Of a DNA stretch of 42,041 nucleotides, positions 1 through 42,041 are shown piece after piece (positions within the stretch are counted from its first letter, which is position 1; every line of letters starts with the position of its first letter). The notes under the pieces are model-generated. The model did not search any database and had not been told where the DNA came from. It saw only the letters and a program-made list of their open reading frames with translations. The DNA comes from a virus: the IMG/VR virus record IMGVR_UViG_3300025011_000757, positions 1 to 42,041 of that record. One strand, written 5' to 3'. The position numbers and the translations under genes were made by a program.

Positions 1-97
1 AAGCTAAAGACCTTGAAACTCCAATAATTTGTGCGGCTTCTGGAATGGTGTACGTACGCTTTTCAAAAACTTCTTTTGCTTCTTTTGTGTTGCCCAT
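1..97 (-). CDS. Excisionase-like helix-turn-helix protein (partial, 5' end)
   Basis: Only the first 32 codons are in the window; the gene runs leftward off the edge. The product begins MGNTKEAKEVFEKRTYTIPE and continues AAQIIGVSRSLA, which is the winged-helix/MerR-type DNA-binding motif of excisionase-family proteins (YTIPEAAQIIGVSRS). The ATG at 97-95 follows an AAGGAG about 10 nt upstream on the minus strand. It is the first gene of the leftward early transcript, diverging from the repressor at 374. In temperate phages such proteins bend DNA for excision or act as Cro-like regulators; which applies here cannot be told from the fragment. Confidence 0.7.
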   Translation of the reverse strand, partial: MGNTKEAKEVFEKRTYTIPEAAQIIGVSRSLA

Positions 98-118
98 GTC
101 CTTCTCTTCTCCTTATCT

Positions 119-133
119 CGTACACACTGTACG
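119..133. promoter_or_regulatory. Palindromic operator in the leader of the early operon
   Basis: CGTACA-CAC-TGTACG is an inverted repeat with 6-bp arms. It lies between the leftward promoter and the excisionase-like start, and shares its TGTAC half-site with the sites at 235-250, 255-268, 285-293 and 322-334. The likely ligand is the repressor encoded at 374; this is inference. Confidence 0.55.
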
Positions 134-225
134 CATTTAATGGTAAAAAAAATAGATTACCGCGCATTTTAGCCGTAAAGTATTTGTTTTTTGCGGCATG
201 TATATATTTTCTGGGCTTGGTTATA

Positions 226-254
226 ATATAACATCGTACACATATGTACGTCAA
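226..254 (-). promoter_or_regulatory. Leftward early promoter with embedded operator
   Basis: On the minus strand TTGACG (254-249) and TTATAT (231-226) are separated by 17 bp. The palindrome CGTACA-CATA-TGTACG at 235-250 fills the spacer, so a bound repressor would block polymerase. The promoter would drive the excisionase-like gene and the early genes beyond the left edge. Confidence 0.55.
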
Positions 255-312
255 GTACATTTTAGTACAGTTTATAATAAATAATACTGTACGTGCTAAG
301 GTGATGCCTATA

Positions 313-340
313 TGGACAAAACTGTACTAAATGTTATAAT
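313..340 (+). promoter_or_regulatory. Rightward repressor promoter
   Basis: TGGACA (313-318) and TATAAT (335-340) are separated by 16 bp. A TGTAC-type half-site, CTGTACTAAATGT at 322-334, fills the spacer, which suggests autoregulation of the repressor. Transcription would start about 25 nt before the AAAGGGAG ribosome site of the gene at 374. Confidence 0.6.
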
Positions 341-373
341 TGATTTAATGTCAATTTAGAAAGGGAGTTTTAG

Positions 374-1057
374 ATGGGCGCTAAAAAGGTGGCGATGCTT
401 ATAGAGGGTATAAAAGGGGATAAAACGTACCCCGAGCTACAGGCTGATGTCGAACGCATAACAGGCGTAAGGATTGGCTTGAGTTCGTTCCAGAAATATA
501 TCTATGGAACACGTTTTCCAACTTATGATACTCTCATAGCACTTGAGTCGTACGCGAAAAAGATAGATGCGAGAGTCCCGAGCATCGAGGATATCATTGA
601 AACAATGCAGGACGAGAGCATTTCATCGTTGCGACGTCTTCATGCCCCTAAAATAGTGCCTATGGACGGGGAAATAGAAATATACCAAATACCTATTGTT
701 GGGTCCGTACCAGCTGGTGGTCCTGTATTAGTCGATGAGAACTTAATAGGCCACGTCCCCATACCTTCCCTGTTTCTAAAAGATAGTCGAGACATATTTT
801 GCCTAAAAGTAAATGGAAACAGTATGATTGATCTCGATATTGAAGATGGTGATTATGTTTTAGTTCAACAGCAAAGTACTGCCGAAAATGGGCAAACCGT
901 TATCGCTAGGATAAACGGGGAAGTAACGGTTAAAAGATTCTACTTAATGAAGGATACCGTAAAGCTTGAACCGGCTAATAAGAAATTTAAGGCTATAAGT
1001 TCGCGCGATGTGGAGATAGTGGGCGTTGTTATTAAGGTTATTAAAGATATATTTTAA
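374..1057 (+). CDS. LexA/CI-type self-cleaving phage repressor
   Basis: The 227-residue protein joins an N-terminal DNA-binding region (about 1-70) to a C-terminal S24 peptidase domain (about 100-227). The self-cleavage signature is complete: an Ala114-Gly115 bond in SVPAGGP, Ser150 in NGNSMID and Lys187 in VTVKRF. Spacings between them are close to those of LexA. Family knowledge says RecA filaments stimulate cleavage, so induction would be SOS-linked. The N-terminal domain is not an obvious standard XRE domain, though LSSFQKYIYGTRFP could be its recognition segment. AAAGGGAG precedes the ATG. It is the maintenance repressor of the divergent switch; integrase follows 14 nt downstream, probably in one operon. 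Confidence 0.88.
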   Translation: MGAKKVAMLIEGIKGDKTYPELQADVERITGVRIGLSSFQKYIYGTRFPTYDTLIALESYAKKIDARVPSIEDIIETMQDESISSLRRLHAPKIVPMDGEIEIYQIPIVGSVPAGGPVLVDENLIGHVPIPSLFLKDSRDIFCLKVNGNSMIDLDIEDGDYVLVQQQSTAENGQTVIARINGEVTVKRFYLMKDTVKLEPANKKFKAISSRDVEIVGVVIKVIKDIF

Positions 1058-1071
1058 AGGAGTGACATAAG

Positions 1072-2307
1072 GTGGCCAAGACCAAGGTTGAAGATGAGGT
1101 TAATGCTAAGGAAAAACCAAAAACTAAGACCAAGCACAGAGGGCACCAAGAGGGAAGTATTAATAAGCGCAAGGATGGGAGATGGTCAGCACGCATCCAG
1201 ATAACTGATCCTATAACGGGGGAACGTAAGAGGCCGGAAGTATACGGTAAAACTCGTGCAGAGGTTAAGGATAAATTAACCAAGATGATGTCCGATCATC
1301 AAATGGGTATCAATATAGCTCCTGATAAAATAACCTTATCGACATGGATTGAGCAATGGTTAAATAATTATGTTAAAAAAGATGTTCGACAAGGGACTTT
1401 CGAGGGATATGAAACTTATTTTAGGAACCATATTAAAGACGAAGAAATAGGAAAGACATTATTAACAAAATTAACAACAAACGATTTACAGAAGTTCTAT
1501 AATAGTAAGGCTGAAAATGGTAGAAAAGATGGGAAACCTCTATCAAGAAACTCTATCAGATTAGTACATTTCGTTATTAATTCGGCCTTAAAACAAGCTC
1601 AAACAGAAGGGAATATCCCTCGTAATGTCGCTGAATTTGTGAGACTGCCCAATAATGATGAAATCAAGCAAAAAGATATGCGCGTATTATCGCCAGATCA
1701 AATAACAATTTTTCTTAACGGAATCCTAAATGAAAGACTTTATACTGCCTTCCATCTTGAATTAGGCTCTGGTATGAGAAGGGGCGAGCTATTAGCTTTA
1801 CGTTGGCAGGATATTGACTTAGAAACATGCGAATGCAGAATAGTCCGTTCATTAGTAAGAGGGGTTAGCGGGATTGTTCGTATAAACGAGCCTAAGACTA
1901 AAAAGTCAAAACGTAATATCATTCTTCCCTCTTCCGCGATTGATGCCTTAAGGATACACAAAGTAAATCAAACCAAAGAGAAAATGGCTAATCGAAAACA
2001 CTATGCAGAAAATGATTTGATTTTCTGCGATGAGTTAGGTGATTTTTTAAAGCCTGATGGATTCGTTAAGTCATATAAGAGATTATTGAAAAAATGTAAC
2101 CTTCCGATAATATCTTTTCACGAGCTCAGACACTCTGTAGCTACTGCATTATTGTCTAATGGAACGTCGGCAAAAGAAGTACAGGAGCTTTTCGGCCACT
2201 CAAAAGTCAATACAGTCCTAGATATCTATAGTCATGTTATCCCTGAAATTAAAAATAAAACTGCCGAATCACTTAATAATCTATTGCCGAAACAGGAAAT
2301 AAAATGA
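1072..2307 (+). CDS. int: Phage tyrosine integrase
   Basis: The 411-residue protein has the standard three-part layout: an N-terminal arm-binding AP2-like segment (about 24-72, GSINKRKDGRWSARIQI), a SAM-like core-binding domain (about 90-180) and a C-terminal catalytic domain. Catalytic residues are visible: Arg236 in GMRRGEL, His350 and Arg353 in FHELRH, His376 in FGHSK and the nucleophile Tyr386 in LDIYSH. Start is GTG with AAAGGAG 10 nt upstream. It sits between the repressor and a tRNA-Ala-derived att core at 2423-2472, so it most likely inserts the element into a tRNA-Ala gene. Repeats matching arm-type sites begin at its stop codon. Confidence 0.93.
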   Translation: MAKTKVEDEVNAKEKPKTKTKHRGHQEGSINKRKDGRWSARIQITDPITGERKRPEVYGKTRAEVKDKLTKMMSDHQMGINIAPDKITLSTWIEQWLNNYVKKDVRQGTFEGYETYFRNHIKDEEIGKTLLTKLTTNDLQKFYNSKAENGRKDGKPLSRNSIRLVHFVINSALKQAQTEGNIPRNVAEFVRLPNNDEIKQKDMRVLSPDQITIFLNGILNERLYTAFHLELGSGMRRGELLALRWQDIDLETCECRIVRSLVRGVSGIVRINEPKTKKSKRNIILPSSAIDALRIHKVNQTKEKMANRKHYAENDLIFCDELGDFLKPDGFVKSYKRLLKKCNLPIISFHELRHSVATALLSNGTSAKEVQELFGHSKVNTVLDIYSHVIPEIKNKTAESLNNLLPKQEIK

Positions 2308-2518
2308 CGCCATTTGACGCCATTTCTGACACCAACCCACGTAATATGTATTGGTATTGACATGGATGAGCTGGACAAAATGGACAAAATAGATGAAATT
2401 GCTACTAGATAATACCCTATTTCTAGATTCGCATTTTAGAGGCCAGCGGTTCGATTCCGCTTACCTCCACCATCTTTTAGACATTTTTCAAAGTAGTTTG
2501 ACACCATCTTGACGCCAT
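2305..2518. other. Probable attP: arm-type repeats on both sides of a tRNA core
   Basis: The 9-mer TGACGCCAT occurs at 2305-2313, 2315-2323 and 2510-2518; TGACACC(AT) variants occur at 2327-2333 and 2499-2507. They flank the tRNA-derived core at 2423-2472. Integrases with an AP2-like N-terminus bind such repeats beside the core. Repeats on both sides are expected of attP, whereas integrated attL or attR carries only one arm on the phage side. The assignment is inference from layout. Confidence 0.55.
2423..2472 (+). other. 3' half of tRNA-Ala (att core)
   Basis: The segment folds as a tRNA 3' half: anticodon stem CTAGA/TTTAG, 7-nt loop TTCGCAT (anticodon CGC), variable AGGCC, T-arm AGCGG-TTCGATT-CCGCT, acceptor strand TACCTCC, then ACCA. 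A T at position 70 of the acceptor fits the G3:U70 identity pair of tRNA-Ala, and the T-arm sequence is that of bacterial tRNA-Ala. There is no D-arm or 5' half upstream, so this is not a functional tRNA gene but the copy carried by an integrating element. Confidence 0.75.
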
Positions 2519-2533
2519 CTGAACAAAAAAGAG

Positions 2534-2570
2534 AGAACCGGAGCATTACGCTCCGGTTCTTAATCTTTTC
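2534..2570. terminator. Strong intrinsic terminator
   Basis: An 11-bp perfect stem AGAACCGGAGC/GCTCCGGTTCT with loop ATTAC is followed by TAATCTTTT. It would end rightward transcription from integrase. The stop codon of the leftward ORF at 2546 lies in the loop, so it may serve both directions. Confidence 0.8.
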
Positions 2571-2788
2571 ATGGACGGCTTTGGGTATTCTGTTATTCTT
2601 AAGCTGTCTCCATCTTCAACTACCATACAGTCATGTCCAAGTTTTAATTGTGCTAGGCAGAAGTTCTTATATAGAAGAGTTTTTAAACCACAATCGAGGT
2701 ACGCACTATTTATTATAACCCTGGGGCCACTAGATTCAATCAATCCTATAACTCCGGGGTCTAGATTTGCAGACTCAATTATAATCAA
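2546..2788 (-). CDS. Small protein of unknown function
   Basis: An 80-residue leftward ORF beginning MIIIESANLDPGVIGLIESS and containing CMVVEDGDSLRITEYPKPS. It reads like a folded beta-rich protein with no membrane segment, but I do not recognise the family. The start would be TTG, with GAGAGG about 14 nt upstream, which is a weak arrangement. Its stop lies inside the terminator hairpin at 2534-2570, as expected for a real gene end. An overlapping rightward ORF looks like a shadow. Confidence 0.4.
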   Translation of the reverse strand: MIIIESANLDPGVIGLIESSGPRVIINSAYLDCGLKTLLYKNFCLAQLKLGHDCMVVEDGDSLRITEYPKPSMKRLRTGA

Positions 2789-2886
2789 TCGGCCAACACT
2801 ATCCTCTCTCTATTTATTTAAAATAGCTAACTTATATATTACCACTGTTTAGTCGGAATTGTCCAAAGCAAAAGACAGAATAAACA

Positions 2887-3129
2887 GTGAATCGAAAAAT
2901 AATATACTTAAAATTTATCAGGGCCAATATCATCCCCCTCGTTATGTATCGGTTAACCTTTATGCTATTTTTATACTACACCTTTTTTGATGTCGAAATC
3001 GCAAGTAACTTGTCCTCTACCCTATTTATTTTAGGAACGATCATTCATATTTATAATGCGTTATGCTACTTTTCTGATAGAAGGAATTCAAGATTATACG
3101 TGGAATATTTTTCCTTGGTGATGAATTAG
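2887..3129 (+). CDS. Small membrane protein
   Basis: An 80-residue protein starting at GTG. It has two likely membrane segments (about 13-32, IIPLVMYRLTFMLFLYYTFF, and about 41-62) followed by a basic loop, DRRNSR. Its TAG stop shares one base with the GTG start of the XRE gene at 3129, so the two are probably translationally coupled. The ribosome site is poor and the upstream 100 bp are AT-rich. Function is unknown; pairing of a small membrane protein with an HTH regulator recurs in mobile elements. Confidence 0.5.
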   Translation: MNRKIIYLKFIRANIIPLVMYRLTFMLFLYYTFFDVEIASNLSSTLFILGTIIHIYNALCYFSDRRNSRLYVEYFSLVMN

Positions 3130-3314
3130 TGAATAAAATACGTGAGATCCTGAAGGCAAGAGGCCTTAAGCAGGAAGATTTGCAGAAGATGACAGGTATT
3201 GATCAAAGCACTCTGAGTAAGATTATAAACGGTAAAAAGGAAATAACCTTGACTACAGCAAAGAAAATATCGTCCGCACTCGGTTATTCTATCGAGTATA
3301 TCTGGCCAAGCTGA
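3129..3314 (+). CDS. Small XRE-family HTH regulator
   Basis: The 61-residue protein is almost entirely one XRE/Cro-type helix-turn-helix: ILKARGLKQEDLQKMTGIDQ then STLSKIINGKKEITLTTAKK. It has no oligomerisation or ligand domain. GTG start with GGTGAT upstream, overlapping by one base the membrane-protein gene before it. The terminator at 3300-3343 overlaps its last codons. Its target is unknown; the three 21-bp-spaced repeats 75 bp downstream are possible binding sites. Confidence 0.8.
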   Translation: MNKIREILKARGLKQEDLQKMTGIDQSTLSKIINGKKEITLTTAKKISSALGYSIEYIWPS

Positions 3315-3343
3315 AAAGTTAGGCCAGATTTTATTTTATTTTT
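3300..3343 (+). terminator. Intrinsic terminator after the XRE gene
   Basis: ATCTGGCC (3300-3307) pairs with GGCCAGAT (3322-3329), 14-nt loop, followed by a T-rich tract TTTATTTTATTTTTT. The left arm is part of the XRE coding sequence. Confidence 0.75.
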
Positions 3344-3388
3344 TAATCATTTTTAGGTATGATCGTTCATATTATTTATCATCCATGG

Positions 3389-3441
3389 TAACCCACCGTT
3401 CATACGCGATAACCCACCGTACGGCCACAGTAACCCAACGT
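3389..3441. repeat. Three iteron-like direct repeats with 21-bp period
   Basis: TAACCCACCGT at 3389-3399 and 3410-3420 and TAACCCAACGT at 3431-3441 start exactly 21 bp apart, two helical turns, so a bound protein would occupy one DNA face. The sequence between copies is not conserved. They could be replication iterons or operator sites for the XRE or ribbon-helix-helix proteins on either side. Confidence 0.65.
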
Positions 3442-3479
3442 CTTCCATTATACCACTCCGTCCACTTTCCTGACACTCG

Positions 3480-3506
3480 AAAGGAGGCTATCCACACGGA
3501 AAAGAA
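3480..3506 (+). repeat. Duplicated ribosome-site/leader segment
   Basis: This 27-bp segment (AAAGGAGG, ATCC, ACGGAAAAGAA) is repeated with few changes at 3679-3705, where it forms the translation start of the ribbon-helix-helix gene. The first copy is followed by no credible coding sequence, so it looks like the remnant of a duplicated gene start. The interval 3442-3680 holds no other gene; GACCAG/CTGGTC at 3548-3584 is a possible weak hairpin. Confidence 0.45.
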
Positions 3507-3685
3507 CCCTTTCAACCCCCTTACTCTCAAGTTTACCAATAAAAAGAGACCAGCAAACACACTCCTTGAAGTGTTATACTGGTCCCCGTTATTTCGGCAA
3601 ACCTTCATCAATGTGGTATTAAGTTGTATGAATTATATTAGAATTGTTCGCAAAAGTCAACACCCAAGAAAATTACGCAAAGGAG

Positions 3686-3910
3686 GTGATCCCCACGGAA
3701 AAGAAGCAAACATTTTGGGCAGACGAACCGATCAACGCAAAGCTCGCCGCCATCCCGAGGAGCGAGAAGAGCACAGTAATCAGGATGGCGCTGCGTCAGT
3801 ATTTCGGGATAACTGGAACTAGTAGGCCGGTGGAACCCATTACCCCGGATGATGCTCGACTCATAGCCCAGGAACTAATGCGCGAAAAGAAAAAAGAGCC
3901 CACCATCTAA
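3686..3910 (+). CDS. Ribbon-helix-helix (CopG/Arc-like) DNA-binding protein
   Basis: About 72-75 residues. The core FWADEPINAKLAAIPRSEKS followed by TVIRMALRQYFG matches the beta-strand plus two helices of a ribbon-helix-helix protein; a charged tail ends REKKKEPTI. The start is uncertain. A perfect anti-16S sequence AAAGGAGGTGATC lies at 3679-3691, yet no ATG follows. GTG at 3686 overlaps the ribosome site; the in-frame ACG at 3695 has ideal spacing. It heads the rightward cassette with the VirB2-like, peptidase and ATPase genes, where such proteins often control copy number, transfer or transcription. Confidence 0.6.
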   Translation: MIPTEKKQTFWADEPINAKLAAIPRSEKSTVIRMALRQYFGITGTSRPVEPITPDDARLIAQELMREKKKEPTI

Positions 3911-3962
3911 AGGATAGCAGACTCTTACGAACGAGCATTTTAAATTAAGTTAGCCCTCAGTC

Positions 3963-4022
3963 TTACATCTTTGAAAAAGCTAAAAGCGCTGTTGCTATTG
4001 TAAAGATTAACCAAGTGGGCAT
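3963..4022 (-). CDS. Possible 19-residue hydrophobic peptide
   Basis: An ATG with GGGGGG 8 nt upstream opens a leftward ORF encoding MPTWLIFTIATALLAFSKM, a single membrane-spanning peptide. Size and hydrophobicity resemble type I toxin peptides, but nothing else confirms translation. It occupies the otherwise empty interval 3911-4163. Confidence 0.22.
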   Translation of the reverse strand: MPTWLIFTIATALLAFSKM

Positions 4023-4163
4023 AGCGAAATCCCCCCTTCTTAGTCACTAGTTTAACCAAAAAGAGAGGATATATTCATGGGCGCAAGATCTCTAACTGCT
4101 GATGAATCAGCTTATGCCCGGGTACGCGCAAATATGCTATTCCACCCGAAAGGAGCCGTAATA

Positions 4164-4277
4164 ATGATTGAATTTCTTATTTTTATCACTCCTGGACTCC
4201 GGATCGCCGCTATCATCGCCGGACTGATAGCGGGATACACCTTCATTAAGAATAACAAAGGGGGAAACAAGAAATGA
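4164..4277 (+). CDS. Small single-span membrane protein
   Basis: A 37-residue protein, MIEFLIFITPGLRIAAIIAG then LIAGYTFIKNNKGGNKK: one glycine/alanine-rich membrane segment with a basic tail. AAAGGAG lies 8 nt before the ATG at 4164. An upstream in-frame ATG at 4077 also has a ribosome site (AGAGAGG) and would add 29 residues that do not look like protein; I prefer 4164. It overlaps the next gene by ATGA. Size and charge layout resemble small phage coat or T4SS accessory peptides; function unknown. Confidence 0.6.
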   Translation: MIEFLIFITPGLRIAAIIAGLIAGYTFIKNNKGGNKK

Positions 4278-4726
4278 AGAAGCCTATCATTGTCATTGAT
4301 CTAAGACCTCAAAGACTGGCGGAGAAAGCCACTGGAGTGATTCAAGACGGGATACACACCCTACGTCGAAAAGCTGTCTGTGGTGAACTCAAGGAAAGAT
4401 GCGCAGCGATTGCTGTAACTGCAGCCATCACAACGCTCACTCCATCCGCAGTTTTTGCCTACGTGCCAGGTACTATTATGATTAAGGCTCAACCGATCAT
4501 CCAAGTCCTTAAGGACGCGGCAGAGCCGTTAGCCTATGGAATGTACATATGGTCGGCAATCAAGTACATCCAAGGGCAACGTGGCGAGGCTAAAGAGATT
4601 TTCAAGGCTGTGACGTTTGGATTTATCGCAATCCAACTTCTCCCGTGGGCCTTTGATATCGTAAAAAGTGTTGGAGTTACTCCCACGACTGTACCTATAA
4701 CTCCTCCCCCGACTATTCCACGATAA
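4274..4726 (+). CDS. VirB2/TrbC-like membrane protein (putative pilin-like)
   Basis: 150 residues. A basic N-terminal region (1-43) precedes a hydrophobic, signal-like segment AAIAVTAAITTLTPSAVFAY (about 44-63). A second amphipathic/membrane region (about 76-96, LKDAAEPLAYGMYIWSAIKY) and a third (about 110-130) follow, and the tail is proline-rich (PTTVPITPPPTIPR). Hydrophobic segments after a cleavable leader resemble VirB2-like proteins of Gram-positive conjugation systems. Similarity is structural, not a confident family match. It is translationally coupled to the gene before and 12 nt from the peptidase gene after, so the three likely work at the envelope. Confidence 0.5.
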   Translation: MKKPIIVIDLRPQRLAEKATGVIQDGIHTLRRKAVCGELKERCAAIAVTAAITTLTPSAVFAYVPGTIMIKAQPIIQVLKDAAEPLAYGMYIWSAIKYIQGQRGEAKEIFKAVTFGFIAIQLLPWAFDIVKSVGVTPTTVPITPPPTIPR

Positions 4727-4738
4727 GGGAGGGTTATC

Positions 4739-5389
4739 ATGTTTAAAATGCTCACCTACCAAATTACTTCGAAGTTCGGGCAAATCGATAATTTTCATCC
4801 AAAACCACACTCGGGAGTGGACTTCGCCGCACCGGCTGGGACCTCGGCTCAATCCGTCACAAATGGAGTTGTTAGCAAGATCACAACGAACGATCAATGG
4901 CTGGGTAATTCCGTTCGGATAAACGGAACAGACGGCAAAGAATGGGTATATGGTCACCTCTCGAAGATCAATGTATCACAAGGACAGTCTATCAACTCAG
5001 GGGATATCCTAGGGCTAACTGGGGGAATACCGGGAACGCCGGGAGCTGGTCACAGCACAGGGGCTCACATCCATATTAGTACATTGGTAAACGGTCAGAT
5101 AGTGGATCCGACACCAGTATTAACCGCCGTTGGACAGACGGATAGCACTTGGATTGAGCGGCTTGCCACTTCCATAGTCGATAAACTCCTGCACGTTTTA
5201 AGCGCTCCTTTCCGGATGATGTTCGACGGCATCGGCAACCCGTTGAAAGACTCCTTAGATCCGTTCTTTATTATCTTGACCATAGTTTTGATTCTTCTTT
5301 CGATGTTGGGATCTCGTAGAGCCAAGAAATATACTTATTGGTCGATAAGCTTATACATCCTTACCAAACTAATAACTGCTTCGCTTTAA
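4739..5389 (+). CDS. Membrane-anchored M23 (LytM-type) peptidase
   Basis: 216 residues. The catalytic domain spans about 12-125, with the zinc motif HxxxD (His24, Asp28 in HSGVDFAAP), YGHLS (His73) and the HxH motif (His110, His112 in GAHIHIS). All metal ligands are present, so it should cut peptidoglycan cross-bridges. Two membrane segments follow (about 175-191 and 199-214). No N-terminal signal peptide is visible, so how the catalytic domain is presented outside is unclear. GGGAGGG precedes the ATG. Its place between a VirB2-like gene and a DNA-translocase-like ATPase suggests the local wall-opening hydrolase of a secretion or transfer apparatus. Confidence 0.85.
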   Translation: MFKMLTYQITSKFGQIDNFHPKPHSGVDFAAPAGTSAQSVTNGVVSKITTNDQWLGNSVRINGTDGKEWVYGHLSKINVSQGQSINSGDILGLTGGIPGTPGAGHSTGAHIHISTLVNGQIVDPTPVLTAVGQTDSTWIERLATSIVDKLLHVLSAPFRMMFDGIGNPLKDSLDPFFIILTIVLILLSMLGSRRAKKYTYWSISLYILTKLITASL

Positions 5390-5403
5390 GGAGGATTATG
5401 AAG

Positions 5404-7800
5404 ATGATCGTAAATATTAACGGCAAAGCCTTTATCACCACTTGTCCCGCCTTACCAGCTATCGAGACGGGAAACCCGCTTAAATGGCTTAGGGATACTC
5501 AACTACCTACCCTTGATCTTAATGGTATTAAGGACCTGTTTCAGGTCGTTCGTGACCCCATGGTCACATTACAGATATGCCCCGACCGAACCGTCTTTAC
5601 AGGTAACAAGCACGGCCTCGATGATCTTGGTCGTGCCCTCCATGAACTCTATGTTTTACCGCAAAAACGCTTTCAGTTTCGCAAATGGCGAATTACTTAT
5701 CGTCCTCAAGAGAACATTACCTTTGATATTACGTTCGAAAAGGACTCTATCCGATTTTGGCTCACCGTTCCGAAACGTTGGGAGTCATACGCAAAAACAA
5801 AACTGCAAACGGTCTGGCCAAAAGCAACAGTTAAGAGCGGGGAGATCCCCGCCGTAGATCCACATAAAGCTACCTGTTCAGTCCTCTCCCTTAAGAATCA
5901 CAACCTATACTCCTTGGCTATTAACAAGAACGATTTGAAGCCCCTCAATAGTTTACTGGAAGTCTCTAAGGATATCCAAGATGGTGATCTTGCGCGGATC
6001 CAGGTTGTTGCCGTCCCACGTGATAGGCAAGTATGGGAATATGAAGCTCAGAGAGTGGCCAAAAAACATCGTATGGGAGAAGTCCTTATGCGTAATGATG
6101 TAAGTGCTGGAAATTTCTTCGATATACTCCTAAGGTTAATGGATAAGGCCTTTTCTGAGGTATTCGAAACCCTAGGTGGAGTCACTAGTCACGACGGGAA
6201 AGTGAAACTTGATAAAAATCCTGACAATATATTAGCTGTGCTTTTGGAGAAAAATAACCGAGAACTCAAGGAGGCGACAATTCAAAAGATCAATGCGCCG
6301 ATCTTCGAGGGAATGATCCGTGTCGCTGCACAATCAGACGATGAAAAACGCGCCAAGTTTTTAGTCAAAAGCATTTCTAATGCCTATGGAGATCTTACCT
6401 CAGAAAACGAGTTTAAGCGTAGAGATTTAAAAGGTAAAGCGGCATCCCGCGAAATCAATCAAATCAATTCACATAAGGCCCCCATTAACCGCCTCTCGTA
6501 TTCCGTTTTTTCACACGCCGAACTTGGTAAATTGCTTCAGATTCCTGGGGCTGAACTACAAGATGAATTCAAAGCAATTGATCAAGTGCCGCTTCGTGAG
6601 AGCAATCTACCCGAAAGCGTGACAAAGGGTGGGATAGAAATTGGAAGCGCCAAGTTCCACGGTAAGGAAATACCGGTTTATATACCGACAGACAACATTG
6701 AACGCTTATGTTTACCCCGTGTGGTGATCGGTGGAATGGGAACAAGCAAGACGACCGGGTTTGCTGTTAATGTGGCACTCGGAATATACCTAAAAGGTGG
6801 TACCGCCATAGTAATGGACCCGGGCAAAGGGCAGGTATATGATGAACTTTCAAAAGTAGTTCCTGCAGAGCACCTTAAACGTTATCAGATTGGAACCGAT
6901 ATCATTAGCCTTGACTGGCGTGAATCTCTCCACAGTGAGCGCGGAAGAAATCGTTTTGCAAATGCCCTTGTAGGATACATCGATGCAGCCAGTGATGAGG
7001 CCGGTGCCCAAACTGTCCGTTATTGCCGCGCAGCTGCGAAGGCCATCCCTAATGGAAAGCTTGACGAGATAATTCAGCTCTTCCTAGACAAAGGTTATAG
7101 AAAGAGCCTGATTCCCCAAATGCGCCCACACGAACAGGTCCTCTGGAAAAACTTTGACACCTTAGGAGACGGCCGTCAGAATCAAATATCGATGCCAGTC
7201 CTGAATCGCCTTGATATTATAACCGGTGATGACTATTTGATGGAGTGCCTGGAGGATCCGAACGCCATCGGAATTGATTTCGTGGAAGAATTCGATACCC
7301 CAGGGCAAATCGTTATCATCGACATGCCTCTCCAGGAACTAGGTACGGAAGTCGTTGATATCGTGGGATCCCTTATTACGAGTAAGATACAGCTCGCAGT
7401 AAGTCTAAGGAAAAAGGAGCATCCCGTCTTTGTTATCCAAGACGAACCACATCAGTATATGAGAGGTTATAAGACTTGGAAAAACCTCGCAGTTATAAGT
7501 CGGAAGTACCGGGTTTCGTTCAATTGGTTGTTCCACTCTTGGGAGCAGATCCCCAAGGATCTCGCCGTAATCATCAAGAGCGCCTTGCCCCACTATCATA
7601 TCTATACTTCTAGCCAAGAGACATACAAGGCTCTTGCTAAGGAAATTGCACCGTTCACCATCGAGGAAGGGCTTGCTACCCCGTTCTTTTGGGCGATCAA
7701 TGTTATAAGGGATAGTTCCGGGACAGTCGCCCCGTTCTTGGCTCATATGATTCCTCCACCAAGTAAGCAAAAAGGTTTAAAGAAACTAGCGGCAAAATAG
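5404..7800 (+). CDS. HerA/VirD4-like P-loop ATPase (conjugation-type DNA translocase)
   Basis: 798 residues from the ATG at 5404, 9 nt after AAGGAGG; ATG 5398 is too close to that site. An N-terminal region of about 430 residues has no recognised motif apart from a stretch like conjugation ATPases (FWLTVPKRWESYAKTKLQTV). Then come Walker A GGMGTSKTT (about 443-451), a TraG/VirD4-like IVMDPGKGQ (Asp472), and Walker B VFVIQDEPHQY (Asp680, Glu681). The end is a FtsK/TraG-type tail, TSSQETYKALAKEIAPF. No membrane segment is seen. In type IV systems such ATPases recruit or pump DNA or power assembly. No relaxase is visible nearby. VirB4-like or virion-packaging roles are alternatives. Confidence 0.75.
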   Translation: MIVNINGKAFITTCPALPAIETGNPLKWLRDTQLPTLDLNGIKDLFQVVRDPMVTLQICPDRTVFTGNKHGLDDLGRALHELYVLPQKRFQFRKWRITYRPQENITFDITFEKDSIRFWLTVPKRWESYAKTKLQTVWPKATVKSGEIPAVDPHKATCSVLSLKNHNLYSLAINKNDLKPLNSLLEVSKDIQDGDLARIQVVAVPRDRQVWEYEAQRVAKKHRMGEVLMRNDVSAGNFFDILLRLMDKAFSEVFETLGGVTSHDGKVKLDKNPDNILAVLLEKNNRELKEATIQKINAPIFEGMIRVAAQSDDEKRAKFLVKSISNAYGDLTSENEFKRRDLKGKAASREINQINSHKAPINRLSYSVFSHAELGKLLQIPGAELQDEFKAIDQVPLRESNLPESVTKGGIEIGSAKFHGKEIPVYIPTDNIERLCLPRVVIGGMGTSKTTGFAVNVALGIYLKGGTAIVMDPGKGQVYDELSKVVPAEHLKRYQIGTDIISLDWRESLHSERGRNRFANALVGYIDAASDEAGAQTVRYCRAAAKAIPNGKLDEIIQLFLDKGYRKSLIPQMRPHEQVLWKNFDTLGDGRQNQISMPVLNRLDIITGDDYLMECLEDPNAIGIDFVEEFDTPGQIVIIDMPLQELGTEVVDIVGSLITSKIQLAVSLRKKEHPVFVIQDEPHQYMRGYKTWKNLAVISRKYRVSFNWLFHSWEQIPKDLAVIIKSALPHYHIYTSSQETYKALAKEIAPFTIEEGLATPFFWAINVIRDSSGTVAPFLAHMIPPPSKQKGLKKLAAK

Positions 7801-7873
7801 CAAGGTTGGACTAAAGGAATATAACAGGAATATTAATAATTATGAATACTTATCGTGAAGAAGGAGGGATCAT

Positions 7874-8071
7874 ATGTCTTTTAATAAGTCGATACTTCTT
7901 GGGATTGTTGGTGTTTTATTGCTACAGGGTGGTAAGTCATTTATCTCATTGCCCTGGCCTCAGTGGTTGATAGGGATGACTATGGGGATAATCGGCCTTG
8001 GATTACTTATTATTTGGCTCTTTATGGCTGCACTGCGATTAGTAAAAACCCTAAAATTAAAATTCAAATAA
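7874..8071 (+). CDS. Small two-span membrane protein
   Basis: 65 residues with two hydrophobic segments (about 5-24 and 30-54) separated by SLPWPQW, then a basic end KTLKLKFK. GAAGGAGGG precedes the ATG. It lies 73 nt after the ATPase gene, on the same strand, and 25 nt before the next gene. Holin-like size, but its location suggests a subunit of the membrane cassette. Confidence 0.65.
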   Translation: MSFNKSILLGIVGVLLLQGGKSFISLPWPQWLIGMTMGIIGLGLLIIWLFMAALRLVKTLKLKFK

Positions 8072-8096
8072 ATCTTGATATGAGGGGGTTAGTCTT

Positions 8097-8435
8097 ATGA
8101 ACTATATTTATCACGACGATATTTATTTCGATGAAATTAAGGAGTCAGTAGAAGCCAAGGAACAACGGTGGGTTAATCTAATTAATGAATATCATAATAG
8201 AAGATGGACGATAGATGAAATGCAAACTGTCATGGAAGACATTCAGGAATATTTAAACAGCGAATTCCCTCGTGAAAAGAAAATGGATATGCACGAATTC
8301 AAGTTTGCATTTGACCTTTTTGCAAGGGCAGCACTAGCAATTTTTGATGCTTATAGAGGAGTGCAAGAATTTGATGAAAGGTATATCGCATCGAATTTGG
8401 CAGCTACCTTAATCCATTTAAAGCCTAAGGATTAA
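8097..8435 (+). CDS. Acidic protein of unknown function
   Basis: 112 residues, soluble, largely helical and acidic, beginning MNYIYHDDIYFDEIKESVEA, with a tryptophan-rich segment (WVNLINEYHNRRWTIDEMQ). GAGGGGG lies 9 nt before the ATG. It is the last gene of the rightward cassette, followed by 410 bp of noncoding DNA with origin-like repeats. I do not recognise it; small acidic proteins at such positions can be regulators or anti-defence proteins, but nothing here shows that. Confidence 0.6.
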   Translation: MNYIYHDDIYFDEIKESVEAKEQRWVNLINEYHNRRWTIDEMQTVMEDIQEYLNSEFPREKKMDMHEFKFAFDLFARAALAIFDAYRGVQEFDERYIASNLAATLIHLKPKD

Positions 8436-8463
8436 TAATAAACAAGCTAAATAACAAACTCAC

Positions 8464-8506
8464 TACCCCCTCCGCTCTGGCTCCTGCGGGCCGCGCTATG
8501 GGGGTA
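8464..8506. repeat. GC-rich hairpin, nick-site-like
   Basis: TACCCCC (8464-8470) and GGGGGTA (8500-8506) form perfect 7-bp arms around a 29-nt GC-rich interior that can pair further (GGC/GCC). It stands out from the AT-rich surroundings and has no U-tract. The C5/G5 arms recall oriT or rolling-circle hairpins, but no relaxase or Rep is seen. Confidence 0.5.
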
Positions 8507-8650
8507 TATTTATGCCTATTTTCGAGGGGTATTTTAATTAAGAAAAATGGGGCAAAAAGGGTATATGTTCCCGCGTCAAAAACGAGTTTTTTTCTATTAG
8601 CTCAACGATGCTCTAAGCCATGGCGCGCAAGGGTTTAATAGTTTTCCAAG

Positions 8651-8703
8651 AGTAGATTAAGGCGTAGATTAAGAACAAAGCTTAATCTACGCCTTAATCT
8701 ACT
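8651..8703. repeat. Perfect 23-bp inverted repeat built of 12-bp repeats
   Basis: The arms at 8651-8673 and 8681-8703 are exact complements around the 7-nt loop AACAAAG. Each arm contains TAGATTAAG twice, 12 bp apart, and a third, slightly altered unit (CCTTAATTTAC) follows the right arm. No T-tract and no coding sequence. A single-strand origin, a binding array for a replication or transfer protein, or a large operator are possible. Confidence 0.75.
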
Positions 8704-8769
8704 CCTTAATTTACATTTATGCGATGGTCCATGGCGAAAGTCGGGGGCTGTTTTTATGCATAAAGAAAG

Positions 8770-8798
8770 GCCCCCATCGCTGGAGCAACGATGGGGGC
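8770..8798 (-). terminator. Terminator of the leftward small gene
   Basis: GCCCCCATCG and CGATGGGGGC form a 10-bp perfect stem with a 9-nt loop, followed in the leftward direction by CTTTCTTTAT. It lies 48 bp beyond the stop of the gene at 8846. Confidence 0.75.
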
Positions 8799-8845
8799 GA
8801 AGAAAGAGAAGAGAAAAGTCATTGGCTAATATACTCCCCAGGTTC

Positions 8846-9094
8846 CTACATCTTATACAGATACCACTTGCAAGTACCCAGCTCGAATTTGATCTCGAAC
8901 GGCTTAAGCTCTCTCTTGATCTCGCTCTGGCATCGGAAGCAGGGCATTCGATTGCCGGCGAGCTTCTCTTCGGTAACTGAGAGGACCTGCTTAATCTTTA
9001 GGGTTTCGCCATTGAGCTTGAAGCGGAGTGGGTGGGGCGTGCCGTCGGTTTCGAAGTGGGCTAGGACGGAGATGGGGGTTGAGAGGATTTTCAT
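8846..9094 (-). CDS. Small conserved-looking protein of unknown function
   Basis: 82 residues starting MKILSTPISVLAHFETDGTP, with the second half containing CFRCQSEIKRELKPFEIKFE. The start at 9094-9092 has AAGGAG 10 nt upstream. The single CxxC pair is too little for a zinc ribbon. It stands alone, with its own terminator at 8770-8798, opposite in direction to the genes around it. Codon use is GC-richer than its neighbours, which suggests separate acquisition. I recognise no family with confidence. Confidence 0.6.
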   Translation of the reverse strand: MKILSTPISVLAHFETDGTPHPLRFKLNGETLKIKQVLSVTEEKLAGNRMPCFRCQSEIKRELKPFEIKFELGTCKWYLYKM

Positions 9095-9217
9095 GGTTTG
9101 TGGGCTCCTTATATTAATCTGCTCGTCATACAATATAACCATGATCTTTTATCTTGCATATACTTAAACTATACCATAAAATTAAGAGCATACGTAATTG
9201 AAAGTGGTGTTGTCGAT

Positions 9218-9907
9218 ATGTTAAGCGATAGAGATATAAAAAAGTTAGCTCAAGAGAAGCAAATTATTGTGCCCTTCATTGAATCTAATTGCAGTGGGGC
9301 TACCGCCGATCTTACTCTCAGTAAAATTGCAAGCATACAATTAGAAAGTAAAGATATTATCGTACTTAGTCAAGATATGAAGGAATTTTACAAAGAAATT
9401 GATATTAGTTGTGAAGACTTAATATTAAACCCTGGCTCATCCGCCCTAATCCAAACTCACGAAACATTATCCGTCCCAGTCAATTTAAGCGCTCGTATTT
9501 TTCCCCGTTATGGCGTAACAATGATGGGGCTCAACATATCAGAGGTTTACTTAAATCCCGGATACAGAGGAATACCCTCGTTCCTGATTACAAATCACAG
9601 CAAATCACCAATCCAACTGATCGCTGGATTAAGAATCGTGCAGATTTGCTTCTATAGATTAAGCTCTGAATCAGATAAACCTTATCCGCTTCAAGAAGAC
9701 GCAAAGTATTTGGATGAAAAAACCATCAGTACCCCTAAAATTCATCTAGATCGTGAAGTTAGGGCTTTTCTAGAGGAAAAAGGAGTGACTAGTATCGGGC
9801 AAGGTGTAGTTAAGGATCTAAACGAATTCTTAGTTAAAGAGATTGATGATTCCTCCAATCGACTTGTGCAAAAACTATTAGCCAAATTTGACAATAGGAG
9901 CACTTGA
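9218..9907 (+). CDS. dCTP deaminase/dUTPase-fold protein, probably not a deaminase
   Basis: 229 residues. MLSDRDIKKL and GATADLTLSKI match the start of dCTP deaminases. Segment 92-147 (ARIFPRYGVTMMGLNIS through IAGLRIVQICF) is the trimeric dUTPase-like core. In active enzymes the motif is IDPGWxG with a Glu two strands on; here it is LNPGYRG (113-118) and SFLITN, so the Asp and Glu are replaced. A C-terminal extension of about 70 residues (160-229) is not part of the fold. Ligand sensing or regulation is more likely than deamination. The ribosome site is weak. Its stop overlaps the start of the membrane gene after it. Confidence 0.7.
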   Translation: MLSDRDIKKLAQEKQIIVPFIESNCSGATADLTLSKIASIQLESKDIIVLSQDMKEFYKEIDISCEDLILNPGSSALIQTHETLSVPVNLSARIFPRYGVTMMGLNISEVYLNPGYRGIPSFLITNHSKSPIQLIAGLRIVQICFYRLSSESDKPYPLQEDAKYLDEKTISTPKIHLDREVRAFLEEKGVTSIGQGVVKDLNEFLVKEIDDSSNRLVQKLLAKFDNRST

Positions 9908-10281
9908 TGGGAGCAGAGGATTTTGTTAAGAAAAGCATAAAAGAAGAAGTTATTAAGTCTACAATTCAACGCTATACGCTTCAAGGTGGATTGAACTTAA
10001 ACTCTGATGAACTTATTAGTTTTTTGCAATCTGAGGGTAACATAGATTCTGAGGTTAATGGAGCTCTCTCGAATCTAAAGGCAGAGTGGAAAAGCCAATA
10101 TAAATTAGATAATAGACGAGATATTAAAGTGGAAATCTTCTTTCAGCTGATAATTTTGTTCTGCACCGCTATGCTATGCGCACTGATTAATGAAAAACTC
10201 TGGAACTTCGTAGCGGCTATTATATTTCTCCAAATACTAATACAAGCATTCTATTTACTTCGATTATATCATAAGGATTAG
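9907..10281 (+). CDS. Two-span membrane protein coupled to the deaminase-fold gene
   Basis: 124 residues from ATG 9907; GGAG lies 6 nt upstream. The start shares a base with the TGA stop of the preceding gene, so the two are coupled. The N-terminal 75 residues are soluble and charged; the C-terminal part has two membrane segments (about 78-96, VEIFFQLIILFCTAMLCAL, and 100-120). The layout of a soluble domain plus a 2-TM end is common among effectors of abortive or exclusion systems. No known family is recognised. A terminator follows at 10312-10345. Confidence 0.65.
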   Translation: MGAEDFVKKSIKEEVIKSTIQRYTLQGGLNLNSDELISFLQSEGNIDSEVNGALSNLKAEWKSQYKLDNRRDIKVEIFFQLIILFCTAMLCALINEKLWNFVAAIIFLQILIQAFYLLRLYHKD

Positions 10282-10311
10282 GATAATAATCACAAACCAA
10301 TAAACGCCAAA

Positions 10312-10345
10312 AAAGCCCTCCTACCATTTCTGGCAGGAGGGCTTT
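10312..10345. terminator. Bidirectional terminator between convergent genes
   Basis: AAAGCCCTCCTACCA pairs with TGGCAGGAGGGCTTT (one mismatch, loop TTTC), with A- and T-rich flanks. It separates the rightward membrane gene from the end of the leftward lysis module. Confidence 0.8.
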
Positions 10346-10351
10346 CGTATG

Positions 10352-10774
10352 TTAATCTTGCGCAATAGGAGAGACTTGGTCGTTATCCGCGGATGCGCTG
10401 GGCTGAGGTGTAATAATAGGAGGGCTAACGTCAGTCACTTGTGCTTTATATATAATAGGCTCAAAAGTATTGAGGGTAACGGGTATAGGTTGCGTCGAGC
10501 TAGGTTGACTAATATTATGCGTCCCGGCTGCAGTAATGGCGATCAAGAACGAATTCAGCACGGCAAGCCCTATCGCCTCAACCGTAAAATTACCTGCTAC
10601 GTACAACGTAAACGACTGGATCGACAACGCGATAAACACGGCCAAGAGCCTGATCCACCAGTCACTAAGATGCTTCTGGATCGGTTCCTTGAAGAACTGG
10701 ACTAAGAGATAGGTCATGGCCACGAGTCCGGCAAAGCTCCCCAGGTATGGCGTGGTAAATAGATCTGATGGCAT
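10352..10774 (-). CDS. Phage holin-like protein
   Basis: 140 residues from the ATG at 10774-10772, which has AAGGAG 9 nt upstream; upstream ATGs are too close to that site. It has two or three membrane segments (SFAGLVAMTYLLVQFF; LLAVFIALSIQSFTLYVAG; IGLAVLNSFLIAITAAG) and a proline-rich tail. The N-terminal pattern FTTPYLGSFAGL is typical of clostridial phage holins. It is the last gene of the leftward lysis module, after the DUF6527, amidase and XhlA genes. The holin would permeabilise the membrane to release the amidase, which lacks a signal peptide. Confidence 0.75.
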   Translation of the reverse strand: MPSDLFTTPYLGSFAGLVAMTYLLVQFFKEPIQKHLSDWWIRLLAVFIALSIQSFTLYVAGNFTVEAIGLAVLNSFLIAITAAGTHNISQPSSTQPIPVTLNTFEPIIYKAQVTDVSPPIITPQPSASADNDQVSPIAQD

Positions 10775-10798
10775 ATTGGTCATCTCCTTTTTCATTTT

Positions 10799-10812
10799 GG
10801 CAAGCGCTTGCC
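10799..10812. repeat. 14-bp perfect palindrome
   Basis: GGCAAGCGCTTGCC lies between the stop of the DUF6527 gene and the holin ribosome site. It could be a weak hairpin tuning holin translation or an operator; no T-tract follows. Confidence 0.4.
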
Positions 10813-10815
10813 GAT

Positions 10816-11106
10816 TTAATCTACCTCTGGTAATTCAACCGTCTGCCCTGCTAAAGCGTGAGCAGAATCACTTAGAAATTGGATTTTTCCATCGGTCACA
10901 AAGCTATGGCAAAGTGTCTTTACTGTGGCATCGTCCCCCCTAACGCCCCGGACTAGAATAGAAGGAGAAATAGTTGGCTTTTCTAAATTGCCATTCCATT
11001 GCCAGCCACCAGGAGTATTGACCGTGACATTATGCCATCCCTTACAACCAGGGCACATAATACTTAACGATGGGTAGACACCGTAAGTCCCTTCTTTAGC
11101 TTTCAA
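10816..11106 (-). CDS. DUF6527 family phage protein
   Basis: 96 residues. MCPGCKGWH, WQWNGNLEKPTISPSI and LCHSFVTDGKIQFLSDSAHA are the conserved features of DUF6527, a small phage family with a putative metal site formed by the CPGC and CH residues. Start is TTG at 11106-11104, 10 nt after AAAGGAG. Function is unknown; it is often found in phage lysis or tail regions, here between amidase and holin. Confidence 0.8.
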   Translation of the reverse strand: MKAKEGTYGVYPSLSIMCPGCKGWHNVTVNTPGGWQWNGNLEKPTISPSILVRGVRGDDATVKTLCHSFVTDGKIQFLSDSAHALAGQTVELPEVD

Positions 11107-11168
11107 TAATCCTCAACTCCTTTAGCAAGATGTAAATTCACCGTTATGGAGAAACCCGCGATAATCTT

Positions 11169-11921
11169 TTACCCCAAATACTTTCCAACCGCTGCAGCCG
11201 TATCGAACTTTGTTTTCCCCGTCAGCAACGTTTCGTTCGGGTGCCCCGTAGTAGCCCCACCGATCACGATCAGGTGCTTTGCTTTCATAGCGTCTGTCGG
11301 AATAGTTCGCGTGGCGCCTTGGCGGGTAAAGTTCGCCACGCCACCGAGCTTAGCGTCGATATCCTTTGCGGCCCACTCGTCCTCCGCTGAAAACTTCAAA
11401 ATAGCTACTTCTAACACGTCGTTCTTCCCTTCCAAATCCCGAAATAACCTATCCCAAGGAAATCCTGCGCCTGGGCAATTAGCCTTGTTAACGCTATCGA
11501 TCCGGTAATGCCCGATGATGTTATCGCGGGTCACAGGTATACCTAACGTCTCAATCAGCCACCGGTGCAAGGCAAGCGTCGCCTGGTACTGTGGCTCAGG
11601 CATTACATCCCCCGCGCGCCCTTCGTGTTCGATGCTGACCGTGTAATAGTTAGGATTCACTCCTGTAAGCAACGGCCAGTCAGGTTTACTGACTCCACCA
11701 TTTGCCCATGCAGGATTATCTAGGCTGACGTATTGATGTATGTCTCCATTTTTACCCACGCCAAAGTGAGAGCTAACTTGACTTACTGGATTGGCGAACC
11801 ATGAGTCGGTACCAGCTAGTGTCCCCTGCATGATGTGGTTGACGATTGCTATGGTTTTCAACTTTTTAGATACTGCGCTGAAATGGGGAGATCCGATCCA
11901 TTTAATGTTAGGCTTATTCAT
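11169..11921 (-). CDS. Endolysin: N-acetylmuramoyl-L-alanine amidase
   Basis: 250 residues. The N-terminal two thirds are an Amidase_2/PGRP-like domain: zinc ligands His29 (IVNHIM), His138 (IIGHYRIDS) and Cys149 (KANCPG) are all present, with the expected SIEHEG and HFGVGKNGDIHQYV strands. The C-terminal about 75 residues (VAILKFSAEDEWAAKDID, HLIVIGGATTG, KTKFDTAAAV) look like a cell-wall-binding module of the CWB2 type. It cleaves the bond between MurNAc and L-Ala. No signal peptide; release depends on the holin. It lies 16 nt after XhlA. Confidence 0.9.
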   Translation of the reverse strand: MNKPNIKWIGSPHFSAVSKKLKTIAIVNHIMQGTLAGTDSWFANPVSQVSSHFGVGKNGDIHQYVSLDNPAWANGGVSKPDWPLLTGVNPNYYTVSIEHEGRAGDVMPEPQYQATLALHRWLIETLGIPVTRDNIIGHYRIDSVNKANCPGAGFPWDRLFRDLEGKNDVLEVAILKFSAEDEWAAKDIDAKLGGVANFTRQGATRTIPTDAMKAKHLIVIGGATTGHPNETLLTGKTKFDTAAAVGKYLG

Positions 11922-11937
11922 TTTTATCGCCTTCTCT

Positions 11938-12198
11938 CTATTTAATCATCGCCACTGTTAAACCCACGATCACACCGGAAACAATAGGTAAAACAATAAG
12001 CAGCCACCCAGGTACTTGACCTTTCGTAGCTGCTTTTAGCTCATCGAACGCTTTATCGTTTTCGTTTTTGTATTTCGCAAGATCCTCTTTAGTAACGTAA
12101 CTCCCGGCTATTAGGACTCTCAAATCATTTACTGCGTCCCATATCTTGCCCAATGACTGGATTATGTCGCTTACGTCTTTGTCCGACACTGGAATCAC
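11938..12198 (-). CDS. XhlA-like lysis-associated membrane protein
   Basis: 86 residues: an N-terminal helical/coiled-coil part (1-60, DIIQSLGKIWDAVNDLRVLI, KNENDKAFDELKAATKG) and one C-terminal membrane segment (about 64-85). This is the XhlA layout known from PBSX-type lysis cassettes, where it cooperates with holin and amidase. The start is GTG at 12198; a GTG three codons later has a better-spaced AGGTGAT. First gene of the lysis cassette. Confidence 0.8.
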   Translation of the reverse strand: MIPVSDKDVSDIIQSLGKIWDAVNDLRVLIAGSYVTKEDLAKYKNENDKAFDELKAATKGQVPGWLLIVLPIVSGVIVGLTVAMIK

Positions 12199-12239
12199 CT
12201 AACCTTTCCACCTCTTTCGTTTGCTACCCATAAAAAATA

Positions 12240-12256
12240 ATCGCCTCGTTGGCGAT
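12240..12256 (-). terminator. Terminator upstream of the lysis cassette
   Basis: ATCGCC/GGCGAT, loop of 5 nt, flanked leftward by TATTTTTTATG. It would stop leftward transcripts coming from the accessory island, implying that XhlA onward has its own promoter or relies on antitermination. Confidence 0.6.
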
Positions 12257-12276
12257 AAAAATAAACTCGAAATGCG

Positions 12277-12308
12277 AAAGACGCTAAAGATTAAACTTCA
12301 GCGTCTTT
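12277..12308. terminator. Hairpin at the end of the XRE gene
   Basis: AAAGACGCT pairs with AGCGTCTTT (9 bp); the XRE stop codon (12293-12291) is in the 14-nt loop. T-rich on the rightward side (TTTTTTG), so it can also end rightward transcription. Confidence 0.6.
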
Positions 12309-12503
12309 TTTGTGTTCCAGGAGTTCTCCGATTTCTACGTCCAAGTAGTTACAAAGTTTGTCTAATGTATCCAGGTCAACCCTCTTTGCGCGTCCGTGAT
12401 ACAACTCCGCCACGGTATTTCGAGCAAGTCCCGTGCCCTCCAGAACATCCGATATCTTCAGCCGCTTCCTCCCCATTACCTCGCTCAATTTATTTTCAAT
12501 CAA
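12291..12503 (-). CDS. XRE-family HTH regulator
   Basis: 70 residues from TTG at 12503-12501, with GAGGAA about 9 nt upstream; GTG at 12512 and the ATG of MGRKRL are alternatives. KISDVLEGTGLARNTVAELY then HGRAKRVDLDTLDKLCNYLD is a YozG/Cro-type helix-turn-helix. It diverges from the gene at 12661 across a control region with repeated AAGTTGATTAAA-like elements, so it probably represses both. Confidence 0.75.
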   Translation of the reverse strand: MIENKLSEVMGRKRLKISDVLEGTGLARNTVAELYHGRAKRVDLDTLDKLCNYLDVEIGELLEHKKDAEV

Positions 12504-12533
12504 TGCTATCACTTCCTCAAAAATAATAATAAC

Positions 12534-12640
12534 AAAGTTGATTAAATCCGTCAAGAAGTTAATTGTTTTAGTTGACTTCTTGGTTTATTTCCTGTATATT
12601 ATAGATAAGAAGTTGTTTATTCCTAATAACAAGTTGATTA
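12534..12640 (+). promoter_or_regulatory. Divergent promoter region with repeated operator elements
   Basis: A rightward promoter TTGACT (12572-12577), 17-bp spacer, TATATT (12595-12600) is clear. GTTGATTAAA occurs at both ends, near 12536 and 12631, with related GTTAATTG and GTTGTTTA copies between. CAAGAAGT and ACTTCTTG form an inverted repeat around the -35 box. These are probable sites for the XRE protein. Confidence 0.6.
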
Positions 12641-12660
12641 AAGCAGAGGAGGAAACGAAG

Positions 12661-13152
12661 ATGACAAACAAAAGTTTCGAGGGGAATGATTTCGTGATAC
12701 AGGTTATTACTAAGGGTTCGTTTGTGGACAACGCTGGAGGTGGAAAATCATTTCTGGTAGAGGCAACCACCATTCGACTGAACCATGTTGCTTTGAATGC
12801 TTGGATAATGTCGAATACGATGAACTGCCGCGAATGCTATGACACTAAAGAAGAATGGGAAACATATGAAGCTGAGATTGCGGAACGTCGCAAAGCCTGG
12901 ACAGCGCAGATTGTCGAAGCGCTTGAAATCAATTCATCCAAAGGTAGCGTCAGTATCACTCAGTCGCAGTCGGAAGTGTTCACCGTTGTGCATATTAGCG
13001 AATGCGCTAAGGTTTACAAAAGAAACGGAATGAACTGTGTTGATCTCAATGAAACTCACACATACTTGCCTAACGATCTAAACAAGGTGCCCGGCCAGTG
13101 GGTTGACGGAGAATACTACAGCGAAGTTGCCGTAGTCCAAACAAGCGTGTAA
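12661..13152 (+). CDS. Protein of unknown function beside an XRE regulator
   Basis: 163 residues beginning MTNKSFEGNDFVIQVITKGS; GAGGAGG lies 8 nt before the ATG. Soluble, with a cysteine-containing middle (NTMNCRECYDTKEEWETYEA), a charged helix and a C-terminal beta-rich part. I do not recognise a family. It is controlled by a strong promoter under the divergent XRE gene and is followed 47 nt later by the split recombinase, so it may be an accessory or regulatory partner of the recombinase. Confidence 0.65.
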   Translation: MTNKSFEGNDFVIQVITKGSFVDNAGGGKSFLVEATTIRLNHVALNAWIMSNTMNCRECYDTKEEWETYEAEIAERRKAWTAQIVEALEINSSKGSVSITQSQSEVFTVVHISECAKVYKRNGMNCVDLNETHTYLPNDLNKVPGQWVDGEYYSEVAVVQTSV

Positions 13153-13199
13153 AACCCCATAAGGCCAGCCGGGGCCAATACCGGCGTGAAGGAGGGACT

Positions 13200-14232
13200 A
13201 TGACACAATTACTCAGCTCAACAGCCGAAATCTTGCTCGAGCAGATTCTAGACTCCATAGCATTTTCTGGCCCAGATATGGACATGCTCGAGCTCCAACA
13301 ACTTATCTCCACTATCCTGTCACAGTACGACGTTAAACCCGCTTTAGTCGCCAGCGGACACCCGGATTTATGGCAAAAGATTAAACTATTCTTGGCCGGG
13401 AAAAGACTCGAGGGGCTCAGCCGGTCAACGCTTAAAGGGTATGAGTTAGAACTCCGGATATTCTCCATGCACGTCCTGAAAGCCACTGACGAGATTACCA
13501 CTGGCGATATCCGCATCTACCTCTCAGAGTTTGAGGCATCTTAAAACATCGTCATTATCAAAACGGTTGTCAGTTTTAAAATCCATGTTTGGGTGGCTTG
13601 CGAACGAGGGTATAATCCTTAAGGACGTGACGAAACAAGTCAAGCCACCCAAGAAAGAGCAGCGGGTACCAAAATCATTAACGATCGAAGAATTGGAGAT
13701 GATTAGAGAGGCCTGTGTTACACCGCGTGAACGCGCGCTCATGGAAGTCCTTTATGCCACTGGCGGACGTCTATCCGAGATACAGAAAATGAGTCGTGGG
13801 GACATCGACTACCAGGCTATGTCAGTCCTGGTGATCGGAAAGGGTAACAAAGAGCGACCTGTCTATTTTTCTTTTAAAGCCATGTTCCATCTTAAAAAAT
13901 ACTTAGCAAAGCGTACCGATGACGATCCTGCTCTGTTTGTCTCCCAACGAAAACCTTATCAGAGGTTATCAGACAGGGGCATCCAGCGAGAGATTAAGGT
14001 CATCGCGGATCGGTCAGAAGTTACAAAAAACGTGCATCCGCACATATTTCGGCATACTTTTGCGACATTGATGCTTAACAACGGCGCAGAACTGGTAGCT
14101 GTACAGGAATTACTAGGCCACTCCGACCCATCGACGACTTTGATCTATTCGGTTTTGTCCGAAGAAAAACGAAAACGATCACACAATCAATACCTGGTGC
14201 AGGAAACGCCCGCTCTCTACCGTGTTTCATAA
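13200..14232 (+). CDS. XerC/D-like tyrosine recombinase split by a +1 frameshift
   Basis: Frame one (13200-13544, 114 residues) holds the N-terminal SAM-like core-binding domain up to IRIYLSEFEAS. Frame two (open from about 13531 to 14232) holds the remaining core-binding helices and a complete catalytic domain: GGRLSEI (Arg), GKGNKERPV (Lys), HIFRH (His and Arg), GHSDPS (His) and LIYSVL (Tyr). Joining requires skipping one base at TCT-TAA (13539-13544). GAAGGAGGG precedes the ATG. All catalytic residues are kept, so either a very recent frameshift or programmed +1 frameshifting is plausible. It may resolve multimers or integrate an island. Confidence 0.8.
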
Positions 14233-14242
14233 TGTTCAAGTA

Positions 14243-14269
14243 AACGCCTCAAAAGGCGTTACTTTTTTT
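14243..14269 (+). terminator. Terminator of the recombinase gene
   Basis: AACGCCT/AGGCGTT, 4-nt loop, followed by AC and seven T. It lies 10 bp after the recombinase stop. Confidence 0.85.
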
Positions 14270-14324
14270 GTCCAAATCTAGTGAACATAATTAGTCCAGT
14301 CTTCGATATATCTACAAACCAGTC

Positions 14325-14446
14325 ATACTAAGGCTTTCAGCGTGTTTTCAAGGCTTAGTATTTGATTATCCGACATAAAAATGCAGGTGGGGAATGATCT
14401 TCACCTTACATGAAATACAGTCACTTAGCTACTTATTCCCTACCTG
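14325..14446. repeat. Two successive inverted repeats in a noncoding stretch
   Basis: Between 14270 and 14539 no gene is seen. ATACTAAG (14325-14332) pairs with CTTAGTAT (14354-14361). CAGGTGGGGAAT (14384-14395) pairs 11 of 12 with ATTCCCTACCTG (14435-14446). Neither has a T-tract. They may be recombinase target or structured RNA; the evidence stops there. Confidence 0.45.
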
Positions 14447-14539
14447 TCCGCTTTTCTCAAATATTGCAACATTCTGTCGATTACCACATTTTAGTTGTAT
14501 TTTAGTGTAGGATGGAGAACGGAATGGAGGTGAATAATA

Positions 14540-14755
14540 ATGCCGAGACCAATGGAAAAGAAATGCCCTTATTGTGGTTCTCTTGATTTTGACAAATTAA
14601 CATTACCACCAAATCAGTCTCATGTAATTACGCAAGTTGATACTTCTACCAATCCCCCATCATTTTTAGCTACAACTGGACTACCTGTTGACCTTTACGG
14701 TTGTGTGGATTGTGGTAGAATTGTCCCTCACTCCCTATCATTAAGAAGACCTTAA
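14540..14755 (+). CDS. Small zinc-ribbon protein
   Basis: 71 residues. CPYCGS near the N-terminus and CVDCGR near the C-terminus form a four-cysteine zinc ribbon around a variable middle (VDTSTNPPSFLATTGLPVDL). ATGGAGGTGA lies 8 nt before the ATG. Monocistronic, with a terminator at 14776-14805. It probably binds nucleic acid or protein; no specific function is recognisable. Confidence 0.7.
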   Translation: MPRPMEKKCPYCGSLDFDKLTLPPNQSHVITQVDTSTNPPSFLATTGLPVDLYGCVDCGRIVPHSLSLRRP

Positions 14756-14775
14756 AAATTGGAAATATACAACTT

Positions 14776-14805
14776 AACTGCTCTTCAGGGGCAGTTTCTT
14801 TTTTT
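14776..14805 (+). terminator. Terminator of the zinc-ribbon gene
   Basis: AACTGC pairs with GCAGTT across a 9-nt loop, followed by TC and seven T. Confidence 0.75.
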
Positions 14806-14847
14806 GTTTTCTTCCATTAACTTACTTCATCCCTTATCCAAAGGAAA

Positions 14848-14865
14848 GACACCCCGTAGGGTGCC
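14848..14865 (-). terminator. Terminator after the broken ribbon-helix-helix gene
   Basis: In the leftward direction GGCACCC pairs with GGGTGTC (one G-T pair), followed by TTTCCTTT. It directly follows the original stop codon at 14867. Confidence 0.6.
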
Positions 14866-14866
14866 C

Positions 14867-15043
14867 TTACCTTTTCTTCTTGTTCGCTGCCTTCTCTTCT
14901 TCGGCTGCTCGTTCCTCTTCGATGAATTATTTCATCTTTGCGTTAACCCAGGGCGATACTCTAATACCTTTTAAGCCAGCGTAATTACAAAACTCTTCGT
15001 ACACTCCTGGATCGATTGTGATGTTTAGGGATTTCCTTGTCAC
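14867..15043 (-). pseudogene. Ribbon-helix-helix protein gene with an internal stop
   Basis: From a GTG with GGAGGTGG upstream the frame encodes MTRKSLNITIDPGVYEEFCN, YAGLKGIRVSPWVNAKMK, then TAA (14929-14927), and continues in frame with FIEEERAAEEEKAANKKKR before a second TAA. The first part is an Arc/CopG-like ribbon-helix-helix protein; the remainder is a charged tail typical of such proteins. The internal stop truncates it at 38 residues, just after the DNA-binding fold, so a short functional protein is possible. Confidence 0.55.
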
Positions 15044-15157
15044 ATAACCACCTCCGATAAGGTGATTATATACCAAATAGTGGGGCTTAAGTTACTTGCA
15101 AATAGTTATGCGCATAGCCGCGCACTAATGAGGATAATGGGTCAACTACGACACTAA

Positions 15158-17098
15158 TCACAACAACTTCATATATCCATTTGTCTTTACAACGCCAATA
15201 TAATCACTCCCCGTTGTTACAACAAATGCTCCGTTGGTAATTGTTACTTTGTCTCCTGCGACAGCAACTAAGGCAATATCCTCTAGTTTCACATACCCTG
15301 CATATTTAATTATTCCAGAGGAATTGTTTAAAAAAGTTTCAAAGGTTAACCCATCGAATAAATTTTGTGAATCTCCATTTACCATTGGTGTTATTCCACC
15401 GTAGGTATCTAGTTTAATAGGGGTTCCTCTCGTAATTGTTGCTCCAGATACATTTCTCGCTAATCTCGTTTCCTCATTTAAACTATAACTAAATTCCGTT
15501 GTGTCGTATTCATATGTTATTAAACTATTTCCATAACCGCTGAGTTCAAATTCTGATTTCTCTGCTGATGCCGGATAGCCAGTTCCGTCAAATTCTCGCC
15601 TAAAGTTTATTGGGCCAGATATGTCACAACCAATCAGTTCAACTAAATTTCTTACACCACTACCCATGGAGCCGAATCTCATTGCAGCAATATTATAATC
15701 TTTGTTTATAATTTTACATCGGTTAAATTTATGGAATGTTGGTGCTGTAAAATTTAAATTATTATGCGTTAACCAAGCAGCACCATTTCCAACGCTTTGA
15801 ATCAGGCAGTCCTCGAACTCCGAGTGTGAACCACTAGAACATCCTTCGCCCCATGCTGCTGTATACTGCCAAAAACCTGCTGTATTTCCATAATGTATAA
15901 AATCACAGGTTTTACAGAATCTATTCCAATCTTTATATAGATTCGCACTTTCATCATGAACAGCATATCTCAGGTTTTTGGCAGTAATAATTAAATTTTC
16001 AAGCCTATTACTTTTCTTTACATTGAGGGTTGAATGGTATAGCACAAAATTTGCGTCAGCACCAAGATAGTCACCCTTTAGAATTATTTTATCCTTTTCG
16101 CCGACACCTATAAGGTTAACGTAATCTGGTAAAACCCATCCCTGCGCACTTGATACTAATTCTGCTGCATCTAAATACGTCATTATGTCGTATATCCCCT
16201 CATGGATATAGATATTATATATTTTATCTTTGCTTGAATCAGTTATTCCCCTTGTTGCTAGAACAGGATTTAAGAAATCACCAGTACCGTCGGGTTTTAC
16301 ATTAATAGTAATAGTTGTATCAGGTGGAATTAAATCTTGAATATCTTGAATGTCAGAAGTATACAACTTTGCTCCATAGCTTAAATAACTTGTAACCGCA
16401 GTACCTAGCTCAAGTTGAACGGCATTTATTTCTGTGGTAAAACAGCTCAGCCTTACATAAGCAGCATTTGCAGGAGTATTCACACTATTAAATGCGACAA
16501 TATGAGGAAACCCACTAATATACACTTTACTTGCAGTGTAAAATGCTCCTTGTTGAGCTGTGCCACTGATTCTGTATGCAGTTGACGGGCTAATTGGTAT
16601 ATAGTCCGATGACGTATAGAGAACGTTTATTGATAGATTTCCAGTAGTATTATTAACATAATAACCAGGTATCCCTAATGTTTTATCAAATAAATTTTTC
16701 GAATTAGCACCTGTTACATATGGTCGGTCAAGGTTTTTAGGTAATATTGATTTTTCAGCAATACCAGAGCTTTGATATAAACCTCCATCTATCCAAGCAC
16801 TACCATCCCACCAGTATCTATGTCCATCAGAGGTTACATAGCTATATATATTACCATCAGGAATTCCAGCTGTAAGCAATGCTAAAGTGGAATAAGTTGT
16901 TCTAGGTGTTCCGCTTACCACATTTGCTATTTGTGCATTAACAACATCTATTTTAGCTTTTGTAGCAAGTTGCAACGCATTATCAGCCTTATCCGTCAGA
17001 CGAGCTGCAACTTCCAATGTCAAATCAGTCTCTAATGTATCGACTCTAGGGGCTAATATTGATGCATCGCTTTGTTTAATTATTTGTCCTGTTGGCAT
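15158..17098 (-). CDS. Tail fibre/tailspike, receptor-binding candidate
   Basis: 646 residues. A helical, trimer-like N-terminus (1-60, LETDLTLEVAARLTDKADNA) anchors to the virion. A small domain (about 65-105, GIPDGNIYSYVTSDGHRYWW) follows, then a lectin-like section, and from about 265 a right-handed beta-helix resembling pectate lyase/pectinesterase folds (INVKPDGTGDFLNPVLATRG, NLYKDWNRFCKTCDF, HSEFEDCLIQS). The C-terminal part (from about 560) repeats short strands seen in phage fibres. It binds or degrades a surface glycan. It is the last large gene of the leftward structural operon and is AT-richer than the tail genes, which suggests exchange. Confidence 0.78.
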   Translation of the reverse strand: MPTGQIIKQSDASILAPRVDTLETDLTLEVAARLTDKADNALQLATKAKIDVVNAQIANVVSGTPRTTYSTLALLTAGIPDGNIYSYVTSDGHRYWWDGSAWIDGGLYQSSGIAEKSILPKNLDRPYVTGANSKNLFDKTLGIPGYYVNNTTGNLSINVLYTSSDYIPISPSTAYRISGTAQQGAFYTASKVYISGFPHIVAFNSVNTPANAAYVRLSCFTTEINAVQLELGTAVTSYLSYGAKLYTSDIQDIQDLIPPDTTITINVKPDGTGDFLNPVLATRGITDSSKDKIYNIYIHEGIYDIMTYLDAAELVSSAQGWVLPDYVNLIGVGEKDKIILKGDYLGADANFVLYHSTLNVKKSNRLENLIITAKNLRYAVHDESANLYKDWNRFCKTCDFIHYGNTAGFWQYTAAWGEGCSSGSHSEFEDCLIQSVGNGAAWLTHNNLNFTAPTFHKFNRCKIINKDYNIAAMRFGSMGSGVRNLVELIGCDISGPINFRREFDGTGYPASAEKSEFELSGYGNSLITYEYDTTEFSYSLNEETRLARNVSGATITRGTPIKLDTYGGITPMVNGDSQNLFDGLTFETFLNNSSGIIKYAGYVKLEDIALVAVAGDKVTITNGAFVVTTGSDYIGVVKTNGYMKLL

Positions 17099-17110
17099 TT
17101 ATCCTACCCC

Positions 17111-17533
17111 CTACACTCGACCATAACCGTAACATGCTACTGCCCCAGTGGAAGCAATTGCGATTACGGTAAATGGTAAAAGTCTTTCGTCAAAATACTG
17201 AGATGGTTCTAATGTGAAGGTTTCACTGTTGACAGTAAAAGTCATGTCAGCAAGACCTTTGTTGTGTAAATATAAACTGTTTTGAGTTTCTGAAAAAGTA
17301 AATACTCCGTCAACTAGGTCTGCTTGGGTAAATGGCTCATTCGCTAAACTCCCAGTAATGGAAGTTTGGATCACCAAAGGAAACCACGCAGTCCCGCTAA
17401 ACTTAAATTGCTTACCACCATCCGACTCTGTAAATATTGCACCTGCCTTGACATTAGTCGTCGGCTTCGCATCTGTTGATAATCCCATTAGCTCCTGAGT
17501 TGCCGCTCCAGTATTGACCTGCACAACCGCCAT
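17111..17533 (-). CDS. Phage structural protein, unknown (fibre-associated)
   Basis: 140 residues starting MAVVQVNTGAATQELMGLST, beta-rich, with SDGGKQFKFSGTAWFPL resembling repeats of virion surface proteins. The ATG at 17533 follows AGAGGAT; an upstream TTG adds one residue. It lies between a hairpin (17555-17578) and the fibre gene 12 nt downstream, so it is probably a fibre or baseplate accessory. Confidence 0.6.
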   Translation of the reverse strand: MAVVQVNTGAATQELMGLSTDAKPTTNVKAGAIFTESDGGKQFKFSGTAWFPLVIQTSITGSLANEPFTQADLVDGVFTFSETQNSLYLHNKGLADMTFTVNSETFTLEPSQYFDERLLPFTVIAIASTGAVACYGYGRV

Positions 17534-17551
17534 CAATGATCATCCTCTCTT

Positions 17552-17578
17552 GCATAAAAATAACGCCTCTAAAGCGTT
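17552..17578 (-). terminator. Hairpin between structural genes
   Basis: AACGC/GCGTT followed leftward by a T-rich tail (TTATTTTTATGC). It shares 16 identical bases with the hairpin at 18170-18197. Partial termination would reduce fibre-gene transcription relative to upstream genes. Confidence 0.55.
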
Positions 17579-17595
17579 CGGTGGACAGGGGTATT

Positions 17596-18144
17596 TTACA
17601 CACCCTCTGTGATCAGTACATCCCCCGGCCATGTGCTGATAATATTTATAACTCCTGTGTATAAATTGTTATTAACAGCAGATATCTCGTAACTTCCCCC
17701 ACCAGCATTCAGACGTATTCCTTGGTTATTCACTGCAGTTTCCCCTAATTTTATATATTGGTCAGTCGAGCTATCATTCACCAAAAGTGCATATTTACGA
17801 TTCACGTTGGATGCTAAGGCTAGACCGGAAGAAGATGTAACCGAGACAACAGTATGCGTTACGGTTGTTATGCCACCACTAATTACAACCGTAAGGGCTT
17901 TTGATAATTTATCGTAGATCCCGCTTAACCATCCTAGCTTACCAAGCCCGCCCGTTGGGATCGTGATCCCGGTTGCTCCGGAGCCTGCGTCATTGTCCTT
18001 GCTGGGCAATGGATTTGCTACTGAAACTGGCACGTAAACACCACCGCTTAGGATATACTGCTCCGTTGGTAACGCTAGATTACCCTCAGCGTCCAGGTTC
18101 CCTATGTAGGGAATTCCGCTATTAGTCGGAATTGGTAATTTCAT
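17596..18144 (-). CDS. Virion surface/fibre-associated protein, unknown
   Basis: 182 residues starting MKLPIPTNSGIPYIGNLDAE. A glycine/serine-rich, beta-strand-rich protein; the C-terminal domain (KYALLVNDSSTDQYIKLGE, INIISTWPGDVLITEGV) resembles jelly-roll modules of phage structural proteins. Flanked on both sides by hairpins, so it is expressed as its own small unit. AGAAAGGTGG lies before the ATG. No specific function recognised. Confidence 0.6.
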   Translation of the reverse strand: MKLPIPTNSGIPYIGNLDAEGNLALPTEQYILSGGVYVPVSVANPLPSKDNDAGSGATGITIPTGGLGKLGWLSGIYDKLSKALTVVISGGITTVTHTVVSVTSSSGLALASNVNRKYALLVNDSSTDQYIKLGETAVNNQGIRLNAGGGSYEISAVNNNLYTGVINIISTWPGDVLITEGV

Positions 18145-18169
18145 ATTAATCCACCTTTCTGGATTTAAG

Positions 18170-18197
18170 GCATAAAAATAACGCCGTCGATGGCGTT
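18170..18197 (-). terminator. Hairpin after the XkdX gene
   Basis: AACGCC/GGCGTT, 6-nt loop, with a leftward tail TATTTTTATGCC. It is a near copy of the hairpin at 17552-17578. Confidence 0.6.
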
Positions 18198-18211
18198 CGG
18201 TGCATTGAATA

Positions 18212-18349
18212 CTAGGTAGCGTAGATGTCCCCGGTGATTTCTAAATACTGTGCAGGGGTAATTTTCCCGAAAGAGACATACCTTGCGACTTGTGCCTTCG
18301 TTGCCCAACCCTTATCGTAGTACATCTTAATGCGTTCAAAATCCGTCAC
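18212..18349 (-). CDS. xkdX: XkdX family protein
   Basis: A 45-residue gene. The product is MTDFERIKMYYDKGWATKAQ followed by VARYVSFGKITPAQYLEITG and DIYAT, which matches the XkdX family: a YY-KG segment and the GKIT-x-x-x-Y-x-x-ITG motif. GTG start at 18349-18347, two bases after the stop of the upstream gene, with GGGAGG 9 nt upstream. XkdX proteins sit at the end of tail modules of PBSX-type phages; function unknown. Confidence 0.85.
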   Translation of the reverse strand: MTDFERIKMYYDKGWATKAQVARYVSFGKITPAQYLEITGDIYAT

Positions 18350-18350
18350 C

Positions 18351-18647
18351 TTACATTCCTCCCATTAATAGACGTAGGTCGATGTCGACAAGTTGCTGGC
18401 CTAGGACTTGGTTTTCCTGTTGCAAGTCGAGAATCTGGAGATCTTTTTCGACGAGTTGCTGGCCTATAATATCTAATTCGGTTGGTTGCGCCGTCTCTTC
18501 AGGTTCTTCTATTACCTCTTGAATTACAGCAATTTCAACATCAATAACTTCGGAACAATTCGTACAGGTTATAGAGTTTGTATTGGGAACATAAAATATT
18601 GCACTACTACAATTTGGACAATTTACCATAACAGGTATTACGTTCAT
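18351..18647 (-). CDS. Zinc-ribbon/coiled-coil protein of the tail region
   Basis: 98 residues. CPNCSS and CTNCSE form a zinc ribbon (about 10-33). After an acidic linker (EEPEETAQ) the C-terminal coiled coil contains a duplicated unit, GQQLVEKDLQILDLQQ and GQQLVDIDLRLLMGG. It precedes xkdX with coupled translation. Such proteins before XkdX are common in Firmicute tail modules; role unknown. Confidence 0.65.
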   Translation of the reverse strand: MNVIPVMVNCPNCSSAIFYVPNTNSITCTNCSEVIDVEIAVIQEVIEEPEETAQPTELDIIGQQLVEKDLQILDLQQENQVLGQQLVDIDLRLLMGGM

Positions 18648-18670
18648 ATTTACACCTCCACCTTCTAACG

Positions 18671-19843
18671 CTACATTGCTACCAAAGTTACTCTGCTCAC
18701 ATCAATTGCAATACTATAAGTCCCGCCGGATGACGAATAACTCTCTAAAAGAAGTAAATATATTTCAGCAATACCTAAGAAAGCTGAAACATCATACGAT
18801 ATAGTTACATATGACGCTCCAACTCCTGTCTGTTGGTAGTAAGATGGGGCAACACCCATATTACTAGTTTCAAGAACAGGAATACAAATTATTCTAAGGG
18901 CATCAGAAGCCATATAGGATGTGGATGCTACCCTCATTGTTACGTCAATACGTTTCACTAAACTTATATCATAATTACCAAACGAAACTTTAACAGAGGC
19001 ACTCCCCCCCGAACTTGGTACAGATACAAACATTGTCATACGGTCTGCGTTGAGTGTTAAGGTATTGAGAACACCACCACCTTGAGCACCTAATGTTGGA
19101 GTATATCCTTTTGGAAATGTGTTGGCATAGTATAAATCGCCAATATATGAGAAAAATCCAGAGGATGGATATGCGGTCAACATACTTAGTAGATCAACAT
19201 AATATTTAGTCGATCCGATTTTCATTTGAAACTGGTTAGTAAGATAGTTGCTTAATTTCCAGATTTGGTTTGTCGGAATATTGCTTAAATCAATTGATCC
19301 AGAATTGTACTCTGGGAGAAAGACTGACGCTGTTTGAACTATCTTTCCACTTGAATCGAGTGTCGGTATCCCGTTCGCCACCCCTTTTTGAGTAAAAGGA
19401 ATAAGTAAATCAGTAACAGCCTTCACCCCTGCCGGATGCACAGCCTTCGTATTATCCGTTCCCGCTGTCGTCTCATCCGCAGTAGCTAACTCAACGTGTG
19501 CATTAACGGTCTCTGATGCACTTACCTCTGAATGTGTAACTAGATTACCCTGCACGACATCAACCTTATCCTGCGCCCCCACCGGAGTCTCAAATGAATC
19601 CTGAATAACCGACACCAATGCAGCTAAGTCTCCATCACTTACTACTGCCCCCTGATTAGCTATAAACTGAGCAATAGCCGCCACCATGATCGAAACCTGC
19701 CTAAACAACTTGTTATGCATCTTCGTCTTAGCTATGCCATTCGTTAAACCACTCACCCTCTGCGTTTCACCCAAATACTCGCCATCGGACTGGGCTTCTA
19801 GAAAACTTTCATTAAAAACCTTAAAATTACTGCTTCCCGGCAA
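18671..19843 (-). CDS. Tail fibre protein
   Basis: 390 residues. The N-terminal 90 residues (FKVFNESFLEAQSDGEYLGE, MHNKLFRQVSIMVAAIAQFI) attach to the baseplate. Then comes the phage fibre repeat HVELATADETTAGTDNTKAV followed by HPAGVKAVTD, a hallmark of Mu/P2-type fibres. The C-terminus (about 190-390) is beta-rich and unrecognised, as expected for a receptor-binding tip. Located right after the baseplate gene DUF2612. Confidence 0.85.
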   Translation of the reverse strand: MPGSSNFKVFNESFLEAQSDGEYLGETQRVSGLTNGIAKTKMHNKLFRQVSIMVAAIAQFIANQGAVVSDGDLAALVSVIQDSFETPVGAQDKVDVVQGNLVTHSEVSASETVNAHVELATADETTAGTDNTKAVHPAGVKAVTDLLIPFTQKGVANGIPTLDSSGKIVQTASVFLPEYNSGSIDLSNIPTNQIWKLSNYLTNQFQMKIGSTKYYVDLLSMLTAYPSSGFFSYIGDLYYANTFPKGYTPTLGAQGGGVLNTLTLNADRMTMFVSVPSSGGSASVKVSFGNYDISLVKRIDVTMRVASTSYMASDALRIICIPVLETSNMGVAPSYYQQTGVGASYVTISYDVSAFLGIAEIYLLLLESYSSSGGTYSIAIDVSRVTLVAM

Positions 19844-19856
19844 TTAAGCCACCTCC

Positions 19857-20468
19857 TTAAAAATACTGCGCCCAGTATCCCGATCCATAGCCTTTAAAGT
19901 CGTCAGCATCAACCCCGTATGAGTAAAACGGATCACCAAAATATACATAATTTACAGCCACACCTTCAGGCCTCGGGATAATATAGCCATTTGTCATTAA
20001 ATCTTTTTGAATCTGAGACGAAAGGCCAGAAACAAAAACATCCATGGTCATGTTTTGATTATCCTTCACAGTGATGTGGGCATCCGGAAAGATGGTGTTC
20101 CACATTTCATATAAACTTGGTAGAGTTCCGTCCCAATTATTCTGCAAGATCTTAGCTTTTATAATTAATCTATACATATCGTCATCGAGCACTGGGCTTG
20201 GGTCAACAAGATATGGAACCCCAGTAACGCCAAGGCTGTAGAACGAGGTTGGTTGAAACGTTAATGTCCTTGATACTCCTATTATTTGACCTATAATATC
20301 AAGCTGGGTGCCAACCGCCCTATCAATATCAAAGTACGAGTAGAAGCTATTCGCCAAGATCGCAACATCATCAAGTATGCTTAAAGGATTAGACAGCCAC
20401 GCTATAAACTTAGGCTTATTTTGATGCTGTGAGGAGACTAAATTAAGATACCTTTGTATATCAGCCAT
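19857..20468 (-). CDS. DUF2612 baseplate protein (gpI-like)
   Basis: 203 residues. MADIQRYLNLVSSQHQNKPK then SILDDVAILANSFYSYFDID and GTQLDIIGQIIGVSR are typical of DUF2612, the counterpart of P2 gpI/Mu gp48, which links the baseplate wedge to the fibres. Position between gpJ and the fibre gene agrees. GGAGG lies just before the ATG, 9 nt after the gpJ stop. Confidence 0.85.
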   Translation of the reverse strand: MADIQRYLNLVSSQHQNKPKFIAWLSNPLSILDDVAILANSFYSYFDIDRAVGTQLDIIGQIIGVSRTLTFQPTSFYSLGVTGVPYLVDPSPVLDDDMYRLIIKAKILQNNWDGTLPSLYEMWNTIFPDAHITVKDNQNMTMDVFVSGLSSQIQKDLMTNGYIIPRPEGVAVNYVYFGDPFYSYGVDADDFKGYGSGYWAQYF

Positions 20469-20477
20469 GGCTTCCTC

Positions 20478-21653
20478 CTACGTCACGTTAATGGTTAAAT
20501 AGTCCATGTTTCCTCTCATGACTTCGTTAAAGGCTGTTACTACGTCTGCTGTGCCCTGAGCCTCTCCGTGTCTAGCCAATGTCAAAGATGTAATCGAAAA
20601 AATAGGCTTGCTCAAATTCAGCATGGCCGATAAAGAGCTACCCCAAAGGCTCGATGCAGGAAGATCGTCACCTATCGACAAGCTGTTCAAATAGTTCACG
20701 AGTGCCTCTTTTATTGAGGATGTGGTTGCTGTGGTATATCCTGCCAACGCCTTTACGTTATCAACCACATCAATGTCGATGTAGGTGGGCCTGTAGAATC
20801 CGATCGGCAATACCTGTCCAAACTGATCGGTAACGTTTACGACGGTTGTTCCGTTGGTTAGGCATCCAGGACCTTTCTTAAGGAATATTGCTTGAGCGAT
20901 ATCGGCATCAGATCCGCCCTCAACTACGGCCGTTATACTGTGGGGAGGAAGACCGTCTGAGTCAATATCATTTGTGGGATTTTCGTAAACAATAAATCTA
21001 GTGACACCACTGACCGCGGCGATAGCACCTTTGGTCCCTTCTAATACAGTCCTACTTGGTTGAGCTGTACTTATTGCTTGGCGAGACCTTATCTGGGAGT
21101 CTGTTTCGACTGCAACCCCTAAGGTTGCGGAACTGGTATTTAATACGGACGTCCATCCATATGTTGGCGTCACGATAATACTTATATCGCCTGAATTAGC
21201 AGCGATAGGGCCTACGGTTTGACAAGTTGCCATAACGCTAACTGTTCCACCCGTACCTATTGCTACGCTCGCCGGGAGATTCCAGTAATATCCGCTTGAG
21301 TCTTGCGTTACCCCGTTGCTTATTACTGTTCCAGGTGTTCCAATGAGGGTAACAATACAAGTCGAAAATGTAGCAGAACTACGCCGTATTCCGTTTAGCT
21401 TCACGAGGATGTCGAGGCCTGATCCTATTGCTGTGCCGGGGCCTCGTGAATCGTAGGCAAACTGGATTGCCTGTAGAGTGTCGTTCATTTTTAACGCGAA
21501 GGTGGAAATGTATTGGTAGTCTTGCGAATCCGCTTCGAGATAGATATCCTGCCCAAAAATGTTTCGAGCCTGCTGAAGCTGGTCAGCAAGAATGTCTTTA
21601 TAGGTTGGGGTGTGGAATCCAGTTTCGTCCACGAAAGGTGCGAAGTATGCCAT
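20478..21653 (-). CDS. Baseplate J-like protein
   Basis: 391 residues. Strongly patterned like Mu gp47/P2 gpJ: FHTPTYKDILADQLQQARNI at the N-terminus, GSGLDILVKLNGIRRSSAT, the central TDSQIRSRQAISTAQPSRTV segment and a C-terminal EALVNYLNSLSIGDDLPASS. It builds the baseplate wedge of contractile tails. Start abuts the upstream gene stop (21654). Confidence 0.93.
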   Translation of the reverse strand: MAYFAPFVDETGFHTPTYKDILADQLQQARNIFGQDIYLEADSQDYQYISTFALKMNDTLQAIQFAYDSRGPGTAIGSGLDILVKLNGIRRSSATFSTCIVTLIGTPGTVISNGVTQDSSGYYWNLPASVAIGTGGTVSVMATCQTVGPIAANSGDISIIVTPTYGWTSVLNTSSATLGVAVETDSQIRSRQAISTAQPSRTVLEGTKGAIAAVSGVTRFIVYENPTNDIDSDGLPPHSITAVVEGGSDADIAQAIFLKKGPGCLTNGTTVVNVTDQFGQVLPIGFYRPTYIDIDVVDNVKALAGYTTATTSSIKEALVNYLNSLSIGDDLPASSLWGSSLSAMLNLSKPIFSITSLTLARHGEAQGTADVVTAFNEVMRGNMDYLTINVT

Positions 21654-22016
21654 TTATAGCGTCACCTCTACTGTAGTTATTCTCCCTGTGGTAGTTCTTA
21701 CCATGCAGGATATTAAGTAGTTTCTATCCCTGCTTTCGTATACGCTTTGGAAATCCAGTATCTCTGATACGCCCTTTGTCTTAGAGATACGCTCCCGCAC
21801 GAGTAAATCGGCAGCGTTTACGTGATTGGGTGTCCCTGGTCCTATAATACTTTGAAACAACGGGAGGCCTTCACTCAAGTCCTCCCACCACTCACCCTTA
21901 AAGAAGAGTAAGTTTGTTTTAATCGCTTGGGCTACCGCATCGGTATCGGTAATGAAGTCCTGCATGTTCTTGCCGAAGGAATAGTCTCCATTAGCATCGA
22001 TCTTCCTGTATTTAAT
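21654..22016 (-). CDS. gp46/gp25-like baseplate wedge protein with an AUU start
   Basis: The family N-terminus (YRKIDANGDYSFGKNMQDFI then TDTDAVAQAIKTNLLFFKGE and WWEDLSEGLPLF) begins 17 codons before the first ATG (21965). The only plausible start is ATT at 22016-22014: GAGGGGG is 8 nt upstream and an in-frame TAA lies immediately before it, excluding an earlier start. Starting at the ATG would remove the conserved GDYSFGK part. Product 120 residues. AUU initiation is known for infC but rare. The protein joins the inner wedge with gpJ. Confidence 0.8.
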   Translation of the reverse strand: MKYRKIDANGDYSFGKNMQDFITDTDAVAQAIKTNLLFFKGEWWEDLSEGLPLFQSIIGPGTPNHVNAADLLVRERISKTKGVSEILDFQSVYESRDRNYLISCMVRTTTGRITTVEVTL

Positions 22017-22029
22017 TTAGCCCACCCCC

Positions 22030-22617
22030 TCAACTAGGACCACTAGTCAATCCTTCTGGAGCCATGTGCACATGATTACTAAAATCAATACCATTAATCT
22101 TCACAACGCTAGATGTGATATTGATTTCATTGTCCTTAATATCAATAAGTGATGTTCCGGTTTCAGACTTTAACTGAGCTGAGGTTGTGCTATAATTCGT
22201 CACTCGTCGCGGTTGGCTCCATGCGCCTAAAATAGCAAATCCATCACTCAGGTCGTGCCTTCGCTTCTCTGCCTGTACCTGCACTCCACCCTGAGAGAAC
22301 CACGTATCGATACACATGTCGGCAAAAATTACTAAGCACTCATCACCCTGCTTTATGGGCATCGTTAAAGCAAATCCTCCAGCCCGTGGGAATACGATGG
22401 GAACGTCGAGGAGGAGAGGGAGATTAACCGTGGTGATATTCCCAAATTGGTCCATGATGCGTTCCTTGACCGCCGGTTGCACGGTCACTGTTTGCTCAAC
22501 AGGGTCAAAGCTCTGCACGATCCCTGGCATTGCTACCCTCAGGTCTATTGCCCACTTATCACCCATGCGCATAAACATTTCGAATTCACTGTAAGTGCGC
22601 TCTCCAACGCTTCTCAA
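22030..22617 (-). CDS. Baseplate spike protein (gpV/Gp138-like)
   Basis: 195 residues from TTG at 22617-22615, ideally placed after AGGAGGTGATAA; the longer open frame reads into the upstream gene. The N-terminal OB-like domain (MPGIVQSFDPVEQTVTVQPA, LPLLLDVPIVFPRAGGFALT, KQGDECLVIFADMCIDTWFS) matches Gp138/gpV spike proteins. The C-terminus has strands DIKDNEINITSSVVKINGID and NHVHMAPEG, a HxH motif that in such spike tips binds iron. It pierces the envelope. Confidence 0.88.
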   Translation of the reverse strand: MRSVGERTYSEFEMFMRMGDKWAIDLRVAMPGIVQSFDPVEQTVTVQPAVKERIMDQFGNITTVNLPLLLDVPIVFPRAGGFALTMPIKQGDECLVIFADMCIDTWFSQGGVQVQAEKRRHDLSDGFAILGAWSQPRRVTNYSTTSAQLKSETGTSLIDIKDNEINITSSVVKINGIDFSNHVHMAPEGLTSGPS

Positions 22618-22628
22618 TTTATCACCTC

Positions 22629-24065
22629 CTAATAATGGGACTGACTGCTGCTTGTGAGCATAGCAGGTATCTTCCCCGCCTGCGTCACCGTCTCGACTTC
22701 TGTGTACCAATCATTACCGCGTGTATCTCCAATGTGCGTAACCTGCACAACTCTGTATATACCGTCATTATCGAGCGAATAAACCACTTGCCCCTGCTCA
22801 AATTGCTGATTCCGAATCAGACTATTATCGACATGTACCATGGAGTTTATTTTAATCTTAGGATTTAGTAGGCAGCGAATGGTCACTCCGAAGTCATTTT
22901 GTGCAGGAACACCGATTAACCCCGATTCCGGGGACAACTCTATGATCTCACCCTCCGGCACATCTTCAGCCTTAATGATATTTATTTTCCCATCTTCCAT
23001 GTAAAGTGTCGCGTTTTCCGACTGTGCTATTTGTCTTAGGTAATCCCTTGTAAGTCCAAAAACTACCTTACCCCTCGTTAACTTCGAGTCAGACAGGGTA
23101 GCTGATATGTTTCCAAGGTCTGCTGGGATCGTCGCTTTGCTCGCACAGCCTTCGATAACTGTTCTGGCATTTTGACCCTTGACCATCGAAAAGTTCGATA
23201 AGTTGTAGTTCATCCACATGTCTCCATCGGCGGCCACGAGCGTTAGTGTATAAGTGGTTCCATCTTCTTTATTTCTAATGCATTGCACCACATTGCCATC
23301 GAATATAACACCATATTGACTTCCTTCATAACCAGCCTCAAGAACTACTCTATCACCTTCTCCAATGATAGCGTTTTCAGTTTGTGGCGACAGATTGTAA
23401 ATTACTACGGTTGAGAACTGGGGTTGAGTTAGAATGATTTTCAAACAGTTAAAGGTGCATCTGAGTTGTGATACATCTAAAGCTTTCTGCCCATCTGGGC
23501 TGCTTACAATTATGCGATATCTTCTGCCATAAAGGATGTCGCTAGATTGCTTGCTCCCGGGAATAATCCCAAAGTTTGTTTCTGGGATCTCTATATTAAT
23601 AGCCGTCTGGGTTGGTGGTGTGGTAGCCGCGAACCCTGCCGATCCGGTATTATCATAGTTCGAGTTCTGGTATTTATTCCAGATGTTCTGCCGACGTGTA
23701 AAGTCGGACGGCGGGATTGCAGGACCGACATAGGAATAGGTAAATTTTGACCAGTCTCCTTTTGCAGATTCCCAAAATTTCTTGATACAGTTAACCGTGG
23801 CAATCATAGAAAGTTGATCATTCCCTAGCACAAGGGCTGTTAGTGAAGGGAGATCTGAGGGGATTGGGATACCGAGTCTTCCGCCAGCATATTTAAAGCA
23901 GTCCATATGCCACGAAGGCCAAGCTTGACCATACCCTAGTGCGTTCCCGTTATCCCCTGTGATATTTCTACCGCCTGTCTCGGCTTCGATGGTCGCAAGT
24001 ACGATAGTCACTGAACAACCTTGTATGTCTGCTTCTTGGGAGGCTATAGTTTGCCAGTCGCTCAT
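22629..24065 (-). CDS. Baseplate hub protein fused to a lysozyme-like domain
   Basis: 478 residues. Residues 1-135 form a lysozyme/SLT-like domain: IVLATIEAETGGRNITGDNG followed by NALGYGQAWPSWH; the Glu of AETGG is the candidate catalytic acid. From about 165 the protein is a hub of the gp27/XkdQ type (GRRYRIIVSSPDGQKALDVS, LRCTFNCLKIILTQPQFSTV, RTVIEGCASKATIP, YLRQIAQSENATLYMEDGKI). It links the tube to the spike and could open peptidoglycan during DNA entry. It overlaps the plug gene by 4 nt. Confidence 0.82.
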   Translation of the reverse strand: MSDWQTIASQEADIQGCSVTIVLATIEAETGGRNITGDNGNALGYGQAWPSWHMDCFKYAGGRLGIPIPSDLPSLTALVLGNDQLSMIATVNCIKKFWESAKGDWSKFTYSYVGPAIPPSDFTRRQNIWNKYQNSNYDNTGSAGFAATTPPTQTAINIEIPETNFGIIPGSKQSSDILYGRRYRIIVSSPDGQKALDVSQLRCTFNCLKIILTQPQFSTVVIYNLSPQTENAIIGEGDRVVLEAGYEGSQYGVIFDGNVVQCIRNKEDGTTYTLTLVAADGDMWMNYNLSNFSMVKGQNARTVIEGCASKATIPADLGNISATLSDSKLTRGKVVFGLTRDYLRQIAQSENATLYMEDGKINIIKAEDVPEGEIIELSPESGLIGVPAQNDFGVTIRCLLNPKIKINSMVHVDNSLIRNQQFEQGQVVYSLDNDGIYRVVQVTHIGDTRGNDWYTEVETVTQAGKIPAMLTSSSQSHY

Positions 24066-24391
24066 AAGGTGTTACCCCAAATCAAAATGAAATCGGTGCC
24101 CAAATTCGTTGAATCAGGACTATCCATTGTACTATTGCCAACGTTTATTATTGCAGCACTCCCTAGATTCAGGTATTCGTATTGTCCGAGAATGTCCGTT
24201 CCCGTAACCAACGGTATATTGTCCAAGATTGAGTTACCCGTCTTTGGATCCATTATCGATAGAGTCCAGTAGTTTCCTGCTGTATTGAAGCGCACACGTA
24301 GCTTGAGTGTGATGTTTTTATTGTCCACAGGGATAGTGCAGATGAAATTCTGATCCGGATCAGATGTTAAGGGAATTTGCATGAAGTTCAC
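24062..24391 (-). CDS. Baseplate plug protein
   Basis: 109 residues, MNFMQIPLTSDPDQNFICTI then PVDNKNITLKLRVRFNTAGN and YWTLSIMD..GNSILDNIPL, the pattern of the baseplate plug family described from simple myophages. It fills the tube tip next to the hub. Start GTG at 24391 with GGAGG 12 nt upstream, or ATG three codons later. Confidence 0.8.
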   Translation of the reverse strand: MNFMQIPLTSDPDQNFICTIPVDNKNITLKLRVRFNTAGNYWTLSIMDPKTGNSILDNIPLVTGTDILGQYEYLNLGSAAIINVGNSTMDSPDSTNLGTDFILIWGNTL

Positions 24392-24429
24392 GGTAGAGTG
24401 ACACCTCCTTGAAGGAATCCAAAAGAAAA

Positions 24430-24454
24430 AACACCCGGAGGTGCTTTAGGTGTT
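24430..24454 (-). terminator. Terminator of the membrane-anchored gene
   Basis: AACACC pairs with GGTGTT and is followed leftward by TTTTCTTTTGG. It overlaps the stop of the gene at 24453 and would interrupt the tail operon unless read through. Confidence 0.7.
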
Positions 24455-25157
24455 AGTATGGAGCCTGTTGGGGTTGTTCTTGGCTATATAATGGTGTAAT
24501 ATATTCTCGTTTTGCATATATAATTCCCAAGCGACTTTTAACGGCACTTAACTTGTCTTTAAGTGCTTTGTAATCCTGCGGAGTCATACTATCTTTCAAT
24601 TTCCCAGCCTTGTCCGCTTCGTAAAACAAATCTGCCTCTGCCCACACTAAAGCATAATTGCCGTTGCCATAAGCGAGATACGTATCAATATCATGTTGAA
24701 GCGCAAACATAACTTGACCTCCATTTAGATTAAACCTTAAGTATGCTTGCCTCCAGATATCTTTAAATTGACTCTTTTCGCCCCATGTATAATGCTCTAG
24801 ATCATCCTGAGCTATGCTTAACATAAAGTTTTTTTGATTTTGTAATTCCTGTAATGTCTTAACCTTATTTAATTTTTCTACAATGTTTGACTCACTTTGA
24901 TTATTATCAGGGTTTTTATCAGTACTTTGGGAAGGCGAAGGATTTGTATTTTCCAATTCTTCATTAATTAATAATCTAGTATCAGGCAACATATTGCTTT
25001 GTGTTACTTGCTCAGTTTGCAGCTCGCTAATTTTCGGCTTTTCGTCAACTTGATTAGTCATCTTGTTTTTAGCCAAGGAAGCGTAGGAGCCCCAAGATAC
25101 AGAGAGCGCAACAAAAAATAGTAGTCCCCAGAACCATATATTTTTATAAAATTTCAT
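24453..25157 (-). CDS. Membrane-anchored exported protein inserted in the tail operon (moron candidate)
   Basis: 234 residues from the ATG at 25157, 9 nt after AGAGGGGG. MKFYKNIWFWGLLFFVALSV is a signal peptide or membrane anchor; a low-complexity polar linker (about 40-95, NTNPSPSQSTDKNPDNN) leads to a helical extracytoplasmic domain (YTWGEKSQFKDIWRQAYLRF, YEADKAGKLKDSMTPQDYKA). No baseplate protein should carry such an anchor, the gene is AT-richer, and it ends in its own terminator. It probably acts on the host envelope in the lysogen or during infection, for example superinfection exclusion. Function not established. Confidence 0.7.
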   Translation of the reverse strand: MKFYKNIWFWGLLFFVALSVSWGSYASLAKNKMTNQVDEKPKISELQTEQVTQSNMLPDTRLLINEELENTNPSPSQSTDKNPDNNQSESNIVEKLNKVKTLQELQNQKNFMLSIAQDDLEHYTWGEKSQFKDIWRQAYLRFNLNGGQVMFALQHDIDTYLAYGNGNYALVWAEADLFYEADKAGKLKDSMTPQDYKALKDKLSAVKSRLGIIYAKREYITPLYSQEQPQQAPY

Positions 25158-25208
25158 TACGAGTTCCCCCTCTGCGAACATAATAACATATATTCACAAA
25201 GATGGGCA

Positions 25209-25772
25209 TTATGTTCCTTGTAATACTCCCTTTAAAAAAGGGAAAAGACCTCCAGCTTGAGATAAAATACTCTCATCGACCGGCTTGGGATTCACAACCC
25301 CCCTATCAGCGTTGTCCGTAACCTGCGGCCTAGCGCTTATCTTCACAGTACGAACCGTAGCGACAAGAACTTCCTTCATAGCAACCGTAGCCCTTAGACC
25401 GTATAACGTTTTGTAGTCATCCGGAGCCGAGATGGTTTCGATAAGCATATTCTTATAAATCTTCAACCTCGTTGCAACTTGTAGTGGAATTCTTTGTCTC
25501 TGCAACTCCTGTAGGATTTGGAATGCATTAACTGACCTACTTGGTCCTTGGGCGAACTGATCAACAGAGAGCGCGTGAGCAGCATCGGACATCCCGATCT
25601 GCATTGTTAATTGTGCAGGATTCACAAACGCATGGTCAGATATGCTTGCACCTGTCTCTACTGGATGTGACGTGATAGTCAGTGAGCTTTCATGGTCCAT
25701 TTGTAGGAAGGCATCGAAGAAATACCCAGCAATATTTGTTGCGACGTAGATCGTTTCAGGGGTTGTCACCAT
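25209..25772 (-). CDS. Dit-like baseplate/tail protein
   Basis: 187 residues. FLQMDHESSLTITSHPVETG then ASISDHAFVNPAQLTMQIGM and TRLKIYKNMLIETISAPDDY are characteristic of Dit-like phage proteins, which form the ring between tube and baseplate hub. The ATG overlaps the tape-measure stop by one base. The C-terminal tail (about 150-187) is polar and family-typical. Confidence 0.8.
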   Translation of the reverse strand: MVTTPETIYVATNIAGYFFDAFLQMDHESSLTITSHPVETGASISDHAFVNPAQLTMQIGMSDAAHALSVDQFAQGPSRSVNAFQILQELQRQRIPLQVATRLKIYKNMLIETISAPDDYKTLYGLRATVAMKEVLVATVRTVKISARPQVTDNADRGVVNPKPVDESILSQAGGLFPFLKGVLQGT

Positions 25773-27193
25773 TACTTAACCACCCCCTGGAACGTTCTTG
25801 TTATCATGTCTTTATTACTACGGTGAATCGTTGTTACTACTGCGTTGGGGTTTGTTGCGCCGTAGATATTATAGGTTGGGCTCATTGTTACATGAGTTGC
25901 ACCAGAGGGGTTATTTTGTGGATACATATACGACATTGGAGATATGCCAGACTTAAATGAAGATAAGGAGTGATTACTAAAGAAATCTGACATGTTCTTG
26001 AAAAAATTCTTCACTGCTTCATCCATGGGGAATACCTTGCCGTTGTCTTCCGGTTCTTGGTTACCATATTTTTTGTCAACTTTACCACTCAATATATCGA
26101 GTATGCCGATGTCTCCAGAGATAAAATCATTAAGAATTTTGAGTTGTGCGTTAATTGATATTAGAACATCATCCAACAATTCAAGGGTTGAAAGAATTCC
26201 AGTCTTAATAACCTCCGCTAGTCCTCCTTTTACACCTAGCTTTTTTATTAACTTATCTATGGTTTCCCCTAAATCGAAAGCGCTCTTCGCAATATCTCCC
26301 AAGTCCTTTTTGAATTTTTCAAACGTCAGACCGTTTTTCTCTAGCGATTTACCAATACCATCAACCCATTCCCACAACGCAGGAAATGCCGATTTCCCCT
26401 TGCGTCCATGAGTTTCAAAATCATCGACAAGTAACAATAACGCCATCATACCGAATATAAGTGCCCCTATAGGACTAGTCAGCATGCTCAGTATTTTTCT
26501 CCCAGCTAGTATTGCGGCAACGGCCAAAAGCGCATCCTTAATACGCCACATCGCCACTCCCAACTTACCAACCCAGCTCACAACCATCGCAACCTTGGCT
26601 GTCCATTCAGGCATCTTCTTTTGTATCGTTTCGTTTATGTTTCCAAGCCAGTTCTTTAAATCTCCCAACGGCCCCGCAAGATACTTCGTTAGGTAATAAC
26701 CGATCCACTGAAGGGCATACGTTCCTTCAAGCTTCAACCTTTGAAACTCAAACGTTATATCTCGAACTCCCTGCATCTGCTTTTTATACTCGTCGGCTGG
26801 GACTGCCATTCCTCTGGCTTGGCCGTTCAGGGATAGGTATCTCTGTAATAGTTCGGGACTTAAGTATAGATCTTGCAAGCTTACACCAAGCGCGTCTATT
26901 GAGCTTGTGAAAGCCTTGGCCGCGTCGGCATTCATCCACATCCTTCGGGCAAACATTTCATTCTGCAAATCAGCCTGCGCCAAGGATGACATGAACTTCG
27001 CCAAGGCTATATTAGCTACTACCACAAAAGAGGTTACTGCTGCGCCGGCTTTAGCAAAGTTCGTTAGGCTTGAGTTCGCAAAGCTTGATACAGAGGATTC
27101 GGCTTCACTCATAGCCCTCCTAGCTGCATTCAGGGAGGCATTATCTACGCTAAATCCAAGTGAGACTAAAAATTCCTTAATTGTTTCAATCAT
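25772..27193 (-). CDS. Tape measure protein
   Basis: 473 residues, following the tail chaperone genes as in almost all tailed phages. N-terminal helices (ASLNAARRAMSEAESSVSSF) lead to hydrophobic segments (KAGAAVTSFVVVANIALAKF, LLAVAAILAGRKILSMLTSP, IGALIFGMMALLLLVDDF) and a long helical region. Its length predicts a short tail, consistent with a simple myophage. The ATG overlaps the end of the chaperone extension frame. No lytic domain is visible in it; the hub carries one. Confidence 0.88.
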   Translation of the reverse strand: MIETIKEFLVSLGFSVDNASLNAARRAMSEAESSVSSFANSSLTNFAKAGAAVTSFVVVANIALAKFMSSLAQADLQNEMFARRMWMNADAAKAFTSSIDALGVSLQDLYLSPELLQRYLSLNGQARGMAVPADEYKKQMQGVRDITFEFQRLKLEGTYALQWIGYYLTKYLAGPLGDLKNWLGNINETIQKKMPEWTAKVAMVVSWVGKLGVAMWRIKDALLAVAAILAGRKILSMLTSPIGALIFGMMALLLLVDDFETHGRKGKSAFPALWEWVDGIGKSLEKNGLTFEKFKKDLGDIAKSAFDLGETIDKLIKKLGVKGGLAEVIKTGILSTLELLDDVLISINAQLKILNDFISGDIGILDILSGKVDKKYGNQEPEDNGKVFPMDEAVKNFFKNMSDFFSNHSLSSFKSGISPMSYMYPQNNPSGATHVTMSPTYNIYGATNPNAVVTTIHRSNKDMITRTFQGVVK

Positions 27194-27419
27194 TGTCTTT
27201 CCTCCCTGCTTCGCTCGCTCGCCTTTCGTTCTCGTACTTTACCGCGAGTATTTCGTGCGCATCCAATAAATCGTCAAAAGTAAACACATTTTCGGTCAAA
27301 TCCCTATGACTCCATATCCCTGCAATTACCGGGAAAAACAAGAACTCATCTACATTTTCACAGTGGACTGGATCATACTCAAGGCTTCCCCCACCAGTCC
27401 AGCCAAGGGGCTTCCTGAG
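27186..27419 (-). CDS. -1 frameshift extension of the tail assembly chaperone (GT-type)
   Basis: This frame has no start codon of its own but is open from the slip site to TGA at 27188-27186. It encodes LRKPLGWTGGGSLEYDPVHC, ENVDEFLFFPVIAGIWSHRD and LTENVFTFDDLLDAHEILAV, a typical second part of tail chaperones. With the slip at 27425-27419 the fusion is about 211 residues (134 from frame 0, 77 from frame -1). In lambda-like systems the minor fusion product binds the tape measure. The end overlaps the tape measure start. Confidence 0.8.
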   Translation of the reverse strand, partial: LRKPLGWTGGGSLEYDPVHCENVDEFLFFPVIAGIWSHRDLTENVFTFDDLLDAHEILAVKYENERRASEAGRKDND

Positions 27420-27820
27420 AAAAAACTTGTCACATTAAAGATTAACGCGTGCGCCGTAAGCGCCATCACTGTCATAGTGTCGTCCTCAAGACCAATAACT
27501 CCGAATGAACCGTTTTCGTTCAATACTTTTGCTGGGCCAGAGTCCAACGTTTCAAAACAGACATTTAGGCACTTATCCTGAATGTAAATGAAGTCCGCTT
27601 CTGACAGAGTTGATAGGACGGATATGACTCCTGAAATATCAATACTCGGTAACTTATCACCCTCGGACTTGTCGACCTTAAATTTAACCCCTTTGAACAC
27701 CGGAGCGAGCAATCCAGTTACCTTAACCAACATAAACGAACCCGTTCTAGCATCGAATTTCCTGATCGAGAATTCGCGATCTTTTATTTTCACTATCTTC
27801 GCGTTGTCGTATCTACTCAT
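27350..27820 (-). CDS. Tail assembly chaperone, frame-0 product
   Basis: 156 residues, MSRYDNAKIVKIKDREFSIR then KFDARTGSFMLVKVTGLLAP, matching the phage tail assembly chaperone family located between tube and tape measure. It ends EALSMIQSTVKM. The T-TTT-TTC heptamer at 27425-27419 is in its frame, so a fraction of ribosomes should yield the extended form. Start two bases from the tube stop. Confidence 0.85.
   Translation of the reverse strand: MSRYDNAKIVKIKDREFSIRKFDARTGSFMLVKVTGLLAPVFKGVKFKVDKSEGDKLPSIDISGVISVLSTLSEADFIYIQDKCLNVCFETLDSGPAKVLNENGSFGVIGLEDDTMTVMALTAHALIFNVTSFFSGSPLAGLVGEALSMIQSTVKM
27419..27425 (-). other. Programmed -1 frameshift slippery site
   Basis: On the minus strand T-TTT-TTC lies in the XXX-YYY-Z register of frame 0 (codons TTT TTC), the classical slippery pattern. 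The -1 frame is open across the whole overlap. A downstream G-rich stretch (GGTGGGGGAAG) could help pausing. Confidence 0.75.
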
Positions 27821-27821
27821 A

Positions 27822-28259
27822 TTAGGCTACCTCCTGCTGAATGTCAGCTGCCATCAGTGCCCAAGTTCTCTTTTGGCCCTGTGCTTGCCTTACGTTATCT
27901 GGGATCTTATTAAACGAAACACCTGTACAGATATCTAACTCCTGCATCATAGGGGATCTCACGACTACAGATAACTTAGCCCAATCGGCAGACTTAGCGG
28001 ATTCAAGATAGTTGTACGCTTTCAGGAGCCATTTATGAAGGCTCGAAGTTTGCTGAGCTTCAATGGAAATTGTCCCATTGCGACCTTTTATCTTAGAAAC
28101 CATAACAGTACCATCGCTCGCTATATCCTGAGTTGTGCGATCAGTGCTCATACCTATCGTAATACTTCCGAGACCTTCGCCGTTGGCAATATACTGCCCT
28201 ATGCTTGGATGAGAGAATACGACAGAAACATCCCCAAAACTATATGTCGTGTAACCCAT
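27822..28259 (-). CDS. Tail tube protein (DUF3277)
   Basis: 145 residues from the ATG at 28259, with AGGAGGG 7 nt upstream. MGYTTYSFGDVSVVFSHPSI, SITIGMSTDRTTQDIASDGT and KGRNGTISIEAQQTSSLHKW fit DUF3277, the tube protein of simple myophages. It lies directly after the sheath gene, the standard order sheath-tube-chaperone. Confidence 0.88.
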   Translation of the reverse strand: MGYTTYSFGDVSVVFSHPSIGQYIANGEGLGSITIGMSTDRTTQDIASDGTVMVSKIKGRNGTISIEAQQTSSLHKWLLKAYNYLESAKSADWAKLSVVVRSPMMQELDICTGVSFNKIPDNVRQAQGQKRTWALMAADIQQEVA

Positions 28260-28273
28260 CAACTTATCCCTCC

Positions 28274-29383
28274 TTACCTGTTAACTTGGACTTGGATCAC
28301 AACGTGCTCGATAGCCCCCGCGAGCTTGATTGGAACATAGATTGGCGGTGCGATGCGACTTGAACGATCCGATTGGCTCTGACTATCGATAGTCTCCGAA
28401 AGGATCAGGTAGCCTTTTGAGAGCATATCCCTGGTATTCAGACTGAGGATCGGCGGAGCATTCCATACGCCAGGTGCTATGAAATCCATGCTGACCGCCT
28501 TTTCACACGGTCCGGTTATAGCCAATACTAAGAGTGTTACACCGCCCTCGGTTTGAGGTATTTTAGGCACCGATACTAATGAATCCATAACCGCAAGCTG
28601 GATGTTATTCGAGAGCATATCAAGGTTGATAACCTCATCGAAGTGCGTGCCGTCGGACATGACTCCTTGTTCGAATAGGTTGTAGGTATTGCCGCGGTTG
28701 ATATAGACGTTGCCATTTAGACCCTTTATGGCCGTAATTTTGGTTTCATCAAGATCCTCTGGCGTAACTCCGACTTCCTGCTTATAGGCTAGGGTGTATG
28801 CACTGTTGGCAAGGCCTGTGTTAGCCCCCATAGCGTAGCCCAATATAGCGGCTATGGCATCATCGTGTGTGGAATACTGACCGAAGGTTCGACGATATTT
28901 GGCCGTCTTAAGAGTCGCCATGACATTACCGGCAGTATTAACCGGCACATCAGCATCGGCCGTAGTGTAACCAAACACTGAGACTGGTGTTGCTGTTTCA
29001 ATGTAAGGAGCGATTAGTAGGATATCAGCTTTAACAACTCCGCAAACCGTGCAGGCATACCAGTTATAATTTACTGCACGACAGGCTTGTACGGCTTGCA
29101 ATGCTGTCTCGGCTCCGGTATTATCCCATCTACCAATGGCCACCCGTGTTGGTGTAGGATTTTGCGAGAAATATAATTGCGCCGCCATGTATTCTGGCAT
29201 CTCCGAGGTAAATCCAGCCTCAAGCATGTCGTCGGTACCTGTGTAAATCTCAATGCGATCCGATGCTGATATTACCGCACTTGTGCCGATGATAAGCCCA
29301 AGATTAAACCCTGAACGGACGGCAGCTGTCGGAGATACCTGCACTATAACTCGTACTATGTCGCTAAGTGGTAGGGTTGACAT
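28274..29383 (-). CDS. Contractile tail sheath protein (DUF3383)
   Basis: 369 residues. MSTLPLSDIVRVIVQVSPTA, GLIIGTSAVISASDRIEIYT, DDMLEAGFTSEMPEYMAAQL and YFSQNPTPTRVAIGRWDNTG are the DUF3383 sheath pattern. Its presence shows the tail is contractile. It overlaps the neck gene by 20 nt. Confidence 0.93.
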   Translation of the reverse strand: MSTLPLSDIVRVIVQVSPTAAVRSGFNLGLIIGTSAVISASDRIEIYTGTDDMLEAGFTSEMPEYMAAQLYFSQNPTPTRVAIGRWDNTGAETALQAVQACRAVNYNWYACTVCGVVKADILLIAPYIETATPVSVFGYTTADADVPVNTAGNVMATLKTAKYRRTFGQYSTHDDAIAAILGYAMGANTGLANSAYTLAYKQEVGVTPEDLDETKITAIKGLNGNVYINRGNTYNLFEQGVMSDGTHFDEVINLDMLSNNIQLAVMDSLVSVPKIPQTEGGVTLLVLAITGPCEKAVSMDFIAPGVWNAPPILSLNTRDMLSKGYLILSETIDSQSQSDRSSRIAPPIYVPIKLAGAIEHVVIQVQVNR

Positions 29384-29936
29384 TTTCAGTTACCCCCTCC
29401 TCTGTTTTGATTTGAATATTAACGCCTTGGATTATCGGTACCGTTGACCGGCGCGTAACTTTTTCGTTAAAAGTTGCTGAAAAATCTGAGCGTTCCCACC
29501 ATTGACCATTGAATAGCTCAGGGCAACGCACAGGCACAGGAACATCAATCATGAGGTATAGGTTTGACACAGCAAGAGTACTTCCAGCCTTAAACAGGCC
29601 ATTACGGATCTTCTCTATGTTGTCGAAGCCGTTTGGTCCATAAAGGGTCCAAGATACTGCATGCGGGAGAGTGTATGAGGTTATCTCATTGGCCTCAGAA
29701 TCGCTGTTCGACGTGTATTCAGTGTCGCGTAGCTTTGCGTATTCGTTGCCCACGGAGCGAACCCTCAGAAACGTTACAGCCTCAGATATCTTCCACCCAG
29801 GTGCGCCACCGGTAGGCCAAGCAATGCGGACTTTGGAGGCGTTTACCGGATCGACTGGATTAAGTCCTAGAAGTGTGCAGGTAAGATTTCTAAAGATGTC
29901 CTCTAACTGTTTGAGGGTAAGTATTGTATCAGCCAT
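29364..29936 (-). CDS. Neck/tail terminator protein
   Basis: 190 residues, resembling the phage neck terminator protein family located just before the sheath (LEDIFRNLTCTLLGLNP, YTLPHAVSWTLYGPNGFDNI, NLYLMIDVPVPVRCPELFNG). It should cap the tail and join it to the head connector. GGAGG lies 7 nt before the ATG. Confidence 0.75.
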   Translation of the reverse strand: MADTILTLKQLEDIFRNLTCTLLGLNPVDPVNASKVRIAWPTGGAPGWKISEAVTFLRVRSVGNEYAKLRDTEYTSNSDSEANEITSYTLPHAVSWTLYGPNGFDNIEKIRNGLFKAGSTLAVSNLYLMIDVPVPVRCPELFNGQWWERSDFSATFNEKVTRRSTVPIIQGVNIQIKTEEGVTENVNPTT

Positions 29937-30305
29937 TTAAGTTCCTCCCATCGAGGTTCCAGCTACCCGGTAATAACCAAAATCAGACCAATCTTTAAGC
30001 TGGAATAGCCTGTACCGCTCTCCATGCCACTCGATTTGGTCCGACGTTCCCTTGCCCTGCACATCATCGTGGGTAACGAACAGCGGGAGAGTGCTATGAA
30101 ATACCATGAACTGTGACGTTCTATCTCCCTCTGGTACCTGGATGATATCTTTGGTCCCCGCTGCTGTTACAACCCCGTCCATAGGGATAGCTGTCTCCAT
30201 TTCCTCGAAGCGTCCTGCAACCCAATCACCTGTTTTTCGCCAAACGGTGAAAGGTTTTGGTTGCCTTAACTTCGAGCTGTTAATTACTCTTCCGACATTT
30301 AACAT
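29937..30305 (-). CDS. Head-tail connector/stopper-like protein
   Basis: 122 residues, beta-rich (KPFTVWRKTGDWVAGRFEEM, DRTSQFMVFHSTLPLFVTHD). Position between the gp10-like and neck terminator genes is that of a head-closure (stopper) protein. The assignment rests mostly on synteny. Confidence 0.6.
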   Translation of the reverse strand: MLNVGRVINSSKLRQPKPFTVWRKTGDWVAGRFEEMETAIPMDGVVTAAGTKDIIQVPEGDRTSQFMVFHSTLPLFVTHDDVQGKGTSDQIEWHGERYRLFQLKDWSDFGYYRVAGTSMGGT

Positions 30306-30309
30306 GTCA

Positions 30310-30885
30310 TCACTTCTCCCGGATTACATAAGTTACTGCCTTACGGAGTTCATCCGTATCAATCATAGGTCGAGTCATACCTTCCAACCCGGTAATATCC
30401 TCGAGCTTACCCCCCCCGTCGACGTACCTAACGGCATCCTTCGCAATGGATGAGTTTGTTTTCCGTAGTTTAGTTAAAACGGTATTAGGGGAGTTTGGCG
30501 CCCAATTATTCTTAGGATTAGTGAACCAGTCTCGAACTGCGTTTTGTCCCTGCATTCCTGCCCTGACCAAGGACCTACTCATCGCATCGGTGTTGCCATC
30601 GAGGGCAGATTCGGCAGCTTTTCTTAGTTCGACTGAAATCATTTCTTGGTTTTCCGAATCCTCAATTGCAGGCTCAACAAAGGGCCTTGGCGGTATCTTA
30701 TTGAGTGGGGAACCGTTGGTATGAATGAAGGCAAGCTCGGCGTTTGTGACCTTGCCCCCTTCACGACTGGATTCCTCCTCAGGTACGCCGACTAGGACGT
30801 CGATGCTTGAGAGGGTTTTTAGGGCTTCAAGGAATAACTTAGTTCGGTCTTGGGATACAGATACGTTGACGTTGCCTCCGATCAT
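30310..30885 (-). CDS. Tail completion/gp10-like protein
   Basis: 191 residues. SSIDVLVGVPEEESSREGGK, NAELAFIHTNGSPLNKIPPR and PFVEPAIEDSENQEMISVEL form the P-x-R-P-F motif seen in HK97 gp10-like/tail completion proteins. It belongs to the connector block. The coding sequence starts 5 nt after the DUF4054 stop. Confidence 0.72.
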   Translation of the reverse strand: MIGGNVNVSVSQDRTKLFLEALKTLSSIDVLVGVPEEESSREGGKVTNAELAFIHTNGSPLNKIPPRPFVEPAIEDSENQEMISVELRKAAESALDGNTDAMSRSLVRAGMQGQNAVRDWFTNPKNNWAPNSPNTVLTKLRKTNSSIAKDAVRYVDGGGKLEDITGLEGMTRPMIDTDELRKAVTYVIREK

Positions 30886-30889
30886 GTCG

Positions 30890-31405
30890 TCACCACACCA
30901 TCATTCCACCCTTACCCATCAGTTTCCCGATAGTAGCAAGTTGTTGGCCGTAGATTGTTAATTTCCATGCTGCCCAACCGTTTAAATCGTTGGCTATCGC
31001 GTTATAATCTGTGCTTACCGATACTCCGTCGACGGATTCCGAAGTAGCAAGGCCCTGTGCCCTTCCTGCCTCCAGTACCTGACCCGCAGAACTACCTGGA
31101 CTTGCAGTTCCCTGCAAATACAGCGTGGCGAAATGAGCTACGAAGAATCCCATACATAATACCCATGCACCATGATAACGGGCTTCCTGTATACTAGCAT
31201 TTGCAAGATCAATATACATTTGCAATATAACCGTAGGCACAAGGTAAACTCCACCGCTATCCGACCCAAACTGTGGATACATAGAAAGATAATCCTCCAA
31301 AGTATATGAAGGATTATCCCCTGTTCTCAGATTTGAGGCATTGGTTATGATACCAATTACGGCTATATCTGTGTCGTCTAATGGAAGTGGAAGTGTGTTA
31401 GACAT
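30890..31405 (-). CDS. Head completion/adaptor protein (DUF4054)
   Basis: 171 residues. [16 protein letters not shown] then [20 protein letters not shown] and [20 protein letters not shown] are DUF4054 features. Such proteins form the adaptor ring under the portal. Located two genes after the capsid. Confidence 0.85.
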
Positions 31406-31420
31406 GACTCCGCCTCCTTA

Positions 31421-31687
31421 TTATTTAATTCCGGCAATAGTTTCGCTCTTAACCTTATTCCCCTTGGTCGTCGCTCCCAGTTCAACCGATTTCTCGTCAG
31501 CCTTGCTCTGAATAATCTCGAGGTCGCCGTCCTTCCTAGCCCAACCAAACAACGGATCACTTTCTACCCAATCCGGTAAATCTTTAAAGGCCAAAGGTAT
31601 GGTCGTAGCCTTTTCAGCTACGACCATCATTCCATCCTTTAGCTCGCGTTTTGTAAACTCAAATGCCTTCTTTGCAAATACTCGCAC
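31421..31687 (-). CDS. Small capsid-region protein, unknown
   Basis: 88 residues, MRVFAKKAFEFTKRELKDGM then DLPDWVESDPLFGWARKDGD. Start GTG with GGAG 9 nt upstream. Located between capsid and adaptor, like many small phage proteins with a DPLF-x-W-A segment. Lysine-rich C-terminus. No function recognised. Confidence 0.6.
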   Translation of the reverse strand: MRVFAKKAFEFTKRELKDGMMVVAEKATTIPLAFKDLPDWVESDPLFGWARKDGDLEIIQSKADEKSVELGATTKGNKVKSETIAGIK

Positions 31688-31729
31688 GGTGTTTCACTCC
31701 TTAAATCATCTATCGCTATCTTACCGTCC

Positions 31730-32764
31730 TTAAATTCCATCACCATAGCGAGGTGGTTGAAACGCAAGGAATTTAACAACTCCCAGCTGTGCCGCATAAG
31801 CCGTCAAATAAGCAACATCCTGGACGGATGGCTGGGTCATGATGCGGCTAAGGGGTACGGGCAAGTCGAAGTACAGTCTGTCCTCATCGTTGACATAACA
31901 AACCATACGGTCAGTTCCGCCAGTGCCCGAACCGATACACCAGCGGCTTGGCATAATAGCTAAGTCAATTCCTTGATTCTTGCCGATGTTGTTTTCGAGC
32001 AAGAACTGAAGGATTGACTGATTGCCAGCTGTAGAAATCTTTGTCGCTACTAAGTAGGCGTATTGTGCAGGAGGGATCAAGATATGGTTTGGCATACCGC
32101 TAAGATCATATTCACTGGCGGCCCAGCCAGCGACCATGAGTTGATTGATGTCGTTCAGGATTTCATCAGGCGTTTTGGTATTCCACGCAGTTGTTGTGCT
32201 TGCCCCAGCTGCTACGCTTGCCGCAGTTACGTTAGGATCGTTAACTAATCCTGTAGTTCCGTATTCGTCGAAACCTTTATACACGTTTTGGTCAAGAGTC
32301 TTATTGTAGTTCAGGCGAAGGCCCTTATCTAAGATGTCATCCAGGGAGCGACCGATGTTTTGCAACTTAGCTTGATCAACGAAAGGGATCTTTAAAATGT
32401 TAGCCCAGCTGAATACCTTATAGATATCTTTGCCGATGTCAGCCTGCATGACGGGGATAGCTGTCGACTCTCCGCCGATGATTCCGTTTTGGTTTGGCCC
32501 AGCGGTCGCATACGACACGTTCATTGTGCTGGTAAATTCTACCCACCCGCCGCCTGTTTTGGCCACGATGTCCCGCGCCCAGGTAACGGCGGTTAATGGT
32601 TCACGAACCTTGGGATCCCTCTTTTCAAGTTCACCAACTAAAAAAGCCATGCCTCCTGCCGTAGCCGAGTCCATAGCCATCATCGAAAATCTTCCGCCGC
32701 TTGCGACCATTGAGTCAATTGTTTTTACGTCTTTAATCGGGTAAGTTTGTACTCCAACAGACAT
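31730..32764 (-). CDS. Major capsid protein (DUF2184)
   Basis: 344 residues. SMVASGGRFSMMAMDSATAG, SWANILKIPFVDQAKLQNIG, LNDINQLMVAGWAASEYDLS and PNHILIPPAQYAYLVATKIS agree with the DUF2184 major capsid family (HK97-like fold). Strong GAGGAGAATG ribosome site before the ATG and position after protease and cement genes support this. Confidence 0.9.
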   Translation of the reverse strand: MSVGVQTYPIKDVKTIDSMVASGGRFSMMAMDSATAGGMAFLVGELEKRDPKVREPLTAVTWARDIVAKTGGGWVEFTSTMNVSYATAGPNQNGIIGGESTAIPVMQADIGKDIYKVFSWANILKIPFVDQAKLQNIGRSLDDILDKGLRLNYNKTLDQNVYKGFDEYGTTGLVNDPNVTAASVAAGASTTTAWNTKTPDEILNDINQLMVAGWAASEYDLSGMPNHILIPPAQYAYLVATKISTAGNQSILQFLLENNIGKNQGIDLAIMPSRWCIGSGTGGTDRMVCYVNDEDRLYFDLPVPLSRIMTQPSVQDVAYLTAYAAQLGVVKFLAFQPPRYGDGI

Positions 32765-32807
32765 TTTATCATTCTCCTCTCATGGGATTATTCATTAGGA
32801 TTGTTTA

Positions 32808-33323
32808 TTAGGGATTGTTGCGGTTCACGATGCACAACTCAGTTACACCGTTGGCATCCTTTAGGCCAGTAGCCCATTTACAGTTTGTGAGCGCGATAGT
32901 GTTAGTGCTATCCGCAGCGGCCTCAAGTCCACCGACAACTCCAGTCGGGATTGCTCCATTTGCGACAACACGAACGTAAACAGCTCCGCCGGATGTCGGA
33001 GTACCAACGTTACAGACAACAGATACATTACCACGTTCGATAACATCGCAAGATGTTCCAGGAGCATAAACTCCACCGGTTGCAGTGTAGACGGATGCCT
33101 GTTTTACCTCTCTGACTGCGATACCAGCGAATTTGGCGAGCGTACCATCTGCACCGAATTTACTGTAGGTATTATCGGCGTTCAAAATGACCGGGTCACC
33201 GAAGGAAGGACCGACTGAGTCAGTGGATTTTATAGGGCGAGCCATAACGATACAGTCACCGTTACGGGCAAAACTCCCGGGATAACCATAGTTCATTGAG
33301 GTTCCAATTGCTCCGATAGGCAT
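32808..33323 (-). CDS. Capsid cement/decoration protein
   Basis: 171 residues. YGYPGSFARNGDCIVMARPI, GDPVILNADNTYSKFGADGT and KFAGIAVREVKQA match structural cement proteins (Gp24-like), which stabilise the expanded capsid. It lies between scaffold/protease and capsid genes. Confidence 0.82.
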   Translation of the reverse strand: MPIGAIGTSMNYGYPGSFARNGDCIVMARPIKSTDSVGPSFGDPVILNADNTYSKFGADGTLAKFAGIAVREVKQASVYTATGGVYAPGTSCDVIERGNVSVVCNVGTPTSGGAVYVRVVANGAIPTGVVGGLEAAADSTNTIALTNCKWATGLKDANGVTELCIVNRNNP

Positions 33324-33325
33324 GA

Positions 33326-34639
33326 TTATTTCGCCTCCTTGTAGTGTGGATTGTATTTCTTGGCAATGTCTTTGCCGAGTTGGGCCGGATCTTCGGCTGT
33401 AGGTTTACTGTCCTGTGCCTTTGATGCTGCAGATTGTTGGGCAGCGAGGATACCTGCATAAGCACCTAGTGAGCCTGCTGGCTGGAAGTTAGTAATGACA
33501 CCGAGCTGATCACGGAAGGTCTTGGCCAGCGCATCTGAGGCCATTTTACGCTCTCCGGGGTCTTTGATGTTCGCTATAACGGGCTTAATCGCCTTGATAG
33601 CCGAGAGAATGGAATTCCGGTCTGCACCTGGAATAGGATTTGTCGGTAGATCACCACTAGGAGCAATGGGGGCGCCATCGACCATTTGTTCGGCAGGGAT
33701 GGTGACAGAGTTTCCTTCTCCGGCTTGCTCTTGGACTCCGCTTCCTAGTTCAGCGGTTAGGGCATCTAATGCGTCAGGTGGTGCCGTTTCGGCTACTTCA
33801 GCAGATGCTAATTTGGCAACGATTGCTGTTAGTGCTTCAACTTGTTGAGTCAATGCAGCAATAGCGGGATCAGCAGCGGGTGGTTGGTCGTTGGCTTGTG
33901 GTGGAGTAGCTGGTACAGGCGCAGACGTAGGGGTTACCGTTGAGTCCTCCGTTGGTGCCATCTTGGCTGCTTCAGCTAATTCCTCGGGTTCGGCATCTTT
34001 GGCAAATGCAGAGAGCATTCTTCCAAATAAGGTATTTTTATCTCGGTAATTTTTCATGGGCTTATTTCTCCTTTCGATTGGTCTTTCTCCTACGATTGGT
34101 TTCTCATCTTTTATTGCAACTCGGTCACCAGCGCGACCTGCACTTACAACCGCTACGTGGTTTCCTCGAATTCTAACCTGTTGATACTTACCATCACCAA
34201 TGGGTTCGTAATCAACCTCATAGCCACAAGATACTTCTCTCTTGCCACCATCTACCTCTGACATAAGAGTTGGGTCCTTAATGATAAGGTCTGCCAGTAG
34301 GCAATTATACTCGGCCCCGGTGCCCCTCCTGACATTACTCACGACACCTTTTTCAAAGGATGAGTAGTTGTCAGGCCTCACTTCTGAGCTAGGGTGATTG
34401 TCCGTTACAGACTTTCCTTCAAAGCTAGCCATAGCAGCCGGGGCGAAGACTTCTTCGGGGCTTTTGTAAACCTTAACTATTTTGTCGATCATGTCGTTGA
34501 GATTAAGCTCTTGTCCGAGGTAGTCAAACCAACCTGTTCGAGTGATTGGGACATTATGACAGACAAGGAATCCCTCAGGGGTCTTCGTCATATTAGGAGA
34601 GAACCTGCTTCCGTAATATGCTTTCGTTTTCACCACCAC
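33326..34639 (-). CDS. DUF2213 prohead protease fused to scaffold
   Basis: 437 residues. The N-terminal about 185 residues are DUF2213: TKTPEGFLVCHNVPITRTGW, GKSVTDNHPSSEV, SEVDGGKREVSCGYEVDYEP and RIRGNHVAVVSAGRAGDRVA, with Ser and His candidates for catalysis. The rest (from about 200) is low-complexity, Ala/Pro-rich and helical (PAIAALTQQVEALTAIVAKL), as expected of a scaffold that is cleaved after assembly. Start is one of three tandem GTG codons near 34639, after AAGG. Confidence 0.82.
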   Translation of the reverse strand: MVVKTKAYYGSRFSPNMTKTPEGFLVCHNVPITRTGWFDYLGQELNLNDMIDKIVKVYKSPEEVFAPAAMASFEGKSVTDNHPSSEVRPDNYSSFEKGVVSNVRRGTGAEYNCLLADLIIKDPTLMSEVDGGKREVSCGYEVDYEPIGDGKYQQVRIRGNHVAVVSAGRAGDRVAIKDEKPIVGERPIERRNKPMKNYRDKNTLFGRMLSAFAKDAEPEELAEAAKMAPTEDSTVTPTSAPVPATPPQANDQPPAADPAIAALTQQVEALTAIVAKLASAEVAETAPPDALDALTAELGSGVQEQAGEGNSVTIPAEQMVDGAPIAPSGDLPTNPIPGADRNSILSAIKAIKPVIANIKDPGERKMASDALAKTFRDQLGVITNFQPAGSLGAYAGILAAQQSAASKAQDSKPTAEDPAQLGKDIAKKYNPHYKEAK

Positions 34640-34658
34640 CCTTCATGTTGGAATAAGT

Positions 34659-34684
34659 AAAACACCTCATTTTCGAGGTGTTTT
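34659..34684. terminator. Hairpin between head genes
   Basis: AAAACACCTC/GAGGTGTTTT, 10-bp perfect stem, loop ATTTTC, with T-rich ends both ways. It follows the gene at 34715 leftward and precedes protease; partial termination would set head-protein ratios, or another promoter is needed. Confidence 0.7.
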
Positions 34685-34714
34685 ATATGGACTTCAGTAT
34701 GTTTCCGATACTCT

Positions 34715-35152
34715 CTATCTCGTTGGGGTAAACTTAAATGTAGCATTGCAGGTCCCCGTTAATGTTGGCACAAACTTTAACCTATTGGCCTTAATACCTG
34801 TGACCGCATAGCTTTTGGATGTTGAAGCCGTGCTTACGATTGCAGGATAGTCTTCATGCCCCGTTCCATCAGCCTTCATTTTATCCATTTGCACATAAAC
34901 TCCACCGGCTACCTCATGAGTCATGACGGCAATACTCCAAGTCCCTGTTCCACTATTGATTGTTACTTCTAGGCTTCCACCATCTGAGTTAGTCATGTCG
35001 ATCTCAGTCGCATTCGGTTCGGTAACACTTGCTGCAATAGCACCAGCAAACAGGGTCAATGTTGTATTCTTGATGTCCTCTATTACTGGCATAGGGTTTG
35101 CAGTACTCACGGCTACACCGTTTGCAATCATTTGTACATTTTCACTAATCAT
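34715..35152 (-). CDS. Head-associated beta-rich protein, unknown
   Basis: 145 residues from the ATG at 35152 (AGGAGGG 6 nt upstream); a longer frame exists but lacks a site. MISENVQMIANGVAVSTANP then strands NTTLTLFAGAIAASVTEPNA and NSGTGTWSIAVMTHEVAGGV suggest an immunoglobulin/jelly-roll-like decoration protein. It sits between head morphogenesis and protease genes, with a strong hairpin downstream. Confidence 0.6.
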   Translation of the reverse strand: MISENVQMIANGVAVSTANPMPVIEDIKNTTLTLFAGAIAASVTEPNATEIDMTNSDGGSLEVTINSGTGTWSIAVMTHEVAGGVYVQMDKMKADGTGHEDYPAIVSTASTSKSYAVTGIKANRLKFVPTLTGTCNATFKFTPTR

Positions 35153-35162
35153 GTTTTCCCTC

Positions 35163-35990
35163 CTAAATTTGTTCAAAGTCACTTCTATTCACCATAGATA
35201 TTACTCCATTCCGGTATACCTTCACGGGGAACTTCACATAATCCAAATTAACAACTGGCTCAGCATAGCACCTACAATTCCATACACATCCCGCATGGTA
35301 CGGTGCAGGGGCATTCTTTAACCCCTCTAGCCTCTCCGGCGAAGGCGGGTCTGTCCATTTAATCAGGACTCCATTCATGAGTCTATGGCTGTCCCGAACG
35401 CGCCCATCTTCACTGCTTCTCCACCTATACCAAGCAAGTCCAACATTCTCCGCTCTCGCCTGCGTCAACGCGGTCGAAGTCTTACTAGCTTCAGTTCGTG
35501 CGATCAACTTGGCTTTACTTTTTGTAACATCAGGAAACCTTAGGATTAGATCTTCCGCAATCGCCCCGGCTCTGCGCCCTTTTATAGTTTCTTCACTGAT
35601 ATAATCAGTGATCTGCTTTGCGATATCCAATGGTAACGATTTAATTATTTCTGCATTTCTCTGAATCTGAAAGTTGACTGATCCTCCGACAGGACCTTGC
35701 AGTTCTCTCCTTAGGGCATCATAGATCACTCTCCCGTTTGAATTCTCTCTTGCTGCCAACCTCCATGTCTTCTCCCCTGCAGAGAATAGGCCAGCGACCA
35801 TTTTCGTTGCCATTTCATCAGCGTACCTGTGGAACACCATGTTTTTGAGCAATGATTTAACCGTGGCAAGGATATCAAATGGATCTGTTAATCCTTCAAT
35901 TAATCCCTGCGTATGTTTACCGATTTCAATCAAGGCATTTTGAAATTGAATTTCCAAACGCCTTTTGGGTTCCCAATCTTTATGGTCCAT
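35163..35990 (-). CDS. Head morphogenesis protein (SPP1 gp7/Mu gpF-like)
   Basis: 275 residues from ATG 35990, 10 nt after AAGG; ATG 36020 is an alternative. The conserved C-terminal part is clear: AKLIARTEASKTSTALTQAR, RWRSSEDGRVRDSHRLMNGV and YHAGCVWNCRCYAEPVVNL, with the Cys/His cluster of this family. Minor head protein that helps portal incorporation. Overlaps the portal gene end. Confidence 0.9.
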   Translation of the reverse strand: MDHKDWEPKRRLEIQFQNALIEIGKHTQGLIEGLTDPFDILATVKSLLKNMVFHRYADEMATKMVAGLFSAGEKTWRLAARENSNGRVIYDALRRELQGPVGGSVNFQIQRNAEIIKSLPLDIAKQITDYISEETIKGRRAGAIAEDLILRFPDVTKSKAKLIARTEASKTSTALTQARAENVGLAWYRWRSSEDGRVRDSHRLMNGVLIKWTDPPSPERLEGLKNAPAPYHAGCVWNCRCYAEPVVNLDYVKFPVKVYRNGVISMVNRSDFEQI

Positions 35991-37500
35991 TTGGGTTATC
36001 CTTAGGAATGGCTTCCGCATGGTTAGACATGGATAAATTTGCGTTAGGATCTAGGGCAAATCCGAGCATATCTCCAATACCCTCGCCCGGTAAATTTACT
36101 GTGTCGTCAGCCTTTATAATGTCTTCATCGGTAATATTGCTCCATAATCCTGTTACGTCTGACATCTGACGGAGTTCCTTTAGTGCCGTTTTCTGGGATA
36201 CTATGCCTGAGTTGAATACAGCTGTTACGGTTGTTGATGTCTTGCTGGCTATTTCTGCCTTTTCAGTCTCAGTTGACCGCTTAACTGGATTGAACTTGTA
36301 ATCTAAGTCACTCGGTATTTCGCCAAATTCAGATAAGCATAAAATCGGTAAAAGCTTGTCGAGGACAGGTCTTAAGTATGCTTCTTGTTTTTCTTCAATG
36401 GTGTCATAGTAATTTTGTAGATCACTTTCACCTGTAGCGTTCATCCCTGCTGGACTTCTGCCAAATAGCTTAGTGACAGGCATTTCTGCCGCGCCTGCGA
36501 CATCCATCATGATGTTTTCGTAGACATCGGACAGGCCACCGAATGAATATTGCTTAGTGTCAAAGTCATCTTCTTTATCGAGAACATACATGCTGAAATT
36601 ATTCATTAGCCAGTTTTGGGATTGAATCGTATTGTATAAGTCTTGCTGTGCCTTAGCGTTGCCCATTGCAAGAATAGTTGCCGCATCAGCCATTTTCAAC
36701 ACTCTCAGATTAGCTGCGAAGACAAGATTTGCGATGTTCCAGCTCGTGTTATCCCGTTTCTTGAGTTCGTCGTAAACATGTTCAATTTCCGAGGCTCCCC
36801 AGTAAACTTCGGCTTGTCTCTCCCAAAAAGGCAACTCCCGGCCAATAAATCGGAGTAGACGGCTATGGTGTATTTGGATGGTCCCTTGAATTGTTTCACT
36901 GCTTACTTGGTACATCTCTGGAAGGCCGAATTCAGGGTCTGAGGGATCAGTGACAAGACCATCTTGCGGATATATCCCCGACCATCGATCAACAACTATA
37001 AGCCCTTTAAACGATCCAGGCATAATCATGTCGTAGCTCAACGGTTGGCTAAGGATACCTTCATGGCCAGCAATCATGATAATTGCCGCAGCACCGCCAT
37101 ATAGTCGACCCCATTTCATGCCTTCGAGGATTTTTCGCCTGACTCCAGTTTGCCTCTCCATCCTCTGTAAGCGATCAACATCTTCGGGGCGCATTTGGCC
37201 TAGCAACGAATACCAATTTTTACACATATCTTCCGGGATAACATCGATAATTCGCCGCACGATCCAATGGCTACGATACAGGCTGTTCATGAGTTGGTAA
37301 TTTTTTGTTAGCCTAGTCATTGGGTATTCAGCAGCCTCATTGTGACTAGGTGTCCCATAACCCATGCGAGCCATAGAATTCATGAAGGCGTCTACGGTTT
37401 GTACATCAACCGTTTTGGTATCGATAGTATTTACTCCCTTTGGAGGTCGAGGTCTTGGCTGTTGACGAGGGTGTTTTTTGCTCAACTTACTAACCTCCAA
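35980..37500 (-). CDS. Portal protein (DUF1073 family)
   Basis: 506 residues. DAFMNSMARMGYGTPSH, YRSHWIVRRIIDVIPEDMCK, WGRLYGGAAAIIMIAGHEG, and AEMPVTKLFGRSPAGMNATG with DLQNYYDTIEEKQEAYLRPV are DUF1073 portal signatures. It forms the dodecameric ring through which DNA is packed by the terminase encoded just upstream. It overlaps the terminase stop by 19 nt. Confidence 0.9.
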   Translation of the reverse strand: MEVSKLSKKHPRQQPRPRPPKGVNTIDTKTVDVQTVDAFMNSMARMGYGTPSHNEAAEYPMTRLTKNYQLMNSLYRSHWIVRRIIDVIPEDMCKNWYSLLGQMRPEDVDRLQRMERQTGVRRKILEGMKWGRLYGGAAAIIMIAGHEGILSQPLSYDMIMPGSFKGLIVVDRWSGIYPQDGLVTDPSDPEFGLPEMYQVSSETIQGTIQIHHSRLLRFIGRELPFWERQAEVYWGASEIEHVYDELKKRDNTSWNIANLVFAANLRVLKMADAATILAMGNAKAQQDLYNTIQSQNWLMNNFSMYVLDKEDDFDTKQYSFGGLSDVYENIMMDVAGAAEMPVTKLFGRSPAGMNATGESDLQNYYDTIEEKQEAYLRPVLDKLLPILCLSEFGEIPSDLDYKFNPVKRSTETEKAEIASKTSTTVTAVFNSGIVSQKTALKELRQMSDVTGLWSNITDEDIIKADDTVNLPGEGIGDMLGFALDPNANLSMSNHAEAIPKDNPNGP

Positions 37501-39593
37501 GGTTTAATCTTTGTTTTAACATAATACCTAAGAGCATTCGGGCAATTATCCTTAATGCTCAAAGGTTTTTCTTCGCCGCGCTCAGACGCTTTCTCATCCC
37601 AAACATAACCCTTGATTTCTTTTTGAGTATAAACGCAACTAGCGTGGACTTTTATTAATCGTCTCGAAATCATAGCAGAAGTCATTCTAAGGCCGTCGTT
37701 GACCTCGTCAAAAGCATCCCTTACCCTAAATCCTCTTTGCCTTAGCTCAGCCTTAAAGCTAGCTGCTTCAGCGTGTAATATAATATCGTCCGGAGGATCT
37801 TTCCCTATGAATTCCTCTATATCCTCCGCGTACTCATGGTCTGCTTTTTGAATCCCTTTTTCATGAGGGTCCCAGTAATATTCCTTCATAACCCAGAGAG
37901 TACGACCATCATCGTAAATGTCGAGGAATACCATTGGGGTTGCTGTACCATGACTAACCGCAATTGATCTGCTGCACATCCATTTGAATTCAGCAGGAAG
38001 CATATCATCATCAAAGATATTCTTCTCATCACTCCATGCTGCAAAGATTGGCATAACCGACATTTTCATTACTAAGGACAAGCCCATCTCTAAGGTATCA
38101 GGACCGTCATCGTGTGCGGCCTTGGGCCAATTCTCCAACTGCTCGACTAATAATGATTGAGAGCGATCAAGCTTTACGTAGCCATTATTGACGGTTGGCT
38201 GAATGGATTGTATACGAAGTTCTTTATTACTGATCGTTTTGACTTCTCGTATGTTAAGGTAAATCCCGCGTTCTGCTGCTCGCTTGGCAACTTCATCCTT
38301 AAAGAATTGTTGGAATTGAACCGTCTCAACAGCGAACTCTTTATAATTCCATCGTTTATGCTGCTCAAAGATTGTCTCGATGATCCGATCGGGATGCATT
38401 CGTTTTATAATTGCATCCAGGACATAAATAAAACCCGTAGAAAGATGTTTTCCAAGGGTTAAGATGGCCGTATAGTCCGCTCTACTCGTTTTACCCATTG
38501 ATGGGTCAACTGCTCCTACGATGTACAGTTCATCCAGCGGAGGAAGTAAGTCGTAGTATTGGCACTTAAAGAGTCTGTCTTCAGGGTTGATCGGTTCATT
38601 CTGGAGTTCAGAGTTAAACGATGCTTCACCCTCAGTTATCTTCACCAGCATTAAATCGTAATAGCTTTGTTTTTCAGGCCAGAGGACTTCCGTCCCTATT
38701 GACATTTCGTCTTCATGGTTCTTGTAAAAGTCCAGCGCATCATTGATACGGTTCGGCCTAGATAGGTCAACGACAATCGATTCCCACTCATCCCAAAGCT
38801 CATACGCTTCAGAGAATGACATAACAGCTCTGCTAATCGTAGGTTTCCATACCGGGTTTTTTAATGCCCACATAAAAAGGCTGTCGTAGTGAATAATGGT
38901 CCCTACATAAACAAAATCTGTGTAGGAATCACCAAGCTTTAAGACAACCTTTGTGAACCAATTCTTAAGCTTTAACCGTTGTTCCTGTGTAGCTGTATTT
39001 TCGTCATTTTCTAAGTCATCAAGTAGGATTAAGTCAGGCCTGAATGCACCGTGTCTTCTACCGCGAATCTTTTGGCCAGAACCGGCACATTCTAATTTGA
39101 TTCCGGTTTTAGTCACACATTCGGTAGAATTCCACGGATTACCCACGATACTTCCGAAGTCCTCAAGGATACGGTTATTACCTTCGAGCTCCCCTTGAAT
39201 ATCGGTTAGGAATTCGCTTGATTGGCTTGAGGTATCCGAAATTAAGAAGATGTACTTCTTTTTCTTATAGAGAACATTATAAAGGGGAAAGATAAGGGTT
39301 GAACGAGTAGACTTTGAGTAACCACGAGGAGCTGCTTCAGCTCGTTTGTGTCCGCCTGGATTATCAGCAATGATTTGTAGATCCTTATAGCCTTGGCTAT
39401 GAAAGGTCGGCATATCACGAAATAAACGGTCCGGGAAATAGGCTCGGGCGAAGTATTCCATGTCAAGTTCAGAAAGTTGACGGCGAAGTCCCTCGGGCCC
39501 GGTTAGTGGTTTTTCCATGAGCGAATCTACTTGTGTAGGGGTGAAGTGTCTGTTGATATATTCGTCAAGGAGCCTAGCTTCCCATCGTTCCAT
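37482..39593 (-). CDS. Terminase large subunit with two tandem nuclease-fold domains
   Basis: 703 residues, far above the usual 400-550. ATPase: Walker A AAPRGYSKST (87-96), Walker B LILLDD (188-193). A first RNase H-like nuclease follows with VGAVDPSMGKTSRADYTA (Asp363), AVETVQF (Glu423) and HDDGPDTLEM (Asp496/Asp499). A second domain (about 538-697) reads like the PBSX-type terminase C-terminus (YYWDP, AAASFKAELRQRG-like, DALRY-like end) but its acids are changed: AVSHGTATP, HAEAASFKAEL and DNCPNALRY. So the second copy is likely inactive and structural or regulatory. AAAGGAGG precedes the ATG. Confidence 0.88.
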   Translation of the reverse strand: MERWEARLLDEYINRHFTPTQVDSLMEKPLTGPEGLRRQLSELDMEYFARAYFPDRLFRDMPTFHSQGYKDLQIIADNPGGHKRAEAAPRGYSKSTRSTLIFPLYNVLYKKKKYIFLISDTSSQSSEFLTDIQGELEGNNRILEDFGSIVGNPWNSTECVTKTGIKLECAGSGQKIRGRRHGAFRPDLILLDDLENDENTATQEQRLKLKNWFTKVVLKLGDSYTDFVYVGTIIHYDSLFMWALKNPVWKPTISRAVMSFSEAYELWDEWESIVVDLSRPNRINDALDFYKNHEDEMSIGTEVLWPEKQSYYDLMLVKITEGEASFNSELQNEPINPEDRLFKCQYYDLLPPLDELYIVGAVDPSMGKTSRADYTAILTLGKHLSTGFIYVLDAIIKRMHPDRIIETIFEQHKRWNYKEFAVETVQFQQFFKDEVAKRAAERGIYLNIREVKTISNKELRIQSIQPTVNNGYVKLDRSQSLLVEQLENWPKAAHDDGPDTLEMGLSLVMKMSVMPIFAAWSDEKNIFDDDMLPAEFKWMCSRSIAVSHGTATPMVFLDIYDDGRTLWVMKEYYWDPHEKGIQKADHEYAEDIEEFIGKDPPDDIILHAEAASFKAELRQRGFRVRDAFDEVNDGLRMTSAMISRRLIKVHASCVYTQKEIKGYVWDEKASERGEEKPLSIKDNCPNALRYYVKTKIKPWRLVS

Positions 39594-39632
39594 TTAACGG
39601 TATTACCTCCTTTCGTTCATTATTTTATCTGG

Positions 39633-39740
39633 TTATTTTGTTGGTGTTGGTACAGCATCGTAGAGCTTGGACAACTCTGTTACCAGCGCCGCTATCTCTA
39701 CTGCATCTGTGATTAGGTTTTGATCAATCGCTTTCTCCAT
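39633..39740 (-). CDS. Possible 35-residue peptide before terminase
   Basis: MEKAIDQNLITDAVEIAALV then TELSKLYDAVPTPTK, one amphipathic helix. Start lies inside the preceding 23-codon frame, so it could be coupled to it. Ribosome site absent. Confidence 0.35.
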   Translation of the reverse strand: MEKAIDQNLITDAVEIAALVTELSKLYDAVPTPTK

Positions 39741-39784
39741 TTATCAAGTGATTTTTCCATAAGACTAATTATTTTTGATTCCAT
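39713..39784 (-). CDS. Possible 23-residue basic peptide
   Basis: AGGAGG lies 9 nt before ATG 39784-39782; the frame encodes MESKIISLMEKSLDKWRKRL then IKT. Overlaps the start of the 35-codon frame. Leader peptide or small gene; unproved. Confidence 0.35.
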   Translation of the reverse strand: MESKIISLMEKSLDKWRKRLIKT

Positions 39785-39891
39785 TGGCTGATTCCTCCTA
39801 CTAAGTTTTAAGGGTTCAAAATTTGGCCGAAAAATGTGAAAGGAAGGACCGTACCCATACCTCAATATTTTTCCATTTACACTAAATACCC

Positions 39892-40071
39892 GGGTGGGGT
39901 GGGGTGGTTATATATGGTATTTTCCATCTCCGGAAACCACCTAAAAGTCCACCCCTCATGGACTTTTTCTGTTTATTGGTATTACCCATTATCTAATGTC
40001 GTTGAGTGCCTACTCTCCCAAGGTTTTCAGCGTTTCACCGAATGTTACACAAGAGATTTGTGTAACATTCG
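39892..40071. other. Noncoding gap between terminase genes: candidate packaging site
   Basis: The 300-bp interval 39785-40083 has no supported gene. It contains a G-run series GGGTGGGGTGGGGTGG (39892-39907), a terminator-like hairpin AAAAGTCCA/TGGACTTTT (39943-39967) and a perfect 14-bp inverted repeat, CGAATGTTACACAA with TTGTGTAACATTCG (40039-40052, 40058-40071). Terminase-binding sites (cos or pac) often lie at terminase genes; the assignment is speculative. Confidence 0.4.
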
Positions 40072-40083
40072 TCTAAACCTTCT

Positions 40084-40542
40084 TCAACGCGTTAGCTCTT
40101 CCCATTCTTCTGCCTCGCTCTGTTCTTTTAGTTGCTTCAATGTGTTAACACCCCCAGCTGTAGACGGAACAACACTAACCTCGTTCGAAATACGCTCTTT
40201 GTACTTTTCCGGTTTAGCGCCCTTGAGCAAAAAGATCAGTAGCGTATCTGAGTACTCATTAACAACGCCACATTGTTGGCCCTGGTAGAATACTGGCTTC
40301 TTTACGCCTTCAACAGCTCTCCGCCTAGCCTCTTCTTCTAACCGTTCACCGGCTTGCTCGTACGCGGCTTCACAGGCTTTAACATAATCTGGGTCATCCT
40401 TCATCCATGCGTAATGAGTGCAACGCTCTATATTAGCTATCTCAGCGGCTCTGGTAATAGTACCGCACTCAGCATACGCCGATATGAAGGCCCTTTTCTT
40501 TGGGTGTTTGATTTCGTTTGACAAGGCAATACTATCTTCCAT
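40084..40542 (-). CDS. Terminase small subunit
   Basis: 152 residues. HPKKRAFISAYAECGTITRA then AEIANIERCTHYAWMKDDPD is the HTH DNA-recognition domain of this terminase family (homeodomain-like), with AYEQAGERLEEEARRRAVEG as the oligomerisation helix and VFYQGQQ as a family motif. It binds the packaging site and loads the large subunit encoded 490 bp downstream. Confidence 0.9.
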   Translation of the reverse strand: MEDSIALSNEIKHPKKRAFISAYAECGTITRAAEIANIERCTHYAWMKDDPDYVKACEAAYEQAGERLEEEARRRAVEGVKKPVFYQGQQCGVVNEYSDTLLIFLLKGAKPEKYKERISNEVSVVPSTAGGVNTLKQLKEQSEAEEWEELTR

Positions 40543-40585
40543 TCCTCACCGCTCCCCCTAATACAATATTTACTACTATGCGAAC

Positions 40586-40759
40586 TTATCCATGTCTTAT
40601 CTGCTTAATCCCGCCATGCTCACGACGAAAAGCATCGTGACGCATTAAGTTCTCGATCTCCCGGGTATCTTTTTCATGTTTCTGTACTACCTCGTCCCTG
40701 ATAGGTTGATTCTCTCTATTCGATTGGCTCTTCTTGCGTGATCTTTTATTCTTGGACAC
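40586..40759 (-). CDS. Small basic protein, unknown
   Basis: 57 residues from a GTG at 40759 with AAAGGCGGTG 6 nt upstream (GTG 40768 is inside that site). MSKNKRSRKKSQSNRENQPI then RDEVVQKHEKDTREIENLMR: basic, helical. It is the first gene of the late operon after the leader terminator. Possibly nucleic-acid-binding. Confidence 0.55.
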   Translation of the reverse strand: MSKNKRSRKKSQSNRENQPIRDEVVQKHEKDTREIENLMRHDAFRREHGGIKQIRHG

Positions 40760-40784
40760 TGCAATCACCGCCTTTTAAGCAATA

Positions 40785-40814
40785 GAAAAAGCGCCACCTT
40801 GCGGAAGCGCTTTT
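40785..40814 (-). terminator. Leader terminator of the late operon
   Basis: AAAAGCGC pairs with GCGCTTTT (8 bp, 12-nt loop), followed leftward by TCTATT after the T run. It lies about 27-56 nt downstream of the start expected from the promoter at 40848-40876, upstream of all late genes. Confidence 0.72.
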
Positions 40815-40847
40815 GTGCGTTTTCGTTTCATAAAATTTGATACTAGT

Positions 40848-40876
40848 ATTATAACACGGCTGATTTACACTGTCTA
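40848..40876 (-). promoter_or_regulatory. Late promoter
   Basis: TAGACA (40876-40871), 17-bp spacer, TATAAT (40853-40848), near consensus. It reads leftward into the terminase genes, starting near 40841. Immediately upstream is an inverted repeat (CAGGGT/ACCCTG with A6/T6 flanks, 40884-40916), a likely binding site for an activator such as the ArpU-like protein encoded next. Confidence 0.7.
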
Positions 40877-40920
40877 TTCGCACTTTTTTCACAGGGTTGT
40901 CAAGACCCTGAAAAAACCCG

Positions 40921-41460
40921 CTAAAGCGCTAACCGCAAGCCATCTACTCCAAAGATCATAACACTTAACTCTTCAATCATTTCGTTTTTCCACTTCCAAA
41001 CTGATGTTTCTCCGCAACGAAGTTCAGCGGCAACAAGCTTATTTCTTTCCATCCATGGCATTAAGCTTTTAACAGGGTCTAGGTATAGCTTTTCGATAAC
41101 GGCGTATTTCTCAATTTGCCCTTTATCTATCATCTTTGTCCTAAGTTCTGCTAAGGATACTTCTACTTGCATAACCATGATCAAGGTTCTTATCCTGCCG
41201 CGTCTAATGGCGTAGATGATGACATCCTCCATATCTGATTCCTCGAAATTATACTCTTTTAGGTCCTCATCCGAAGCTTTATCTTGTGCGAGCTCAAGAT
41301 GTTTGATTAGGCTTAGGTATTTTTTAAGCAGGAGTTCAGTGTTGTGAAACCTGTTTTTCCTCGCTCGCTCTCGATCTTCGTTCTTTTGAATTTTCAGCGC
41401 TTCGACGGCAGCTGCCGTGGCTATTTCGTGGATGTTAACTGTTCCAAGCTTTTTTCCCAT
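40921..41460 (-). CDS. ArpU/RinA-like late transcription regulator
   Basis: 179 residues. Helical throughout; ESDMEDVIIYAIRRGRIRTL and the C-terminal segment AELRCGETSVWKWKNEMIEE followed by LSVMIFGVDGLRL resemble the sigma-like end of the ArpU family. Family knowledge: ArpU, RinA and LtrC activators switch on packaging and lysis operons in Gram-positive phages. Its position directly before the late promoter agrees. Start follows AGGAGGT, 15 nt after the MazG-like stop. Confidence 0.75.
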   Translation of the reverse strand: MGKKLGTVNIHEIATAAAVEALKIQKNEDRERARKNRFHNTELLLKKYLSLIKHLELAQDKASDEDLKEYNFEESDMEDVIIYAIRRGRIRTLIMVMQVEVSLAELRTKMIDKGQIEKYAVIEKLYLDPVKSLMPWMERNKLVAAELRCGETSVWKWKNEMIEELSVMIFGVDGLRLAL

Positions 41461-41474
41461 GAATCACATACCTC

Positions 41475-41786
41475 CTAACGCAAGCCTATTGGCCGCCCGT
41501 GGATCCGCTGGCTCAGTCTCGCTAACTTGCTCTGTCTAATCATCCCAGTATCTATCCCTAACATAATTTCAATCTGATCAAGCATGATACGAACGTCAGC
41601 GACTTCCTCCGCGATATTGGGTAGGTCATCCTTCGCGATGGCCACGATCAATTCACCGCATTCCTCGATAGCCTTTGTCATTTGCCGTTTTAATCCGAAA
41701 AACTGAATGGCTTCGTACAAAACGCGTTCCTTATCGTTTATTTTTCCAATGCTCCAACATGCTTTGTTTTCTCCGCACTCGCTCAC
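41475..41786 (-). CDS. MazG-like nucleotide pyrophosphohydrolase
   Basis: 103 residues. AIEECGELIVAIAKDDLPNI then AEEVADVRIMLDQIEIMLGI gives the EExxE and ExxD metal-binding pattern of all-alpha NTP pyrophosphatases. Phage MazG-like proteins cleave (d)NTPs or lower ppGpp. GTG start at 41786 overlaps the helicase stop by 4 nt (GTGA), so the two are coupled. Confidence 0.88.
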   Translation of the reverse strand: MSECGENKACWSIGKINDKERVLYEAIQFFGLKRQMTKAIEECGELIVAIAKDDLPNIAEEVADVRIMLDQIEIMLGIDTGMIRQSKLARLSQRIHGRPIGLR

Positions 41787-42041
41787 GTTTCTTTTCCCCC
41801 TGTTACTTTCTCAATTCTCGCCTTGACTGCATCCATCAAGGCATCCTGCCCTGCAGCTTTTCGTTCCAAAGCATCCACCGCGTCCTCATCCATCGTGCCC
41901 TCTGCCACAAGTCTCATTACCACGATGCGCCGCGTCTGACCTTGTCTGTGTACCCTTGCATTCGCTTGTTGGTCCTCTTCTAGGCTCCATATCTGGTCAA
42001 ACCAGACAACCGTTTGGCAACTTGACTCTTGGAGGTTTAAA
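41783..42041 (-). CDS. SNF2-family DNA helicase (partial, C-terminus)
   Basis: 85 C-terminal codons are in the window; the rest lies beyond the right edge. VVWFDQIWSLEEDQQANARV then HRQGQTRRIVVMRLVAEGTM contains motif VI of SNF2/SF2 helicases (QANARVHRQGQ), and DEDAVDALERKAAGQDALMD follows as in phage members. These are early genes of Firmicute phages for replication or recombination. Part of the leftward early transcript. Confidence 0.85.
   Translation of the reverse strand, partial: LNLQESSCQTVVWFDQIWSLEEDQQANARVHRQGQTRRIVVMRLVAEGTMDEDAVDALERKAAGQDALMDAVKARIEKVTGGKET

Follow-up and report, generated by a model that had tools for sequence, protein, structure and literature searches.

Why would a contractile-tail phage carry, beside its integrase gene, a group of genes resembling part of a conjugation apparatus? 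The window analysed here, a 42-kb stretch of phage DNA (42,041 nt), contains such a group, which the initial annotation regarded as the core of an envelope-spanning DNA-translocation machine. Our preferred reading, to which we assign a probability of about 45%, is that the block encodes a phage-borne, reduced envelope machine derived from a T4SS, probably moving DNA and most likely outward; such a machine may give phage DNA a particle-independent way across the cell envelope.

Organization of the gene block

Pfam searches agreed with the earlier description of a contractile-type phage backbone, with matches for Baseplate_J, a DUF3383 sheath-like protein, an E217 gp41-like hub, portal and capsid. 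The lysis genes, already recognized before, are on the minus strand and include an Amidase_2 gene at 11169-11921, while a tyrosine integrase gene (1072-2307, plus strand) is a neighbour of the block and places it in the lysogeny/accessory region.

The ORF check recovered all seven rightward genes, on the plus strand between 3644 and 8435, with the protein types and properties previously described, and good ribosome-binding sites precede most of the starts. The first gene encodes a small RHH-like (CopG-type) DNA-binding protein (3644-3910, the start being either TTG at 3644 or GTG at 3686), which matches phrog_38823 (4e-4) and, at E 0.21, the CopG-like phrog_7325; in most relatives this slot is occupied by a ParR-like RHH protein with the motif FxxYVKxLI, to which the window protein shows no match. 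It is followed by a 37-aa peptide with a single TM segment and a basic tail (p37, 4164-4277), a 150-aa VirB2-family pilin-like protein (4274-4726; phrog_5422), an M23 metallopeptidase domain fused to a conserved two-TM subunit (4739-5389; PF01551, E 3e-20), a 798-aa coupling-protein-type ATPase (5404-7800; PHROG 5156), a 65-aa two-TM protein (p65, 7874-8071) and a 112-aa acidic soluble protein of pI 4.9 (p112, 8097-8435). Two terminator-like hairpins, both pattern matches only, could delimit the transcription unit: a bidirectional one 3' of the integrase gene on the left (2533-2561) and a strong one on the minus strand on the right (8770-8798).

Conservation and distribution of the core genes

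GenBank phage records with the PHROG 5156 ATPase number about 65-70, to which come 46 loci from IMG/VR and 14 loci from bacterial genomes. All 35 non-redundant loci have a gene for a VirB2-family pilin upstream of the ATPase gene, on the same strand, and this arrangement holds for the loci outside those seeding the pilin model (18/18). As a unit, the core genes recur in unrelated phages as well as on plasmids, and are not unrelated singletons; the block is widespread and not peculiar to the window phage. The seven genes had been seen as one unit, and this stands for the pilin, the two-TM protein and the ATPase. p37 was rejected as a core part, because comparable micro-peptides occur ahead of the pilin in no more than 5 of 35 loci, against 9/175 in the control; p65 and p112 were likewise rejected, since the neighbourhood comparison revealed no relative of p65 adjoining the ATPase, and none of p112, in the other loci.

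The linkage of pilin and ATPase genes, present in every informative locus, largely refutes the reading of the ATPase as a DNA packaging or recombination enzyme with unrelated membrane neighbours. The HerA fold is common to DNA-processing motors, but the closest cellular relatives of this one are coupling proteins and the phage encodes a terminase-like protein of its own (37482-39593, with a weak Pfam match to Terminase_6C), so that this alternative is extremely improbable.

In the window phage and other temperate phages (D6E and those of loci L028, L056, L058, L064 and L068) the block adjoins the region of the integrase and repressor genes. Conversion genes usually reside here, and the position would suit a superinfection exclusion or lysogenic-conversion barrier, in which a membrane complex blocks or reverses the entry of DNA from other phages or plasmids; HerA-type ATPases do occur in defence systems, and PADLOC returned weak matches to mad8 (1.5e-4) and HerA (0.018). 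We consider such a barrier unlikely, however: the block is also present in lytic phages, exclusion needs neither a pilin nor a wall peptidase, and the linkage to a relaxase in SPO1-type phages, described below, would be left unexplained. No defence system was strongly matched, and the partners of HerA-type anti-phage defence (nuclease, Sir2/DUF4297) are absent from the block.

The hosts found for these phages belong to Bacillus, Geobacillus, Lysinibacillus, Brevibacillus, Alicyclobacillus and Terrisporobacter, each from a spore-forming lineage, and no phage of Staphylococcus, Streptococcus, Listeria or Lactococcus is among the organisms listed; one MRSA-named record is filed under Brevibacillus. 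RHH proteins are encoded in 24/35 loci and a ParM-type actin in 12/32, Spo0E-like and SinR-like genes lie near the block in some phages, and for phage Grass its authors mentioned an FtsK/SpoIIIE gene as well as a ParM of unknown role (PMC3853049). These features could be accommodated by an intracellular pump that, together with ParM/ParR-like proteins, segregates phage DNA, for instance through the sporulation septum into the forespore; if the block acts there, its link to spore formers would be explained. Such a role nevertheless appears quite unlikely, since the block is also present in a Microcystis phage, the host restriction may merely track phage lineage, the VirB2-type pilin and the M23 domain point across the wall, and the conjugative relatives presumably work between cells.

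A broader search with PHROG 5156 in 398 Bacillota genomes gave 83 matches, mostly generic coupling proteins and HerA, with controls also matching; only 4 had E below 1e-40, one of which (G233) is accompanied by a relaxase and by no pilin match.

The ATPase

The window ATPase matches the PHROG 5156 profile over its full length (E 2e-166, residues 41-790), and SPO1 gp27.4 is matched by tblastn. The Walker A (about nt 6730-6753; K449, T450) and Walker B (about nt 7426-7446; D680, E681) residues are invariant in 32 ATPase sequences. The structure prediction proposed with the initial annotation gave an AF2 model with pLDDT 83.8, whose best fold match, full-length at E 3e-14, is R388 TrwK/VirB4, followed by HerA and TrwB. 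In sequence profile comparison, hhalign aligned the protein nearly full-length with the coupling protein of an Embleya plasmid (99.7%), which has a separate VirB4 adjoining; the T4CP group profile used there contains Embleya and therefore is not independent evidence. In the phylogenetic tree, the phage ATPases form a joint clade (support 0.98) with coupling-protein-like ATPases from conjugative elements, located beside MOBC-type relaxases. On which of the two is more closely related, VirD4 or VirB4, sequence profiles and fold evidence differ. The window ATPase contains no hydrophobic segment corresponding to the N-terminal TM anchor of classical coupling proteins, and it gave no Pfam match, to PF02534/PF10412 or otherwise; 1 of 20 family members does match. 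The protein is a motor of the HerA/VirB4/VirD4 superfamily, in keeping with its earlier description as HerA/VirD4-like, and groups with conjugative coupling proteins.

The pilin and the two-TM subunit

The window pilin has a long leader, possibly cleaved at AFA, and then two TM helices (residues 67-99 and 103-134) forming a hairpin that AF2 predicts confidently; counts of AxA signal-peptidase sites over the family are too permissive a criterion to be meaningful. Searches with this single protein found no relatives because it is too divergent, a problem solved by family profiles. T4SS_pilin (PF18895) is matched by 22/33 family members (best 3.4e-7) and TrbC/VirB2 (PF04956) by nine of the 33 (best 5.8e-7), in agreement with the first assignment as VirB2-like; the window protein on its own scores 14.1 bits, below the Pfam cut-off of 26.6. 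On the Embleya T4SS plasmid, too, the phage pilin model picked up the pilin gene, while the fold search with the pilin model returned generic helical hairpins only.

The M23 protein, first described as a peptidase with two C-terminal membrane spans, does contain these parts, with the H..D and HxH motifs and a hydrophobic tail; its description is corrected to a fusion, since the stand-alone two-TM protein of relatives occupies the same slot. Between pilin and ATPase, the conserved component is the two-TM protein, and its fusion to M23 is optional. M23 supplies the window with a wall hydrolase, a feature of conjugative T4SSs, and no signal peptide is visible on the domain. A search for similarity between the two-TM protein and VirB3/PrgI gave no match, the VirB3-like slot being positional only.

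Relaxases and components not found

A MOBC-type relaxase gene lies directly downstream of the ATPase gene in the Embleya plasmid, a B. subtilis 27-kb plasmid and three Bacillota genome loci (L113-L115), and a VirB4-like gene is nearby in four of these five. SPO1-type phages also encode a relaxase (PF13814, 47.5 bits against a cut-off of 25.3), found in 28 records, with an invariant P-D...E...K pattern, and adjoining the ATPase in SPO1-likes, BcoS-136, FADO, PJN02 and 2S-4. Most ATPase-family members, the window phage included, have neither a relaxase nor a known oriT.

Within the 42-kb window, VirB4 queries found no VirB4 distinct from the coupling protein, and the queries used gave no homologue of PrgI or ParM. 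As first noted, relaxase, VirB6 and VirB8 were not seen: no MOBC-type match was obtained, other MOB types being covered by Pfam scans of selected ORFs, nothing matched the Embleya VirB6-like query, and no scanned ORF matched VirB8 in Pfam, although divergent VirB6 and VirB8 proteins could escape. Because VirB4, VirB6, VirB8 and, in the window, the relaxase were not found, the block is not a complete conjugation system, and the core of a DNA-translocation machine was too strong a term, even if the conserved unit, the VirB2-family pilin and the T4CP-like ATPase stand. The alternative of a filamentous-phage replicon fused to the phage gained no support: no inovirus feature (Zot/pI ATPase, Rep, coat genes) was matched in the block with Pfam or PHROG, and the pilin profile matched G7P in the PDB at E 0.89 only.

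Proposed function

In a reduced T4SS-derived machine, the pilin and the small two-TM protein would sit in the membrane, where the ATPase, presumably hexameric, would dock onto them from the cytoplasm; the M23 peptidase of the window protein would open the cell wall, and the ATPase would most likely thread phage DNA outward through a short conduit, after nicking by the MOBC-type relaxase in SPO1-type members. DNA would thereby leave the infected or lysogenic cell. Counted against DNA export are the failure to find VirB4, VirB6 or PrgI in the window, the relaxase-free majority, the ATPase without N-terminal TM helices, the pilin score below the cut-off, the M23 domain without visible signal peptide, the discordance on VirD4/VirB4 and the presence of the block in lytic phages such as SPO1, which kill the cell. 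The more specific proposal that tailed phages of spore formers, SPO1 included, use a reduced conjugation machine, with a nicking enzyme in the SPO1 type, to pass their DNA from cell to cell virion-free is doubtful.

T4SSs can also export proteins, and p65 and p112, following the ATPase, could be cargo of a protein-secretion or contact-dependent effector machine; this is very unlikely, as neither was found in other loci and the linkage to relaxase and RHH/ParM favours DNA.

If the block moves DNA, phage genomes would have another route in addition to the particle, or phages a novel form of entry control. A conserved T4SS-derived unit is present in well-studied lytic and temperate phages, so far as hypothetical proteins or named gene by gene, and laboratory B. 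subtilis with SPO1 offers a direct way to test its role.

Comparison with known systems

No description of the module was found in the open literature searched, although single genes have received annotations in passing. SPO1 (PHROG 5156/gp27.4 family) shares with the window the ATPase family, the gene order and the upstream pilin; it differs in that ParM separates its pilin (gp29.1) from the ATPase, a MOBC-type relaxase (gp27.3) follows the ATPase and M23 is missing, whereas the window has M23 but neither ParM nor relaxase. MOBC-coupled conjugation systems have a homologous coupling-protein-type ATPase, and the Embleya plasmid also a VirB2-type pilin and a wall hydrolase (NlpC/P60); unlike the window block, they carry a relaxase and, in most cases, a VirB4-like gene, to which Embleya adds PrgI.

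The archaeal Ced/Ted systems, reduced relatives of T4SSs for DNA import, likewise combine pilin-like subunits with one large ATPase, and differ in being archaeal and in their direction; the CedD model weakly matched (2e-5) a single sequence in the ATPase alignment, and this alignment includes plasmid proteins as well. The VirB2/VirB3/VirB4 core of R388 Trw shows the same order of pilin, small two-TM protein and large ATPase, with a full-length fold alignment of the ATPase to VirB4; the block differs in its two-TM protein, which matches neither VirB3 nor PrgI in sequence, in the coupling-protein placement of its ATPase by sequence profiles and in that no VirB6/B8/B10 was found. Finally, TdtA of Thermus transjugation, whose operon differs in including NurA-like and restriction nucleases, resembles the block by description only, being one membrane ATPase, hexameric and encoded by a mobile element, that is needed for pushing DNA out of cells (PMC5365140).

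Genomic setting of the block

The seven rightward genes at 3644-8435 have the content described in the initial annotation, and the contractile-type backbone that it assigned to the phage is likewise upheld. The window comprises 42,041 bases, is recorded in IMG/VR as a virus and lacks end repeats. Terminator-like hairpins lie to the left (2533-2561) and to the right (8770-8798) of the block, whose GC content (0.447) matches that of the window (0.436); the lysis genes are on the opposite strand. A little to the right of the block, a dCTP deaminase/dUTPase-like protein is encoded on the + strand (9158-9907); the protein encoded after it, of 125 aa, has a hydrophobic stretch and matches no Pfam family. 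A second tyrosine recombinase (13200-14232, + strand) consists of two overlapping ORFs in different frames, an N-terminal SAM-like part (13200-13544, +) and a catalytic part (13531-14232, +); the split may reflect gene disruption, a sequencing error or programmed frameshifting.

The ATPase and its associated pilin

The 798-aa ATPase (5404-7800) has no Pfam match but belongs, over its full length, to PHROG 5156 (E 2e-166), a family of unknown function. Its relatives were found by tblastn in 63 phage records, 46 viral contig loci, 14 bacterial genome loci and 5 plasmid records, some of the latter partial; the SPO1 homologue, gp27.4, used as query retrieved 68 phage records. In 32 sequences, residues K449, T450, D680 and E681 are invariant. 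Fold search and profile search point to different nearest relatives. In the fold search, the predicted structure (pLDDT 83.8) aligns best with R388 TrwK/VirB4, along the full chain (E 3e-14), and HerA and TrwB rank next; TM-scores are modest, about 0.3 over full length and up to about 0.65 against motor-domain structures when normalised by target. The sequence profile instead gives a nearly full-length alignment (99.7%) with the coupling-protein-like ATPase of the Embleya T4SS plasmid, which has a separate VirB4-like gene, and no such alignment with five VirB4 proteins. On the basis of these profile alignments, the protein is named a coupling-protein-type ATPase.

GenBank names for single genes include 'VirD4 component-like', 'TrwB-like', 'ATPase-like' and 'plasmid replication-relaxation protein'. 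The ORF23 ATPase of phage D6E is misannotated in GU568037 as 'lipid A export ATP-binding/permease protein MsbA', a label carried by note into phage vB_BpsM-61. A search of mostly open-access journal papers found no published description of the whole module.

Sufficient upstream sequence was available in 35 of 37 non-redundant loci, and in all 35, including 18 outside the set that built the pilin profile, the pilin gene precedes the ATPase gene in the same orientation, the two often abutting or overlapping. An upstream RHH protein with a ParR-like motif is present in 24/35 loci, M23 in 8/35 and a ParM-type actin in 12/32. The 150-aa window pilin-like protein (4274-4726) alone scores under the Pfam cut-off; T4SS_pilin matches 22 of the 33 members of its family and TrbC/VirB2 matches 9, and the family is clearly VirB2-like. 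In the structural model of the window protein, a leader is followed by two membrane helices that form a confidently predicted hairpin, and the phage pilin profile also picks up the pilin counterpart in the Embleya T4SS locus (2e-6). A Bacillota genome has two adjacent weak pilin-profile matches upstream of an ATPase (L117, 7181-7965, - strand), a possible duplication. The 99.7-kb Alicyclobacillus dauci plasmid (NZ_CP104066.1), not itself a recognised phage record, carries the same block, with RHH, pilin, M23/two-TM and ATPase genes, and could be a phage-plasmid.

Relaxase-bearing relatives

Directly after its ATPase gene, SPO1 encodes gp27.3, a Replic_Relax protein (PF13814, 47.5 bits against a cut-off of 25.3); PF13814 serves as the Pfam family for relaxases of the MOBC type. 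Homologues of gp27.3 were detected in 28 phage records, every one from a Bacillus phage, and the best position of each adjoins the ATPase in the SPO1-likes, BcoS-136, FADO, PJN02 and 2S-4; in the jumbo Bacillus phage G the ATPase and relaxase homologues (gp156 and gp146) lie about 6 kb apart. A Replic_Relax-type relaxase is also found downstream of the ATPase in the non-phage relatives L092, L113, L114, L115 and the Embleya plasmid, with a VirB4-like gene nearby in all of these except L113. L092, a small (27.5-kb) B. subtilis plasmid (NZ_CP154922.1), is typed as non-mobilizable in PLSDB. It nevertheless has a VirB4-like gene and encodes ParM, conjugal transfer proteins, a relaxase of the MOBC type and a coupling-type ATPase, and is probably a conjugative plasmid overlooked by MOB typing.

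In the FastTree tree, a conjugative and a phage clade (support 0.963 and 0.864) form a joint clade (0.98) separate from PcfC and TraD; SPO1 and a relaxase-bearing B. subtilis plasmid branch off early within the phage set, at weak nodes (0.46-0.51). One reading is that phages acquired a coupling protein from a conjugative element, the relaxase then being lost in most.

Proposed function and architecture

Gene content, linkage, families, catalytic residues and predicted folds of the block are what the analysis shows. In the proposed mechanism, the block proteins would assemble as one complex, in which the ATPase would move DNA, presumably outward, and the M23 domain would open the cell wall. Since VirB4, VirB6, VirB8 and, in the window, a relaxase were not found with the queries and Pfam scans used, the block is not classifiable as a conjugation system. 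Its position beside the integrase in temperate phages makes superinfection exclusion a serious rival. A forespore pump is a further rival, because the hosts identified for the phages form spores, with the exception of that of a Microcystis phage. In phage Grass, an FtsK/SpoIIIE gene, which may belong to the present ATPase family, was noted by the authors along with a ParM that has no known role (PMC3853049).

The M23 protein (4739-5389) has no visible signal peptide, and the basic loop between its two helices suggests that the peptidase is oriented outward. The C-terminal tail, with its two TM segments, is similar to free-standing two-TM proteins in the loci L004 (2e-9), L039 (9e-8) and L015 (5e-7), against at least 0.09 for shuffled controls and values down to 0.012 for pilin sequences. 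These proteins lie in the corresponding position, flanked by pilin and ATPase, so the two-TM protein is the conserved part and the peptidase an optional N-terminal fusion; many loci where pilin and ATPase abut have neither. A match of the two-TM protein to VirB3 or PrgI was sought and not found; the order of pilin, two-TM protein and ATPase nevertheless resembles that of virB2-virB3-virB4.
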